Below, piece by piece: positions 1 to 64,000 of a stretch of DNA of 64,000 nucleotides; position 1 is the first letter of the stretch, and the number at the start of each line of letters is the position of its first letter. The notes under the pieces were generated by a model that ran no database searches, was not told the DNA's origin, and saw nothing but the letters and a program-made list of their open reading frames with translations. The stretch comes from Nitrincola schmidtii (GTDB lineage Bacteria > Pseudomonadota > Gammaproteobacteria > Pseudomonadales > Balneatricaceae): assembly GCF_008973715.1 (NCBI RefSeq), contig NZ_WBOL01000006.1, forward strand, positions 1 through 64,000. The letters run 5' to 3'. Both the position numbers and the translations under genes were made by a program.

Positions 1-124
1 TATGGCTTCCTTCAGACCCTGCCGTTGGCCAGCAACGCCCTTGCCATTCGGATTGTCTTCCCCTTAGTCAGGGTGACTCAGGTTTCTTTCAACCTGACGG
101 GTTTACCAGCTTCGCTGGGCAAAC
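1..124 (-). other. Edge segment, possibly a group II intron-like RNA fragment
   Basis: This stretch has no convincing CDS. Read on the minus strand it begins just past the oad terminator and ends at the window edge with GGTCTGAAGGAAGCC. From memory, a GAAGGAAGC element and a preceding GAATGGCAAGGG element resemble domain I of bacterial group II introns. Group IIC introns are known to insert just downstream of terminator hairpins, which fits the position. However, the canonical GTGYG 5-prime boundary is not visible and the rest of the element lies outside the window. A plus-strand frame is open to position 195 but has no recognisable protein features. Confidence 0.2.
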
Positions 125-128
125 AAGC

Positions 129-155
129 AAAAAGGCTGCATCTGCAGCCTTTTTT
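129..155. terminator. Bidirectional terminator downstream of oadB
   Basis: The stem AAAAGGCTG / CAGCCTTTT closes a small loop. It has a T-run on both strands: positions 150-155 on plus, and the complement of the A-run at 129-133 on minus. It lies about 65 bases past the oadB stop and probably ends the oadGAB transcript. Confidence 0.75.
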
Positions 156-220
156 ATGTCTGCCGCTAACACATCAATGCGAAAGCGGCGCTTAGGTTTG
201 GTTTAGGTTTGATAGGAAGA

Positions 221-1522
221 TTAACCGACAAACTTAATCATGACACCTGCAGCGATTGCAGAACCTATAACACCGGCAACGTTAGGACCCATTGCATGCA
301 TCAGTAGGAAGTTTTGTGGGTTAGCTTCAAGACCTAACTTGTTAGACACCCTTGCTGCCATGGGAACAGCAGAAACCCCAGCCGAACCAATTAATGGGTT
401 AATCGCATTACCACCCATCATCCAGTTCATCGCTTTAGCCATTAGGACACCTGATGCAGTACCTATTGCGAAAGCAACGATACCCAAAATCATGATACCT
501 AGCGTTTGTAGATCAAGGAATTTGTCTGCAACCAGAACCGAACCGACTGACAAACCTAGGAAGATAGTCACTATGTTGATCAACGCATTTTGCGCTGTAT
601 CACTTAAGCGATCTACAACTCCACATTCGCGCATCAGGTTACCAAAGCAGAACATTCCTAACAGCGGTGCCGCAGCAGGTAACAATAATGCTACCAAGAA
701 CAGCAATACTATGGGGAATAGTATCTTTTCACGCTTCGATACTGGACGTAATTGACTCATCACAATCTTACGCTCACGCTCAGTGGTCAATAAGCGCATA
801 ATCGGTGGCTGAACCATCGGTACAAGAGCCATATAAGCATAAGCAGATACCGCAATAGCACCTAACAAATGCGGCGCTAACATGGTCGATACCCAGATAG
901 CCGTTGGACCATCCGCACCACCGATAATACCGATGGCTGCAGCTTCTTGAATGGTGAAGTTCATGACTCCCATCGCAGTTAGCATAACCGCACCTATCAC
1001 GGTGGCAAAGATACCAAACTGGGCAGCCGCACCTAAAAACATCATTCTAGGGTTAGCAAGTAGTGGACCAAAGTCAGTCATTGCACCGACACCCATAAAG
1101 ATGAGCAAAGGCGCAGCGCCAGATAGAATCGCAATGCTATAGAAATTGTATAGCATGCCATTGTTGTAGCCAGAATCTTGCGCTATGAAGCTTGCAGCTG
1201 CTTTTATAGATGCAGCAGCATCAGCATAGAGCACCTTCATCTCAGCAATACTTCCTGACGCACTGCCTAGAAGAATCGCTAACTCACCAAGCACCTCAGG
1301 ACCACCAAAATAAAAAGCGTTTTCTACTGCAGAGTACGCAATACCGGCTTGAGGAATATTGGCAAGAATACCCCCAAAACCGATTGGCACTAGCAGTAAT
1401 GGCTCAAACTTTTTATTAATCGCCAAGTAAAGCAGGATGAAACCCACGAAGATCATCGCAACTTGACCAAAGGTCAAGTTTGCAAGTCCGGAGTCACGCC
1501 AAATACTTAATAAAGCTTCCAT
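221..1522 (-). CDS. oadB: Sodium-translocating oxaloacetate decarboxylase, beta subunit
   Basis: Integral membrane subunit that decarboxylates carboxybiotin and exports Na+. The 433 residues match the family length, and the protein is almost entirely hydrophobic helices. The motif [10 protein letters not shown] at 201-210 contains Asp204, equivalent to the ion-binding Asp203 of the Klebsiella enzyme (family knowledge). It is the last gene of oadG-oadA-oadB, 12 bases after oadA, and is followed by a strong hairpin terminator. Together with the alpha and gamma subunits it would couple oxaloacetate-to-pyruvate decarboxylation to a sodium gradient, common in marine bacteria. A related methylmalonyl-CoA or malonate decarboxylase beta subunit is possible, but the alpha-subunit context favours oxaloacetate. 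Confidence 0.93.
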
Positions 1523-1534
1523 TGATGGCCCCTG

Positions 1535-3337
1535 TTACGCAAGAGATATTAGGCTATCGCCCACTTGGACGGTATCGCCTTCTTTAACGTCGATCGATAC
1601 AACAGAACCTGAACGCGCAGCACGCACTTCAGTTTCCATTTTCATAGCTTCTAGAATAATCAGCACATCACCTTCTTTAACTTGCTGACCGACACTGACC
1701 ATTACCTTCCAGATATTACCCGCCAGAGGCGCACCCACGGGTTCACCTGAACCAACAGGAGCAGCGGCTGGCGCACTGGAAGCAGGTGCAGCCGTTGGTG
1801 CAACATTAGTGATATCACCACCTTCGGAAACCTGAACCACATAACTTTGACCATTAACCACAATGGTATAGACACCCGTATCTGAAGCTTTTGCGGGGGT
1901 AGCAGCTGAAGTGGTAGCTGGAAGATTTTCTTCACCCGTCGGTACTGGCTCAAAAGCATCAGGATTATTGCGGTTTTCTAGGAATTTCAAACCTATCTGT
2001 GGGAAAAGCGCATAAGTAAGAACATCATCAATCTCGGTTTCACCGGAAGCTAATTGAATGCCTTTATCTTTTGCGATTCCTTTAAGCTCAGTCGTTAATT
2101 TTTCAACTTCTGGCTCTAGCATGTCAGCCGGTCTGCAGGTGATCGCTTCACCGCCATCAAGAACACGTGCTTGCAATTCAGCATTATAAGGCGCTGGAGC
2201 TGCACCGTATTCACCTTTCAGAATGGCTTGGACTTCTTTAGAGATACTCTTGTAACGCTCACCCATTAGCACGTTGATAACCGCTTGGGTACCGACGATT
2301 TGTGATGTCGGTGTCACTAAAGGAATTAAGCCTAAATCTTCTCTAACCTTTGGAATCTCTGCTAATACTTCATCAAACTTATCTGCAGCGCCTTGTTCTT
2401 TTAACTGGCTCTCCATATTCGTCAACATACCGCCGGGTACTTGAGCTAATAGAATGCGTGAGTCTGTACCACGTAAAGAGCCTTCAAACTTGGCATATTT
2501 CTTACGAACTACGCGGAAGTAAGCTGCAATCTCTTCCAACAACTCAAGGTTTAATCCTGTGTCTCTGTCTAGCCCTTGCAGAGCTGCGACAACAGTTTCA
2601 GTCGCTGTATGTCCGTAGGTCATAGACATAGAAGAGATAGAGGTATCAACACGATCAATACCTGCTTCTATGGCTTTCAATAAAGTCATATCAGCAAGAC
2701 CTGAAGTCGCGTGAGACTGTAACTGAACTTCTAAGTCTGTCTGCGCTTTAAGGCGGGAAACTAAATTAAAAGCATCGTAGGGAGTCAAAATACCTGACAT
2801 ATCTTTGATAAAGATTGAGTCAGCGCCCATATCTTCTAGAGTTTTAGCATAGTCAACCCACATATCTAGGGTGTGTACGCGACTCGTTGTATAAGACATT
2901 GTTCCTTGTGCATGCTTGCCACAATCTTTAACGGCTTTAATGGCACACTCTAGGTTACGTGGATCATTCATGGCATCGAAGACACGGAAAACATCAACAC
3001 CGTTTTTAGCAGCTCTTTCTACGAATCGCGAAACCACATCATCCGCGTAGTGACGATAACCTAGCAAGTTTTGTCCACGCAGTAGCATTTGTTGCGGTGT
3101 ATTAGGCATTGCAGCTTTAAGTTCGCGAATGCGTACCCAAGGGTCTTCGCCAAGGTAACGAATGCAAGCATCAAATGTTGCGCCACCCCAGCTTTCAACA
3201 GACCAGTATCCAACTTGATCCATTTTAGCTGCAATCGGCAGCATATCATCAAGGCGCATGCGAGTTGCTAATAGAGACTGATGACCATCACGTAAAACAA
3301 GTTCCGTGATACCTAGCGGTTTTTTTACGTCAGACAT
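1535..3337 (-). CDS. oadA: Oxaloacetate decarboxylase, alpha subunit (biotin carrier)
   Basis: Carboxyltransferase subunit that moves CO2 from oxaloacetate to biotin. It has 600 residues, usual for the family. The N-terminal TIM-barrel carboxyltransferase domain (about 5-280) carries RDGHQS at 16-21. A conserved carboxylase domain follows (about 290-470), then an Ala/Pro-rich linker (about 480-530). The C-terminal biotinyl domain has EAMKMETE with the biotin-accepting Lys566, 34 residues from the end as is canonical. Middle gene of oadGAB, 33 bases after oadG. The split alpha/beta/gamma arrangement and the sodium-pump beta subunit argue against pyruvate carboxylase subunit B. Confidence 0.95.
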
Positions 3338-3370
3338 GGGGCTAACCTTTATAATTTCGTTAAATGAGAA

Positions 3371-3634
3371 TTATTGACCGTTTCGATCTTCACGGTATTT
3401 CTTGATAGCTGCTGACATGACAGCGACTAGAGCCTGATCATTAGGCTGTCCACTCGCAGCAACTGTATGACCCTTTCTGGGTGATGCAGGGACAGGAGCA
3501 GGTTCAAAACGCATCATAATGCGCGACATGATTGATGTTGCAATGACTAGCAGTGTGAGAAACACCACAACAAATCCCATACCAAAAACTAGCAAGTAAA
3601 AGCCTTCGGTTATTATGTCTATGTCGTCCATCAA
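3371..3634 (-). CDS. oadG: Oxaloacetate decarboxylase, gamma subunit
   Basis: Small membrane-anchor subunit (87 residues) that tethers the alpha subunit to the beta channel. It has one N-terminal transmembrane helix (about 9-35) and a Pro/Ala-containing hydrophilic tail, typical of OadG. These proteins are poorly conserved, so the call rests mainly on size, topology and first position in the oad operon. A clear AAAGGAG ribosome-binding site lies about 7 bases before the ATG. The unusually long upstream gap (to the tRNA-Arg gene) must hold the operon promoter. Confidence 0.88.
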   Translation of the reverse strand: MMDDIDIITEGFYLLVFGMGFVVVFLTLLVIATSIMSRIMMRFEPAPVPASPRKGHTVAASGQPNDQALVAVMSAAIKKYREDRNGQ

Positions 3635-4045
3635 ATGCTCCTTTGATGTAGTGAACTAGCTTACTTGTAGCTGATAAAGCGTTAAGTACTGTCTAGCTAA
3701 TTAAAAATGTTTCTACCTAATTCTGGTAGGCGCAAAAGGGTTATTAGCCCATTAAAGCCAAAAAGAACTGTAGCAGCAAGCTACCTGAACAAGATGTAAT
3801 TTTTTTACAAAAAATACTGATCCAATAGCTAAACAACATTTTGGTTACGAATCCATCAATGCATAGCTGAAGGAGATCATTAGATTAATCAATATAGACC
3901 AGAATCAACATATTGCTATGTGAATGTAACAAGCAGAACAGAAGTGTAGTTCGAAGGGTTTACAAACGATGGAAAATAAAAAGAAAAAACAACTCAATAA
4001 GGAATGTTGGTTGATAGGAAGAAACTTAAACAAGACTTGAAGAAA
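3635..4045. other. 410-base gene-free region upstream of oadG
   Basis: AT-rich stretch between the oadGAB start and the tRNA-Arg gene, both on the minus strand. I see no credible ORF and no strong T-tailed hairpin ending the tRNA transcript. It contains one short palindrome (3795-3809, listed separately) and should hold the oad promoter, but no clean -35/-10 pair stands out. Confidence 0.6.
3795..3809. promoter_or_regulatory. Candidate operator palindrome upstream of oadGAB
   Basis: TGTAA-TTTTT-TTACA is a perfect 5-bp inverted repeat about 160 bases upstream of the oadG start, in the only non-coding space available for the oad promoter. It recalls TGTAAA/TTTACA-type sites but its spacing does not match the TyrR box. 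The AT-rich surroundings make chance occurrence likely. Confidence 0.2.
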
Positions 4046-4122
4046 TGGCGCGCCCGAGAGGATTCGAACCTCTGACCGCCTGGTTCGTAGCCAGGTACTC
4101 TATCCAGCTGAGCTACGGGCGC
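4046..4122 (-). tRNA. tRNA-Arg(ACG), copy 2
   Basis: 77 nt including an encoded CCA (complement of 4046-4048). The 7-bp acceptor stem GCGCCCG/CGGGCGC, D arm, T loop TTCGAAT and anticodon loop CTACGAA are all readable, giving anticodon ACG (inosine-modified in bacteria) for CGU/CGC/CGA codons. It is identical to the copy 34 bases upstream and probably co-transcribed with it and tRNA-Ser. Confidence 0.97.
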
Positions 4123-4156
4123 ACACTTTTTTTCTATAGCAACCGTTGTCTTTTGA

Positions 4157-4233
4157 TGGCGCGCCCGAGAGGATTCGAACCTCTGACCGCCTGGTTCGTA
4201 GCCAGGTACTCTATCCAGCTGAGCTACGGGCGC
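4157..4233 (-). tRNA. tRNA-Arg(ACG), copy 1
   Basis: Same 77-nt sequence as the downstream copy, with acceptor stem GCGCCCG/CGGGCGC, anticodon ACG and encoded CCA (complement of 4157-4159). It lies 9 bases after tRNA-Ser and 34 bases before the second Arg copy, in one minus-strand transcript. Confidence 0.97.
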
Positions 4234-4242
4234 ATATCAAAA

Positions 4243-4332
4243 TGGCGGTGAGTGAGGGATTCGAACCCTCGATAGAGTTTCCCCTATACGCCCTTAGCAG
4301 GGGCGCGCCTTCAGCCACTCGGCCAACTCACC
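4243..4332 (-). tRNA. tRNA-Ser(GCT)
   Basis: 90 nt with CCA encoded (complement of 4243-4245). Acceptor stem GGTGAGT/ACTCACC, the long variable arm expected for a class II tRNA, and anticodon loop CTGCTAA give anticodon GCT for AGC/AGU serine codons. First gene of the three-tRNA cluster behind csrA, an arrangement widely conserved in gammaproteobacteria. Confidence 0.97.
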
Positions 4333-4346
4333 TAACAACGGCGCAT

Positions 4347-4374
4347 ATACTACTAAGAAAAATCCCTAATGAAA
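4347..4374 (-). promoter_or_regulatory. Candidate promoter of the tRNA-Ser-Arg-Arg cluster
   Basis: On the minus strand TTTCAT (4374-4369), a 16-base spacer and TAGTAT (4352-4347) precede a GC-rich discriminator ATGCGCC. That discriminator is typical of growth-rate-regulated stable RNA promoters. The expected start lies a few bases before the tRNA-Ser 5-prime end. Confidence 0.4.
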
Positions 4375-4391
4375 AGAGAAATTTAAAAAAA

Positions 4392-4580
4392 TTACTCTTT
4401 TCCTGAATCTTCCCCTTTTTCACGCTGAATTCGTTGATAAATCTCTTCACGATGAACAGATACATCCTTCGGTGCATTGACACCGATACGAACTTGATTA
4501 CCTTTTACACCTAATACAGTTACAGTGACATCGTCACCAACCATTAAAGTTTCACCAACACGTCTAGTCAAAATTAACAT
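4392..4580 (-). CDS. csrA: Carbon storage regulator CsrA (RsmA)
   Basis: RNA-binding post-transcriptional regulator of carbon metabolism, motility and biofilm, acting on GGA motifs in mRNA leaders. The 62 residues cover the whole family, from [10 protein letters not shown] to the RNA-contacting [10 protein letters not shown] segment. Arg44 and the N-terminal beta-1 strand residues needed for RNA binding are present. GGGAG ribosome-binding site before the ATG. It sits between lysC and tRNA-Ser, a classical gammaproteobacterial location. Confidence 0.97.
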
Positions 4581-4659
4581 TTTGAATCTCCCGGTCCATT
4601 AAACTGTTGTGATACTGTGACCGATACATCATCGGCACTGATCCTTCAGTAATTTAAGT

Positions 4660-5895
4660 TTATTCAGAAACGGTATCTGTTACATCAAGATTGAATGAAG
4701 AGTGCAATGCACGCACTGCAAGCTCCAAGTATTTTTCTGCAATCACAACTGATACTTTGATCTCAGAGGTTGAGATCATCTGAATGTTAATGTTTTCATT
4801 AGCCAAGGCATCAAACATACGACTCGCCACTCCGGCGTGTGAACGCATCCCAACGCCCACAATTGATACTTTGGCTATTTTGTTGCTCCCTGTGCATTCT
4901 CTTGCACCTAACTCGACCACTACCTTTTCGAGAATCGCTTTGGCTTTATCGTAGTCATTACGATGCACCGTAAAGGTAAAGTCAGTGGTTTTATCTCCTG
5001 CCACATTCTGTACGATCATATCGACTTCAATATTAGCACGACTGACCGGTCCTAAAATCCTAGAGGCCACACCGGGTATATCGGGTACACCGACAACTGT
5101 CAGTTTGGCTTCATCGCGGTTAAACGCAATACCTGAGATGACCGGATTTTCCACAGTACTATCTTCCTCTGTTGTTATCAATGTACCTGGGCCGTCTACC
5201 ATACTGGATAGAACACGCAAAGGAACCTTATATTTACCTGCAAACTCAACGCTTCGAATTTGAAGAACCTTTGAGCCTAAGCTGGCCATTTCTAGCATTT
5301 CTTCAAAAGTGATCTTTTCTAGCCGACGAGCGGTTTCAACAACACGCGGATCGGTTGTATACACACCATCAACGTCGGTGTAGATCTGACATTCATCTGC
5401 TTTCAAAGCAGCTGCCAGCGCAACGCCGGTAGTATCTGAACCACCTCGACCAAGCGTAGTGATGTTACCCTGAGTATCGACCCCTTGAAATCCAGCAACA
5501 ACAACGACTCGACCTTCATTAAGATCGGTGCGCATCTTGTCCGTTTCAATATCTTGTATGCGTGCTTTAGAAAAGGCACTATCGGTTAAAATCTTGACTT
5601 GAGCACCTGTGTAAGAACGGGCACTAATTCCACGCTTCTCCAATGCCATACAAAGCAATGCGATAGTGACCTGCTCTCCAGTAGAGACCAATACATCCAG
5701 CTCACGTGGGTCCGGACTATCGGTAATCGCTTTTGCCAAAGCGATCAACCGATTAGTCTCTCCACTCATTGCTGATAGCACGACCACAATATCATCGCCG
5801 CGGTCACGAAACCCTTTAACTTTATCAGCGACGGCTTCAATCCTTTCAATTGAACCGACCGATGTACCGCCGTACTTTTGTACGTACAATGCCAT
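4660..5895 (-). CDS. lysC: Aspartate kinase
   Basis: Cytoplasmic enzyme phosphorylating aspartate, the first step toward lysine, threonine, methionine and diaminopimelate. The start is taken at MALYVQKYGGTS (ATG 5895, preceded by GGAGAAG) rather than an ATG 14 codons upstream, giving 411 residues, the usual length. The N-terminal kinase domain (about 1-235) has KYGGTSVG at 7-14. Two tandem ACT domains (about 260-410) indicate allosteric feedback by pathway end products. It lies 52 bases downstream of alaS. There is no room for, or sign of, a lysine riboswitch. No fused homoserine dehydrogenase. Confidence 0.95.
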   Translation of the reverse strand: MALYVQKYGGTSVGSIERIEAVADKVKGFRDRGDDIVVVLSAMSGETNRLIALAKAITDSPDPRELDVLVSTGEQVTIALLCMALEKRGISARSYTGAQVKILTDSAFSKARIQDIETDKMRTDLNEGRVVVVAGFQGVDTQGNITTLGRGGSDTTGVALAAALKADECQIYTDVDGVYTTDPRVVETARRLEKITFEEMLEMASLGSKVLQIRSVEFAGKYKVPLRVLSSMVDGPGTLITTEEDSTVENPVISGIAFNRDEAKLTVVGVPDIPGVASRILGPVSRANIEVDMIVQNVAGDKTTDFTFTVHRNDYDKAKAILEKVVVELGARECTGSNKIAKVSIVGVGMRSHAGVASRMFDALANENINIQMISTSEIKVSVVIAEKYLELAVRALHSSFNLDVTDTVSE

Positions 5896-5947
5896 TTTAC
5901 TTCTCCGCACGAGTAGTTTTTCTACCCGATCAGCCATTTACACAAAA

Positions 5948-8548
5948 TCAGGCGTTATTTAGTAATTCAGGTACACGTTGCAAAGCAGCTGGTATTGCAG
6001 ATACATCAACCCCACCTCCCTGCGCCATATCTGGCCGACCGCCACCTTTACCACCCAACACTGATGCAAGTTCACGCACTAGATCGCCAGCTTTCACACG
6101 CGTAATTAGATCCTTGGTAACACCTGCGAGCACACTGACTTTTCCGTCATCGGTTCTCGCTAATAAAACAACGACTCCACTGCCCAGTTTGTTTTTTAAC
6201 TGGTCCATCATATCACGCAAGGATTTTGGATCTGCGCCTTCAATCTCTGTAGCTAGCAGGGATATCCCATTCACAATTGTTACATGAGATAGCAGGTCAC
6301 CGCTTTGAGCAGAAGCAAGTTTAGCGTTAACTTTCTCTAATTCTTTCTCTAATTGCTTGTTTCTTTCAGCAATTAGCTTCACTTTTTCAAGTAAATTGCC
6401 TCTAGAGCCTTTCACTAACGCCGCAATCTCCGACACTAGGGCATCACTTTCAGCAGTATAAGCCAGCGCCTGCTTTCCTGTGACTGCTTCAATTCGTCTT
6501 ACACCCGCCGCAATACCCGCTTCACTGGTGATTCTGAATAAACCTATATCACCTGTGCGACTGGCATGAGTACCACCACACAACTCCAAAGAGTAGTCAC
6601 CCATGCTGAGTACGCGCACATCTGCATCATACTTTTCACCGAACAAAGCCATGGCACCTTTGGCTTTTGCAGCATCGAGTGACATCACTTCAGTATCTAC
6701 CGATAGATTTCCCCGGATCTGCTCATTCACCTGCTGCTCAATGGCATCGAGCTGCTCTGCAGTTACAGCTTCAAAGTGAGAAAAATCGAAACGTAATCTT
6801 TCAGCATCCACCAGCGAGCCTTTTTGCTGAACATGCTCACCTAAAATATTTCTTAATGCAGCATGCAACAAATGTGTAGCAGAGTGATTTAAAGCAGTCG
6901 CTTGACGACGCTGATGGTCCACTTCTGTAACCACTGTATCCTCGACCTGAATGACACCTTCTACTACTTTTCCGTGATGCAAATGGTGCTTTCCTTCCTT
7001 GGTACAATCGCTGACTTCAAATTGACCACGATCCCAGCGTAATACACCTGAATCGCCAACCTGACCACCGGACTCCGCATAGAAAGCTGTATTCTCTAAA
7101 ACCACGACTCCAGTTTCACCAGCAGAGAGCTGCTTAACCGACTCACCCTCTTTTAACAGCAGAAGAACACGACCACGATCTTGTAATGAGGCATAACCGT
7201 TGAAACAAGTTTCACCCTCGAGTTGAATCTGCTCGTTGTAATCAACGCTAAATTGACCTGCAGAGCGAGCACGCTCACGTTGAGCGTTCATCGCTTGCTC
7301 AAAACCATCCATATCTAAGGTAAGATTATGCTCTCTAGCCACATCAGCAGTTAAATCAACTGGGAAACCATAGGTATCGTAAAGCTTAAAGACTGTTTCA
7401 CCGGACAACACACTGCCGTCTAATGAATCGATAGCTTGCTGCAATATACTCATGCCATTATCCAGCGTTCTAGCGAACTGCTGTTCTTCTTTAAGTAACA
7501 CTTTTTCAATCTGAGCTTGCTGAGTTCGTAATTCTGGATAAGCTTCGCCCATCACATCTGCCATGGCTTGTACCAGCTCATGGAAAAATGCACCCTGCGC
7601 GCCTAATTTATTTCCATGACGTATGGCGCGTCGAATGATACGGCGTAATACGTAACCACGCCCTTCATTCGAAGGAACAACACCGTCTGTGATCAGAAAA
7701 CAGCTGGAGCGTATGTGATCGGCAATAACCCTAAGTGACTGTTGCCGTTCATCTTTACAACCTACGGATTTAGCAGCCGCAGCAAGTAACTTCTGGAACA
7801 GATCTATTTCATAGTTACTGTGAACTTGCTGCATCACTGCGGCAACTCGCTCCAACCCCATGCCAGTATCAACCGAGGGTTTTGGCAGAGGTGCCATACT
7901 GCCGTCGGCTGACCGGTTATATTGCATAAATACAATATTCCAGATCTCAATATAACGATCACCATCTTCATCTGGACTTCCTGGCGGTCCACCAGCAACG
8001 TCAGGACCATGATCAAAAAAGATCTCAGTACAAGGACCGCAAGGACCTGTATCACCCATTGACCAGAAGTTATCTTCATCTAATTTCGAAAAGCGCGCAG
8101 GATCTGCACCTATCTCTTCTTTCCAAATTTTTTCCGCTTCGTCATCACTGTGGTGAACGGTAACCCAAAGACGCTCTTTGGGCAGTTGCAATACTTCTGT
8201 CAGAAAGGTCCAAGCAAAGCGAATAGCATCCTGTTTAAAATAATCACCAAAACTGAAGTTACCCAACATTTCAAAAAATGTGTGGTGACGAGCAGTATAA
8301 CCAACATTTTCTAGATCATTATGCTTGCCGCCGGCCCTTACACAACGTTGCGATGTCGTTGCACGAGAGTAGTCGCGGTTATCGGTACCTAAAAAAACGT
8401 CTTTAAACTGTACCATGCCCGCATTAGTAAATAGCAAGGTCGGGTCATTACCCGGAATCAATGAACTTGATGGGACAATGGTATGTCCTTGCTCATTGAA
8501 GTACTGAAGAAATGCTTCACGTATCTGTGCACTGGTCATGTATTGCAT
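5948..8548 (-). CDS. alaS: Alanyl-tRNA synthetase
   Basis: Charges tRNA-Ala and edits mischarged Ser/Gly. The chosen start is the ATG at 8548 ([13 protein letters not shown]), 6 bases after AGAAGG; ATGs at 8572 and 8539 have worse spacing. That gives 866 residues, close to the usual length of about 875. The class II catalytic core is N-terminal. The editing domain carries [12 protein letters not shown] and the zinc-binding [11 protein letters not shown] segment. A C-terminal coiled-coil and DHHA1-type domain ([15 protein letters not shown]) ends the protein. Located between recX and lysC, as in many gammaproteobacteria. Confidence 0.96.
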
Positions 8549-8641
8549 AGTTAACCTTCTGCTACTTACCACGGATCTAAAAATGACCGAAGATTATATA
8601 GAAATTCTTTAAAATGTACGATATTTATCCTTGCTTTTTCT

Positions 8642-9097
8642 TCACATCTCGTTTCTGAATACATTCTTTATATCGTCATAGCTAAAACCATGATTTAAAA
8701 GGTAACGCACCTGCTTCGCTTGCTCCTTAGGCGTGAGTTTCTGACTAGGATCAAAACGTTTATTAGCTAAGGCCTGTGCTAGTTCGGACCAGTCTGGTTC
8801 CATCTCATCAAGGATTTGATCAATCATTGTTTTGGAAATACCTTTTTGGGATAGTTCAAACACAATCCTTTTGGGTCCCCAGTATTGACTGATGCGCTGA
8901 CGAATAAAACTTTCTGCAAAACGCTGGTCACTTTGGTAGCCATTTTGTGCCATGGTATCCAGCACTTGGTTAAGTAACTCAATAGACTGTGACTGAGATT
9001 TAAGGCGTTGATAGAGTTCAGCACGCGAATATTCACGACGTGCAAGTAGTGAGATGATTTTATTTTTGATTGACTGGGCGTCTAGAAGTGTATTCAT
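8642..9097 (-). CDS. recX: Regulatory protein RecX
   Basis: Modulator that binds the RecA filament and limits recombinase activity. 151 residues with the three-helix repeats of the family (for example LLARREYSRAELYQRL near 17-32 and the GPKRIVFELSQKGI region). It lies 110 bases downstream of recA behind a weak hairpin, so some read-through from the LexA-controlled recA promoter is expected. Start at ATG 9097, with an AGGATG element upstream. Confidence 0.92.
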   Translation of the reverse strand: MNTLLDAQSIKNKIISLLARREYSRAELYQRLKSQSQSIELLNQVLDTMAQNGYQSDQRFAESFIRQRISQYWGPKRIVFELSQKGISKTMIDQILDEMEPDWSELAQALANKRFDPSQKLTPKEQAKQVRYLLNHGFSYDDIKNVFRNEM

Positions 9098-9167
9098 GTG
9101 GAATCAACATCCTGTTGCTATCAATAAATTGTATCAGATCAATTAAAACAAAATGACCTAAATACTA

Positions 9168-9195
9168 AAACTGCATCCATCCCTGAATGCAGTTT
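9168..9195 (-). terminator. Hairpin between recA and recX
   Basis: AAACTGCAT / ATGCAGTTT, 9-bp stem, just past the recA stop. On the minus strand it is followed by a short TTTTAGT tract, so it probably acts as a leaky terminator that lowers recX relative to recA. Confidence 0.5.
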
Positions 9196-9207
9196 AATAA
9201 ATTGAAC

Positions 9208-10248
9208 TTATAAATCTAATTCAGGCTCTACCGTTGGATCTTCATCGGTCACTTTAACCGGTGAAGACAATAAACGACGACGAATTTCTAATTCGATTTC
9301 TTTGGCAATTTCAGGGTGCTCTTCAAGATACTTGGCAGCATTGGCTTTACCTTGACCTATCTTATCGCCTTTGTATGCGTACCATGCTCCAGCCTTATCA
9401 ACTAAGCCTTCCTTAACCCCCAAGTCAATCACTTCGCCCATATGGTAGATACCACTACCATACATAATCTGGAACTCAGCTTGCTTAAAGGGAGGCGCTA
9501 CTTTGTTTTTTACAACTTTTACGCGGGTTTCGTTACCGACTATCTCATCACCTTGTTTCACAGAGCCGATGCGACGAATATCCAAACGAACAGACGCATA
9601 AAACTTAAGCGCATTACCACCGGTTGTGGTTTCTGGTGAACCAAACATCACACCAATTTTCATACGTATCTGGTTAATGAAAATGAGCAGTGTATTGGCA
9701 TTTTTAACATTAGACGTTAATTTTCGCAGGGCTTGGGACATCAAACGAGCTTGCAAACCCATGTGTGAATCACCCATCTCACCTTCGATTTCAGCTTTAG
9801 GTGTTAATGCTGCGACTGAGTCAACAACAATCACGTCAACGGCATTAGAGCGAACTAACATATCGGTAATTTCTAGGGCTTGTTCACCTGTATCTGGCTG
9901 AGATACCAACAACGCATCAACGTCTACACCTAGCTTTTCAGCATAGATAGGGTCGAGCGCATGCTCGGCGTCTACAAATGCACAGGTTTTACCTTGTTTT
10001 TGCGCTTCTGCAATGACTTGAAGAGTCAGGGTTGTTTTGCCGGAAGACTCAGGGCCATAGATTTCAACAACACGACCGTAGGGCAAGCCACCCAATCCAA
10101 GAGCAATATCAAGCCCTAATGACCCAGTTGATACAGACGGTATGGCTTCTCGAGGATGGTCACTCATACGCATCACTGCGCCTTTACCAAACTGACGTTC
10201 AATCTGTGACAAAGCAGCATCAAGTGCTTTTTTTCTATTATCGTCCAT
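9208..10248 (-). CDS. recA: Recombinase RecA
   Basis: ATP-dependent strand-exchange protein and SOS co-protease. 346 residues, usual length. Walker A GPESSGKT at 65-72; Walker [13 protein letters not shown]; the L2 loop region is the conserved [14 protein letters not shown]...[20 protein letters not shown] stretch. The C-terminus is acidic ([11 protein letters not shown]), as in regulated RecAs. A perfect LexA box overlaps the promoter. Downstream recX completes the usual pair. Confidence 0.98.
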
Positions 10249-10286
10249 TGAGCTTTAACCTCTGGCGTTCGCGATGATCGAATAAA

Positions 10287-10333
10287 TACTGTATATCTAA
10301 ACAGTATTATTTCATATTTTTATGGAAATGCAA
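10287..10333 (-). promoter_or_regulatory. recA promoter with LexA (SOS) box
   Basis: On the minus strand -35 TTGCAT (10333-10328), 18-base spacer and -10 TAATAC (10309-10304). The palindrome TACTGT-ATATCTAA-ACAGTA (10287-10306, plus reading) matches CTGT-N8-ACAG exactly and covers the -10/start region. LexA bound there would block polymerase directly. The box ends 39 bases from the recA ATG. Confidence 0.88.
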
Positions 10334-10364
10334 GCGTAGTAAAAGAAAACTATCTATAAATTAC

Positions 10365-10841
10365 TTAATTTGGCAAATACGCCAACACTCCTTGTAATGC
10401 CTGCTCTACTGCTTGCTCCCTTATGGATTGTCGATCGCCTGAAAAGAAGCTTAAACAGGTTACTGTTGCCTGATTGCGAATTGCCCACGCAAACCACACT
10501 GTACCTACTGGTTTTTGATCCGTACCACCATCAGGACCGGCAACACCACTGATTGCCACGGTGATGTCAACTTCTGCATTTCGCAGCGCTCCCTCTGCCA
10601 TCTGAACAACCACTGACTCGGAAACGGCGCCTTTAGATTCGAGTGTTTCCTCTTTGACGCCCAACATTCTTTTTTTTGCTGCATTTGAATAAGTAACATA
10701 ACCTGAATCAAACCAATTAGACGAACCCGGTATTTGAGTCAATAACTGTGCAACCCACCCCCCTGTGCAAGATTCAGCGGTTGCCATGCGCGCATTCCGC
10801 TGAGTTAAGGCTTGTGCCACTTCAGCTGCTAGATCTTTCAT
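10365..10841 (-). CDS. pncC: CinA C-terminal domain protein, nicotinamide-nucleotide amidohydrolase
   Basis: NMN deamidase (PncC/YgaD type) that converts nicotinamide mononucleotide to nicotinate mononucleotide in NAD salvage (family knowledge). 158 residues, the stand-alone C-terminal CinA domain, with ATAESCTGGWVAQLLT near 21-36 and the Gly-rich AISGVAGPDGGTDQKPVGTVWFAW region. It sits between recA and the divergent mutS, the usual gammaproteobacterial place. The 116 bases before recA carry the SOS promoter, so recA is transcribed independently. Confidence 0.92.
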   Translation of the reverse strand: MKDLAAEVAQALTQRNARMATAESCTGGWVAQLLTQIPGSSNWFDSGYVTYSNAAKKRMLGVKEETLESKGAVSESVVVQMAEGALRNAEVDITVAISGVAGPDGGTDQKPVGTVWFAWAIRNQATVTCLSFFSGDRQSIREQAVEQALQGVLAYLPN

Positions 10842-10939
10842 TCTGTCATTTCCCGTTTCAGTGCTGATACCATTTAACGTAGAATAGTCACTGCATTAAA
10901 AACCAGTGTTCATCGAGTTGCAATCATAACGGAGCTTCT

Positions 10940-13537
10940 GTGTCTTCAAGCACTTCCACTTCATCTCTACAAAATCATACCCCAATGATGCAGCAATATT
11001 TGCGTATTAAGGCTGAGCACCCTCATCAATTGCTGTTTTACCGTATGGGTGACTTTTATGAACTTTTTTACAACGATGCTAAACGTGCAGCTCAACTACT
11101 GGATATCTCGTTAACCGCTCGGGGCAAATCTGATGGTCACCCCATTCCTATGGCGGGTGTACCTTACCATGCGGCGGAAGGTTATATTGCCAAACTGGTA
11201 AGACAAGGTGAATCCGTTGTCATCTGTGAACAGGTCGGTGACCCTGCTACCAGCAAAGGACCCGTTGATAGGCAAGTGGCTCGTATCGTCACACCTGGCA
11301 CGTTGACAGATGAAGCCTTTCTTGAAGCCAAAACAGACAGCTTACTGGTGGCTATTTATGTATTACAGCAGCGCTATGGTTTAGCACAACTTGACTTAAG
11401 CTCGGGTCGTTTTAGCCTTCTCGAATTGGTCAGTGAAAATGAATTGCTCGCTGAAATAGAACGACTTCAACCCGCTGAAATTTTGTTTGATGATAATAAC
11501 CTGCTAGCCAGTCTCTTAAAGCAACGCAAAGGACTTCATTCACAACCCCCTTGGTACTTTGAATCGGAAGCTGCCGAGCGTCTTCTCTGCCAGCAATTCA
11601 ATGTAGCTAATCTAGAGGGCTTTGGATGCACACATCTTACGGCTGCAATTGCAGCAGCAGGATGCTTACTACAATATGCTCGCGATACACAGCGCAGCAA
11701 TTTGCCCCATATTCGCAGGCTTCAAGTTGAAGATCGTAGTGAGGCACTGCAGATGGATGCTGCAACACGACGAAACCTCGAGCTGGATACCAATTTGAAT
11801 GGTGGACGTGAAAATACCCTAGCCTCCGTGTTAGATCGTACACAAACCGCGATGGGAAGTAGGCTGCTAAAACGTTGGCTACACAGACCCCTTAGAGACT
11901 TGACCCGCCTAGAGCTTCGCCAAGATGCTATTCGCTGGCTACTCGAGGATTATAGACATGAGACCCTTGCCTGTTCACTGAAACCGATAGGTGATTGCGA
12001 GCGAATACTATCGCGAGTTGCGCTTCGTTCAGCTCGCCCGCGTGACCTTGAACGTTTAAGGGATGCACTCAATGCGCTGCCAGGCATTCAACAAGGTCTT
12101 AAACCGACCGATTCTGTTCGCATAGAAAGTTTGTCTGAAGAAATTGCCGAATTTCCTGATCTCGCTAACCTTCTTCAACGAGCGATTATCGACTCTCCTC
12201 CCGTTGTGATCCGTGATGGCGGGGTTATTGCAAATGGCTATGATGCTGAACTCGACGAACTTCGTGGTCTTAGCGAAAATGCGGGTGAATATCTTCTAGA
12301 ACTGGAGCAACGGGAACGACAACGCACGGGCATCTCTACCCTGAAAGTTGGCTACAACCGTGTTCATGGCTATTACATTGAACTAAGCCGCTCTCAATCC
12401 GACACAGTTCCCGGTGATTATATTCGTCGACAAACACTGAAAAACGCTGAGCGATTTATTACACCAGAGTTAAAAACGTTTGAAGATAAAGCCTTAAGCG
12501 CTAAAGGACGTGCTTTAGCGCGCGAAAAACAACTCTATGATGCATTACTCGAAACCCTAGCGGATCAACTAGCCCCTCTACAGATGAGTGCCTCCGCATT
12601 GGCAGAATTAGATCTACTGTGCTGTCTTGCAGAACGAGCAGAATCACTCAATTATGTTAGACCTCAGCTGACACAAGATATCCTTATAGATATCCAAGGT
12701 GGTCGTCACCCTGTCGTTGAAGAGGTAAATGACACGCCGTTTGTCGCTAATGATCTGCACCTAGATAACGAACAGCATATGTTGATCATTACCGGTCCAA
12801 ACATGGGGGGTAAATCAACCTATATGCGGCAAACCGCCCTGATCACCTTAATGGCGCAGATGGGTAGCTATGTTCCCGCAACCATTGCCAGGATAGGGCT
12901 CACCGATCGTATTTTCACCCGAATGGGTTCTTCTGATGACCTTGCAGGTGGACGCTCAACCTTTATGGTAGAAATGCATGAAACAGCCAACATTCTTCAC
13001 AATGCGACACCTCGCAGCTTGGTGTTGATGGATGAAGTTGGCAGAGGAACCAGTACCTTTGATGGCTTATCACTGGCTTGGTCTTGTGCTGAACATTTAG
13101 CTACCGAGATTAAAGCGATGGTGTTGTTCGCAACGCATTACTTTGAGCTCACAACGCTACCTGAAAGAATTCAAGGCATTCGAAATGTCCACTTAACCGC
13201 AATTGAACATCATGACAGTATTGTGTTTATGCATGAGGTTAGAGAGGGAGCCGCTAATCAAAGCTATGGACTTCAAGTTGCGCAATTGGCGGGAGTTCCA
13301 TCAGAGGTGATTCATCGTGCGCGTGAAAAACTAGTTCAGCTAGAGCAAGATACTCGCCCAGTACCCAAACACAACGAAACGCCCAAACAAACAGGCCCTG
13401 TACAACCTGATATGTTTGCCAGTCCGCAGCCTAGTGCGGCTGAGATCAAACTTAAAAGCCTGTGTCCTGATGAAATGACACCAAAACAAGCACTGGAAGC
13501 ACTGTATCAGCTTCAGGCATTACAACAGGCAAAGTAG
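10940..13537 (+). CDS. mutS: DNA mismatch repair protein MutS
   Basis: Mismatch-recognition ATPase. 865 residues, usual for MutS1. GTG start 5 bases after GGAG. The N-terminal mismatch-binding domain contains the Phe-x-Glu signature ([12 protein letters not shown] near 37-48). The clamp and lever domains occupy the middle. The C-terminal ATPase has Walker A GPNMGGKS at 619-626 and Walker [13 protein letters not shown]. The tail carries the PDMF motif typical of beta-clamp-binding regions (around 824). Divergent from pncC and convergent with rpoS. Confidence 0.97.
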
Positions 13538-13552
13538 AATTGTTAACGTGAT

Positions 13553-13577
13553 GACCTGCTGGCTATTGCAGCAGGTC
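13553..13577. terminator. Hairpin between convergent mutS and rpoS
   Basis: GACCTGCT / AGCAGGTC, 8-bp perfect stem with a 9-base loop. Its right arm includes the last rpoS codons. No long T-run follows on either strand, so it is at best a weak or Rho-assisted bidirectional terminator. Confidence 0.4.
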
Positions 13578-14564
13578 TTCTCCTGTTAGACCATTCTTCT
13601 CGACAATTTCACGTAATTTACGCAAACCTTCCACTTGAATTTGTCTAACTCGTTCACGTGTTAGGCCGATTTCATTACCGACCTCTTCAAGAGTACTCAT
13701 TTCATAACCACGCAATCCAAAACGACGCGCGATCACTTCAGAATGTTTCTCCGGCAACATATCTAACCAGCGATTTAAGTTACCGCTGATATTGGTGGTT
13801 TGCAGTAACGATTCTGGATCTGAACTTTCAGAATCTGCCAAACTATCCAGTAAGGGTTTATCTCCACCACCGACACCGGGAACATCAATAGAAGCGACTC
13901 GCTCATTGAGACCTAGCATCCGCTCTACACTCTCGACTGGTTTTTCAACGAGGGTAGCAATCTCTTCAGCGGTAGGTTCGTGATCTAGTTTCTGAGCCAA
14001 TTGGCGGGATGCACGAAGATATAAATTCAACTCTTTGACAACATGAATGGGTAAACGAATAGTCCGTGTTTGGTTCATGATGGCACGTTCTATAGTCTGA
14101 CGTATCCACCAGGTAGCATAGGTTGAGAAACGAAAACCGCGCTCGGGATCGAACTTTTCGACCGCACGAATAAGGCCAAGATTACCCTCTTCAATCAGAT
14201 CAAGCAGTGTTAAGCCTCGATTGATGTAACGACGCGCAATTTTGACCACTAGACGTAAATTACTCTCTATCATACGCTTACGGGCGGCTTCATCACCTTT
14301 CAAGGCTAAGCGTGAAAAATACACTTCTTCTTCAGCACTTAATAAAGGTGAAAAACCTATTTCGTTTAGATAGATTTGGGTTGCATCAAGGCTTTTAGCA
14401 TTCATCAGATCTTGATGAGTGGCCGTTCCTCGCCCTCGACTAGAATCAAGAAACTCATCGTCTTGAATATCATCATCGTCAGATTCTTCTATATCATCAA
14501 TTAAGTCATCTGAATCTAACAAGAAATCTTCTTCTGCCTTATCACTGTCGTTCATTGACGTCAT
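13563..14564 (-). CDS. rpoS: RNA polymerase sigma factor RpoS (sigma-38)
   Basis: Stationary-phase and general stress sigma factor, 333 residues. An acidic N-terminus (Asp/Glu-rich, about 5-40) precedes region 1.2 and region 2 ([17 protein letters not shown] and the -10-reading helices [17 protein letters not shown]). The C-terminal region 4 helix-turn-helix is [21 protein letters not shown]. Start at ATG 14564 with AAGGG upstream. It is immediately downstream of nlpD, whose coding region carries the main rpoS promoter in other gammaproteobacteria. Distinguished from RpoD by length and lack of the long region 1. Confidence 0.96.
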
Positions 14565-14611
14565 GCAATAACCCTTTCATTGAAATCTGGTATTTCCAGT
14601 TGTTGTTTTTG

Positions 14612-15502
14612 TTATCTTCTTGGAAGATGGCCTAATGGATCTACAGGCCGACCGTTGCGTCTTATTTCAAAATGTAACTGTACCCTGTCCGTTCCTGATT
14701 GACCCATCTCAGCAATTTTATCACCCGCTTTAACCATATCATTTTCACTGACTAAAATGCGACTGTTATGCGCATAAGCACTTAAAAACTCTCGATTATG
14801 ATTAATAATGACTAGGTTGCCGTAACCTAAAAGACCACTACCAGCATAAACCACTCGACCGTCTGCAGCCGCGATAACAGGATCACCTAGCTGACCTGCG
14901 ATATCAATACCTTTATTACCACCCTCTGCAGCAGAGAAACGTCTGATAATTTGACCGTTCGCAGGCCATCGCCAAACCGGCTGTCCAGTCGTTGCTGCTG
15001 GTTGCGGTGTCGATGCGACCGGTTGCGAACTTGTCTGTTGACGTGCCTGCTGCTGAGATGATGACTGCTGATTGGCTGTAGTTTGGCTTGTTTGTTGAGT
15101 TGCAGAGCGAGCAGGTGTTGAGCTCTGCTGTGGTTGAGCCGTTGGCCTTGTTGCTGTTGCCGTTGTTGCAGATCCTGCGGAAGACGGTGGCGATAGGCGC
15201 AGGACTTGTCCTGGAAAAATCTGGAAACGTTCGTTAACGTTATTCCACCTTGCCACTTCACGATAATCCAAACCATAACGCCAAGATATAGAGTACAGGG
15301 TATCTCCACGATTAACGGTGTAACTGCCGGGATTCGGAAGCGGTGCAGGACGGCTTGCTGATGCTTGAGAAGAAACAGGAACTCCCACCTGACGCGCTCC
15401 CATTGAGCGATCAGTCACAGGAGCAAAGCCGGTACCACAGCCTTGTATAAGGCTCAGTAACAGTATCACAAGGATAAAAGCCTGACTGCCCCTGCCGTTC
15501 AC
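14612..15502 (-). CDS. nlpD: Murein hydrolase activator NlpD (LysM/LytM lipoprotein)
   Basis: Outer-membrane lipoprotein that activates amidase AmiC for septal peptidoglycan splitting. GTG start after GGAGATAAC; 296 residues. Lipobox around Cys22 (LIQGC). One LysM domain (about 60-105, SYTVNRGDTLYSISWRYGLD), then a Gln/Ser/Thr-rich linker (about 108-170) and a C-terminal LytM/M23 domain (about 175-290). The zinc ligands are degenerate: the usual HxGxD site reads NKGID and the HxH site reads QLH. This fits an activator rather than an active endopeptidase, as in known NlpD/EnvC. Probably co-transcribed with popT, pcm and surE. Confidence 0.93.
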   Translation of the reverse strand: MNGRGSQAFILVILLLSLIQGCGTGFAPVTDRSMGARQVGVPVSSQASASRPAPLPNPGSYTVNRGDTLYSISWRYGLDYREVARWNNVNERFQIFPGQVLRLSPPSSAGSATTATATRPTAQPQQSSTPARSATQQTSQTTANQQSSSQQQARQQTSSQPVASTPQPAATTGQPVWRWPANGQIIRRFSAAEGGNKGIDIAGQLGDPVIAAADGRVVYAGSGLLGYGNLVIINHNREFLSAYAHNSRILVSENDMVKAGDKIAEMGQSGTDRVQLHFEIRRNGRPVDPLGHLPRR

Positions 15503-15514
15503 GTTATCTCCAAA

Positions 15515-16432
15515 TCAGCGTCTATCCAGCACCAATACGAGCGTACATCCAACCACTATTAATGCTACAGCGAATAGCGTTAATGGGTCTTGTCCCGTCA
15601 GTGCTAAATAGGTGTCGGGTAAAATATTCTTTTGTGCTAGAGGCACCTCTTCACCACGACTATTGATGTTATAAGACAGTGTATATTTCCAAGGCCAAAC
15701 CATATTTAATGACCCAAACATAAAGCCACCTAATAAGGACAGCGTTAAAATTCGGTAATGGTTAAAAGCCCAGCTCAACACACGAGAAAAACTTAACAGA
15801 CCGGTGATGCAGCCAAGCACAAAGATAGAGATAAAACCTAGCTCAAAACTCTTTAACGCCAATAATACAGGCGCATACATACCTAACAGCAGCAAAATAA
15901 AACTACCCGAAATACCCGGTAGTATCATGGCACAGATTGCTATCATGCCTGACAAAAAGATCATTAAATAACCAGGATCAGCGACTGAGGGTGTCAATGC
16001 GGATATCTGCAATGCAATCACTGCGCCTAACATAAACATAGCAGCGACATTAAAGCCGACCTTGCCTGTATGACGCATAACACTCCACGTAGAGGCGAGA
16101 ATCAAACCAAAAAAGAACGACCAGAGTAAAACTGGATATTCATCCAACAAGTACAAAACGACTCGTGCAACCGTTAATAAACTGATCAAAATCCCACTGA
16201 CTAACGTCAGCAAAAAAGTACCATTAATATGCTGCCAACATGCCTTGATACCTTGGGTAAAAAGCACTTTAAGTGCTTCGGGTCCGCACTGGCGAATACT
16301 ATGGATCAGCTCTTCATAGATCCCTGTTATGAAGGCGACTGTTCCTCCAGAAACACCTGGAACGGCATCTGCGGCACCCATCAGCATTCCTTTCCCTGCT
16401 AACTTTATGTAGTATTGCTTGCTTCGCTGCAT
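15515..16432 (-). CDS. popT: DUF368 membrane protein, probable undecaprenyl-phosphate translocase (PopT type)
   Basis: Polytopic membrane protein of 305 residues with about eight hydrophobic helices. The DUF368 signature GAADAVPGVSGGTVAF is at 19-34, with a second related turn in the inverted repeat half (ICAMILPGISGSFILLLLGMY, around 167-187). Family members (PopT) were recently shown to help flip undecaprenyl phosphate back across the membrane for wall and O-antigen synthesis, notably at alkaline pH (published family knowledge). The gene sits between pcm and nlpD, where Enterobacteria and Pseudomonas have no such gene. Function is inferred from family membership only. Confidence 0.82.
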   Translation of the reverse strand: MQRSKQYYIKLAGKGMLMGAADAVPGVSGGTVAFITGIYEELIHSIRQCGPEALKVLFTQGIKACWQHINGTFLLTLVSGILISLLTVARVVLYLLDEYPVLLWSFFFGLILASTWSVMRHTGKVGFNVAAMFMLGAVIALQISALTPSVADPGYLMIFLSGMIAICAMILPGISGSFILLLLGMYAPVLLALKSFELGFISIFVLGCITGLLSFSRVLSWAFNHYRILTLSLLGGFMFGSLNMVWPWKYTLSYNINSRGEEVPLAQKNILPDTYLALTGQDPLTLFAVALIVVGCTLVLVLDRR

Positions 16433-16450
16433 TTTTTACTTAAATCCTTA

Positions 16451-17086
16451 TCAGCGGACCAGTCCACTCAAGAGTGGAACAAATTTGACACCTTCTAACA
16501 CTTCTGTGGCAAAACTACCATCTTCCAACCGAGTCACACGCTTTAATTGCTGAAGGTCCCCGCCAACAGGAATAACAAGGCGACCATTAGGAGCGAGCTG
16601 CTGCAATAACTCTTCAGGCACCTCAGTCGGAGCTGCTGTCACCAAAATACCATCGAAAGGCCCTTTTTCTGGCCACCCCATGCCACCATCACTATGACGC
16701 AACATCACATTATAAAGTTTCAGTCGCTGAAGACGTGTACGTGCTTTTTCTTGTAAAGGGCGAATTCTTTCTACACTAAACAAATGCTCAACCAACTGAG
16801 CTAACACCGCTGTCTGATAACCAGAACCCGTGCCAACTTCTAAAACGTTCTTAAGTGGGCCAGCCGCTAAAAGCGCTTCTGTCATGCGAGCTACAGTATA
16901 AGGCTGCGAGATAGTCTGATTAAAACCAATGGGTAACGAACTGTCCTCATAAGCTCGATGAGCCAGCGCTTCATCTAAAAAAAGATGTCGCGGTGTCGCT
17001 AGCATAACGTCTAGAACATGAGGGTCAGAAATTCCCCTTTCACGTAACCGTGCAATCAATCGTTCGCGTGTTCGACGCGATGTCAT
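16451..17086 (-). CDS. pcm: Protein-L-isoaspartate O-methyltransferase
   Basis: Repairs isoaspartyl damage in ageing proteins using S-adenosylmethionine. The start is taken at ATG 17086 ([19 protein letters not shown] upstream), giving 211 residues as in Pseudomonas. A TTG at 17113 right after GAGGAG would add nine residues and cannot be excluded. The SAM-binding motif [17 protein letters not shown] and the substrate-side [13 protein letters not shown] segment are intact. It follows surE with overlapping signals and precedes popT. Part of the conserved surE-pcm-nlpD-rpoS stress-survival cluster. Confidence 0.94.
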
Positions 17087-17114
17087 GCCGATACCTTGAA
17101 GATCCAGATCCAAC

Positions 17115-17870
17115 TTACAGCTCCTCTAACCAAGTGGCTAGATTATCCATCCCTGAGTAATGCGTCATATCAATTTGAAGGGGGGTTATCGAAACGCAAT
17201 GCTGTTCCAATGCAAAAAAATCGGTACCCGGCTCTCGATCAGCCACATCACCCGCACCTGCAATCCAGTATCGAATCTTACCGCGCGGATCTTCGGCTGG
17301 AACTGGTAAATTGGCTGCTAAACGATGACCTAAGCGCGTGACATGAATCCCTTTGATTTCAGACAACGGCAGATCAGGAACATTGATGTTTAAGACCGTT
17401 CTAGGCGCAATCACTAAAGAATCCAATTTCGCAACAATACTGCGAACTATTTCGGCAGCGGTATCAAAATGCTTAGGGTGAAAACTGTTCATCGATACGG
17501 CAATCGGCGGTAAACGGCAGGTTCGCCCTTCCATCGCTGCTGCAACGGTACCAGAGTAGATGACATCATCACCCAAATTCGCACCGACATTGATACCTGA
17601 AACCACTATATCGGGCACAAAACCATCCATAAATAGACCCGATCGACCTAAATGAACGCAGTCTGTTGGCGTGCCATTAACACTGTAGTAACCCGTTGTG
17701 TGCTGATACGCCTCTAACGGTCTATCAAGCGTCAACGCATTACTGGCGCCACTGCGATTTCTATCCGGTGCAACCACACACAATAAATCGGAATCTTTAC
17801 GCAAGGTTTCAGCCAAGATAGCTAAACCCGGTGCATATACCCCATCATCGTTGGAGACTAAAATCTTCAT
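17115..17870 (-). CDS. surE: 5'/3'-nucleotidase SurE
   Basis: Metal-dependent nucleotidase and exopolyphosphatase, 251 residues. The N-terminal SNDDG (6-10) supplies the two metal-binding aspartates. The [25 protein letters not shown] segment completes the active site. Twenty bases after truD; its stop abuts pcm. Typical member of the surE-pcm-nlpD-rpoS cluster. Confidence 0.95.
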
Positions 17871-17889
17871 CTTCTCTCTCTGGACGCTG

Positions 17890-18945
17890 TTAAACGGCGT
17901 CTTCTGTATGCAAATGAGATAATTCTCTTAACACGCTGGTGGCAAAAGCACCGGCGGGCAAGTCAAAACCTATTGTCCATTGATCGCTGGACTCTTTTTC
18001 TAGAAAAGCGTTATCAAGTAGGATTCGCGCGGCTCTTCGCTCTTGATTTAAACCTAAAGTTTCCAGACCTGAACAGAGTTCTTGCCAGGGTGAAACAACA
18101 GATTGCTCAAAAGCTTCCGCTTCCAAACGGGTCATCAAACCACCGCGCCCCCATAAAGGTGCAGTGAGATGCAAGTCTTTTTCTGCTAGCCTTAATGCTA
18201 GCCCTTCAGCTTCAGCTGGATCAAGGTAATTAAAACAACTTTGACTGGCATTAAGCATTAATACATCGCCGAGAGCAAGCTTGTCCCACAAGCCCTGATC
18301 TATACGTGCCGAGACGACTCGATTAAACAACATCGATCGCAACGCAGAGATATAAAGACCCCGCTTTTGTCGGTTATTTTCGCGTAACTCGCCTAATAAC
18401 ATCCGATAACCCTTGTACAGATTACCGTAGTCATGGCCGAAGCGTTGCTCACCAAAGTAATTGGGTACGCCTTTACACATCAACTGTTCAAATCGTTGCT
18501 GAAGATCGTCACCCTCGGTGACTTGTCTTAATTTAATAACAAAACGATTACCTTGATGGACACCCGTTTTCAATTTTCGACTGTGGCGAGCGTGACGAAG
18601 TACTTGAATAGTATCACTTTCAAACCCAGACCAATCAACCGCTTGTTTTATCGGAATCTTAACACTAAACCACTGCTCAGTAACCGCATGACGGTCCTTC
18701 TTACCGGCATAGCCAATGTCTTTAGGGTGGGTTTTTGTATGACGTGCGAGTTGTTGAGCAACCCAGTCAGTATTTTCACCTGTCTTACGAATCAGTGCGA
18801 AAACATGCTCACCTTCTCCATCAGGCTCAAAACCTAAGTTTTCAGTGACATAAAAATCTTCAGGTAAAGATCGAAAAACAGCTGTAGATTTGGGCTGACC
18901 CAAAAGCCATGTAAGCGGCTGGTGAAGAGATTCAATTAAACTCAT
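17890..18945 (-). CDS. truD: tRNA pseudouridine(13) synthase TruD
   Basis: Isomerises U13 of tRNA-Glu. 351 residues with the nucleophile Asp84 in GYAGKKDRHAVTEQW and the conserved NRFVIKLRQV and NYFGEQRFG motifs. The ATG overlaps the ftsB stop by one base (TAATG), so the two are translationally coupled. In most gammaproteobacteria ispD and ispF lie between ftsB and truD; here they are absent (see findings). Confidence 0.95.
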   Translation of the reverse strand: MSLIESLHQPLTWLLGQPKSTAVFRSLPEDFYVTENLGFEPDGEGEHVFALIRKTGENTDWVAQQLARHTKTHPKDIGYAGKKDRHAVTEQWFSVKIPIKQAVDWSGFESDTIQVLRHARHSRKLKTGVHQGNRFVIKLRQVTEGDDLQQRFEQLMCKGVPNYFGEQRFGHDYGNLYKGYRMLLGELRENNRQKRGLYISALRSMLFNRVVSARIDQGLWDKLALGDVLMLNASQSCFNYLDPAEAEGLALRLAEKDLHLTAPLWGRGGLMTRLEAEAFEQSVVSPWQELCSGLETLGLNQERRAARILLDNAFLEKESSDQWTIGFDLPAGAFATSVLRELSHLHTEDAV

Positions 18946-19241
18946 TACTGTGACCGTCTGCGTGTATCGGGTTCGATAAGACGAAAGAAAGTTTCGCCCT
19001 CTTGGATCAATCCCATTTCACTGCGCGCACGCTCTTCTATGGCCTTCAACCCTTCTTTAAGGTCGGCGACTTCCGCTTCTAAACGTTGATTACGCTCAGT
19101 AAGCAGTTGGTTTTCACGGCGCTGATCAATGATCGCCTGCTCCAGTTGCCAGACTTGGCGAATATTAGGATCACCCAGCCAAAGACGATACTGAAGGGCA
19201 GCTAGGAGCAACACAAGAAAGAGGAGTAACAAACGAAACAC
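18945..19241 (-). CDS. ftsB: Cell division protein FtsB
   Basis: Divisome scaffold of the FtsQLB complex, single-pass membrane protein of 98 residues. GTG start with AGGTGG upstream. N-terminal transmembrane helix (about 2-20), then a leucine-zipper coiled coil (about 28-72) and a short periplasmic tail ending in the conserved GLIQEGETFFRLI. Lies 61 bases downstream of eno and overlaps truD by one base. Confidence 0.93.
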   Translation of the reverse strand: MFRLLLLFLVLLLAALQYRLWLGDPNIRQVWQLEQAIIDQRRENQLLTERNQRLEAEVADLKEGLKAIEERARSEMGLIQEGETFFRLIEPDTRRRSQ

Positions 19242-19260
19242 TCAGCCACCTGCCTTAACA

Positions 19261-19278
19261 GGGGAGGTAACCCTCCCC
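19261..19278 (-). terminator. GC-rich hairpin between eno and ftsB
   Basis: GGGGAGG-TAAC-CCTCCCC is a 7-bp perfect stem with a 4-base loop in the 61-base eno-ftsB gap. No T-run follows, so it is more likely an attenuating or mRNA-processing/stability element lowering ftsB relative to eno than a full terminator. Confidence 0.35.
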
Positions 19279-19302
19279 ATCACGACCCAAAAAGGGTTAA
19301 AA

Positions 19303-20601
<1,299 letters not shown>

Positions 20602-20644
20602 TTACTCTCCAATTAAATGGGTAACATTGTTAGTGTTTTCAGTA

Positions 20645-23649
<3,005 letters not shown>

Positions 23650-23679
23650 AACCGCTAAACGTCTCTTAACTTAACAGAA

Positions 23680-24639
23680 CTAGACAGAACTGACACCGTA
23701 AGACATCAGTCTTTCGTAACGACGCTCTATTAGAGTATCCGTATCCAGAGCGGTTAAACGATCCAAGGAATCTTGTAATTGTAGCTTTAAGCTCGCCGCC
23801 ATATCGGCAGGTTGACGATGTGCACCACCTAAAGGCTCAGGAATAACACGATCGACCAATCCCAACTCATGCAAACGCTCAGAATTAATGCCCATCGCTT
23901 TAGCAGCATCAGAGGCACGTTCAGCACTCTTCCACAAAATAGACGCACAGCCTTCAGGAGAAATAACCGAGTAAGTACCGTATTGCAGCATTAATAATTC
24001 ATCACAAACACCAATCGCCAGGGCACCACCGGAACCACCCTCACCAATCACCGTAGAGATAATCGGCGTGCGCAAACGTGACATTTTTGCAAGATTAAAA
24101 GCAATCGCTTCGGACTGGCCACGCTCTTCGGCATCAATACCCGGATAGGCACCCGGTGTATCAATAAAGGTTAAAATAGGCAGTTTAAATCTCTCTGCCA
24201 TTTCCATGATTCTAAGCGCTTTACGATAACCTTCAGGCCGTGGCATTCCAAAATTACGGCGAACCTTTTCTTTGACTTCACGACCTTTTTGATGACCGAT
24301 GATGGCAACTGGTGCGCCATCTAAACGCGCTATACCACCGACGATGGCAGGATCATCAGCAAAGTGACGATCACCATGGATTTCATCAAAATCATCAAAC
24401 GCCAAGTGAATATAATCCAGCGTATAGGGACGCTGTGGATGACGCGAGAGCTGAGAAATTTGCCATGCAGTCAAGTCATCAAAGATTGAGCGGGTGAGTT
24501 TATGGCTTTTCTCTTGCAGTGTATTGATCTCTTCGCTGAGATTCAGATCTGCGTTGCCTTCGCCAACATGGCGTAACTCTTTGATTTTGGCTTCTAGTTC
24601 AGCAATAGGCTGTTCAAAATCCAGATAATTTGGGTTCAT
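23680..24639 (-). CDS. accA: Acetyl-CoA carboxylase carboxyltransferase, alpha subunit
   Basis: One half of the carboxyltransferase that transfers CO2 from biotin to acetyl-CoA in fatty acid synthesis. 319 residues with an N-terminal helical region and the crotonase-like core containing [18 protein letters not shown] and the Gly-rich [12 protein letters not shown]. Downstream of dnaE (121-base gap) and 30 bases upstream of tilS, the standard order. Confidence 0.97.
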
Positions 24640-24760
24640 GCGCTTCCAGTTTTGCGATAATCAAAGGTTAAAAAATAAATATTGGGTAAGATTTTACCTG
24701 CTGAACAAGCGGATCACCAGTCTCGTCTAATGCAGAGTGACTGATTTGATCACTCAAGTG

Positions 24761-27700
24761 TCAGTGATCGGGCCAAACCAACCTGACTGCAGCATTACCA
24801 AATAGCTCTTTAAGTGCAATAATCTGCTCATCAGACGGTTCTGGCTGCCAAGCATCACCCAAGCGTAGATCCCCTTCAGCATCTTCACGCTGAAAACGCA
24901 ACGCAATCGAAATTCGATCGAGCGATTGCTGGCTTTTCATCAAACACTCTTTCAGAGTTTTGATACGCGCATTGCTTAACTGCTGCTGATCACATTGAAT
25001 TTCAATATGACTGGCATGCCGTGCGCGTGCCTGAGTCACACTCATGACGCTTTGACCTCGGGCACGAACACCACCATTGTATTCGTCAGGAGCGACCTCT
25101 CCTTCGATGATCAACACCACATCTTTGTTGATGATGGAACGTGCCGAATCGTAGACATCACCAAACAAGGTGATGTCCATTCGCGCACTGCGATCATCAA
25201 GGGTCAAAATGCAGAGATTATCGCCCTTTTTGGTCTTTTTAATGCGCATGTCCACGATAAGCCCAGCCATTTTTTGAGAACGGCCACGTTGAGGTTGGAT
25301 ATCCACCAGCTTACGACTGACCAATCGAGATAACTCGGGCTCATACTCATCAATAGGATGACCGGTTACATAGAGACCTAAGGTTTCTTTTTCACCGACT
25401 AAGCGCTCTTTATCACTCCACTCTCGAACTTGAGTATACTCGACATAGGGATCGCTCGGTGTTTCTGCAATCACCTCACCAAACAAATCCAACATCCCTG
25501 CATCTTCATTTTTGGCAGCTTGATCCGCTGACTGCAAGGCAGCCCCTATCGCATGCCATAATACCGATCGACTTGGACCGAGTTTATCCAAGGCACCGCA
25601 ACGAACCAACGCTTCCATAACACGTTTATTCAATTTCTTAACACCAACGCGTGCACAGAAGTCGAAAAGATCTTTAAAAGGCCCCGTCTGCCTTGCTTGC
25701 ATAATTCCTTCCACGGGTCCTTCACCAACACCTTTAACCGCACCAAGTCCGTATACAATTTCGTTGGCGTCATTGACGGTAAACATAAACTCACTGGCAT
25801 TGACATCCGGTAAGTTCACCTTCAGCTTCATCTGGCGGCACTCTTCGATAAAGATCACCACTTTATCGGTGTTTTGCATATCCGATGACAAAACTGCCGC
25901 CATGAAAGGAGCCGGATAAAAGGTTTTTAACCAAGCAGTTTGATATGAGACCAATGCGTATGCAGCAGAGTGAGATTTGTTAAAACCGTATCCCGCAAAC
26001 TTCTCCACAAGATCGAAGATATTTCCGGCTAGATTGACATCAATACCTTCCTTAACCGAACCATCTAAAAAGAATTGGCGCTGTTTTGCCATCTCTTCTG
26101 GCTTCTTTTTACCCATCGCACGGCGCAGCAAGTCAGCTTCGCCTAAAGAGTAGCCTGCCATCACCTGAGCGATCTGCATGACTTGTTCTTGGTAAAGAAT
26201 AATACCGTAGGTGGGTTCCAAGACGGGCTGAAGACTGTCAAGCTGATAATCAGGATGTGGCCAGGCTAACGGCGCTCGACCATGCTTACGGTTGATAAAG
26301 TCATCCACCATCCCTGACTGCAAAGGCCCCGGTCTAAAGAGCGCTACCAGTGCGATAATGTCTTCAAAACGGCTCGGCTGAAGTCGCCTAATCAAGTCTT
26401 TCATGCCGGATGACTCCAGCTGGAAAACAGCCGTTGTTTCGGCACGCTGAAGCATCTTGAACACTTCAGGGTCTTCTAAATTGATTCCCTCAATGAACAG
26501 ATCGTCTTCACCGCGACGACGGCGCTGGGTATTAATAGTACGAAGCGCCCAATCAATGATCGTTAAAGTACGCAGACCCAAAAAGTCGAATTTAACCAGA
26601 CCCGCTTCTTCAACATCGTTTTTATCATACTGAGTGACTAACCCCTGCCCCTGTTCATCACAATAGGTGGCCGAGAAATCCGTCAGTTTGGTTGGTGCGA
26701 TAACCACACCACCGGCGTGTTTTCCGACGTTACGGGTAATACCCTCAAGCTTAAGCGCCATTTCCCATATTTCAGCCGCTTCTTCATTGTTGGTAACGAA
26801 ATCTTTAAGCACCTCTTCTTGTTCAACTGCTTTACCCAGCGTCATACCCACTTCGAAGGGAATCATTTTTGATAAACGATCAGCCAAACCAAAGGGTTTT
26901 CCCTGAACGCGAGCCACATCTCGCACCACCGCTTTTGCTGCCATGGTTCCGTAAGTGATGATCTGCGAAACGGCATCACGTCCATAGCGGTCAGCAACGT
27001 AGTCGATAACGCGATCACGATTATCCATGCAGAAGTCGATATCAAAGTCCGGCATGGAGACACGTTCTGGATTAAGAAATCGCTCGAACAGCAGATCGTA
27101 TTCGAGTGGATCAAGATCGGTAATCTTTAACGCATAGGCTACTAAGGAACCGGCACCTGATCCTCGACCAGGACCCACCGGTATCTGGTTATCCTTGGCC
27201 CACTGAATAAAGTCCATAACGATTAGGAAGTAACCAGGGAAACCCATCTGAATAATGATATCCAGCTCAAACTTCAAGCGATCGAAATAAACCTGTCGCT
27301 TGCTGGCATATTCTGGATCTTGAGTATCCAAAATGGTCTTGAGACGAAACTCTAACCCTTCCTCCGAGGCATGACGAAAAAACTCGTCCATCGTCATCCC
27401 ATCAGGGATGGGGTACTCTGGTAGGTAGTAAGTACCTAGCTCTATCTCGATATTGCAACGCTGAGCGATGGCGACGGTGTTTTCTATCGCAGAAGGCAAG
27501 TCAGCAAATAACTCTGCCATCTCTGCACTACTGCGAAAATACTGTTGATCAGAGTAATCTTTTGGGCGTGAAGGATCTGCCAGTGTTCGACTCTGGTTAA
27601 TACACACGCGTGCTTCATGTGCTTCAAAATCTTCAGCGTAGAGAAACATCACCTCGTTGGTGGCAACTAAGGGGCAGTCAAATTGACTGGCTAAGGCTGC

Positions 27701-28264
27701 GCTGGCATGAACCAGTGTTTCATCATTCCGACGACCGGTACGTTGAACTTCCAGATAAAAGGAATCCGGAAACACCGACATCCATTCACTTAACAATTCA
27801 TTAGCTAAATTGAAATTCTGATCCAGTAAGGCCTTACCAATTTCCCCTCGACTAGCACCTGAAAGAGCGATTAAACCTTCTGATTTTTCTTTAATCCATT
27901 CTCGACGCACCAGTGCGTATTCTGATTGAAGGGTTTGCCCCTCTGCATAGGCTCTAGAAACCAACTCCATCAGGTTTTTATAACCCACACCATTGCGCAC
28001 CAGTAACGTCAATCGACTGGGATCAGCCGACTCATCCTCACCATGTGCTAACCATAGATCAACACCACAAATAGGTTTAATCCCCTGAGCAACAGCTGCC
28101 TTGTAAAACTTGATTAACGCAAATAGGTTTGTTTGATCAGTTAAGGCAACCGCAGGCATCTGGTTTTCGGCAGCCGCAGCCACCAGCTTTTTTACCTTAA
28201 CTATGCCATCATATAGTGAGTATTCACTATGCACACGAAGATGAACAAATGAAGCATTAGTCAT
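24761..28264 (-). CDS. dnaE: DNA polymerase III, alpha subunit
   Basis: Replicative polymerase, 1167 residues (usual about 1160-1175). The N-terminal PHP domain starts with [13 protein letters not shown]. The C-family palm carries PDFDIDF at 405-411 with catalytic Asp408 and Asp410. Then come fingers, the helix-hairpin-helix region and a C-terminal OB fold. It overlaps rnhB by eight bases, the common gammaproteobacterial coupling. Confidence 0.98.
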
Positions 28265-28853
28265 GTTTTATAAGGCCTTCTAGACACTGTCGTACGGGTT
28301 TAAAGCTGCGTCGATGCTGATCTAACACACCGAAATTCTGTATCGCTTGAAGATGATCTTTGGTGGGATAACCCTTATGACGATCAAAACCATAGTCGGG
28401 ATATTGCTGATGCAATTCAACCATCATCTGATCTCTAGCAACCTTAGCAATAATCGATGCGGCACTAATATTGGCATGCAAGGCATCACCACCGACAACA
28501 GCCTCACAAGGGATACTTAACTCTGGACAACGATTACCGTCGACCAGAACATGATTAGGTTTAATGTTGAGTTTTTCTACCGCTCGACGCATCGCCAGTA
28601 AGCTGGCATGTAAAATATTCAGACGATCAATTTCTTCTACCGAGGCACTTGCAATCGCAAAACACAGCGCATGTTCGCGAATTTGAGCATCCAGTTGCAA
28701 ACGGCGTTTTTCAGTTAGTTTTTTTGAATCAGCCAAACCTACTATGTCAACAGCTGGATTTAAAATCACTGCGGCAGCAACCACTGGACCGATTAAAGGC
28801 CCTCTGCCAACTTCATCCACACCAGCAACCAATAATTTAGTCGATACGATCAC
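28257..28853 (-). CDS. rnhB: Ribonuclease HII
   Basis: Removes RNA and single ribonucleotides from DNA. The start is taken at GTG 28853 ([20 protein letters not shown]), with AGG six bases upstream. The frame is open ten codons further up but that would overlap lpxB by 47 bases. This gives 198 residues. Active-site motifs [18 protein letters not shown] and DGNRCPEL are visible. Overlaps both lpxB and dnaE. Confidence 0.94.
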
Positions 28854-30003
28854 GAGACACCTGTTTATCATTAAGCAACTCAACGATTGCTAGAGCGGCG
28901 CGCTGACTTGCACCACCACGCAGTAGTTCATGCAGTTGTGTAAAGCGTTTTTCAAGCTCTTGACAGGCTGCTGGATCATTCAACCAAGCATCAATTTCGT
29001 TAACAAGCCGATCTGGCGTGACCTGATCTTGCAATATTTCCGGAACCAAGGTTTCTTTGGCTAATAAATTCGGTAATGAAATCCAAGGGCTTTTCACTAA
29101 TTTAGAGAGAATAAAATAGGTTAAGGCTGATAATCGATAAGCAACCACCATCGGTTTTTTGCAGAACATCGCCTCCAGTGTGGCGGTACCTGATGCAATG
29201 AGAATGACATCACTGGCAGCCATTGCGGTACCTGATTGTTTAAGCAGCAGCTTAACCGGAAGATCGGGATAATCAGTATCGATAAGCTGATTCAGGTCAT
29301 CATAGCGTGCACTATTCGCTGCAGGTAACAAAAACTCTACATCAGGATAGCGCTGATAAAGCTGTTTGGCTGTTTCCAAGAAAGGTACTGCAAGCCTAGA
29401 CACCTCCCCACCCCGACTACCGGGCAATAATGCGATGACTCTAGCCTGTTTATCCACACCTAATAGCTGTCGCTGCCCTTCAGTGTCTGGCTGCATCGGA
29501 AACTGATCTGCTAGGGGATGACCCACAAATGCTACACGTTGCTGATGTTCGCGATAGAAATCTGCTTCAAAAGGCAACAGGGTTAGCATTAAATCCGTAC
29601 CCTGTTTAATGGAAACCACTCGCTTTCGACGCCAAGCCCAAACAGAGGGACTGACGTAATGAACGGTGGTTATGCCAGCATCATGCAGTTTACGCTCAAG
29701 CTTTAAGGTAAAATCTGGAGCATCGATGCCGATAAAAAGGTCTGGTGGGTTAGCTGTCCAGCGCTGAATAAGCTGTTTACGTATTTTCAGTAATTCTGGC
29801 AAGCGACCTAAGACTTCGGTCAGCCCCATCACCGATAAACGCTCAAGTGGATAAAGTGATTGTGCACCTTCAGCAAGCATTAGCTCACCGGCTATGCCTT
29901 CCACTTCAAGATCTGGATAGTGCGTTTTTAGGGCTTTAATTAATTCAGCACCTAAAATATCCCCTGAAGCCTCACCCGCAACAATCGCAATCCTTAGAGG
30001 CAC
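28837..30003 (-). CDS. lpxB: Lipid A disaccharide synthase
   Basis: Condenses UDP-diacylglucosamine with lipid X to form the lipid A disaccharide. GTG start four bases after GGAGG; 388 residues. Family motifs include [13 protein letters not shown], the [15 protein letters not shown] segment and [10 protein letters not shown]. Eight bases downstream of lpxA in the lpxD-fabZ-lpxA-lpxB operon. Confidence 0.97.
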
Positions 30004-30011
30004 AATTCCTC

Positions 30012-30788
30012 CTAACGTATGATACCGCGAGATGACGTTTGTAATGATTTGATCAGTAAATTGACTGCTGATTCTGCTTCAGCCATTTGCTGCAATTGAG
30101 GAAGAGCCTGCTCTAAGGTCAGTCCAGATCGGTAAATGACTTTGTAAGCACGCTTAAGTTGCGCAATCGCTTCAGCCGAAAAGCCACGGCGCTTTAATCC
30201 TTCCGAATTAATACCGTGTGGCTGAGCGGTGTTACCGGTTGCCATCACATAGGCGGGAATATCTTTAATCACCACCGTGCCGGCACCACACATAACATGA
30301 GCACCGATATGACAGAACTGATGAACGGCGGTGAAACCACCCAAAATTGCATAGTCATCGACATGCACATGGCCTGCCAAAGCTGCATTGTTAGCGAGAA
30401 TAACCTGATCACCGACCAGGCAATCATGAGCAACATGCGTATAGGCCATCAACAAATTATGACTACCAACTCGAGTGATACCCTGATCTTGAACGGTACC
30501 TCGATGTAAAGTCGCTCCTTCACGGATGACGTTATGATCGCCTATTTCTAACCGTGTTGGCTCACCTCGATATTTTTTATCCTGGCAATCCTCACCAACA
30601 CTGGCAAATTGAAAAATGCGGTTGTGTCGACCGATTTTTGTAGGCCCCTTGATCACAACATGCGAGCCAATGACACAACCATCACCTACCTCTACCTGAG
30701 GACCGATATAGGTCCAAGGACCGACCTCGACATCTTTGCCAAGTTCAGCGCTGGGGTCAATAATAGCCGAAGGGTGGATCAAACTCAT
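30012..30788 (-). CDS. lpxA: UDP-N-acetylglucosamine acyltransferase
   Basis: First step of lipid A synthesis. 258 residues of left-handed beta-helix hexapeptide repeats (about 1-190), then a helical C-terminus. The active-site segment [13 protein letters not shown] is present. The ATG overlaps the fabZ stop by four bases. Confidence 0.97.
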
Positions 30789-31222
30789 ACTTTACGGTCT
30801 GCACATAGAATAGTGGCACTACAAACCAGCTGTCCATCGACACTGGCCTTAACGGCAAACTTCCAAATACCGCGACGCTCTGATAGCACACTGGCTTCTA
30901 ATTTTACCTGATCTCCAGGTACAACAGGACGTTTGAAGCGCAGATCATCAGCACCCACAAAGTAATATATAGAACCGTCTTCAGGGGTTTTATTCATGGT
31001 TTTAAAACCCAACACTCCTGCGGCTTGAGCCATGGCTTCAACCAACAAGACACCTGGCATAACAGGCTGATCAGGAAAATGACCATTAAAGAAAGGCTCA
31101 TTGACCGTCACATTTTTGATAGCCACGATAGACTGACCCGGAACTAATTCAATTACGCGATCAACCAACAAAAAAGGATAGCGGTGTGGCAAGTATTTCC
31201 GGATTTCATTTACATCCATCAT
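30785..31222 (-). CDS. fabZ: 3-hydroxyacyl-[ACP] dehydratase FabZ
   Basis: Dehydrates hydroxyacyl-ACP in fatty acid elongation. The ATG at 31222 ([17 protein letters not shown]) is preferred because it mirrors the Pseudomonas start; a TTG two codons upstream is possible. 145 residues. Hot-dog fold with catalytic His48 ([12 protein letters not shown]) and Glu62. Embedded between lpxD and lpxA, which balances acyl chains for lipid A and phospholipids. Confidence 0.96.
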
Positions 31223-31234
31223 GTTCAATTAACC

Positions 31235-32257
31235 TTATTCAGACTTATCTGCTTGTGCTTTTTCGAGTAACGTTACTCGTTTAGCTAAATCATCTAACTG
31301 TCGAAAACGCACAACATTGCGCTTCCATTGTTGATGCGGTTCTAGAGCGGTACCTGAAGAGTATGCACCGGGCTTAGTAATCGACTTGCTCACCAAGGAC
31401 ATAGCAGTAATGTGCGAGTCATCCGCGATGTCTAGATGTCCTGCTACACCCACCATTCCGGCAAGGGTACAACGCTTACCAATCTTAGTACTTCCTGATA
31501 TACCCGTACATCCTGCAATCGCCGTATCTTCGCCAATCACCACGTTATGTGCCACTTGGATCTGATTATCCAGCTTTACTCCATTTTCTATACGAGTGGG
31601 GCTGAGGGCGCCACGATCAATTGTAACACTCGCCCCCACTTCAACATCATCACCGATGCGAACACCGCCTGACTGATATATTTTGACCCATTTTCGATTG
31701 TGCTTAGCAAAACCAAATCCATCTGAGCCTATGACAGTTCCACTATGAATGATCACGCGGCTGCCCAAGTGAACATCAGGATATAAGTTTACGCCAGATT
31801 CAATACGAGTATCTGCACCGATCACACAATCTCGACCTATCACTGAATTAGGACCGATATAGGTCCTAGCGCCGATAACAACATGATCGTGGATAAAAAC
31901 ATGCGCTGACACTTCTGCTGTCGGATCAATATTAGCTGAGCTGGATACCACCGCGGTTGCATGAACACCTTTATTGACAGGTGCCCGCCAATCAAAGAAT
32001 TGACTCAGTCGAGCGTAAGCAAGGTAGGGATCCGCAACAACGATAGCAGCTCCTTTAACCTGATCGACCATATCCGCCTTAACTAAAACAGCACCTGCAG
32101 ATGACGATTTTAATTGCTTTAGATATTTTGGATTAGCAAAAAAAGACAGCTGATTAGCTTGAGCAACCTCAAGGGTTGCCAAGCTTTTAATCACAACTGC
32201 TGGATCGCCTACTAGCAGCCCATCAACCTGTGTAGATAACTCATCAAGCCTAAACAC
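31235..32257 (-). CDS. lpxD: UDP-3-O-acylglucosamine N-acyltransferase
   Basis: Third step of lipid A synthesis. 340 residues with an N-terminal uridine-binding domain (about 1-100), a hexapeptide left-handed helix (about 105-300; VIGSDGFGFAKHNRKWVKI is diagnostic) and a C-terminal helix. The apparent GTG start lacks a strong ribosome-binding site but lies just after the skp stop, suggesting coupling. Confidence 0.96.
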   Translation of the reverse strand: MFRLDELSTQVDGLLVGDPAVVIKSLATLEVAQANQLSFFANPKYLKQLKSSSAGAVLVKADMVDQVKGAAIVVADPYLAYARLSQFFDWRAPVNKGVHATAVVSSSANIDPTAEVSAHVFIHDHVVIGARTYIGPNSVIGRDCVIGADTRIESGVNLYPDVHLGSRVIIHSGTVIGSDGFGFAKHNRKWVKIYQSGGVRIGDDVEVGASVTIDRGALSPTRIENGVKLDNQIQVAHNVVIGEDTAIAGCTGISGSTKIGKRCTLAGMVGVAGHLDIADDSHITAMSLVSKSITKPGAYSSGTALEPHQQWKRNVVRFRQLDDLAKRVTLLEKAQADKSE

Positions 32258-32261
32258 AGAA

Positions 32262-32762
32262 TTATTGCTGGTTTAAGAGTTCAATCACACGCTGTGTAAT
32301 ATCGACAGTATTACTGCTATAAACAGTTGCCTGCTTCGCAACAATAACTTCAATATTCTCGTTTTCAATCAGCGTTCTAATTGCTTGATCTAACTTAGGG
32401 CGCATCTGCGCTAAGAACTCTTCTTCACGCTGCATACGACGCTGAGTCATCTGTTCAGCAAGGTTCTGATACTCAATGTAAGCCTTTTCAAACTGCATTC
32501 CTAACTGCTGAAACTCTTCAGCAGAAACTAAGCCTCTGTTTTGCTCTAAACGATCTCGTGCTGCAACTGCTTGACGCTCAAGATTCGTTAAGGTCGACTC
32601 ATCACCTGAAAACTCTCTTTCTAATTGAGCACGGAAGTCATTTGCTGCTTTAGAACTCAACAAGGCTTCCTGAACACCCAACACACGAACCACTTTATCT
32701 GCAAACACCCATTGGCTTGAGCACAACAGAAGAACAAACGCTAACGCTTTTACTTTCATCAT
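32262..32762 (-). CDS. skp: Periplasmic chaperone Skp/OmpH
   Basis: Trimeric periplasmic chaperone carrying unfolded outer-membrane proteins to BamA. 166 residues with a cleavable signal peptide (cut after about Ala21, WVFA|DK). A long charged coiled coil (about 40-125) forms the tentacles. Ten bases downstream of bamA. Confidence 0.92.
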   Translation of the reverse strand: MMKVKALAFVLLLCSSQWVFADKVVRVLGVQEALLSSKAANDFRAQLEREFSGDESTLTNLERQAVAARDRLEQNRGLVSAEEFQQLGMQFEKAYIEYQNLAEQMTQRRMQREEEFLAQMRPKLDQAIRTLIENENIEVIVAKQATVYSSNTVDITQRVIELLNQQ

Positions 32763-32771
32763 AACCTCAAA

Positions 32772-35126
32772 TTAGAAAGACTGGCCTAACACAAACTGGA
32801 ACACTTCTTCATCGTCACCTGCAGCGCTGTTCAATGGCTTAGCCAAAGAAACCGATAAAGGACCCACTGGTGTTAACCAACTTAGACCAATACCTGCAGA
32901 GTAACGCAAATCGCCGAAGTCTACACCTTCGACACAGGTATCATTAACTGCGCCTGGTAAGCATTTAGTTGTGAAGACATTACCCGCGTCCATAAACACC
33001 AAAGTACGCCAAGCACTCTTGTCTTTTAAGAAAGGCATCGGGAAAATCAACTCAGCACTACCCGCCACTAAGACGTTACCACCCATAGAGCGCGGATTAC
33101 GACCTTGTCCACGATCATATCGAGGTCCAAGTGAGTTAGCCTCAAAACCGCGAATCGTTGTTAAGCCACCGGCATAGTAGTTTTTAAAGAACGGATAATC
33201 TGAGCCATTACCATAAGAATCAGCGTAACCCACTCTGCTTCGAACAGATGCTACCCAAGTTTCATCATTATTTATCGGCCAATAGAAGCGATTGTTATAC
33301 TGGGCACGATAGTATTCAAGATCGCTTCCGGGTACAGAAACCTCAAGCGTAGCACCCTGAGAACGACCACTGGTTGGAAAGAAGCCTCTATTTAGGCGAT
33401 TATCGCTCCAACCGGCAGTCAAGCGCCAGTTTAGATATTCGTCACCGTTATTCTTAATGAATTGCTCAATAACTTTATAGGCATCTGAATTATTATTTAC
33501 AGCACTGTTTTGCTTGATACGTAAGAACTCAACATCACCAGAAAAACTTAAACGCTGGAAATCATCAATTGGATAACCAAAGGTCACACCACCGCCAATA
33601 CCATCGGTGTTGTAATCACCACGATCGTCTTCATCAAAGTTTTCTTCACGGTAATAAAGATTAAATCCTCTACTAACGCCATCAACGGTATAGTATGGAT
33701 CAAGGTAATTAAAGCTGTATTCAGTCAATGTTGAGCTGTTGGATACATTAAACGCAACACTCTTACCCGAACCCAAGAAGTTATCCTGAGAAACACCCAA
33801 CTGAACGATAATACCTTCACTTTGAGAGAAACCCACACTCGCTGATAATTGGCCAGACTGCTGTTCTTCAACACTGAACTCTAGATCAATTTGATCATCC
33901 GTACCTGGAACAGGACGAGTTTCCACGTTAACTGACCTAAAGTGCCCAGTTCGCTCTAAACGAGTTTTAGAACGCTCAATGGCTGAAGTCGATACGATAC
34001 CAGCTTCCATCTGTTCAATTTCACGACGAACAACTTCATCTGTTGAACGTGTATTGCCACGAACAGATATACGTCTTACATAGGTAGGCTTGCCTGGTTC
34101 GATAAAATACCGTAGCGATACCGTACCGGCGGCCTCGTCAACTTGTGGTATCGGGCTAACGTTAGCAAACATAAAGCCCTGATCACCTAGCAATCTCTCT
34201 AGGCGCTCTTGAGAATCGGTCATTTCACGACGTGAAAACACATCACCCTCACCCAAGCTCATTTTTGCAAGCAATTGAGATTCTGGGACAACTAAGTTAC
34301 CGATCATTAACACTTCGTTAACACGGAACTGCTGACCTTCAGTGATACCTACGGTAATAAACACGTCTTGCTTGTCTGGAGAGACTGATACCTGAGTAGA
34401 ATCAATAGAGAAATTGATAAAACCACGATCTAAGTAATGCGAACGAAGACGCTCCAGATCACCAGAAAGCTTTTCACGCGAATACTGATCATCTTTTCTC
34501 CAGAAGGATAGCCAGTTTGGCAATTTCAGAGAAAACAGATCTAATAATTCGTCATCCGGAAAGGTTTCATTCCCTATGATGTTAATATGCTGAATGGTTG
34601 CGATGCGACCTTCAGTGATATTGATATTTAGGGCAACACGATTTCCAGGCAGATTTTCAACTTCAGTGGAAATATTGGCACCGTAACGGCCTTGTGATGC
34701 GTAAACACGCATCAGGTCCAATTCAATTTGATCTAGAGTTGCGCGACGGAACACATCACCTTCCTGAAGACCTGACTGTTTCAAACCTTCACGTAACTGC
34801 TCTTCTTTGATCGCTTTATTGCCATCTATTCGAATAATCGCTACCGCAGGACGCTCTCTTAATACAAGAACTAAGATATCGCCATCTCGGTTGATCTGTA
34901 CATCATCAAAGAAACCCGAACGAAATAGCTGTCGCGTTGCCGCTGCTAGCTGAGCAGAGTCAATTTGATCCCCTGTTGATATAGGGAAGTTTCTAAATAC
35001 AGTTCCGAGATCAACCTGCTGCACACCTTCCACACGTATGTCACTGACGACAAATGGAAAGGTTTGTGCATGCACAGGAGAAAACCAGAACAAAGATATC
35101 AGGATCAGAATTAGCGTACGCTTCAT
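32772..35126 (-). CDS. bamA: Outer membrane protein assembly factor BamA
   Basis: Core of the BAM complex that inserts beta-barrel proteins. 784 residues with a signal peptide (cut near Ala20, PVHA|QT). Five POTRA domains (about 22-420) are followed by a 16-strand barrel. The barrel carries the conserved GGLTTIRGFEANSLGPR motif (lid-lock RGF) and ends in a terminal aromatic, QSF. Between rseP and skp as usual. Confidence 0.97.
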   Translation of the reverse strand: MKRTLILILISLFWFSPVHAQTFPFVVSDIRVEGVQQVDLGTVFRNFPISTGDQIDSAQLAAATRQLFRSGFFDDVQINRDGDILVLVLRERPAVAIIRIDGNKAIKEEQLREGLKQSGLQEGDVFRRATLDQIELDLMRVYASQGRYGANISTEVENLPGNRVALNINITEGRIATIQHINIIGNETFPDDELLDLFSLKLPNWLSFWRKDDQYSREKLSGDLERLRSHYLDRGFINFSIDSTQVSVSPDKQDVFITVGITEGQQFRVNEVLMIGNLVVPESQLLAKMSLGEGDVFSRREMTDSQERLERLLGDQGFMFANVSPIPQVDEAAGTVSLRYFIEPGKPTYVRRISVRGNTRSTDEVVRREIEQMEAGIVSTSAIERSKTRLERTGHFRSVNVETRPVPGTDDQIDLEFSVEEQQSGQLSASVGFSQSEGIIVQLGVSQDNFLGSGKSVAFNVSNSSTLTEYSFNYLDPYYTVDGVSRGFNLYYREENFDEDDRGDYNTDGIGGGVTFGYPIDDFQRLSFSGDVEFLRIKQNSAVNNNSDAYKVIEQFIKNNGDEYLNWRLTAGWSDNRLNRGFFPTSGRSQGATLEVSVPGSDLEYYRAQYNNRFYWPINNDETWVASVRSRVGYADSYGNGSDYPFFKNYYAGGLTTIRGFEANSLGPRYDRGQGRNPRSMGGNVLVAGSAELIFPMPFLKDKSAWRTLVFMDAGNVFTTKCLPGAVNDTCVEGVDFGDLRYSAGIGLSWLTPVGPLSVSLAKPLNSAAGDDEEVFQFVLGQSF

Positions 35127-35167
35127 GGTTTTGATACTTTCAGTTAGTCCGTCGGTTTATTGTTGCC

Positions 35168-36520
35168 TTACAGGCGTGCTAGATCATTAAATATTGCCAG
35201 AGCCATTAAACTGAACAACAGGAACATACCTATTTTCAGCCCAATCATTTGAACTTGCTCACTGACTGGCTTACCTCTGATCAGCTCGACCATATAATAC
35301 ATCAGATGGCCACCATCTAGCATCGGTATTGGCAACAAATTCAAAATTCCTAAGCTGATACTCAGGTAGGCAAGAAACATAATAAAGGTTTCGAACCCAG
35401 AGGCAGCAGAGTCACCTGCCACTTTAGCAATGGTTATCGGTCCACTCAAGTTTTTAACTGAAATGATCCCTACAATCATTTTTCTGATAGAGTCGAGCGT
35501 CAACATGATCATCTGACCAGTCCGGTCAACACCCATGACTAATGCTTGCACGGGGCCATAGCGTATTTCCCGTAACATCTCATCAGGCCACTCTGGCATC
35601 TGCACTCCCGCACCAATATATCCGGAAAGTGTTCCGTCTTCACCCTTACGAGCAGCCGGTGTCACATCAATTGTCAACAAACGACCATTTCTATCTATTT
35701 CGAAGGTTAACGGCTGTTCAGGGCTTTGCTGTATCTGCTCTACCAAACCTTGCCATGTATCCAAAAGCTGGCCGTTTAAGCTGACTATTTGATCACCTGT
35801 TTGCAGCCCTGCTTGAGCCGCACGACCATCGTTAACCAGCTGACCTAAAACTGGCGCAACATCAGGACGCCAAGGAATAAATCCCAATGCAGAGACGGGT
35901 GATTCCCGCTCCAGATCCACTCGCCAATCATTCAAACTAACGTGATACAGACGGACACTTCGACCAGGCTCTGCGGCTTCTACCTCGATAACTCGCGTAT
36001 CACCAATTAAAGCAGCCAAACGCAAATTCACTTGATCCCATGAATTCACACGAAAACCATTAATCGACAAGATCTCTTCACCTGACTGAACACCTGCGAT
36101 TTCAACAGGCGATCCGGGCCTTACCTCACCCACTTTGGGGATGACAACGCTAGTACCGACAACAAATAGAAACCAGTAGGCTAAAACAGCAAAAAGTAAA
36201 TTGACGATAGGCCCTGCGGCCACGATCGCAATGCGTTGCAGTACTGGCTTAGTATTGAAAGCTTGACCTTGCCACTCGGGTGGAACCTTGTCTTCACGCT
36301 CATCCAGCATGCGCACATAACCACCTAAAGGAATTGCTGCTACAACATACTCAGTTTCATCTTTACCACGCCAGGAGAATAATGGCTTACCAAAACCTAC
36401 TGAAAACCTGAGCACCCGCACACCACATCGGCGCGCTACCCAGTAGTGACCCCACTCATGAATAGTGACTAGAATTCCAAGAGTAACCAGTGTGGCTAAG
36501 ATGGTCTGGATCAAACCCAT
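35168..36520 (-). CDS. rseP: RIP metalloprotease RseP
   Basis: Site-2 intramembrane protease of the sigma-E envelope stress cascade. 450 residues. Zinc motif HEWGH at 21-25 in the first transmembrane helix. Two periplasmic PDZ domains (about 110-210 and 210-300). The second zinc-ligand motif is MLDGGHLMYY near residue 400. The ATG lies 30 bases after the cdsA stop; dxr, usually between them, is missing. Confidence 0.96.
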   Translation of the reverse strand: MGLIQTILATLVTLGILVTIHEWGHYWVARRCGVRVLRFSVGFGKPLFSWRGKDETEYVVAAIPLGGYVRMLDEREDKVPPEWQGQAFNTKPVLQRIAIVAAGPIVNLLFAVLAYWFLFVVGTSVVIPKVGEVRPGSPVEIAGVQSGEEILSINGFRVNSWDQVNLRLAALIGDTRVIEVEAAEPGRSVRLYHVSLNDWRVDLERESPVSALGFIPWRPDVAPVLGQLVNDGRAAQAGLQTGDQIVSLNGQLLDTWQGLVEQIQQSPEQPLTFEIDRNGRLLTIDVTPAARKGEDGTLSGYIGAGVQMPEWPDEMLREIRYGPVQALVMGVDRTGQMIMLTLDSIRKMIVGIISVKNLSGPITIAKVAGDSAASGFETFIMFLAYLSISLGILNLLPIPMLDGGHLMYYMVELIRGKPVSEQVQMIGLKIGMFLLFSLMALAIFNDLARL

Positions 36521-36550
36521 GTAATACTCCAGATCAATTTCGTCGCAGAC

Positions 36551-37360
36551 CTAAAGGACTGGAAAATAGATCAAACCTAATAAAAAAATCGGTGCAGCAG
36601 CAGTAATACTATCGATACGATCTAGTACACCACCATGCCCGGGTAACAGGGTACCACTGTCTTTGATGCCACGTTCACGCTTGAACATACTTTCAAAAAG
36701 ATCACCTAAAACAGAAGCTACCGCTGTTATTACGGCTAACACGATTAAAAAGACCGCTGAAACGAATGAAAGTTCTCTTAAGAATGCGTAAACAGCGGCA
36801 ATTACAACACAGGTTACCAAGCCTCCATAAACCCCTTCTAAGGTTTTTCCTGGGCTTACTCGTGGCATTAATTTTCGCTTGCCCATCGCGCGACCAGCAA
36901 AGTAGGCTCCTGTATCTGCGCCCCACACCAAGAAAAGCAACAAAAAAATTAACCACACCCCGTCTGGAAGCGCTTTAATTGCAGTCAGAGCGGCCCATGC
37001 CGGAACTAACACCCACATTCCGATAACGAGTTTTGGTCCACAGGCCGACCAGCGCAACCCCTCTGGAAACCTCAACACCATCACAATCGCAAGCAACCAA
37101 AACAAGCCCGCGGCTATGACTATGGTAGTCAATAAGTTATGCAACCCGATTGCTGCAATGACGCACATAATCAAACCAGCCACACCGACATAAACCAAAC
37201 GATTTTGACGACCAATGCGGCAAAAATTCGACCACTCCCACGCACCATATAGGGTTACGCAACCAACCAACAGCGAAAACAGCCACACAGGAGCCCAAAT
37301 CACGGCACCAAGCACCAGAATGCCTAATATCAAAGCTGTTATCACTCGTTGTTTCAGCAC
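36551..37360 (-). CDS. cdsA: Phosphatidate cytidylyltransferase
   Basis: Integral membrane enzyme making CDP-diacylglycerol for phospholipid synthesis. 269 residues and about eight hydrophobic helices. The C-terminal signature FKRERGIKDSGTLLPGHGG...RIDS is intact. GTG start three bases after the uppS stop, hence coupled. Confidence 0.95.
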   Translation of the reverse strand: MLKQRVITALILGILVLGAVIWAPVWLFSLLVGCVTLYGAWEWSNFCRIGRQNRLVYVGVAGLIMCVIAAIGLHNLLTTIVIAAGLFWLLAIVMVLRFPEGLRWSACGPKLVIGMWVLVPAWAALTAIKALPDGVWLIFLLLFLVWGADTGAYFAGRAMGKRKLMPRVSPGKTLEGVYGGLVTCVVIAAVYAFLRELSFVSAVFLIVLAVITAVASVLGDLFESMFKRERGIKDSGTLLPGHGGVLDRIDSITAAAPIFLLGLIYFPVL

Positions 37361-37363
37361 AAA

Positions 37364-38110
37364 TTAAGCCTCTATCTGGTCTGATGTTTTTCCAAATCGT
37401 CGCTGACGACTTGAATAGCATTCGATTGCCTTTTGCAAATCAGCTTTGCCAAAATCTGGCCAATAGCAATCGCAAAAGTAAAGTTCAGTATATGCCATCT
37501 GCCATATTAAGAAATTACTGATTCTTTGCTCACCCCCTGTCCTAATACATAAATCAGGAGCAGGCAAATCAGCAAGAGAGGTAAAATTATTGAAACATAC
37601 CTCATCAATATCATCTAACTGAATTTTGCCAAGAAGGCAGGCTTGCGTGAGCTTTTTAGCAGATTCAACAATATCCCACCGACCACCATAGTTAGCAGCA
37701 ACGTTAAGCACTAAACGGGTGTTATTGGCAGTAAGCAACTCTGCATCATGCATACGCTTTTGTAACTTTTCAGAGAAACGACTGCGATCGCCAATAATGC
37801 GCAGACGAATGCCATGACGATGTAATTTCTTTACCTCTCGGTCAAGCGAGAGTAAAAAAAGATCCATCAAGCCACTGACTTCTTTTTCAGGTCGTTTCCA
37901 GTTTTCACTACTAAACGCAAATAGGGTAAGTACCTCGACACCCAGCTCAACACAGGCTTCGATGGTTTGCCTTACACTATGCACACCTGCTTTATGCCCA
38001 GCCAAACCTGGCAAATGACGCTGTTTAGCCCAACGATTATTACCATCCATAATGATGGCAATATGCGCAGGCAAAGAAGCAGATGTAAATGAGGAATCTG
38101 ATGAGGACAT
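37364..38110 (-). CDS. uppS: Undecaprenyl diphosphate synthase
   Basis: Cis-prenyltransferase that elongates farnesyl-PP with isopentenyl-PP to the C55 wall lipid carrier. 248 residues. IIMDGNNRWAKQR at 19-31 with catalytic Asp22, and the CIRTGGEQRISNFL signature. Its presence shows that isopentenyl-PP must be made even though MEP genes are absent from this region. Confidence 0.96.
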   Translation of the reverse strand: MSSSDSSFTSASLPAHIAIIMDGNNRWAKQRHLPGLAGHKAGVHSVRQTIEACVELGVEVLTLFAFSSENWKRPEKEVSGLMDLFLLSLDREVKKLHRHGIRLRIIGDRSRFSEKLQKRMHDAELLTANNTRLVLNVAANYGGRWDIVESAKKLTQACLLGKIQLDDIDEVCFNNFTSLADLPAPDLCIRTGGEQRISNFLIWQMAYTELYFCDCYWPDFGKADLQKAIECYSSRQRRFGKTSDQIEA

Positions 38111-38153
38111 AGGACGAGTGGCGGGACTTAAATCCCGCGCTCCAGTAGATACA

Positions 38154-38711
38154 TTAAATTTCCATTAAATCCGACTCTTTTTGAGCCAGCAATGTGTCCA
38201 CTTCCGATACAAACTTATCGGTCAATTTTTGAACTTGATCTTCACCACGACGCTCTTCATCTTCGCTGATCGACTTTTCTTTCAGAAGATCTTTAATATT
38301 ACTGTTAGCGTCACGGCGAATGTTACGAATGGCAATTTTAGCGTTTTCCGCTTCTCCTTTTGCCTGCTTGATATAAACCTTACGAGTTTCTTCAGTCAGC
38401 GCAGGCATAGGCACACGAATGACATCACCCGCAGTGTTGGGGTTAATCCCTAAATCAGACTTCATAATTGCTTTCTCAACCTCGGGCACCATCTTCTTTT
38501 CCCAAGGAATGATGGTTAAGGTACGAGAGTCTTCAACATTGATATTAGCCACTTGCGAAATAGGCATCATCGATCCGTAATAAGAGACTTGCACACTATC
38601 CAGAATACTGGGATGAGCTCGTCCAGTACGGATTTTCTTAAAATTTTCCACTAACGAGTCGATGCTCTTCGCCATACGCGTTTCAGCATCTTTAGTAATT
38701 TCATTCAGCAT
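38154..38711 (-). CDS. frr: Ribosome recycling factor
   Basis: Splits post-termination ribosomes with EF-G. The start is taken at ATG 38711 ([13 protein letters not shown]), six bases after AGGAG; the frame runs ten codons further up inside pyrH. 185 residues, the usual length. Conserved [15 protein letters not shown] and [13 protein letters not shown] segments. Overlaps the pyrH end by 11 bases. Confidence 0.96.
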
Positions 38712-39459
38712 AGGTTTCTCCTGCAGCCGGCCCAGCGTCAATTAACGTTCCTTCATCACCACCCATAATCAGATTAACGAGTGCGCCATGTTTGTTCATA
38801 TTAAACACTCGCACTGGCATATCATGATCACGGGTAAGACAGATCGCTGTCATATCCATGACGCCTAACTGTTTATCCAAGACTTCATCAAAACTTAGGT
38901 GTTTATAGCGCTTAGCGGTTGGATCTTTCATTGGATCCGCTGTATATACGCCATCAACCTTAGTGGCTTTAACAACCACATCGGCTTCGATTTCAATGCC
39001 ACGTAGACACGCAGCAGAATCGGTTGTAAAGAAAGGATTTCCTGTACCTGCGGCAAAGATAACAACATCTTGTTGGCGCAGGTAGCGCATAGCATTACGA
39101 CGATCATAATGATCGACAACACCTGACATAGGAATAGCAGACATAACTCGCGTGGCAATATTGCACCGCTCTAGCGCATCTCTCATCGCCAATGCGTTCA
39201 TCACGGTTGCCAGCATGCCCATATGGTCGCCAGTCACACGATCAAGACCCGCCGCACTGAGTGCAGCACCGCGAAATAGGTTACCACCACCTATCACAAT
39301 ACCAATTTGCACTCCAATACCAACTAATTGGCCAATTTCAAGGGCCATACGATTAAGTACTTTTGGGTCAATACCGAAATTTTCATCGCCAAGTAGCGCT
39401 TCGCCACTGAGCTTAAGAAGAATACGTTTGTATCTAGATTGTTTATCAGCGCTCGGCAT
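38701..39459 (-). CDS. pyrH: UMP kinase
   Basis: Phosphorylates UMP to UDP; hexameric and GTP-activated. Start at ATG 39459 ([22 protein letters not shown]) with GGAG upstream; a TTG seven codons earlier opens the frame but fits less well. 252 residues. [15 protein letters not shown] and [13 protein letters not shown] motifs present. Separated from tsf by a strong hairpin, so probably transcribed from its own promoter. Confidence 0.96.
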
Positions 39460-39550
39460 CGATAGGTTCTCCGCACTCAATAAGATGACACAGTGTACAA
39501 GAAAACGGCGCGATTACGCAGTTTTTTTAATGAATGGATACAGCATTCAT

Positions 39551-39588
39551 ATTAAAGCCAGACAGGCATAGCCTTGTCTGGCTTTAAT
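39551..39588 (-). terminator. Terminator between tsf and pyrH
   Basis: A 14-bp perfect stem (39551-39564 with 39575-39588) containing AAAGCCAGACA / TGTCTGGCTTT and a 10-base apical region. The minus-strand 3-prime arm ends TTTAAT. It lies 31 bases past the tsf stop and likely ends the rpsB-tsf transcript. Confidence 0.75.
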
Positions 39589-39618
39589 GTTGAGACAGTC
39601 ATGTCTCGCTAGTAAGGT

Positions 39619-40479
39619 TTAACCCTTTAGCTGTTCTGCAACTTCTGCTGCGAAGTCTTTCTTCTCAACTTCGATACCTTCACCCACACCGATACGGACG
39701 AAAGATACCACATCAGCACCAGCTGACTTAACCAGCTGAGCCACTGTTTGCTCAGGGTTTTTAACAAACGCCTGCTCAACCAAGCTGTTTTCAGCCAAGA
39801 ATTTCTTAATACGGCCCACAGCCATTTTTTCTTTGATCTCTTGTGGCTTACCTTCCATATCAGGCTGCGCCATAATGATCTCTTTTTCACGAGTTAACTC
39901 TTCCTGAGGCATATCTTCAGGCTTAGCAACACGAGGATTCACAGCCGTGACATGCATTGCAACGTCGCGAGCCAATTCAGCATTACCCGCTGTCAAAGCA
40001 ACAATCGCTGCTAGACGATTAGTGCTGTGAACATAACCATCAACCATGGCACCTTCAACCAAGAAGACGCGACGAACGCTGATGTTTTCACCGATTTTCT
40101 GAACTAAGGCTTCACGAGCAGCTTCCAGATCACCTGCCATTAGGGCAGCAACATCGGTTTGCTTCTCAGAGAACGCTTTAGCCAATACTTTTTCCACGAA
40201 ACCTAGGAAGTTGTCATCACGAGCAACGAAGTCAGTCTCAGAGTTCACTTCAACGGCAACCGCGTAGCTGTTATCGTCTGCAACACGCAACGCAACAACA
40301 CCATCAGCCGCAGTACGACCTGCTTTTTTAGCTGCTTTCATACCTGAAGATTTACGCAGATCATCAATCGCTCTTTCGATATCGCCTTCAGCTTCAACCA
40401 GTGCTTTTTTGCACTCCATCATACCCAAACCGGTACGCTCACGAAGCTCTTTAACCATTGCAGCAGAGATATTCGCCAT
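39619..40479 (-). CDS. tsf: Elongation factor Ts
   Basis: Nucleotide exchange factor for EF-Tu. 286 residues with the N-terminal [19 protein letters not shown] signature (9-27), the core and coiled-coil domain, and the C-terminal module. Partner gene of rpsB, with an attenuator hairpin between them. Confidence 0.97.
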
Positions 40480-40519
40480 TTCCTAAATCCTCAAACTCAA
40501 TTAATCATTACTCTAGTCG

Positions 40520-40542
40520 AAAAAAGGGGAGCATCGCTCCCC
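40520..40542 (-). terminator. Attenuator between rpsB and tsf
   Basis: GGGGAGC / GCTCCCC with a 3-base loop, followed on the minus strand by TTTTTT (complement of 40520-40525). It is an intrinsic terminator inside the rpsB-tsf operon, presumably partial, matching the known attenuation of tsf in E. coli. Confidence 0.85.
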
Positions 40543-40586
40543 TCATCGGAATCTGTTCAGCTTGTCATATCAAGCTTACAAGCTGA

Positions 40587-41321
40587 TTACTCAGCAGCAG
40601 TTTCTTCGACTTCTACGAATTCGCTTTTGTCAGTTACAGTTTTACCCTGACCTTCAATGCAGGCATCTGCAATTGAACGAGCATAAATCTGAATTGCACG
40701 AAGCGCATCGTCGTTACCTGGAATTACATAATCAACGCCATCTGGATTGCTGTTAGTATCAACAATACCAATAACTGGAATACCTAGCTTGTTAGCTTCA
40801 TTGATTGCAATACGCTCATGGTCAACATCAATAACGAAAAGCGCATCTGGAAGACCGCCCATCTCTTTGATACCGCCGATTGAACGCTCAAGCTTTTCCA
40901 TTTCACGAGCACGCATCAGTGCTTCTTTTTTGGTCAACTTGTCGAAAGTACCATCTTGAGACATCGTTTCAAGCTCACGCAAACGACGGATAGACTGACG
41001 AATCGTTTTGTAGTTGGTCAACATACCACCTAACCAACGATGATTCACGTAAGGCATTCCTGCACGGACTGCTTCTTCACGGATCACTTTACCCGCTGCG
41101 CGCTTAGTACCAACAAACATAATTTTGTTTTTGTTTGAGGCCATATTGTGAACAACATCAAGGGCATTGTTCAGAGCTGGCAGGGTGTGCTCTAGGTTGA
41201 TGATATGAATCTTGTTACGCGCACCGAAAATGTATTTAGTCATTTTCGGGTTCCAGTAACGAGTCTGGTGACCGAAGTGAACGCCTGCTTTTAGCAGGTC
41301 ACGCATTGAAACTCTTGCCAT
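40587..41321 (-). CDS. rpsB: 30S ribosomal protein S2
   Basis: Small-subunit protein. Start at ATG 41321 ([27 protein letters not shown]) with AGGA upstream; the frame extends 17 codons further but that is leader sequence. 244 residues. Conserved [15 protein letters not shown] and [21 protein letters not shown] segments present. Preceded by a structured leader that likely binds S2 for autoregulation. Confidence 0.97.
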
Positions 41322-41446
41322 TTCAAATATTTCCTGTAGTGGGTTTAACCTCCACCTACCCCATCTCTCCACTGCCTAAGGCAGCACCCAGAAAGCCTGT
41401 GCCGGTAAGTGTGTGTGTTAATGTGTGCAAAGCACGGTTTTTTTGG
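41322..41446 (-). promoter_or_regulatory. rpsB mRNA leader (S2 autoregulatory region, t44-like)
   Basis: About 125 nt between the predicted start site and the rpsB ATG on the minus strand. It contains a hairpin CTGCC-TTA-GGCAG and a CCGGCACAGG element like those in gammaproteobacterial S2 leaders (the Rfam t44 family, from memory). No ORF competes here. A covariance search would decide. Confidence 0.5.
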
Positions 41447-41453
41447 AGCGCAT

Positions 41454-41482
41454 TTTATACCACAGACAATATTTTTTTTAAA
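41454..41482 (-). promoter_or_regulatory. rpsB promoter
   Basis: Minus strand: TTTAAA (41482-41477), 17-base spacer, TATAAA (41459-41454), then a GCGC discriminator as expected for a stringently controlled ribosomal-protein promoter. Confidence 0.6.
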
Positions 41483-41677
41483 GTAAATTATCTCACCGTC
41501 GCGCTCAAACACTATACTTCACTCATCTTCTTCACTATATCCGAGCGTATTAATCGGGTATCGTTATCACTTAACTGAGTTATTCGCTACAATGGTTGAA
41601 GAAATATACACGAAACTCTTATCTTAAAGATATCACAGCATACACAGCCCTCTTAATAGGCTAACGAGCACAAGCCT

Positions 41678-41717
41678 AGGAGGAGCAAATCAGATTAGGA
41701 AAATATCAGAGCCATGA
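41678..41717 (+). other. Shine-Dalgarno and possible AUU-start minicistron before map
   Basis: AGGAGGAG (41678-41685) is a near-perfect ribosome-binding site, but it lies 28 bases before the map ATG. Eight bases after it an ATT codon opens a 7-codon frame (RKISEP after the start residue). That frame ends in TGA, overlapping the map start as ATGA. The map frame itself has a stop (TAG 41696-41698) just upstream and only a poor site at its own ATG. AUU initiation is known for infC, but this reading is speculative. Confidence 0.2.
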
Positions 41718-42484
41718 GTATCAGCCTGAAAACAGCCGACGAAATTGAGAAAATGCGAGTTGCCGGCAAGCTTGCTGCTGAAGTACTAGAAATGATCGAA
41801 CCCCATGTTCAGACTGGGGTTACCACCAACGAACTGAATCAAATCTGCCACGATTACATTATCAATACCCAAAAAGCCATCCCCGCTCCTTTGAACTACC
41901 ATGGCTTTCCTAAGTCCATCTGTACATCTGTGAACCAAGTGGTATGTCACGGCATTCCCAACGACAAAGCGTTGAAGGATGGCGATATCATTAACATTGA
42001 CATCACCGTTATTAAAGACGGGTTTCATGGCGACACCAGCAAGATGTTTTACGTGGGAAATGTTCCTGATCATGCTAAACGCCTCTGTGAAATCACACAA
42101 GAATGTTTATACAAAGCCATTGCACTGGTGAAGCCGGGCGCCCGCCTAGGCGACATTGGTGAAATCATCCAAAAACACGCGGAAAAGAATCACTACAGTG
42201 TCGTGCGAGAGTATTGCGGTCATGGCATAGGCAGTGAATTTCACGAAGACCCACAGGTACTCCATTATGGTAAAGCCGGCACGGGTGAGACGCTTCGCGA
42301 AGGCATGACGTTTACGATTGAGCCGATGATCAATGCTGGAAAACGCCAAGTTAAGTTATCTAAACGCGATGGATGGACCGTAGAAACCGCAGATCGACGC
42401 TTGTCTGCCCAATGGGAGCATACTCTATTGGTCACTACAGATGGCGTAGAAGTATTAACACGCCGTTCAGAAGAGCCCTTTTAA
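41714..42484 (+). CDS. map: Methionine aminopeptidase, type I
   Basis: Removes the initiator methionine from nascent proteins. 256 residues. The metal-binding and catalytic residues sit in recognisable blocks: VCHGIPN, NIDITVIKDGFHGDTSKMF, EYCGHGIGSEFHEDP, TIEPMIN and WEHTLL. Divergent from rpsB and two bases upstream of glnD, the standard gammaproteobacterial order. The start has no adjacent strong ribosome-binding site (see minicistron). Confidence 0.97.
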   Translation: MSISLKTADEIEKMRVAGKLAAEVLEMIEPHVQTGVTTNELNQICHDYIINTQKAIPAPLNYHGFPKSICTSVNQVVCHGIPNDKALKDGDIINIDITVIKDGFHGDTSKMFYVGNVPDHAKRLCEITQECLYKAIALVKPGARLGDIGEIIQKHAEKNHYSVVREYCGHGIGSEFHEDPQVLHYGKAGTGETLREGMTFTIEPMINAGKRQVKLSKRDGWTVETADRRLSAQWEHTLLVTTDGVEVLTRRSEEPF

Positions 42485-42486
42485 TC

Positions 42487-45189
42487 ATGAGCCAGACACC
42501 TGTCTACACCCAACCTGTTCCTGAATATCTTGATCTAGAAGCTGTTCGTTTCGCTTTAGATAAGGCTGAAGAAACGCCTTTAAAGATCTTAAGGAATGCT
42601 TTACGAAACTCTGAAACATTGATGAATCATGATTTTCGTGAAGGTAGCGACATTCGTAGGCTTATCTATGGTCGCGCTTGGGTGTTAGATCAGGTGTTAA
42701 CCTTATCCTGGAATTTGTTTCCTTGGCCAAGCCAATCTGAAGTTGCTCTCGTTGCCGTAGGCGGCTATGGCCGAGGTGAGCTCCATCCCTTCTCAGACAT
42801 CGATATACTCCTACTTACTGATAACATCGATGCGAATGAATTCTCTGAAAGCATCAGCGGGTTTTTGACGCTTTTGTGGGATCTTAAACTCGATATTGGC
42901 TCTAGCGTTCGCTCAATTAATGAATGCTATGATGAATCTCGAAACGACATTACCGTTGCGACCAATCTCATTGAATCGAGAACCCTGTGCGGCAATGCTG
43001 ACCTGCAACAACGCATGTATGCCAAAGTGACATCAGAAGGCGCCTGGTCTGATAAGGAGTTTTTCAAAGCTAAACTTCAAGAACAGTCAGAGCGCCATCA
43101 ACGCACCAACAACACGGAATACAACCTAGAACCTAACTTAAAAAACTCGCCAGGTGGATTGCGCGACTTGCAAACCATTGGCTGGGTCGCCAAACGCCAC
43201 TTTGGTGCCACCTATTTAAGAGACTTAGTTGAACACGGCTTTGTAACTGAGAACGAACTAGAGTCACTAAACAAAGGTGAACTCTATCTCTGGACTGTTC
43301 GCTATGCCCTGCACATGCTCTGTAAACGTAGAGAAGACCGTCTCCTATTCGACCATCAACGCAGCCTAGCTGCTTTTTTTGGCTATGAGGATAAAGAAGG
43401 TGCCTTGGCAGTTGAGCAGTTTATGAGCAACTACTACCGCGTTGCTAAAGCCATGTCAGAGTTCAACGACATGCTACTGCAATATTTTGACGAAGTGATT
43501 TTACGGGGCGACGACCCGCATCAAGTCTCACCGCTAAACAGTCGCTTTCGCATTCGTAACCAGTATATTGAAGCGGCTTACGAGACGGTATTTGAACACC
43601 ATCCCTTTGCCATGATGGAAGTCTTTGTTCTACTAGCCCAACATCCAGAAATCAAAGGCGTGCGTGCGTCCACGATTCGATTGATCCGCGAACACCGCCA
43701 TCTGATCAATCAAGAATTCCGTCAAGATCTGCGCAACACCTCTTTATTTATGGAGCTTTTACGATCCCCTGAAGGTGTCTCTACACAACTTAAGCGGATG
43801 AACCGTTATGGCATTTTAGGTCGCTACCTTCCCGAGTTCGGAAAAATAGTGGGTCAGATGCAACATGACCTCTTTCATATCTACACCGTAGACGCTCACA
43901 CACTAAAAGTCATTCAGATGATGCGCCAGTTTAGACATGAGAATATGCAACAGCATTTCCCTTTGGCTCACCGCATCATCAACCAACTGCCTAAGATTGA
44001 GTTACTTTATATAGCAGGACTCTATCACGATATCGCCAAAGGACGGGGTGGCGATCACTCTGAACTGGGCGCTGATGATGTGATCGGTTTCTGTAAACGA
44101 CATCACATTGGCAAATGGGACACACAATTAGTTGCCTGGCTGGTTAGACGCCACTTACTGATGTCGATGACGGCTCAGCGAAGAGATATCTCAGATCCTG
44201 AAGTGATTCATAAGTTCGCACTTGAAGTTCGCGACATTGTCCACCTTAATTATCTATACGTACTAACGGTTGCAGATATCAACGCAACCAATCACACGCT
44301 ATGGAATAGCTGGCGGGGTACATTATTGCGCCAGCTTTACACGGAAACTAAGCGCGCTTTACGTCGCGGCTTAGAAAATCCAATGAACAAAGAAGATCGA
44401 ATCGAGCAATTGCAGCACGAAGCCCTTCAACTGCTAGAGCGAATGAACAAAAAAGAGGAAGAGGTGCGTAATTTCTGGAGACTTCTAGGTGATGAATACT
44501 TCATGCGAGAAGATTCTGCCAATATTGCTTGGCACACTCAGATCATTCTGGAACATGGTGATCTGCCTCTTCCGCTTATCCAAGTACACAAAACATCCTA
44601 TCGTCTCTATGAAGGTGCGACAGAGATTTTCATTTATGCCGATGATCTTCCATATTTATTCCCGGCCACCGTGGCAGCACTCGATCAACTGCACTTAAAC
44701 GTTGTCGATGCCCGAATTATTCCAACCGATAACGGTAGAACTCTAAACACCTACACAGTCTTAACTGAAGACAACCAACCCTTATCGGATGACCCCACTT
44801 ACCTGAAAACCATTCAGCATCGCCTAACTGAAGAGCTAGACGACCCTAATGACTTCCCTGAAATCATTCAGCGACGCGTACCACGCATCCTAAAACTCTT
44901 TACTATCCCAACCAGTGTCAATTTAAGCAATGACCCTAGCAGCCAACAAACCGTGTTAGAAGTCATGACATCTGACAGACCAGGACTACTGGCGAGACTT
45001 GGACGTATTTTCGTGGAGTTTGATATCTCGGTACGCAAGGCGAAAATCTCTAACATTGGCGAGCGCGTGGAGGACTTCTTCTTTATCACCGATTCAGAGG
45101 GTAACGCCATTAGCGATCCTGAACTTTGTCAGCGATTGCAAACCGCTATTTGTGAGAAGCTAGATGAACATATACAGCATAGTAATTAA
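42487..45189 (+). CDS. glnD: Bifunctional PII uridylyltransferase/uridylyl-removing enzyme
   Basis: Senses glutamine and controls PII (GlnB/GlnK) by adding or removing UMP. The ATG at 42487 (MSQTPVYTQPVPEYL) directly follows the map stop; 900 residues. The nucleotidyltransferase domain has VGGYGRGELHPFSDIDIL at 91-108. The HD hydrolase domain has LYHDIAKGRGGDHS near 515-530. Two C-terminal ACT domains follow (the last, TSDRPGLLARLGRIFVEFDI, is clear). Intact in all parts. Confidence 0.97.
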   Translation: MSQTPVYTQPVPEYLDLEAVRFALDKAEETPLKILRNALRNSETLMNHDFREGSDIRRLIYGRAWVLDQVLTLSWNLFPWPSQSEVALVAVGGYGRGELHPFSDIDILLLTDNIDANEFSESISGFLTLLWDLKLDIGSSVRSINECYDESRNDITVATNLIESRTLCGNADLQQRMYAKVTSEGAWSDKEFFKAKLQEQSERHQRTNNTEYNLEPNLKNSPGGLRDLQTIGWVAKRHFGATYLRDLVEHGFVTENELESLNKGELYLWTVRYALHMLCKRREDRLLFDHQRSLAAFFGYEDKEGALAVEQFMSNYYRVAKAMSEFNDMLLQYFDEVILRGDDPHQVSPLNSRFRIRNQYIEAAYETVFEHHPFAMMEVFVLLAQHPEIKGVRASTIRLIREHRHLINQEFRQDLRNTSLFMELLRSPEGVSTQLKRMNRYGILGRYLPEFGKIVGQMQHDLFHIYTVDAHTLKVIQMMRQFRHENMQQHFPLAHRIINQLPKIELLYIAGLYHDIAKGRGGDHSELGADDVIGFCKRHHIGKWDTQLVAWLVRRHLLMSMTAQRRDISDPEVIHKFALEVRDIVHLNYLYVLTVADINATNHTLWNSWRGTLLRQLYTETKRALRRGLENPMNKEDRIEQLQHEALQLLERMNKKEEEVRNFWRLLGDEYFMREDSANIAWHTQIILEHGDLPLPLIQVHKTSYRLYEGATEIFIYADDLPYLFPATVAALDQLHLNVVDARIIPTDNGRTLNTYTVLTEDNQPLSDDPTYLKTIQHRLTEELDDPNDFPEIIQRRVPRILKLFTIPTSVNLSNDPSSQQTVLEVMTSDRPGLLARLGRIFVEFDISVRKAKISNIGERVEDFFFITDSEGNAISDPELCQRLQTAICEKLDEHIQHSN

Positions 45190-45220
45190 AACAGAACAAC
45201 AGTTACTTGGCGGTAATATT

Positions 45221-45247
45221 TAAAGTTTTTCTAGCAACTCCCGATAT
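45221..45247 (+). promoter_or_regulatory. Candidate sigma-28 (FliA) promoter of flgP operon
   Basis: TAAA (45221-45224), a 15-base spacer and CCCGATAT (45240-45247). The consensus is TAAA-N15-GCCGATAA, so the -35 and spacing are exact and the -10 matches six of eight positions. It lies 63 bases before the flgP ATG, in the right orientation, which fits the flagellar assignment of the genes. Confidence 0.6.
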
Positions 45248-45269
45248 AGATATCTACTATATCTATATC
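45243..45269. repeat. Perfect 11-bp inverted repeat upstream of flgP
   Basis: GATATAGATAT-CTACT-ATATCTATATC. The left arm overlaps the -10 of the candidate FliA promoter and the right arm falls around +6 to +16, so the element suits an operator rather than an mRNA hairpin. It is AT-rich, with no T-run, so it is not a terminator for glnD. Confidence 0.6.
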
Positions 45270-45309
45270 AACAGCTTCATCATGATTGGCCCATAACGAG
45301 ACCCAGACC

Positions 45310-45807
45310 ATGAAAAAACTTTTTTTACTCGCAATCTCAGCCGTTGTCTTTTTGACAGGATGCGCATCCCAACATAACACCCGCACAGATGCATTTCGTG
45401 ATGAGTCGGACATTGTGATAGTCAATGTCACGGGCTATGGCGCGCCTAAAAACACCTTTGCCAATGCTGCACAGCGTCGACTGATGACCCTGAGAGCCTC
45501 TGAGCTAGATGCCTACCGCAAACTTGCCGAACAAGTAGCCGGAATCTATATCCAAGGCGACAGTGATTTGAATAACTTTATGGCAGGCAATGATCGCCTA
45601 AAAATGCAACTGAACTCTTTTATTCAAGGCGCATCCATTACTAACCAAGAAATACTTGACGATGGCGTTGGCGTGACGCAAATGACCATGCAAGTCAGCA
45701 GAAGCCAGCTGATTAGAATGCTTGAGAAAGAGAATAACCAACCCGCGAGAAGAGGAGCAGGCCTTGTTCCTGGTGGCGCTGTAAAAAGCCCTAACTACAC
45801 TTTTTGA
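45310..45807 (+). CDS. flgP: FlgP-like flagellar outer-membrane lipoprotein (LPP20 family)
   Basis: Outer-membrane lipoprotein of the LPP20/FlgP family, which builds the basal disk or H ring around the flagellar motor in Vibrio and Campylobacter (family knowledge). ATG at 45310 (MKKLFLLAIS); a frame extension of eight codons upstream is rejected because the lipobox FLTGC with Cys18 then fits a normal signal length. 165 residues. The body has LRASELDAYRKLAEQVAGIYI and a conserved VTQMTMQVSRSQLIRML end. It is followed by an unknown exported protein and FlgT, supporting a flagellar role. Confidence 0.75.
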   Translation: MKKLFLLAISAVVFLTGCASQHNTRTDAFRDESDIVIVNVTGYGAPKNTFANAAQRRLMTLRASELDAYRKLAEQVAGIYIQGDSDLNNFMAGNDRLKMQLNSFIQGASITNQEILDDGVGVTQMTMQVSRSQLIRMLEKENNQPARRGAGLVPGGAVKSPNYTF

Positions 45808-45883
45808 TATTAGCCATACCTCAAGAGCGACAACTCTTGTGATCGTTCTAATAGCTTAATCGTTTAAGGAGGCTGTTTACACC

Positions 45884-46378
45884 ATGCGAGTTTCGGCTAA
45901 ACAGCTTCACTCTTCTGCTTTTGGGTTAATACTACTGATTGCTTGCTCAGTGACATCGATAACGCTTGCAGACAATCTTGTGGATTATAGAGTCACTAGC
46001 CACATCCCACAGCGCGTTGATAGCGAAGTCGCAAGTCTAGCTCGTGATCAGATTCGGGCTGGACATCATAAACGCTTTCTGCAACAGCAGCAGGAATCCA
46101 GCTTAATTGAAATTCCTAACAGTTTTGTTTTTGACTACCCTCCAAGCAACTCACAGGGTCAAATCACTCAGATTTTCTGGAATGAACCCGAAGCATTATT
46201 TGCCCTGATTAACCTAGGTAGAAAGCAGAATATCCTTCCGGGACACCTGTTGCATTTTTACAAAACACCGAACAATTCCGGAGGCGCTATGGTTGTATTA
46301 CAAACCTTTGAAAACCGTAGCTATACCATGATACTTCAAGCACATTCGGTACCCGCCGTTAATGATCAGGTTCGATAA
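45884..46378 (+). CDS. Unrecognised exported protein between flgP and flgT
   Basis: 164 residues, with no family I can name. The N-terminus is an export signal, read either as a lipobox (LIAC, Cys21) or a cleavable peptide ending TLA|DN at 29-30. The middle is Gln/His-rich. The C-terminal about 65 residues (ALINLGRKQNILPGHLLHFY, ending ...VNDQVR) follow the same pattern as the end of FlgT next door (WINAGSLAGLNQGDRLSVLR, ending ...QRDDLVR). It may therefore be a FlgT-C-like module and a stand-in for Vibrio FlgO. AAGGAGG lies 11 bases before the ATG; its stop is four bases before flgT. Confidence 0.6.
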   Translation: MRVSAKQLHSSAFGLILLIACSVTSITLADNLVDYRVTSHIPQRVDSEVASLARDQIRAGHHKRFLQQQQESSLIEIPNSFVFDYPPSNSQGQITQIFWNEPEALFALINLGRKQNILPGHLLHFYKTPNNSGGAMVVLQTFENRSYTMILQAHSVPAVNDQVR

Positions 46379-46382
46379 ATTC

Positions 46383-47606
46383 ATGAGATTCAAATATATT
46401 CTGTTTGTTATTACGTTCAGTCTATTATTCAGCTTACCAGTCATAGCCAATTCCGTGCCTACTTTTGTCGAAGCTGAAGGCAGAGCGATCATCATTAATG
46501 GTGATCTTTCTGAAGCGCGACGAGTCGCAGTAAACGAGGCCTCTGAAATCGCCACCCGTCAAGCGACGGCATTTGTCAGCGCATCAACACGCATGCAAGA
46601 TGGTCAAATAGTGTCTGATAACGTTAGGTTTTCAAGCAGTGGAGTCTTAAGTGAACTCAACATCCTCGAAGAAACGTTAAGTGGTAATGAGTTGATTGTC
46701 AGAATCAGAGCTAGAATCCAACCAACACAAGGTTGCCCTGGAGGGTTACCGGAAGTTGCTTATCAGCGCAACATTGGCTTTACAGCCTTTCCACTGGTGC
46801 AGCCCTCGCAAGCAAATGCGGGTGGCTTGCATGAAATGCCTGTTCGTCTACCTGAATTGTTAGCTAGAGAACTGAAACAATTTCCAGGTTTTAATAGCCA
46901 TACAGCAACCCACTTACAAATTCACCCGAATCTAGATAATGCACCAACGCAAATGCTGGATGATGGGACCTTAACGAACTTCCAACGCAGTACCGAGCAA
47001 TCTAACATGCAGTTCATTGTTTCTGGTGTCATTCGTGATATACGCCAGCGCAATCCGCAAGGTGGACGCGAACCACTATTAGTGACCGATTTATTTCATC
47101 GACTTGACCCTAACAATGAACGTAATCTTCGCGCTTTTATCATGGATGTCTATGTCCATGATGCCCTATCGGGCGGACTAATCTGGCAAAAAAGGTATAT
47201 GACTGCTGGGCTTTGGAATGCACGACAAACCAGAACAGGCTTCGCTACGGATGCTTTCTGGCAGCAAGACTATGGCGATAAAGTAAGGCGTGAAATGCGT
47301 CAGGTGGTCACAGATTTAAATGATCGGCTTCGTTGTGAGCCATTCACCGCTCGTATCACTCAGTCCGAGCAAAACCGTATCTGGATTAATGCGGGTAGCT
47401 TAGCTGGATTAAATCAAGGGGATCGACTGAGCGTTCTGCGTCGACAAACGCATTACAACACCATGAATGAAGGCTATCCAGAATTTGTACCTACACAAGT
47501 CACGGTAACATTGGATCGTGTTGAACCGACATTTGCGAGTGGAACGCTGAATATGCAAGCTAGTCATGTGAATATTCAGCGTGATGACTTAGTTAGAAGT
47601 CAGTAA
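46383..47606 (+). CDS. flgT: Flagellar H-ring protein FlgT
   Basis: Periplasmic protein that forms the H ring of sodium-driven polar flagella and helps T-ring (MotX/MotY) and stator assembly in Vibrio (family knowledge). ATG at 46383 (MRFKYILFVITF); 407 residues. Signal peptide cut near residue 23 (VIAN|SVP). N-terminal domain FVEAEGRAIIINGDLSEARRVAVNEA is diagnostic. The middle domain follows (about 130-310), and the C-terminal beta domain (about 325-405) begins near ARITQSEQNRIWINAGS. Ends in a hairpin convergent with the OmpA-type gene. Confidence 0.8.
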   Translation: MRFKYILFVITFSLLFSLPVIANSVPTFVEAEGRAIIINGDLSEARRVAVNEASEIATRQATAFVSASTRMQDGQIVSDNVRFSSSGVLSELNILEETLSGNELIVRIRARIQPTQGCPGGLPEVAYQRNIGFTAFPLVQPSQANAGGLHEMPVRLPELLARELKQFPGFNSHTATHLQIHPNLDNAPTQMLDDGTLTNFQRSTEQSNMQFIVSGVIRDIRQRNPQGGREPLLVTDLFHRLDPNNERNLRAFIMDVYVHDALSGGLIWQKRYMTAGLWNARQTRTGFATDAFWQQDYGDKVRREMRQVVTDLNDRLRCEPFTARITQSEQNRIWINAGSLAGLNQGDRLSVLRRQTHYNTMNEGYPEFVPTQVTVTLDRVEPTFASGTLNMQASHVNIQRDDLVRSQ

Positions 47607-47619
47607 ACGACTTCTAACT
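47591..47619. terminator. Bidirectional hairpin between flgT and ompA-type gene
   Basis: AGTTAGAAGTC / GACTTCTAACT, 11-bp perfect stem whose 7-base loop contains the flgT stop codon. Plus-strand sequence after it reads ATCTTT. It probably serves both convergent genes, although the T-runs are short. Confidence 0.55.
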
Positions 47620-47624
47620 GATCT

Positions 47625-48272
47625 TTACTGCTGTCCGCGAATCTTTATTTCAACACGACGGTTCAACGAACGCCCATGTGCGTTATCGTTAGATGCCACT
47701 GGCATTGATGGACCGTAACCTCGAGTGGTGACACGCATCGGCGAAACACCTGAGCTAATCAGGTATTGAGCTACACTTTGCGAGCGTCTTTCAGACAATT
47801 GCTGATTGTATTGAAGACTACCAGTACTATCGGTATGCCCTTCAACGTCTATCAAGGTTTGATCATATTGACGAAGAACGTTGGCAACATTATTCAGCGT
47901 TTCATGGAAGGCAGGCTCAATACGATCTTCGTTAGTCGCAAAGGTAATACTTCCAGGCATCACCAGCTGAATCTCATCACCTACACGATTGACGTCAACA
48001 CCCGTACCTTGAAGCTCTTGACGAAGATGAGCTTCTTGTTGATCCATATAACGACCAATGCCACCACCGATCGCCGCACCCAATAAAGCGCCTACCAAAG
48101 CACCTTCATTTCTATTTCCAGAACCTGCCACAACAGCACCCAATGCAGCACCACCTGCTGCTCCTCCTGCCGCACCTTTGACTGTGTTTGAAGGCTGATA
48201 AGGATTTGCTGTACAACCTGCTAAAAACAATGCAGAAGCGGTGACTGTCGCTAGCACCAGTTTACCTTTCAT
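47625..48272 (-). CDS. OmpA-family lipoprotein with glycine-zipper segment
   Basis: Outer-membrane lipoprotein that binds peptidoglycan (YiaD-like). ATG at 48272 (MKGKLVLATV) seven bases after GGAGAG; 215 residues. Lipobox FLAGC, Cys20. A glycine-zipper segment (about 32-75, GAAGGAAGGAALGAVVAGSG and a second Gly run) may insert in membrane. The OmpA-like domain follows (about 95-212), with the peptidoglycan-contacting VEGHTDSTGSLQYNQQLSERR segment. Monocistronic by appearance. A general envelope-anchoring role is likely; a link to the neighbouring flagellar cassette is possible but unproven. Confidence 0.85.
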   Translation of the reverse strand: MKGKLVLATVTASALFLAGCTANPYQPSNTVKGAAGGAAGGAALGAVVAGSGNRNEGALVGALLGAAIGGGIGRYMDQQEAHLRQELQGTGVDVNRVGDEIQLVMPGSITFATNEDRIEPAFHETLNNVANVLRQYDQTLIDVEGHTDSTGSLQYNQQLSERRSQSVAQYLISSGVSPMRVTTRGYGPSMPVASNDNAHGRSLNRRVEIKIRGQQ

Positions 48273-48472
48273 AGATCTGCTCTCCATAAGAAACAGCTTA
48301 AAATTTAAAAGTCATTTATACATGTTTATAGCTGAACACTAGATGAAGCATAGACGCATATAGAAGACAAATCCTCTAAACGCCTAAGAATACTGGTACA
48401 CTCTCAGCGTTACCGTTAAAATAGCAAGGTTTTAGCGCATTTACAGCATTTCAGCTTCAAGGAGCCATCCTC

Positions 48473-50386
48473 TTGTCACAGCTTCCGGTCATTGTTGGTT
48501 TCGGCGGTATTAGCCCTGCCGGTCGATCATCCTTTCATCACGGATACCGCCGTTTGATATTGGATCAGCTAGATAACAAGAGTCGAACTGAAACCTTGAC
48601 TGCTTTAGCAACGCTGATGCAGCGTGCAGAATATCGCAATGGACAGTTCATCACCAAAAATGGCCAAAGCCTTGATATGAGCGGTTTAGCACAATCACTG
48701 GAAAGCCAGATCTGTGCAGACACGTTGATTCGCCGCATACACCCAGACTGGTTTGATGTAAACCAAGTGATGCTGAATAAAGCGGCAACACTAAATGCTG
48801 GCACTGATCCATTAACCTTTCGTTTGCGCAATCGCCATTTACCTCAAAATCCACCTTCGAACTGGCAGATCAGTGCACTCTCTGCCAGCGAATCTGAAGT
48901 TCGTATTAACGGCGGCTGTGAGGTTATTTTTCCTGATTTTCGTGAATCTTCGGTACAAAGTGCAGGCATGTTACCGACTGGATTTGACCCAGGATCATTG
49001 TATCAATCACGCAACCACCCTCGCGGTCTTCAGATGAGCGTTTATGCCGCTTCAGATGCGTTACGTTCTGTCGGTATTGATTTTCAGACACTAGCGGCTC
49101 AACTATCTCCCGATCAAGTTGCAGTATTTGCCAGCAACTCGATTGGACAGATGGATGATGCAGGTTTTGGTGGACTCACTAAATTCCCCGCGCTTGGGAA
49201 ACGCACAACTTCCAAGCAGATGCCGTTAGGTTATGCACAAATGCCTGCTGACTTTATCAATGCCTACTTACTGGGCAATGTCGGCTTAACAGGTGGAGCT
49301 CTAGGTGCCTGTGCAACATTTTTATACAACTTGAAAAGTGGTGTTGAAGAGATACGTTCAGGACGTCGCAAGCTGGTCATGGTTGGTGGTAGTGATGCCC
49401 CTGTCACACCCGAAATCATTGAAGGTTTTCGTGCTATGGGAGCCTTGGCTGAGGATAAATACCTCATGGCATTGGATAACCTATCCAGCCTTAGTGAAGA
49501 TGATTATCGTCGTGCATGCCGTCCTTTTGGTAATAACTGCGGCTTTACCATGGGCGAGTCGAGCCAATACCTAGTACTGATGAGCGATGATCTAGCGATT
49601 GAAACAGGTGCTCAAATTTTTGGGGCCGTAGGAGATGTCTTCGTCCATGCTGACGGCCATAAGAAATCCATCTCAGCACCAGGTATCGGCAACTACTTCA
49701 CGCTCGGTAAGGCTGCTTCACTTGTGGAAAGCTTATTAGGCGAAACTTCGCTAAAGCACCACAGTTTTGTTCAGGCACATGGAACTAGCACACCGCAAAA
49801 CCGTGTGACTGAATCTCATGTCATCAATGAAACAGCCAAAGCTTTCGGCATTCAAGACTGGACCGTATCGGCTGTTAAAGCTTATGTTGGTCACTCTCAA
49901 GGTTGTGCTGGTGGTGATCAGATCATGGCATCTTTAGGTGTCTGGCAATACGGTGTTATTCCTGGATTAACAACCACTCCAGAAATTGCCGATGATGTTC
50001 ATCAATCGAACTTACATTTTCCACTTAGTCACAGAGTTGATAATCCAGAGCATATGGACAGTGTTCTCATTAATGCCAAAGGTTTTGGTGGTAACAATGC
50101 TAGTGCTGTGATTTTATCTCCTAAAGCCACTCAAGCTTTGTTAACGAAACGCTATGGTCAATCCAGCATGCATGCTTGGCAAGAGCGCAACACCAAAGTC
50201 ACTGAGACTGCCAAAGCATACGACAACGAAGCAACTCATGGTCTTAGCAAACCTATCTATCTATACGATCATCAAGTGCTTACAGGTGAGGATTTGCATA
50301 TAACCGATACAGAGATTCGCTTACCCGGTTATGTAAACCCCGTTTCCATCGCCGTCGAAAACCCCTATGATGACTTTAATGATTGA
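48473..50386 (+). CDS. Large beta-ketoacyl synthase-family protein
   Basis: Thiolase-fold condensing enzyme of unknown product. TTG start with AAGGAG eight bases upstream; 637 residues, well above the about 410 of FabB/FabF because of an N-terminal extension of roughly 170 residues starting VIVGFGGISPAGRSSFHHGYRRL. The catalytic triad is complete: Cys280 (GALGACATF), His436 (VQAHGTSTP) and His474 (YVGHSQGCAGG), with Lys469 and the GFGGNNAS loop. It has no ACP, ketoreductase or other synthase domain, and no fab partner is nearby. Homologues occur in Pseudomonas-type genomes as stand-alone KAS proteins (from memory). A small lipoprotein gene follows at 48 bases. Confidence 0.85.
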   Translation: MSQLPVIVGFGGISPAGRSSFHHGYRRLILDQLDNKSRTETLTALATLMQRAEYRNGQFITKNGQSLDMSGLAQSLESQICADTLIRRIHPDWFDVNQVMLNKAATLNAGTDPLTFRLRNRHLPQNPPSNWQISALSASESEVRINGGCEVIFPDFRESSVQSAGMLPTGFDPGSLYQSRNHPRGLQMSVYAASDALRSVGIDFQTLAAQLSPDQVAVFASNSIGQMDDAGFGGLTKFPALGKRTTSKQMPLGYAQMPADFINAYLLGNVGLTGGALGACATFLYNLKSGVEEIRSGRRKLVMVGGSDAPVTPEIIEGFRAMGALAEDKYLMALDNLSSLSEDDYRRACRPFGNNCGFTMGESSQYLVLMSDDLAIETGAQIFGAVGDVFVHADGHKKSISAPGIGNYFTLGKAASLVESLLGETSLKHHSFVQAHGTSTPQNRVTESHVINETAKAFGIQDWTVSAVKAYVGHSQGCAGGDQIMASLGVWQYGVIPGLTTTPEIADDVHQSNLHFPLSHRVDNPEHMDSVLINAKGFGGNNASAVILSPKATQALLTKRYGQSSMHAWQERNTKVTETAKAYDNEATHGLSKPIYLYDHQVLTGEDLHITDTEIRLPGYVNPVSIAVENPYDDFND

Positions 50387-50434
50387 TCTACGGATCAGCA
50401 AAATAGTTATCAAGAGTATTCTAGGAGCAAGAAG

Positions 50435-50836
50435 ATGTTACGTTTAGCTGGTTTAACTCTAGTGTTTGCATTTTTTTTGACCGGATGCCTTAAAACAGAT
50501 GGCCTCCTTCAACGTGATCCAACCGCTAATGAGTATTACAAGCTTGATACACAAGATCTCAGAGTGTGTCGTGGCGAAACGTCAAGATGCTATGCATTAG
50601 CACCGATAGCTTCAGCACGAACTGTTTTACGTCCAATGGAAGAAAAGTATGGTCGACGCGTTGCTGGGCCAAACTATCCCTTGAACTTTGCCAGAATGCT
50701 ACTCAACCCACCTAATAATAGTTACACCCCTGAACGCCAAGGAGAAGGCCGCTTCTATCATTTACCGATGAATGAATATACTGATACGGCATGGTCTACG
50801 CTTGAAGATGTCTACCGTGCCTACTATGAAAATTAA
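50435..50836 (+). CDS. Small lipoprotein of unknown function
   Basis: 133 residues with a signal peptide and lipobox FLTGC (Cys18). The mature part has two further cysteines close together (LRVCRGETSRCYAL, about 48-61) that could form a disulfide in the periplasm, and ends in DVYRAYYEN. I recognise no family. It is 48 bases after the ketoacyl synthase on the same strand, so possibly co-transcribed. Its last four bases overlap the convergent tatD stop. Confidence 0.75.
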   Translation: MLRLAGLTLVFAFFLTGCLKTDGLLQRDPTANEYYKLDTQDLRVCRGETSRCYALAPIASARTVLRPMEEKYGRRVAGPNYPLNFARMLLNPPNNSYTPERQGEGRFYHLPMNEYTDTAWSTLEDVYRAYYEN

Positions 50837-51603
50837 TTAATTCCAAACAACTCACATCCGTTACGCTGAGTCTGTTCAGCTACAGACTGCAGACTCAGCC
50901 CTCTTAGCTCAGCAATTTCCTCTGCTACTTTTACGACCATTAAAGGGCTATTAGGTTGATCCTGATAGCCTTCTAACGGCATATCGGGCGCATCCGTTTC
51001 AATCAATATCCACTCTAAGGGTAATTCACGCACCAATCGATGCTGTTTATGAGCCCTTGTGTAGGTGATCGCACCACCAAAGCCTAGCTTAAAGCCCAGT
51101 TTTGCATACTGCTTTGCATGTTCAAAGCTGCCAGAAAAGGCATGAACAACACCACCTTTTGGCAACGCATAGCGACGAAGTAAACTTAACATTCGATCAT
51201 GCGCTTTGACGACATGCAAAATAACAGGCAGTTCCATTTTCCGAGCCAGCTTGAGCTGAGCTTCTAGCAACATCACTTGAACGGCTTCAGGTGCCATGCC
51301 TTCCCGCGCATCCAAGCCAATTTCACCTAGAGCACAAACATGGGAATGTTGATTTAACTGATGAGTTAATTCAGTAATCGCGTCTTCGGGATGATTATGA
51401 ATAAAACAAGGATGTAAACCGAGTGCAATGGCTATCTGCGATGGCCACTGCTGTTGCAGTTGAATGATGTTTGGAAAATCTTCCAACTGAACGCCTGGCA
51501 CTAGAATTTTATCGATACCCATAGTCTTCGCCTGCTGCATCAGCGGGCCGCGGTCTGCATCAAACACTGCAAAATCTAAATGACAATGGGTATCAAAAAA
51601 CAA
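50833..51603 (-). CDS. TatD-family metal-dependent hydrolase
   Basis: TIM-barrel metallohydrolase/DNase of the TatD family (YcfH/YjjV type). 256 residues with the N-terminal metal motif DTHCHLDF (His6, His8), GEIGLD, VVKAHDRM and the IETDAPDMPL end motif. The IETDAPDMPL sequence resembles YjjV. It lies 15 bases after prfC, in the same order as E. coli yjjV near prfC. Confidence 0.9.
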   Translation of the reverse strand: MFFDTHCHLDFAVFDADRGPLMQQAKTMGIDKILVPGVQLEDFPNIIQLQQQWPSQIAIALGLHPCFIHNHPEDAITELTHQLNQHSHVCALGEIGLDAREGMAPEAVQVMLLEAQLKLARKMELPVILHVVKAHDRMLSLLRRYALPKGGVVHAFSGSFEHAKQYAKLGFKLGFGGAITYTRAHKQHRLVRELPLEWILIETDAPDMPLEGYQDQPNSPLMVVKVAEEIAELRGLSLQSVAEQTQRNGCELFGIN

Positions 51604-51618
51604 CTGTGTGCCCTGCTT

Positions 51619-53205
51619 TTAATGCTCTCGAGTTGCTCTAAAGCGGATATCGGGCCAACGCTCTTCGGTTAAGGACAGATTAACCCGCGTAGGTGCTAAA
51701 TACGTCAGTAATCCAGCGCCATCCAATGCTAAGTTGTCATAACCTTTACGTCTAAACTCATCGAGCATCTTATTATCGCTACACTCAACCCAGCGCGCTG
51801 TTTGCACGGTAATGGGCTCATATAGACATTCCACTTTGTATTCATCTTTCAAGCGATAAACCACTACTTCAAACTGAAGCTGACCCACCGCACCTAGGAT
51901 TAAGTCATTATTTTTCAGCGGCATAAAGAGCTGAACAGCGCCTTCTTCTGATAACTGCTGCAAACCTTTTTGTAACTGTTTCATTTTCAGAGGATCTTTA
52001 GGACGTACCCGACGGAACATCTCTGGAGCAAAGTGCGGAATTCCGGTAAATTTCAGCGATTCACCTTCGGTAAAGGTATCACCAATTTGAATCGTGCCAT
52101 GGTTATGCAAACCAATAATATCGCCTGACCAAGCTTCTTCAACGTTCTCACGATCACCAGCAATGAAGGTCACGGCGTCAGCAATACGCACATCTTTGCC
52201 GGTACGCACATGACGCATTTTCATACCACGTGTATAACTTCCCGAGCAAATACGCATAAAGGCGATACGATCACGATGCTTGGGATCCATATTGGCTTGA
52301 ATCTTGAAAATAAAGCCAGTGAATTTTTCCTCATCAGCGGCGACATCACGGGTTTCTGTTGGACGAGCGGGAGGGGCTGGAGCCCACTGCACAAAGTCGT
52401 CTAGCATTTCACGCACACCAAAGTTACCCAGCGCCGTACCGAAAAAGACCGGTGTTAACTTACCGTCCAAGTAGGCTTGCACATCCCAATGATGTGTAGC
52501 CCCTTTCACTAACTCTATCTCATCGACAAAGCTATCATACTCATCATCCAATAAGGCACGCGCTTCATCGGATTCTAGGCCCTGAATGCGCTTATCTTCG
52601 GCAAGTGCATGCCCCATACCCGGTGTAAAGATATGAATAGTATCGGTATAAAGGTTATAGACACCCTTAAACCATTTACCCGAACCGATAGGCCAGTTTA
52701 TTGGCGCAGCCTCGATTTTCAGGACTTCTTCAATCTCATCCAGTAGCTCGATGGGATCACGGATATCACGGTCTAATTTGTTTACAAAGGAAAAAATGGG
52801 TGTATCTCTTAAACGACACACTTCCATTAATTTAATGGTACGTTCCTCTACACCTTTCGCACCATCGACCACCATCAAGGCAGAATCGACGGCAGTTAGT
52901 GTACGATAGGTATCCTCAGAGAAATCCTCATGCCCCGGAGTATCCAGAAGATTTACCGTTCGATCCTTGTAAGGAAACTGCATAACAGAAGAGGTTATAG
53001 AAATACCGCGCTCTTGCTCCATCGTCATCCAGTCAGAGGTTGCATGGCGATCACTTCCACGACCCTTGACCGTTCCGGCTACCTGGATCAACTGACCGAT
53101 CAATAACAGCTTTTCAGTGATGGTGGTTTTACCCGCATCCGGGTGCGAGATGATAGCAAAGGTTCTTCGCTTATTAATTTCAGTGTGAAGAGTGCTAGCA
53201 CCCAT
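51619..53205 (-). CDS. prfC: Peptide chain release factor 3
   Basis: GTPase that ejects RF1/RF2 after peptide release. 528 residues. G1 SHPDAGKTT (20-28), G2/switch region [12 protein letters not shown]3 [15 protein letters not shown]4 NKLDRD. The C-terminal domains are typical of RF3. AAGGGG upstream of the ATG. Followed by the TatD-type gene. Confidence 0.97.
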
Positions 53206-53342
53206 GCTTAAAACCCCTTAAAAAGTTCTTTAATCGAAAGCTGATTCAGTTATGACTCTGATGAGCCAATAGAGGCCGGCATTCTAACAAATAACGCTTC
53301 TACGATACACAACCGATCAACATAGTCGATTAATTCCGCTCA

Positions 53343-53783
53343 TCAATCCAACCGATATTGATCATGGCATGAACGACAGCTTTGCAGGGTTTGACGGAAT
53401 AGATCTCTCGTTTCACGGTTGTTGCCAGCCTTTGAGGCTTCGGCCATGTTGGCGGTAATTTCGATAAAGGTTTGCATGCGCTGATCAAAGTCTTCTCGGC
53501 TGTCCCAAACTCTTGATAAGGCGCGACTGTCTATGTTTCGACTTTCTTCAGTAAAGCCTTCATGTGCAAGTGCCCCCAAACGACTTAGCGTGTCCGCGCG
53601 ATAGGCAAAAGCTTCTTCTGAATAGGCTTGACTACGATGCATAGGGTTCAAGACGTTCAACTGGAACTCCATTAAACGAAACGCAGATTGTCGATATTCA
53701 ACACTGCTTTCAGGTCTTATATTATCAGCACTGACAAAACTAGCAGCCAATAACAAACCAAGGGATAGAACTGTTTTTTTCAT
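53343..53783 (-). CDS. Cytochrome c'-type heme protein
   Basis: Periplasmic four-helix c-type cytochrome (c'/c-556 family). 146 residues with a signal peptide cut after FVSA (about residue 19). A single C-terminal heme-binding motif CRSCH has Cys136, Cys139 and His140, the position expected for cytochrome c'. Such proteins bind NO or CO or buffer electrons. Monocistronic, upstream of and divergent from the RegB-type kinase gene, which would fit redox control, but this is inference. Confidence 0.85.
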   Translation of the reverse strand: MKKTVLSLGLLLAASFVSADNIRPESSVEYRQSAFRLMEFQLNVLNPMHRSQAYSEEAFAYRADTLSRLGALAHEGFTEESRNIDSRALSRVWDSREDFDQRMQTFIEITANMAEASKAGNNRETRDLFRQTLQSCRSCHDQYRLD

Positions 53784-53892
53784 AGCTTTCTGTAATCTCT
53801 TATTTAATCAACAAATTCTTATATGCGACATTCTGACGCGCCCCGAGTTCCTCTAAAACCTTTATAATGACTTTATCTTAACGGAGGCTTTA

Positions 53893-55146
53893 GTGAATCG
53901 ACATCAACAACACCTACTCCATCTTAGCTATATTCGAACGCTCATCTTAGCAGTGGCGTGTGTTGCCCTCTTTATTGCCATTTCGCAACTACGCTTAACG
54001 CCCAATCTATGGCTGACCGGGTTATGTTTAGTTGCACTGATTTCATTAAACATCATGACCTACATTAGGCTTCACTCTCGATGGCCTGTTTTAGATGCCG
54101 AGTTTTTTGCCCAACTCTGTGCTGATGTGGTCATATATGCCGCCTTACTCTATCAGTTTGGAGGTGCCAGTAATCCGTTTATCTTTGTTTTATTAATTCC
54201 GTTAATCATCACTGCAACGACGTTACCGAAACGCTTTACCCTGCTTATGGCGCTTATTGTCGGTGCACTTTACAGCTCTTTGATGTTTAACTTCCTACCT
54301 TTATTGGACTTTTCAGCCTCACATCAACACACGCTGGTACAGCTTTTTCAGCAACATATCACAGGCTTATGGATTAGCTTTCTACTGACCGTGGGCGTCA
54401 TCAGTATCTATGTGGTGCAAATGCGTAACGCACTGATGGAAAGAGACTTAGAACTCCATAAAGAACGAGAGCGCAGTATTCATGACCGACAAGTACTCAC
54501 CTTGGCGACCCTTGCAGCGGGGACAGCTCATGAGCTACGTACACCTTTATCAACTTTAAAAGTCATACTGAGTGACCTACAGCAAGAGCACCCAGAATTG
54601 AATGAAGATCTTAGCCTGATGCAGCAACAGGTTGATATTTGTAAACATAAATTACAGCAATTAACGCAAGATGCGAGTCAAAGTAAATGCGTTGCCCAGC
54701 CTTTGGATCAATTTTTATCAAAGCTATTAAGTGCTTGGCAACTCATGCGACCTGAAGCTCGCTATCAACTGGCAACCTTTCATGATGATACTCCATTAAT
54801 TCAATCCAGCATGATGCTACAACAGGCGTTTATTAACCTGTTAAACAATGCGTTAGATGCTAGTCAAAAGCCAGTTGAGATTTCTATCTCTGATGTTAAT
54901 CAACAGTTTGTCACGATTAACATTCGAGATTTCGGCCCGGGATTGACTCCTGAACAGCTAGCCAACATGGGCAAACCCTTTTTCACCACCAAAGGCGGAT
55001 TAGGAATTGGCTTGTTTTTAACCGTGACATCTTTAGCCAGTCAAGAAGGTGAAGTTAGGCTATACAATCACCCCGAAGGCGGAACACTGACAGAGGTAAA
55101 ACTTCCCATTATTGACGCCAACTCACAGGAGTCGTCGCATGTCTGA
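53893..55146 (+). CDS. regB: Redox-sensing histidine kinase, RegB/PrrB/RoxS family
   Basis: Membrane histidine kinase controlling respiration genes in response to quinone redox state. GTG start, 417 residues, about six N-terminal transmembrane helices. The ubiquinone-binding heptapeptide GGASNPF is at 90-96. H-box AHELRTPLSTL has phospho-acceptor His213. Cys250 lies in a QQVDICKHKL context that parallels the redox-active cysteine of Rhodobacter RegB. N, G1 and G2 ATP-binding boxes are present (INLLNNALDAS, DFGPGLTPE, GGLGIGLFL). Overlaps regA by eight bases. Confidence 0.92.
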   Translation: MNRHQQHLLHLSYIRTLILAVACVALFIAISQLRLTPNLWLTGLCLVALISLNIMTYIRLHSRWPVLDAEFFAQLCADVVIYAALLYQFGGASNPFIFVLLIPLIITATTLPKRFTLLMALIVGALYSSLMFNFLPLLDFSASHQHTLVQLFQQHITGLWISFLLTVGVISIYVVQMRNALMERDLELHKERERSIHDRQVLTLATLAAGTAHELRTPLSTLKVILSDLQQEHPELNEDLSLMQQQVDICKHKLQQLTQDASQSKCVAQPLDQFLSKLLSAWQLMRPEARYQLATFHDDTPLIQSSMMLQQAFINLLNNALDASQKPVEISISDVNQQFVTINIRDFGPGLTPEQLANMGKPFFTTKGGLGIGLFLTVTSLASQEGEVRLYNHPEGGTLTEVKLPIIDANSQESSHV

Positions 55147-55672
55147 AAAGCGTTTTTTGATCGTCGATGATGATGAAACCTTTGCGCGCGTTTTAGCGCG
55201 ATCTCTCACTCGACGGGGCTTTCAAGTGTCTACAGCTCACTGTGCAGAGGAAGTGGAACATATAATTAAAAAACATGATTTCGACTTCGCCACGCTAGAC
55301 TTGAAAATGGAAGGGGCTTCAGGTTTAACACTCATCCCGTTATTGCGTCAGCGCTTTCCAGATATACGCATGCTGATGTTGACCGGCTATGCCAGCATTG
55401 CCACAGCGGTAGATGCAATAAAGCTGGGCGCCAATCAATACCTCCCCAAGCCTGCTGATACCGATCAAATTCTGGCAGCACTTGAAGTGGAGCAACCTGA
55501 TATCGATCAGCCAGTAGAATCTGAACCTATGTCAGTGAACCGACTGGAGTGGGAACATATACAACAGGTGTTACATCAGCATGACGGCAACATCTCAGCA
55601 ACAGCTCGTGCACTGAATATGCACCGTCGCACGCTGCAACGAAAATTAGCCAAATATCCGGTAAAACGCTAA
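55139..55672 (+). CDS. regA: Response regulator RegA/PrrA/RoxR
   Basis: Partner of the upstream kinase. ATG at 55139 (MSEKRFLIVDDDE); 177 residues. Receiver domain with Asp54 as phospho-acceptor, acidic pocket DDD 10-12, Thr/Lys switch residues (MLTGYAS, LPKPAD). A short Pro-containing linker leads to the Fis-type helix-turn-helix NISATARALNMHRRTLQRKL that defines the RegA family. No senC/prrC gene accompanies the pair here. Confidence 0.93.
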   Translation: MSEKRFLIVDDDETFARVLARSLTRRGFQVSTAHCAEEVEHIIKKHDFDFATLDLKMEGASGLTLIPLLRQRFPDIRMLMLTGYASIATAVDAIKLGANQYLPKPADTDQILAALEVEQPDIDQPVESEPMSVNRLEWEHIQQVLHQHDGNISATARALNMHRRTLQRKLAKYPVKR

Positions 55673-55690
55673 CAACAAAACCACGAAAGC

Positions 55691-56359
55691 TTATTGATCA
55701 TCGATATACGCCTTCGCATCAAAAGTGCGTATCCAGTCAGGATGAAACACCATCATACCGGTCATGATAATGCCGTTAATTAGCCCTTCAGGAACCATAA
55801 TTAACGGCAGGTATTGCGCATAGTCATGATAGATCTTGTACCAAGGGTAAATGCCATCTAACCATAAAATCATCGCCATAGAGAAACCGGATACACCAAC
55901 GGCTACACCCGCACCGGCGAAGGCACAGAGGAACATGTAGATAAAGAAATTTTTCGGTAGCTTGGCCTCTACGAGACGCAGTATCAAAATACTAACCCCT
56001 GCCGGAATCAAAATATTGCAAACAAGATTGATCGGAAGCATCTGCCAAGTTTCAATACCTAACAGTGTCATCACAAGCATGACGATAGAGCCCACCAGTA
56101 CCGCCAAATCCCAACCAAACATCAAGGTTAAGGTGGTAATACCCAGAAAATAGATAGTTAAATAATCGGTGACTCCCGCGCGCAATTGCCAGAGTAGCAC
56201 CAGTATCACGGCTGATCCAAACAACAGATGTTGAATGCCTCGCTCACGCATAATAATGCCCCAAGGCACTCGACGGATAATAAAGATAAGCGCTATGGCA
56301 TACACGACAGCACTTCCCCATATCCAATACTGACTGAGCACTCCGGTGCTGATATTCAT
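55691..56359 (-). CDS. Energy-coupling factor-type (CbiM-like) membrane protein
   Basis: Polytopic membrane protein of 222 residues with about six hydrophobic helices. It resembles the energy-coupling factor transporter permease family (CbiM-like). The usual ECF ATPase, CbiN and CbiQ partners are absent nearby, so substrate and mechanism are unknown. Convergent with regA; 19 bases downstream of rimI on the same strand, so probably co-transcribed with it. Confidence 0.65.
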   Translation of the reverse strand: MNISTGVLSQYWIWGSAVVYAIALIFIIRRVPWGIIMRERGIQHLLFGSAVILVLLWQLRAGVTDYLTIYFLGITTLTLMFGWDLAVLVGSIVMLVMTLLGIETWQMLPINLVCNILIPAGVSILILRLVEAKLPKNFFIYMFLCAFAGAGVAVGVSGFSMAMILWLDGIYPWYKIYHDYAQYLPLIMVPEGLINGIIMTGMMVFHPDWIRTFDAKAYIDDQ

Positions 56360-56378
56360 TAAATAGGCCTAATATTGG

Positions 56379-56840
56379 TTAAAGATTAACACCCATGAGC
56401 AAAGCATCTTCACGCTGACCGGCTTGCTCTGTTTCGTAGTAACCTTTACGACGTCCTTCAAGGGAAAGACCACTTGTCGCATACAAAGCAATAGCAGCCT
56501 TATTTGAAGCTCTTACTTCTAGCATCAAACGCTCGGTACCCTGATCTTTCAGCAGGTTCAATAACGCCATCATCACCTGCTTACCGATTCCTTTTCGGCG
56601 ATGGCTAGGATCGACAGCAATTCTGAGTAATTCTGCTTCATTGAGGACAATAGAGCATTGTGCATAAGCCAGTAATTGATCCGACGCAAACAAAGCAAAG
56701 GTCTGTGGTAAATAATGCTGCCATAAACTTTCTGACCAAGGATCATCAAAGCAAATACGCTCTATCTCTCGAGCTTTGTTGATTTGTTCAGGCGACAATT
56801 GATCAAAGTTGAAGTGTTTTAGCTCGTCATTCGTGCTCAT
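56379..56840 (-). CDS. rimI: Ribosomal protein S18-alanine N-acetyltransferase
   Basis: GNAT acetyltransferase that acetylates the N-terminus of S18. 153 residues. The acetyl-CoA-binding loop VDPSHRRKGIGKQVM and the RimI-type ending (SNKAAIALYATSGLSLEGRRKGYYE, with the Asn and Tyr of the family) are clear. It overlaps the upstream HolD-like gene by four bases, the same arrangement as holD-rimI in E. coli. Confidence 0.92.
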   Translation of the reverse strand: MSTNDELKHFNFDQLSPEQINKAREIERICFDDPWSESLWQHYLPQTFALFASDQLLAYAQCSIVLNEAELLRIAVDPSHRRKGIGKQVMMALLNLLKDQGTERLMLEVRASNKAAIALYATSGLSLEGRRKGYYETEQAGQREDALLMGVNL

Positions 56841-57709
56841 AGTAACGCTTGTAGATCTCGCCAGCAGTCGGCTTTAAACTCAGGCAGTTTCAGCATGTGC
56901 ATCAGGCTGTAACTCACCTGAGTTTTCACACCACTTCGCAGTGAAAACGTCAGACCTCTCATCGCTTCAAGCGACTGATCCTGCTCTAACAACCATTGAG
57001 CTGCCGGTTCACCTAACAATAAGATACGCTTAATAGGGTGTGTTTTTAACGCGACGGCTAACTGTCGTCGCACAGAATTTTGCGCTTCTTCACCACCTTG
57101 ATTCAGATGAGAGCCTGCGAAAGCCGGCCAAAGATGAGTATCAATCGCCTCGAGATTGACTTCTGCTCCTATAGAACGACACACACCGATCAAGAGTTTT
57201 TTGTAAGCAGGGTTGATGGCATCACGGGCATGAGGCGGCAAACTGTCTATCACCAGCAGATCACCCGCCGGTATAAAGGCTAACGAGTAACGAGGATTTT
57301 TAAAGCGCTCGGGTAAGGGTACTTCTTCGACTGCAGAAGATTCATCAACTATTACCGCTGTATCAGATACCGGTGCTGCTTTAGCTGGAAAAGAAACAGA
57401 TGGTTCATCGATAACCATATTCGACAAGGCGGCCTGCCGAGAGCTTTGAATAGCGTCAGTATTCAACGTTCTCGGTGGACGATCTATTATATTTGTCTGT
57501 GGGTTAACCGAAGCCGTCATTGACGACTCGTCAACAGAGGGTTGATCAACGTCAACAACCTCTTTTGGCGGCCAAACAAACTCAGCGACCCAGGCTGCAG
57601 ATGCAGGTGCATGGGTCAGCACCTGACGAGGTAGCCAACGCTGTATCCCCATCGCCTGCAGATAGGTTTGCTGTTGCTCCAGTTGCTGCAAAGCCGAAAA
57701 CGAACTCAT
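56837..57709 (-). CDS. HolD-like protein (DNA polymerase III psi subunit) with long linker
   Basis: 290 residues, about twice E. coli HolD. The N-terminal [14 protein letters not shown] (about 15-28) resembles the chi-binding start of psi (LQQLGITQW). A low-complexity acidic linker follows (about 60-130, Ser/Pro/Val-rich). The C-terminal domain (about 135-290) has a Rossmann/UDG-superfamily look ([25 protein letters not shown]). Psi itself has a UDG-like fold, and the gene is coupled to rimI as holD is, both supporting the call. No UDG catalytic motif is evident. Also coupled to leuA by a four-base overlap. Confidence 0.55.
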
Positions 57710-59244
57710 ACCTGAGGATGCGCCTTCTCAAGATTGGCATCCAACAGGTTTAACGCATGGATATAGGCTTTAGCAGACGCAGTGATAATATCCGTGTCAG
57801 CACCCAAGCCATTCACAATTCGACCGCCTTTTTCTAAACGTACAGTCACTTCACCTTGTGAATCGGTACCGCTGGTAATGGCATTAACAGAATAAAGCAG
57901 TAAGTTTGCACCCATATTGGCAATGGACTCGATGGCTTTCAATGCGGCATCGACCGGACCACCACCCTCTGCAGTAGCGGTTTTCTCAGCGCCTTCAACA
58001 GAAACAACCACTTGAGCAACGGGTATCTCACCTGTCTGAGAGGTGACTTGTAAACTGCTAAAACGGAACTTCTCGTAACCCGAGGTTGCTCGCGCATCGC
58101 TGACTAAAGCAATTAAGTCTTCGTCAAAGATTTCACTTTTCTTATCTGCCAAATCTTTAAAGCGAGCAAAGGCATCATTGAGCTCTGCATCCGAACTAAA
58201 GGTGGTACCTAGTTCTTCCATTCGAGTGCGGAAAGCATTTCTACCCGACAATTTACCCAACACCATTCGATTAGTATTCCAGCCGACACTTTCAGCGGTC
58301 ATAATTTCATAGGTTTCACGATGCTTCAGAACGCCATCTTGGTGAATACCCGATTCGTGCGCAAAGGCGTTGGCACCGACAATCGCCTTATTCGGCTGCA
58401 CCGGAAAACCGGTAATGCTGGACACTAAACGAGAGGCAGGCACTATTTGCGTGGTGTCGATACGGGTTTCCAATCCCATCACATCTTTACGCGTACGCAG
58501 TGCCATGACGATCTCTTCAAGAGAGGCGTTACCAGCACGCTCACCCAGTCCATTCACCGTACACTCAACCTGACGCGCACCCGCGGCGACCGCAGACAAA
58601 GAGTTAGCCACCGCCAAGCCTAAATCGTTATGACAGTGGACCGAGAAGATCGCTTTATCGGCATTAGGAATACGGTTTAATAACTGAGTAATGGTGTGAC
58701 CAAATTCTTGTGGAACGGCATAACCCACCGTATCAGGAATATTGATCGTACCCGCCCCGGCATCAATCACTGCCTCAATGATACGACACATAAAGTCCAG
58801 CTCGGAACGACTGGCGTCTTCCAATGAAAACTCGACATCGGCGACCAAACCACGGGCACGTTTCACCGCACGAACAGCATTCTCAACCACTTGATCTGGC
58901 TGCATTTGCAATTTGTATTTCATATGGATCGGAGATGTCGCGATAAAGGTATGGATGCGTCCTGAGTTGGCATTAGCTAATGCTTCACCGGCACGATCAA
59001 TGTCAGCATCGAGGGCACGAGACAAAGAACACACTGTACTCTCTTTTATGTTATCAGCAATCGCCTTGACTGCTTCAAAATCACCTTGGCTCGCGATGGC
59101 AAAACCCGCTTCAATGACATCAACACGCATCTTCTCTAACTGACGTGCAATACGAAGCTTCTCATCACGCGTCATCGATGCACCGGGGCTTTGCTCACCA
59201 TCTCGTAGCGTGGTATCGAAAATAATGACATTATTCTGGCTCAT
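57706..59244 (-). CDS. leuA: 2-isopropylmalate synthase
   Basis: First committed step of leucine synthesis: acetyl-CoA plus 2-oxoisovalerate. 512 residues, long LeuA type. [15 protein letters not shown] (10-24), the metal-binding [13 protein letters not shown] and [13 protein letters not shown] motifs, and a C-terminal regulatory domain for leucine feedback ([36 protein letters not shown]). GGGAG upstream of the ATG. Divergent from the PatB-type gene. I see no convincing leader-peptide attenuator in the 193-base gap. Confidence 0.96.
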
Positions 59245-59437
59245 GACATGGCTCCCATCGAAATCTGATTACAGCGGCAACTCAAGCGCTGCTTTATGCT
59301 TCTATTTTAATACGTATTGATGCAGAACAGCTAATCATTAACGGATTCAGTTAAGATTGATGCTGCAAGAAATGAGGGCTAAACTCAATCCACTCTATAT
59401 AAAAGCCTGATAATTGATAATGGACAAGGATCACCCT

Positions 59438-60592
59438 ATGTGCCCCACTGATTTTGACAAACTGATTGATCGTCGAGATACCGCCAGCCAGAAATGGGAG
59501 CGTTATCGTGATACCAGTGTGTTACCCATGTGGGTTGCTGATACCGACTTCATGGCACCCTCTGCCGTATTAGAAGCATTACATAAACGTATCGATCATG
59601 GCATTTTTGGTTACACCAACACCCCGCAAGAACTAATCGAGCAAGTTCAAACGCGACTGGCGAATATGTACAGCTGGACTGTCACAGCCGACGAATTGGA
59701 GTGGCTACCAGGTTTAGTTCCGGGATTACACCTAGCTTGTCGAGCAACGGGTTCAAGTGGAACGGCTGTCATCACACCCTGCCCCGTTTATCCGCCTTTT
59801 ATGACCTCTCCTCATTTATCCGATAGGCAGTTAATCAAAGTACCGTTAAGTCTTGAAGGTCAGCGTTATGTGATCGATTTTGACGCGTTAGAAAGCTCGA
59901 TCACTGATAACACCAAATTGATGTTGTTTTGTAACCCTCATAACCCAGGGGGCACTGTTTTTAAGCGTGATGAACTAGAGCAACTTGCAGCCTTCATTAT
60001 CAAACATGATTTAATCATCTGCTCAGACGAGATACATTGCGATTTGATTCTAGAAGAAGGCTTGGAGCATATCCCCATCGCCAGCCTGCATCCTGAGATC
60101 GCTGACAGAACGATTACCCTGATGGCACCCAGCAAAACCTTTAACATTGCGGGATTAGGTTGCTCTTTTGCAGTCATTCAAAACCCACAACTCAGACGAG
60201 ACTTTCAACGGGCACGCAAAGGCATCGTTCCTGATGTCAACTTATTAGGATACACCGCAGCGCTTGCCGCTTTCCGTGATGGAGAAGCTTGGCACCAAGC
60301 GCAAATTAATTACCTTCGCGGTAATCGTGATTATCTGTTAGAGGAGATTAACAGCATTCCAGGATTGTCGCTTCTTCCCATCGAAGCGACCTACTTAGCT
60401 TGGATCGATATCAGTGCTGCACGACTGGAAAATCCTGCGCACTTCTTTGAGCAAGCTGGCGTTGGTATGTCAGCAGGACGTGATTTTGGTGATGAGCGAT
60501 TTATGCGGCTTAACTTCGGTTGTCCAAGAAGCTTATTAGAGGAAGCAGTTGACCGGATTCGTAGAGGTCTGTTGAATCATCTGCCGGCTTGA
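59438..60592 (+). CDS. patB: PatB/MalY-type cystathionine beta-lyase (PLP enzyme)
   Basis: Fold-type I pyridoxal-phosphate C-S lyase, likely releasing pyruvate, ammonia and a thiol from cystathionine-like substrates. The start is taken at ATG 59438 (MCPTDFDKLIDRRDT), seven bases after AAGGA; an ATG six codons upstream is less well placed. 384 residues. Family markers are KWERY, PMWVADTDF, GYTN, CNPHNPGG, and PLP-lysine segment APSKTFNIAGL. PatB versus MalY naming is uncertain; some members act as aminotransferases. Confidence 0.88.
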   Translation: MCPTDFDKLIDRRDTASQKWERYRDTSVLPMWVADTDFMAPSAVLEALHKRIDHGIFGYTNTPQELIEQVQTRLANMYSWTVTADELEWLPGLVPGLHLACRATGSSGTAVITPCPVYPPFMTSPHLSDRQLIKVPLSLEGQRYVIDFDALESSITDNTKLMLFCNPHNPGGTVFKRDELEQLAAFIIKHDLIICSDEIHCDLILEEGLEHIPIASLHPEIADRTITLMAPSKTFNIAGLGCSFAVIQNPQLRRDFQRARKGIVPDVNLLGYTAALAAFRDGEAWHQAQINYLRGNRDYLLEEINSIPGLSLLPIEATYLAWIDISAARLENPAHFFEQAGVGMSAGRDFGDERFMRLNFGCPRSLLEEAVDRIRRGLLNHLPA

Positions 60593-60608
60593 TCAATCAG
60601 ATCAAGCC
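60586..60608. terminator. Bidirectional hairpin between patB and epmA
   Basis: GGCTTGATC / GATCAAGCC, 9-bp perfect stem with a 5-base loop, placed across the facing stop codons of the two convergent genes. There is no strong T-run on either side. Confidence 0.5.
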
Positions 60609-61570
60609 CGCTCAAACCCAAACGGAATCACCTCAGCGATAGACTCTGCCTTTAACATTCGCATCAGCAGGCGGTCTACACCCAGTGCTACGCCACTGCA
60701 TTCAGGCAGCCCGTGCTCTAACGCCTTCACTAATCGTCTTTCCAGCGGCCGTTGAGGCAAGCCCAGCAAAGCTCTTTGCTGCTGATCTGCCGTTAAGCGT
60801 TGCGATTGTTCTTGGGGATTCGCTAGCTCGTGGTAGCCATTCGCCAGTTCAAGACCATCAAGGTATAGCTCAAAACGTTCAGAAACCTGCGCCCCAGTTG
60901 AATCAGGATGAACACAGGCTAAGGCAGCCTGGCTCGGGGGGTAGCTATGCACAAACACTGCGCCGGTTAATTGTGGTTCAATGATATGAGACATCAACAA
61001 ATTCAGCCAGGTATCACGATCGTCATCATCAAAGGACGCTTCTACCTGCTGTCGGCATGCATACTGAAGCTCTTGCAGAGAAGCAGTAAAAGGATCTAGC
61101 TGCAATACGTCAATAAACAGCTCACGATAAGAAACACGTCGCCATGGCAGATCAGCAATCTGCGTTTTCACTAAATCTTCAACTTCATCCATGAGATCTT
61201 CTAACGAAAAACCCAGTCGATACCATTCGAGCATGGTGAATTCGGGATTATGTCGTCGCCCTACTTCACCGTTGCGAAACACTTTTCCTAACTGATAAAT
61301 ATCACCACTACCTGAAGCCAAGAGACGCTTCATTGCGTATTCAGGTGAGGTTTGCAGATGCAGAAATTGACCTTCAGCATTCGGATGAGGACGATACTCA
61401 ACCGAGAGTGAATCAATAAAGGGGTCACTCACTGCACAATGAGAAAGGATTTGTGTATCCACTTCCATTACATTGCGCTGATCAAAGAAGTGACGAATCG
61501 ATTTGAAGAGTTCAGCACGCTGACGAAGATTCGTCAGCGATGCTGTGGGCTGCCATTCGTTGGAGTACAT
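60602..61570 (-). CDS. epmA: Elongation factor P beta-lysine ligase
   Basis: Truncated lysyl-tRNA-synthetase homologue (PoxA/GenX) that attaches (R)-beta-lysine to Lys34 of EF-P. 322 residues, without the N-terminal anticodon-binding domain of LysRS. Class II motifs are visible: FLHLQTSPEYAMKRLL, FRNGEVGRRHNPEFTMLEWYR, and the final GVALGVDRLLM. Eleven bases downstream of efp, so co-transcribed. Confidence 0.95.
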   Translation of the reverse strand: MYSNEWQPTASLTNLRQRAELFKSIRHFFDQRNVMEVDTQILSHCAVSDPFIDSLSVEYRPHPNAEGQFLHLQTSPEYAMKRLLASGSGDIYQLGKVFRNGEVGRRHNPEFTMLEWYRLGFSLEDLMDEVEDLVKTQIADLPWRRVSYRELFIDVLQLDPFTASLQELQYACRQQVEASFDDDDRDTWLNLLMSHIIEPQLTGAVFVHSYPPSQAALACVHPDSTGAQVSERFELYLDGLELANGYHELANPQEQSQRLTADQQQRALLGLPQRPLERRLVKALEHGLPECSGVALGVDRLLMRMLKAESIAEVIPFGFERA

Positions 61571-61581
61571 TCTATAAAGGC

Positions 61582-62145
61582 TTAAGCGCGGCTGACGTAT
61601 TCGCCAGAACGCGTATCAATACGCAGCTTTTCGCCTATCTCGATGAACAGCGGTACACGTACAATAGCACCTGTGCTTAGGGTAGCAGGTTTAGAACCAC
61701 CTTGAGCCGTATCACCTTTCACACCTGGGTCAGTTTCAACCACTTCTAATTCAACAAAGTTAGGTGGCGTCACGGCAATAGGATTGCCATTCCACAGTGT
61801 CACCATGATTTTATCTTGCTCTTTAAGCCACTTCGCTGCATCACCAATCGCGTTTTGATCCGCAGCCACCTGTTCAAAGGTGCTCGTGTCCATAAAGTGC
61901 CACATTTCACCATCGCTGTAGAGATACTCTAAATCTGTATCCATCACATCGGCACTTTCAATCGACTCATTGGATTTAAAAGTACGTTCCCACACGCGAC
62001 CGGTAATCAGGTTACGCATTTTCACGCGCGTAAACGCTTGGCCTTTCCCCGGTTTAACAAACTCAACATCTAGCATGCTACATGGATCACCATCCAGCAT
62101 CACTTTAAGACCATTTTTGAACTGATTCGCAGAATAGTTAGCCAT
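61582..62145 (-). CDS. efp: Elongation factor P
   Basis: Rescues ribosomes stalled on polyproline. 187 residues, three-domain. The modified residue Lys34 lies in VKPGKGQAF, the lysine type matching EpmA/EpmB (not the Arg32 type of Pseudomonas with EarP). The C-terminal signature [15 protein letters not shown] is intact. In operon with epmA and divergent from epmB across 127 bases. Confidence 0.97.
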
Positions 62146-62272
62146 TCAGGTTTCCTTGACTAAAGCCGTTTTAAAGAATTGACAGGCATTCTACTTCAAA
62201 CGAGAATGCAGTCCAATTTTGTCGTGAAAATAATCGCACGCAAAGTCACTGAATGTAAAAACTCGGAGCGCC

Positions 62273-63313
62273 ATGCAACCTATTTCAATCACTTCTGTAC
62301 GCAGTTGGCAAGATGAGCTTCGCGAGAGCATAACCGACCCTGCACAGCTTTTGAAAAGGTTAGCACTTCCAGATGATCTGCTTGACGGAGCTATCGCTGG
62401 TGATGCTCTATTTGACCTGCGTGTTCCAGAACCTTATTTATCTCGAATCGAAAAAGGAAACCCAAGGGATCCTTTATTGCTTCAAGTACTTCCACAGCAA
62501 CAAGAAACTCAACAACTTCCCGGATACACAACCGACCCTTTAGAAGAAAATGCATCCAACCCTTTGCCGGGACTCATTCACAAATACACACATCGGGTAT
62601 TGTTAATTCTAAGTGGTGCATGTGCAATAAACTGTCGCTACTGTTTTCGTCGTCACTTTGCTTATCAAGACAACCAACTTGGGCGAGAGCAGTGGCAAGC
62701 TATTTTGAAGTATTTACAAGAACACACCGAAGTCGAAGAAGTTATTTTCTCTGGTGGTGATCCTTTAGCCACTCCTGACAGCCGACTTCACCGCATGATC
62801 AGCGACCTTGAAAAGATTCCTCACCTTGAACGTCTGCGTATCCATACCCGCTTACCGGTGGTCATACCTTCACGCGTTACACCTGCATTGGTGAGCATGC
62901 TAGCGAGTACTCGTTTATCAACGGTTATAGTGCTGCATATCAATCATCCTAATGAAATAGATGAAGAAGTTAACCATGCAGCGAATCAACTCAAACAACA
63001 AAATATCACCTTGTTAAACCAGAGTGTTTTGTTGCGCGGGATCAACGATAATGCAACTGTACAAAAAACACTCAGCAAAACCCTTTTCGCGGCAGGCATA
63101 TTACCTTATTATCTATTTCTATTTGATCCGGTAGCGGGTGCAGGGCATTTTGACATACCGGAAACAGAAGCACGTCGCTTAGCAGCCGATATGCAAGCAA
63201 GTTTACCTGGCTATTTAATGCCCCGTCTGGCTGTTGAAATACCCGGTAAAGCGTCGAAAACATTACTGACACCGTTAGACGACATACAAAAATCATCTGG
63301 AGTGATTTCATGA
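62273..63313 (+). CDS. epmB: EF-P-modifying lysine 2,3-aminomutase EpmB
   Basis: Radical-SAM enzyme converting L-alpha-lysine to (R)-beta-lysine for EF-P. 346 residues. The 4Fe-4S cluster cysteines are Cys117, Cys121 and Cys124 (CAINCRYC), followed by FRRHF. The Gly-rich SAM-contacting segment is FSGGDPLA, and a PLP-binding lysine lies in the C-terminal region. Its stop overlaps the next lipoprotein gene (ATGA), so the two are co-translated. Confidence 0.95.
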   Translation: MQPISITSVRSWQDELRESITDPAQLLKRLALPDDLLDGAIAGDALFDLRVPEPYLSRIEKGNPRDPLLLQVLPQQQETQQLPGYTTDPLEENASNPLPGLIHKYTHRVLLILSGACAINCRYCFRRHFAYQDNQLGREQWQAILKYLQEHTEVEEVIFSGGDPLATPDSRLHRMISDLEKIPHLERLRIHTRLPVVIPSRVTPALVSMLASTRLSTVIVLHINHPNEIDEEVNHAANQLKQQNITLLNQSVLLRGINDNATVQKTLSKTLFAAGILPYYLFLFDPVAGAGHFDIPETEARRLAADMQASLPGYLMPRLAVEIPGKASKTLLTPLDDIQKSSGVIS

Positions 63314-63870
63314 AAATGGCGAACCCCATTCGCACACGCAACACAGCCTCTCAACTATTGTTACGCACTTCGATTGTTTTTATCACTGCGGCAAGTTTAA
63401 CCGGTTGCTTAAATTTCAATTTTAAAAAAGATGCACCAGAACCTGAACCTGTTGTAGAAGTACCACCCCCACCACCGTTACCCAAACCTGCTTTGCTCAT
63501 CAGCCAAATGACTCCAGAAACACCCAAAGCTAGAGGCGATGTAGGTGCTTACATCAACTTTATTAACGGTACTGATTTAACCATTGAATACGTAATGTTC
63601 AAAACCACTGCGTATGATCACAACGGTAGTATTGTTAGATCCAAGCGCTCTGGTGATCCCAATACATGGCTTCGTGTTGCAGGACCTTTTGCACCAGGAC
63701 AAGCGAGCGGAAGCCGTCATTGGGAACAGCTATGGCAAAACCACAACCTACGCTGCTTTGAAATTGAAGGGGTAGAGTTGATTTACATGGATGGCATGGT
63801 CGAATTCTACCACGCAGATCGCATCGCAATCTTACCAGGAAGTGATACGGAAAATAGCTGTAGCTTGTAA
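63310..63870 (+). CDS. Lipoprotein of unknown function coupled to epmB
   Basis: 186 residues. After an Arg-rich n-region it has a signal segment and lipobox SLTGC (Cys33), then a proline-rich linker (about 43-57, EPEPVVEVPPPPPLP). The C-terminal domain (about 60-186) looks beta-rich and starts KARGDVGAYINFINGTDLTIEYVMF. Two late cysteines (RCFEIEG and the C-terminal CSL) could pair. I recognise no family. Start at ATG 63310, with GGAG seven bases upstream, overlapping the epmB stop. A polyproline tract in a gene coupled to EF-P modification is notable. Confidence 0.8.
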   Translation: MKMANPIRTRNTASQLLLRTSIVFITAASLTGCLNFNFKKDAPEPEPVVEVPPPPPLPKPALLISQMTPETPKARGDVGAYINFINGTDLTIEYVMFKTTAYDHNGSIVRSKRSGDPNTWLRVAGPFAPGQASGSRHWEQLWQNHNLRCFEIEGVELIYMDGMVEFYHADRIAILPGSDTENSCSL

Positions 63871-63905
63871 TTACTCTACATGATTAACTTTAGATAGTGC
63901 CACTT

Positions 63906-63936
63906 AGCGTGTCGATTAACTTATCTGACACGCTTT
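63906..63936 (+). terminator. Terminator downstream of epmB-lipoprotein unit
   Basis: AGCGTGTC / GACACGCT, 8-bp perfect stem with a 13-base loop, followed by TT. It lies 36 bases past the lipoprotein stop and probably ends the epmB transcript, though the T-run is short. Confidence 0.55.
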
Positions 63937-63946
63937 ACGTCATCCA

Positions 63947-63985
63947 TGACCGCTTGCGTTTGCCATCCATGGCAAACGACGGTCA
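63947..63985. repeat. Long two-part palindrome near window end
   Basis: Inner perfect 10-bp arms CGTTTGCCAT / ATGGCAAACG around CC, flanked by outer arms TGACCG (63947-63952) and CGGTCA (63980-63985) with a small asymmetric bulge. It is non-coding and 11 bases after the terminator. It has the look of a REP-type extragenic palindrome or a mobile-element end; no second copy is visible in this window. Confidence 0.6.
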
Positions 63986-64000
63986 GAGAAGTTAACCGAC

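Follow-up and report, generated by a model that had tools for sequence, protein, structure and literature searches.

Gene content at the ftsB/truD junction and at the dxr site

The analysis of the window, meaning here the whole 64,000-nucleotide stretch of DNA, placed ftsB and truD directly next to each other on the minus strand. The product of ftsB (18945..19241, minus strand; 98 aa) scored 121.8 bits with the NCBIfam FtsB model, above the cut-off, and that of truD (17890..18945, minus strand; 351 aa) was recognized by the TruD family model. The TAA stop of ftsB and the ATG start of truD, both at 18945, have a single base in common, the A at 18945 (minus strand, ...CAGTAATGAGT...), and form a TAATG seam at 18943..18947 of the same strand. 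In intact relatives from the same order (loci L240, L244, L245, L246 and L252) this is the site of ispD followed by ispF. The flanking genes were found at their usual places: eno (19303..20598, minus strand) upstream of ftsB, and surE (17115..17870, minus strand) downstream of truD, followed by pcm, a DUF368 gene, nlpD and rpoS. An earlier note on this DNA had described a one-base overlap without ispD or ispF in conserved surroundings, and both the coordinates and the family models bear this out. It had also called the excision scarless. Scans of positions 12000-26000 of the window in all six frames, with profiles built from relatives, detected no remnant of ispD or ispF.

A second seam, which the earlier note had not pointed out, was observed in the window, in the gene order frr-uppS-cdsA-rseP-bamA-skp-lpxD-fabZ-lpxA-lpxB-rnhB-dnaE, where dxr is absent from the frr-uppS-cdsA-rseP part. 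In E. coli K-12 dxr sits between frr and uppS, and in Pseudomonas between cdsA and rseP. Here frr (38154..38708) and uppS (37364..38110) are separated by 43 bp (38111..38153), and cdsA (36551..37360) and rseP (35168..36520) by 30 bp (36521..36550), all on the minus strand. With gaps of only 43 and 30 bp at these two places, three MEP genes are gone from two conserved operons within less than 20 kb. As the earlier note had pointed out, uppS, whose product consumes isoprenoids, is intact in the window, and isopentenyl-PP (IPP) is therefore still needed.

MEP genes in the genome and in the family Nitrincolaceae

The genome (3.14 Mb in 34 contigs, estimated to be 100% complete) has its nearest named relatives in Nitrincola, family Nitrincolaceae. 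The empty junction could be explained by relocation, with ispD and ispF elsewhere in the genome and the MEP pathway still working, and two weak matches to the IspD profile pointed in that direction. However, one of the matches was GlmU (471 aa) and the other was a protein resembling MobA; neither was IspD. Profile searches of the whole genome gave no match for IspF and no Dxr, and the absence of IspF, IspH and Dxr extends through the family: IspF was found in none of 99 Nitrincolaceae genomes from 16 genera, and IspH in none of 98. Intact copies elsewhere in the genome, which the earlier note had named as the sign of relocation, were thus not found, and we give this explanation almost no weight. 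The Dxr profile produced eight weak matches in relatives, each of about 57 to 65 residues. The one inspected (L080) was a homoserine dehydrogenase; the other seven matched the same stretch of the profile, in frames similar in length to that of L080.

DXS, in contrast to these enzymes, was matched in all 98 family genomes, above the curated cut-off in 92 of them, and the frame in the present genome scored 719 bits (cut-off 466). Its product DXP also feeds the synthesis of thiamine and PLP, which is the probable reason for its retention.

Comparison of the junction with relatives, as the earlier note had proposed, showed ftsB immediately 5′ of truD in 37 of 37 Nitrincolaceae (30 of the 30 closest and 7 of 7 more distant ones, from 13 genera), whereas in intact sister genera ispD-ispF still lies between the two. 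Overlap by exactly one base is not conserved: spacing in the family ranges from 4-base overlaps (ATGA, TTGA) to a spacer of about 120 bp. The one-base overlap is therefore one variant of an old junction. As the genome is a draft of 34 contigs, loss of the genes in an assembly gap or a chimeric contig might be considered, but the seam is present in all 37 family genomes, including single-contig genomes such as G065, G043 and G023, which makes an assembly or binning artefact exceedingly improbable. The loss is shared by the entire family Nitrincolaceae and is not particular to this species. The earlier note's suggestion of an old loss in cells that still require isoprenoids is supported by the family-wide absences and by the full mevalonate operon described below.

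The mevalonate operon

The mevalonate genes for which the earlier note had recommended a search were found in one operon (G000:C12:235992-242251, G000 being the present genome). It encodes HMG-CoA reductase (HMGR), a type-2 IDI, HMG-CoA synthase, two GHMP kinases (K1 and K2) and diphosphomevalonate decarboxylase (MVD), and is followed by polB. The genes overlap or almost touch, HMGR and IDI2 by an ATGA. Three of the products exceeded the curated cut-offs of their NCBIfam equivalog models: HMG-CoA synthase (TIGR01835, 529 bits, cut-off 360), IDI (TIGR02151, 365 bits, cut-off 281) and MVD (TIGR01240, 311.6 bits, cut-off 171; the phosphomevalonate decarboxylase model remained far under its own cut-off). 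The most distant solved match of the MVD was 3lto, which we take to be the Legionella enzyme.

HMGR was matched at 7.8e-83 in the genome search, gave 279 bits with PF00368 (cut-off 27) and scored under the cut-off of the class-I equivalog model TIGR00533. Its nearest solved relatives are the archaeal 6hr7 and the human 1dq8, both class I, and on this basis the enzyme appears to be class I-like. The motifs around the active-site residues E, K, D and H align between the operon enzyme and these two structures. The protein is about 345-350 aa long (L003:1465-2517), and the N-terminal part of the Pfam domain (its first ~40 positions), the site of the ENVIG dimerisation motif, is missing in all seven aligned sequences; in this it differs from its archaeal and eukaryotic relatives.

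Both kinases were most MVK-like, neither reached a PMK cut-off, and profile searches against solved structures did not single out one of them as PMK. K2 matched the solved MVK 4hac with 5.7e-31, most resembled archaeal MVK and fell short of the TIGR00549 cut-off (150.6 versus 163). K1, the second GHMP kinase of these operons, reached the cut-off of no PMK model; a single-sequence AlphaFold model of it was discarded (pLDDT 35). K2 is taken as the putative MVK, and the PMK step is given to K1 by operon context only.

HMGR of this genome was 99% identical to that of an Oceanospirillales MAG and 93-97% to the closest Nitrincola records. Nearly all the named loci carried this operon with the same gene order; they came from Nitrincola, Marinobacterium, Neptunomonas, Neptuniibacter, Amphritea, Motiliproteus and Balneatrix, and in most Nitrincolaceae it is flanked by the argG region before it and polB after it. 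An operon of the Nitrincolaceae type was also seen in a MAG labelled Lentisphaeria (L156), next to a Cas9-like gene and apparent Cas1/Cas2, and reflects either transfer or misbinning.

Probable pathway replacement in the order

The order was sampled with 391 genomes, of which 349 have IspF. The 42 without it comprise 20 from f1, which are all the sampled Nitrincolaceae, 16 from f36, 5 from f7, a group that includes Endozoicomonadaceae, and 1 from f5 (the last 22 being derived by subtraction). HMGR and MVD occur together in 42 of these 42 genomes, counts that shared ancestry makes non-independent, and MVD in only 4 of the 349 IspF-positive ones (G269, G279, G348 and G434). In G279 and G348 the IspF matches scored about 1e-29 to 1e-30, compared with about 1e-54 to 1e-72 in nearly all other genomes.

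These data bear on the possibility that isoprenoid precursors are imported and that the role of the operon is to degrade mevalonate or to supply a secondary metabolite. Among IspF-positive genomes HMGR is often present on its own (97 of 349), a pattern to be expected of hopanoid clusters or of mevalonate catabolism. The operon, however, encodes the synthase, the kinases, MVD and IDI, the presence of MVD tracks the absence of IspF almost exactly, and Nitrincolaceae include free-living cultured species. Import is accordingly very unlikely.

In f7 and f36 ftsB again abuts truD, and IspF-positive sisters keep ispD-ispF at the site. Some genera of f5, of f7 and of f36 still have IspF, so the losses in these three families are distinct from the loss in f1. 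The same gap appears to have arisen on separate occasions in three or more related lineages; it recurs in Endozoicomonadaceae and in two other families, whose sister genera retain the genes. The f5 genome (G294) has in its ftsB-truD gap an open frame of 146 codons that starts with MRI (L243:1038-1478). HMMER gave this frame only 1.3 bits against IspF, and Pfam gave no match. Global profile alignment with IspF scored 17.7, compared with 3.0 +/- 1.9 in 200 shuffles (maximum 10.2); in a simpler pairwise comparison the signal was weaker (z 2.4, with 22 of 1000 shuffles equally good). The IspF metal-ligand motifs DVH and HSDGD are not present in the frame. We take it as a possible decaying or repurposed IspF.

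One type of operon is common to f1, f7 and G294. In f36, the two clusters seen in full, those of G340 and G133, contain MVD, a GHMP kinase and a fusion of HMGR with a GHMP kinase, with a NUDIX-type isomerase in G340. The fusion protein has about 750-755 aa (L256:5798-8062 in G340), its kinase being a mevalonate kinase by context. Such a fusion is probably also encoded at L258:5981-8230 and L259:5831-8119, and probably in the dual-pathway genome G269. G348 and G269, which keep IspF, have a gene set similar to that of f36, unfused in G348. In these two genomes (L257, L258) the mevalonate genes lie beside an apparent squalene-hopene cyclase gene and HpnH-like hopanoid genes, as judged by eye.

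The existence of two operon types suggests at least two independent gains. It also bears on whether the mevalonate operon was ancestral to the order, the other families having kept MEP and lost mevalonate. Related six-gene operons in Endozoicomonadaceae and in one f5 genome would fit such an ancestry, as would the presence of IspF together with MVD in four genomes. Against it stand the predominance of MEP, judged by IspF, in 349 of 391 genomes, the different type of the f36 operon with its HMGR-MVK fusion, and the Lentisphaeria-labelled MAG, which favours transfer. We consider an ancestral operon unlikely. Three observations point to transfer: the distribution is patchy, there are two operon types, and the same MAG carries the operon. 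The operon tree is effectively unrooted and names no donor lineage.

In our opinion the data are very probably explained by non-orthologous replacement, in which a six-gene mevalonate operon was acquired horizontally, the MEP genes were then cleanly lost and DXS was kept. The ancestor of Nitrincolaceae would have gained the class-I HMGR, IDI-2, HMG-CoA synthase, the two GHMP kinases (MVK and PMK) and MVD. The operon would make IPP from acetoacetyl-CoA and acetyl-CoA, and IDI-2 would give DMAPP. The MEP genes would then have become dispensable, so that ispD-ispF could be deleted from between ftsB and truD, and dxr from the operon that runs from frr to rseP; the essential genes transcribed with them would have been kept and packed tightly. 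DXS would have survived as the source of DXP for thiamine and PLP. Gain, redundancy and then loss is the simplest order of events. Extended to the whole order, we think it rather likely that at least two unrelated operon types displaced MEP at least four times, with ispD-ispF removed from the ftsB/truD junction each time, and that the genomes with both IspF and MVD and that with the probably dead IspF-derived frame represent stages of replacement.

Replacement of MEP by mevalonate is known from other bacteria, for example Legionella and Coxiella, in which isoprenoids are likewise made through a mevalonate operon in place of MEP. The HMGR is a point of difference: in Nitrincolaceae it is class I-like, whereas PMC13370337 deals with that of Legionella as one of the bacterial HMGRs. 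Listeria, according to PMC13001223, relies chiefly on mevalonate and retains part of MEP for a different purpose. Listeria MEP is retained up to MEcDP, whereas Nitrincolaceae keep DXS without Dxr, IspD, IspF or IspH. The six-gene operon resembles the isoprenoid route of animals and archaea. Mevalonate use in bacteria is well known (12.03% of the species analysed in PMC13001223), and the repeated loss at one junction is the most interesting part of the present data. The papers searched yielded no report of the switch in Nitrincolaceae and no mention of the family; it may already stand as a mevalonate user in the species table of PMC13001223.

Some relatives within the order have MEP, some have both pathways, some have mevalonate only, and a possibly decaying IspF is also represented, which makes the sequence of replacement steps directly testable. 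For Nitrincolaceae, the data very probably place a whole gammaproteobacterial family, with many marine or alkaliphilic members, on the mevalonate route. Its members are predicted to be insensitive to fosmidomycin and other MEP inhibitors and may be sensitive to statins, and the MEP pathway should not be assumed in gammaproteobacterial models.

Follow-up and report, generated by a model that had tools for sequence, protein, structure and literature searches.

Very probable wholesale replacement of the MEP pathway by a mevalonate operon in an ancestor of the Nitrincolaceae and close neighbours, with the dxr gap of Nitrincola schmidtii as one scar

Among Gammaproteobacteria, Legionella and Coxiella also carry the mevalonate pathway in place of the MEP pathway. 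In Coxiella, the genes CBU_0607-0609, for mvaD, phosphomevalonate kinase, and mevalonate kinase, are adjacent and in an order matching the operon described below (PMC7549970), and TraDIS found most of the Coxiella mevalonate genes to be essential (PMC9997736). In a 2026 review, Legionella is scored as being without a phosphomevalonate kinase, and the question is left open (PMC13001223). A 2017 paper noted that the mevalonate gene clusters of 'Ca. Liberibacter' and Marinobacterium share one gene order and over 50% identity (PMC5291501). The mevalonate genes of Gram-positive cocci (mvaK1, mvaD, mvaK2, mvaS, mvaA) represent the same chemistry and the same steps as the operon found here. A search of the literature on Nitrincola and mevalonate found nothing relevant.

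The DNA analysed here is a stretch of 64,000 nucleotides from Nitrincola schmidtii (the window), in which the standard order around cdsA is whole except for dxr, as seen from the following features.

37364 to 38110, minus strand: uppS, undecaprenyl diphosphate synthase, a consumer of IPP (PF01255, 1.9e-84)
36551 to 37360, minus strand: cdsA, phosphatidate cytidylyltransferase, flanking the lost dxr on the left (PF01148, 4.3e-62)
36521 to 36550, minus strand: the cdsA-rseP junction, 30 bases, dxr absent (from the sequence and comparison with relatives)
35168 to 36520, minus strand: rseP, site-2 protease, flanking the lost dxr on the right (PF02163; TIGR00054 411 bits, cut-off 147.6)
32772 to 35126, minus strand: bamA, which completes the order uppS-cdsA-(dxr)-rseP-bamA (ORF translation read by eye only)

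The identities of CdsA, UppS, and RseP were confirmed by Pfam/NCBIfam. The stop codon of cdsA is the TAG at 36553-36551 and the start codon of rseP is the ATG at 36520; the sole content of the 30 bases between them is the Shine-Dalgarno sequence of rseP, with the minus-strand end of 36521-36550 reading ...CTGGAGTATTAC directly before the ATG. The claim of the initial annotation that this junction lacks dxr and holds just the ribosome-binding site of rseP is thus confirmed, and its claim of a second locus from which MEP genes are missing proved equally real. This second site is that of ispD and ispF, with the gene order eno-ftsB-truD-surE-pcm.

19303 to 20598, minus strand: eno, upstream of ftsB (TIGR01060 672 bits)
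18945 to 19241, minus strand: ftsB, whose TAA overlaps the truD ATG, at the ispD-ispF site (from the sequence)
17890 to 18945, minus strand: truD, directly after ftsB (TIGR00094 208 bits, cut-off 172)

The overlap of the ftsB stop and the truD start reads TAATG, and a reading of the locus sequence found neither ispD nor ispF at their usual site beside ftsB; the eno-ftsB-truD site is as clean as the cdsA-rseP site. It is very likely that the mevalonate pathway replaced the MEP pathway wholesale in an ancestor of the Nitrincolaceae and their close neighbours, and that the gap at dxr is one scar of this replacement.

The initial annotation had named the mevalonate route as the likely replacement, and this is supported by a six-gene operon, mvaA-fni-mvaS-kin1-kin2-mvaD, on another contig of the genome (G000:C12, about 235992-242251; L002:7993-14252), in which kin1 and kin2 are two GHMP kinases. 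Its mvaS gene encodes an HMG-CoA synthase (TIGR01835 529 bits, cut-off 360), fni a type 2 IPP isomerase (TIGR02151 365 bits, cut-off 281), and mvaD a diphosphomevalonate decarboxylase (TIGR01240 312 bits, cut-off 171). The product of mvaA is an HMG-CoA reductase (E 7.8e-83; PF00368 279 bits), under the strict cut-off of TIGR00533 (273 versus 442) though far over that of Pfam. The reductase motifs ATYE, DKK, and GQD and the C-terminal histidine are kept in 79-80 of 80 family rows; they contain the Glu, Lys, Asp, and His of the active site, as assigned by comparison with the human enzyme. The usual signature of HMG-CoA reductases is DAMGxN; the reductase here (L002:7993-9045) reads DASGHN, which is invariant in the 80 family rows. 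Contigs that end early aside, the six-gene order is kept in about 80 fetched loci. The end of mvaD is overlapped by polB, for DNA polymerase II (L002:14239-16581), which follows the operon in most family loci, and in f134, a gammaproteobacterial family, the HMG-CoA synthase and kin1 are fused in one frame of 739-760 amino acids (L196:9013-11232, L208:6657-8939).

Both kinases score under the curated mevalonate kinase cut-off and far under the phosphomevalonate kinase cut-offs, with neither reaching the phosphomevalonate kinase models TIGR01220 and NF040957; the genome has no canonical phosphomevalonate kinase and no GHMP kinase outside the operon. With a score of 139 against the mevalonate kinase cut-off of 163, kin1 has a PGK...GEH motif in which the motif lysine is kept, and the best fold match of its model is the mammalian mevalonate kinase 1kvk (E 2.2e-21). 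For the model of kin2 the best match is a mevalonate kinase of Methanosarcina; serine replaces the motif lysine in 64 of the 69 rows with a letter at that position, and the motifs RGSG-D and GYK-T are invariant. At least 19 further gammaproteobacterial genomes give strong matches to a profile of kin2; the matching proteins have the same features and are mostly encoded in the same kin1-kin2-mvaD order, and dxr is absent from 18 of these 19. kin1 is predicted to be the mevalonate kinase and kin2 the phosphomevalonate kinase, kin2 being, we infer, the best candidate for the latter step. It is reasonably likely that kin2 is a phosphomevalonate kinase of an uncharacterised type, a relative of archaeal mevalonate kinase, in which Ser or Asn takes the place of the motif lysine (APGS...MGEH) and is conserved family-wide together with an RGSGxD loop and a GYKT motif; if so, kin2 would fill the step that Legionella is reported to lack.

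Isoprenoid auxotrophy, or a modified mevalonate route that dispenses with phosphomevalonate kinase (for example, through a phosphomevalonate decarboxylase and an isopentenyl phosphate kinase), would also account for a genome in which NCBIfam recognises no such enzyme, and the same question is open for Legionella (PMC13001223). However, mvaD scores 312 bits against the diphosphomevalonate decarboxylase equivalog (cut-off 171) but only 137 bits against the bypass enzyme (cut-off 475), the operon contains a second kinase that is strictly conserved, and in Coxiella the gene at the same position, CBU_0608, which lies between mvaD and the mevalonate kinase gene, is annotated as a phosphomevalonate kinase (PMC7549970). 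The family includes cultured, free-living strains, which makes auxotrophy unlikely, and overall neither version of this explanation is at all probable.

Wholesale replacement by the mevalonate pathway is in keeping with the content of the rest of the genome (3.14 Mb in 34 contigs, 100% complete). The genome-wide search found no match for dxr (PF02670) and no ispG/GcpE, ispH/LytB, or ispF/YgbB; the whole genome has three GHMP kinases, every one of them inside the mevalonate operon, and there is therefore no ispE. A true dxs is present (TIGR00204 719 bits, cut-off 466), in an ordinary ispA-dxs locus. The claim of the initial annotation that the whole MEP pathway was lost thus stands for dxr, ispE, ispF, ispG, and ispH across the genome and for ispD at its usual site, but not for dxs. 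DXP is a precursor also of thiamine and of pyridoxal phosphate (vitamin B6), and the need for it in these syntheses is probably the reason that dxs was retained. Some 30 residues of the DXP_synthase_N profile (193-225) are missing from the dxs frame (L006:7961-9742), which nevertheless scores as genuine.

These absences also bear on the idea that dxr has merely moved, or has been replaced by a type II enzyme (DRL), with the MEP pathway intact elsewhere in the genome. Gene relocation is common, and a few related genomes give weak PF02670 matches (21-24 bits); the genome itself, however, has no dxr, and the lack of GcpE and LytB already refutes this explanation. A DRL is ruled out as a substitute, since it would have no downstream pathway with ispE, ispF, ispG, and ispH all missing. 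Two of the weak PF02670 matches were examined and rejected as dxr, being ordinary homoserine dehydrogenases with an ACT domain. The chance that dxr persists in another place or form is accordingly very slight.

The pathway swap is common to all Nitrincolaceae and their neighbours, and not peculiar to one strain. Among 77 related genomes, 48 of them from the family (16 genera) and 29 from other families of the order, an HMG-CoA reductase was present and a true dxr absent in all 48 of the family, three of which gave a partial PF02670 match of 21-22 bits, while dxr was present in all 29 of the others. LytB was found in none of the 48 versus all 29, and IspF in none of 36 family genomes versus 21 of 21 from the other families. 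A true dxr was likewise absent from all 32 further genomes reached through named loci, which comprised Nitrincola, Marinobacterium, Neptunomonas, Neptuniibacter, Amphritea, Pontibacterium, Osedax symbionts, Motiliproteus, Pokkaliibacter, and MAGs. At the sequence level, the reductase shares 93-99% identity with several records of Nitrincola and its relatives. The spacing between cdsA and rseP was -1 to 33 bases in all 30 family rseP loci measured, versus 1206-1468 bases, with dxr inside, in six of six loci from the other families of the order. An artefact of assembly or binning, conceivable in a draft of 34 contigs, is the most remote explanation of all and already refuted, because the short junction recurs in 30 of 30 family genomes against a dxr-length one in the six relatives, which excludes chance or misassembly, and because the same genes are absent from 47 relatives, several of them assembled on one or two contigs.

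As to how the replacement by the mevalonate pathway may have come about, the operon would supply IPP and DMAPP from acetyl-CoA, a flux that the genes predict. With the operon in place, dxr, ispD, ispF, ispE, ispG, and ispH would have become dispensable and been lost, and at both sites in the window the MEP genes appear to have been cut out cleanly, leaving their neighbours undisturbed. The reductases of the group fall together on one side of a branch (supported at 96/97 and in 98% of bootstrap trees), those of other gammaproteobacterial families adjoin this branch, and those of order members that keep dxr lie extremely far away. The simplest reading, leaving donor and direction aside, is a single acquisition in an ancestor shared by Nitrincolaceae, Motiliproteus, and Pokkaliibacter. 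Four dxr-bearing members of the order (G048, G050, G059, and G075; L013-L016) have a very distant HMG-CoA reductase; these reductases were rejected as a source, as they belong to a very distant group and their genomes keep dxr. The sole dxr-bearing genome among the 19 with a strong kin2 match, G370, carries the mevalonate operon and has the order uppS-cdsA-(dxr)-rseP. In its dxr frame (L218:1299-2129, G370:C4, minus strand), PF02670 positions 1-125 are joined in frame to position 27 of PF13288, such that the N- and C-terminal domains are kept and the central domain is missing. It is plausible that this remnant shows another lineage part-way through the same loss at this site, with the caveat that the assembly is contaminated (96% complete, 3% contaminated).

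The importance of these findings lies in a clean, family-wide swap of an essential pathway that has left its excision sites intact, in gammaproteobacteria that are largely free-living. The whole family is predicted to resist fosmidomycin and to be sensitive to statin-type drugs, and the phosphomevalonate kinase step in proteobacterial mevalonate pathways is narrowed to one candidate gene. In comparison with known systems, Legionella and Coxiella are intracellular, whereas the family here is largely free-living and aquatic, with genomes of 2-6 Mb; the link to these two genera rests on gene order taken from papers. In contrast to the Gram-positive cocci, the operon here has a Class I-like reductase and another gene order, and kin2 falls outside the Gram-positive phosphomevalonate kinase family (57 bits versus a cut-off of 166). 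Marinobacterium falls within the same group of genera, and its species M. jannaschii, M. stanieri, and M. litorale share the six-gene order at their loci. The cluster itself is reported in the 2017 paper (PMC5291501), whose consulted passages leave out the loss of the MEP genes in Marinobacterium, the scars, the family-wide distribution, and the kinase question. The biology is therefore largely known, a further case of a known phenomenon with a cluster already reported for Marinobacterium, and the added value is in the cleanness of the scars, the completeness of the swap across the family, and a candidate for the kinase.
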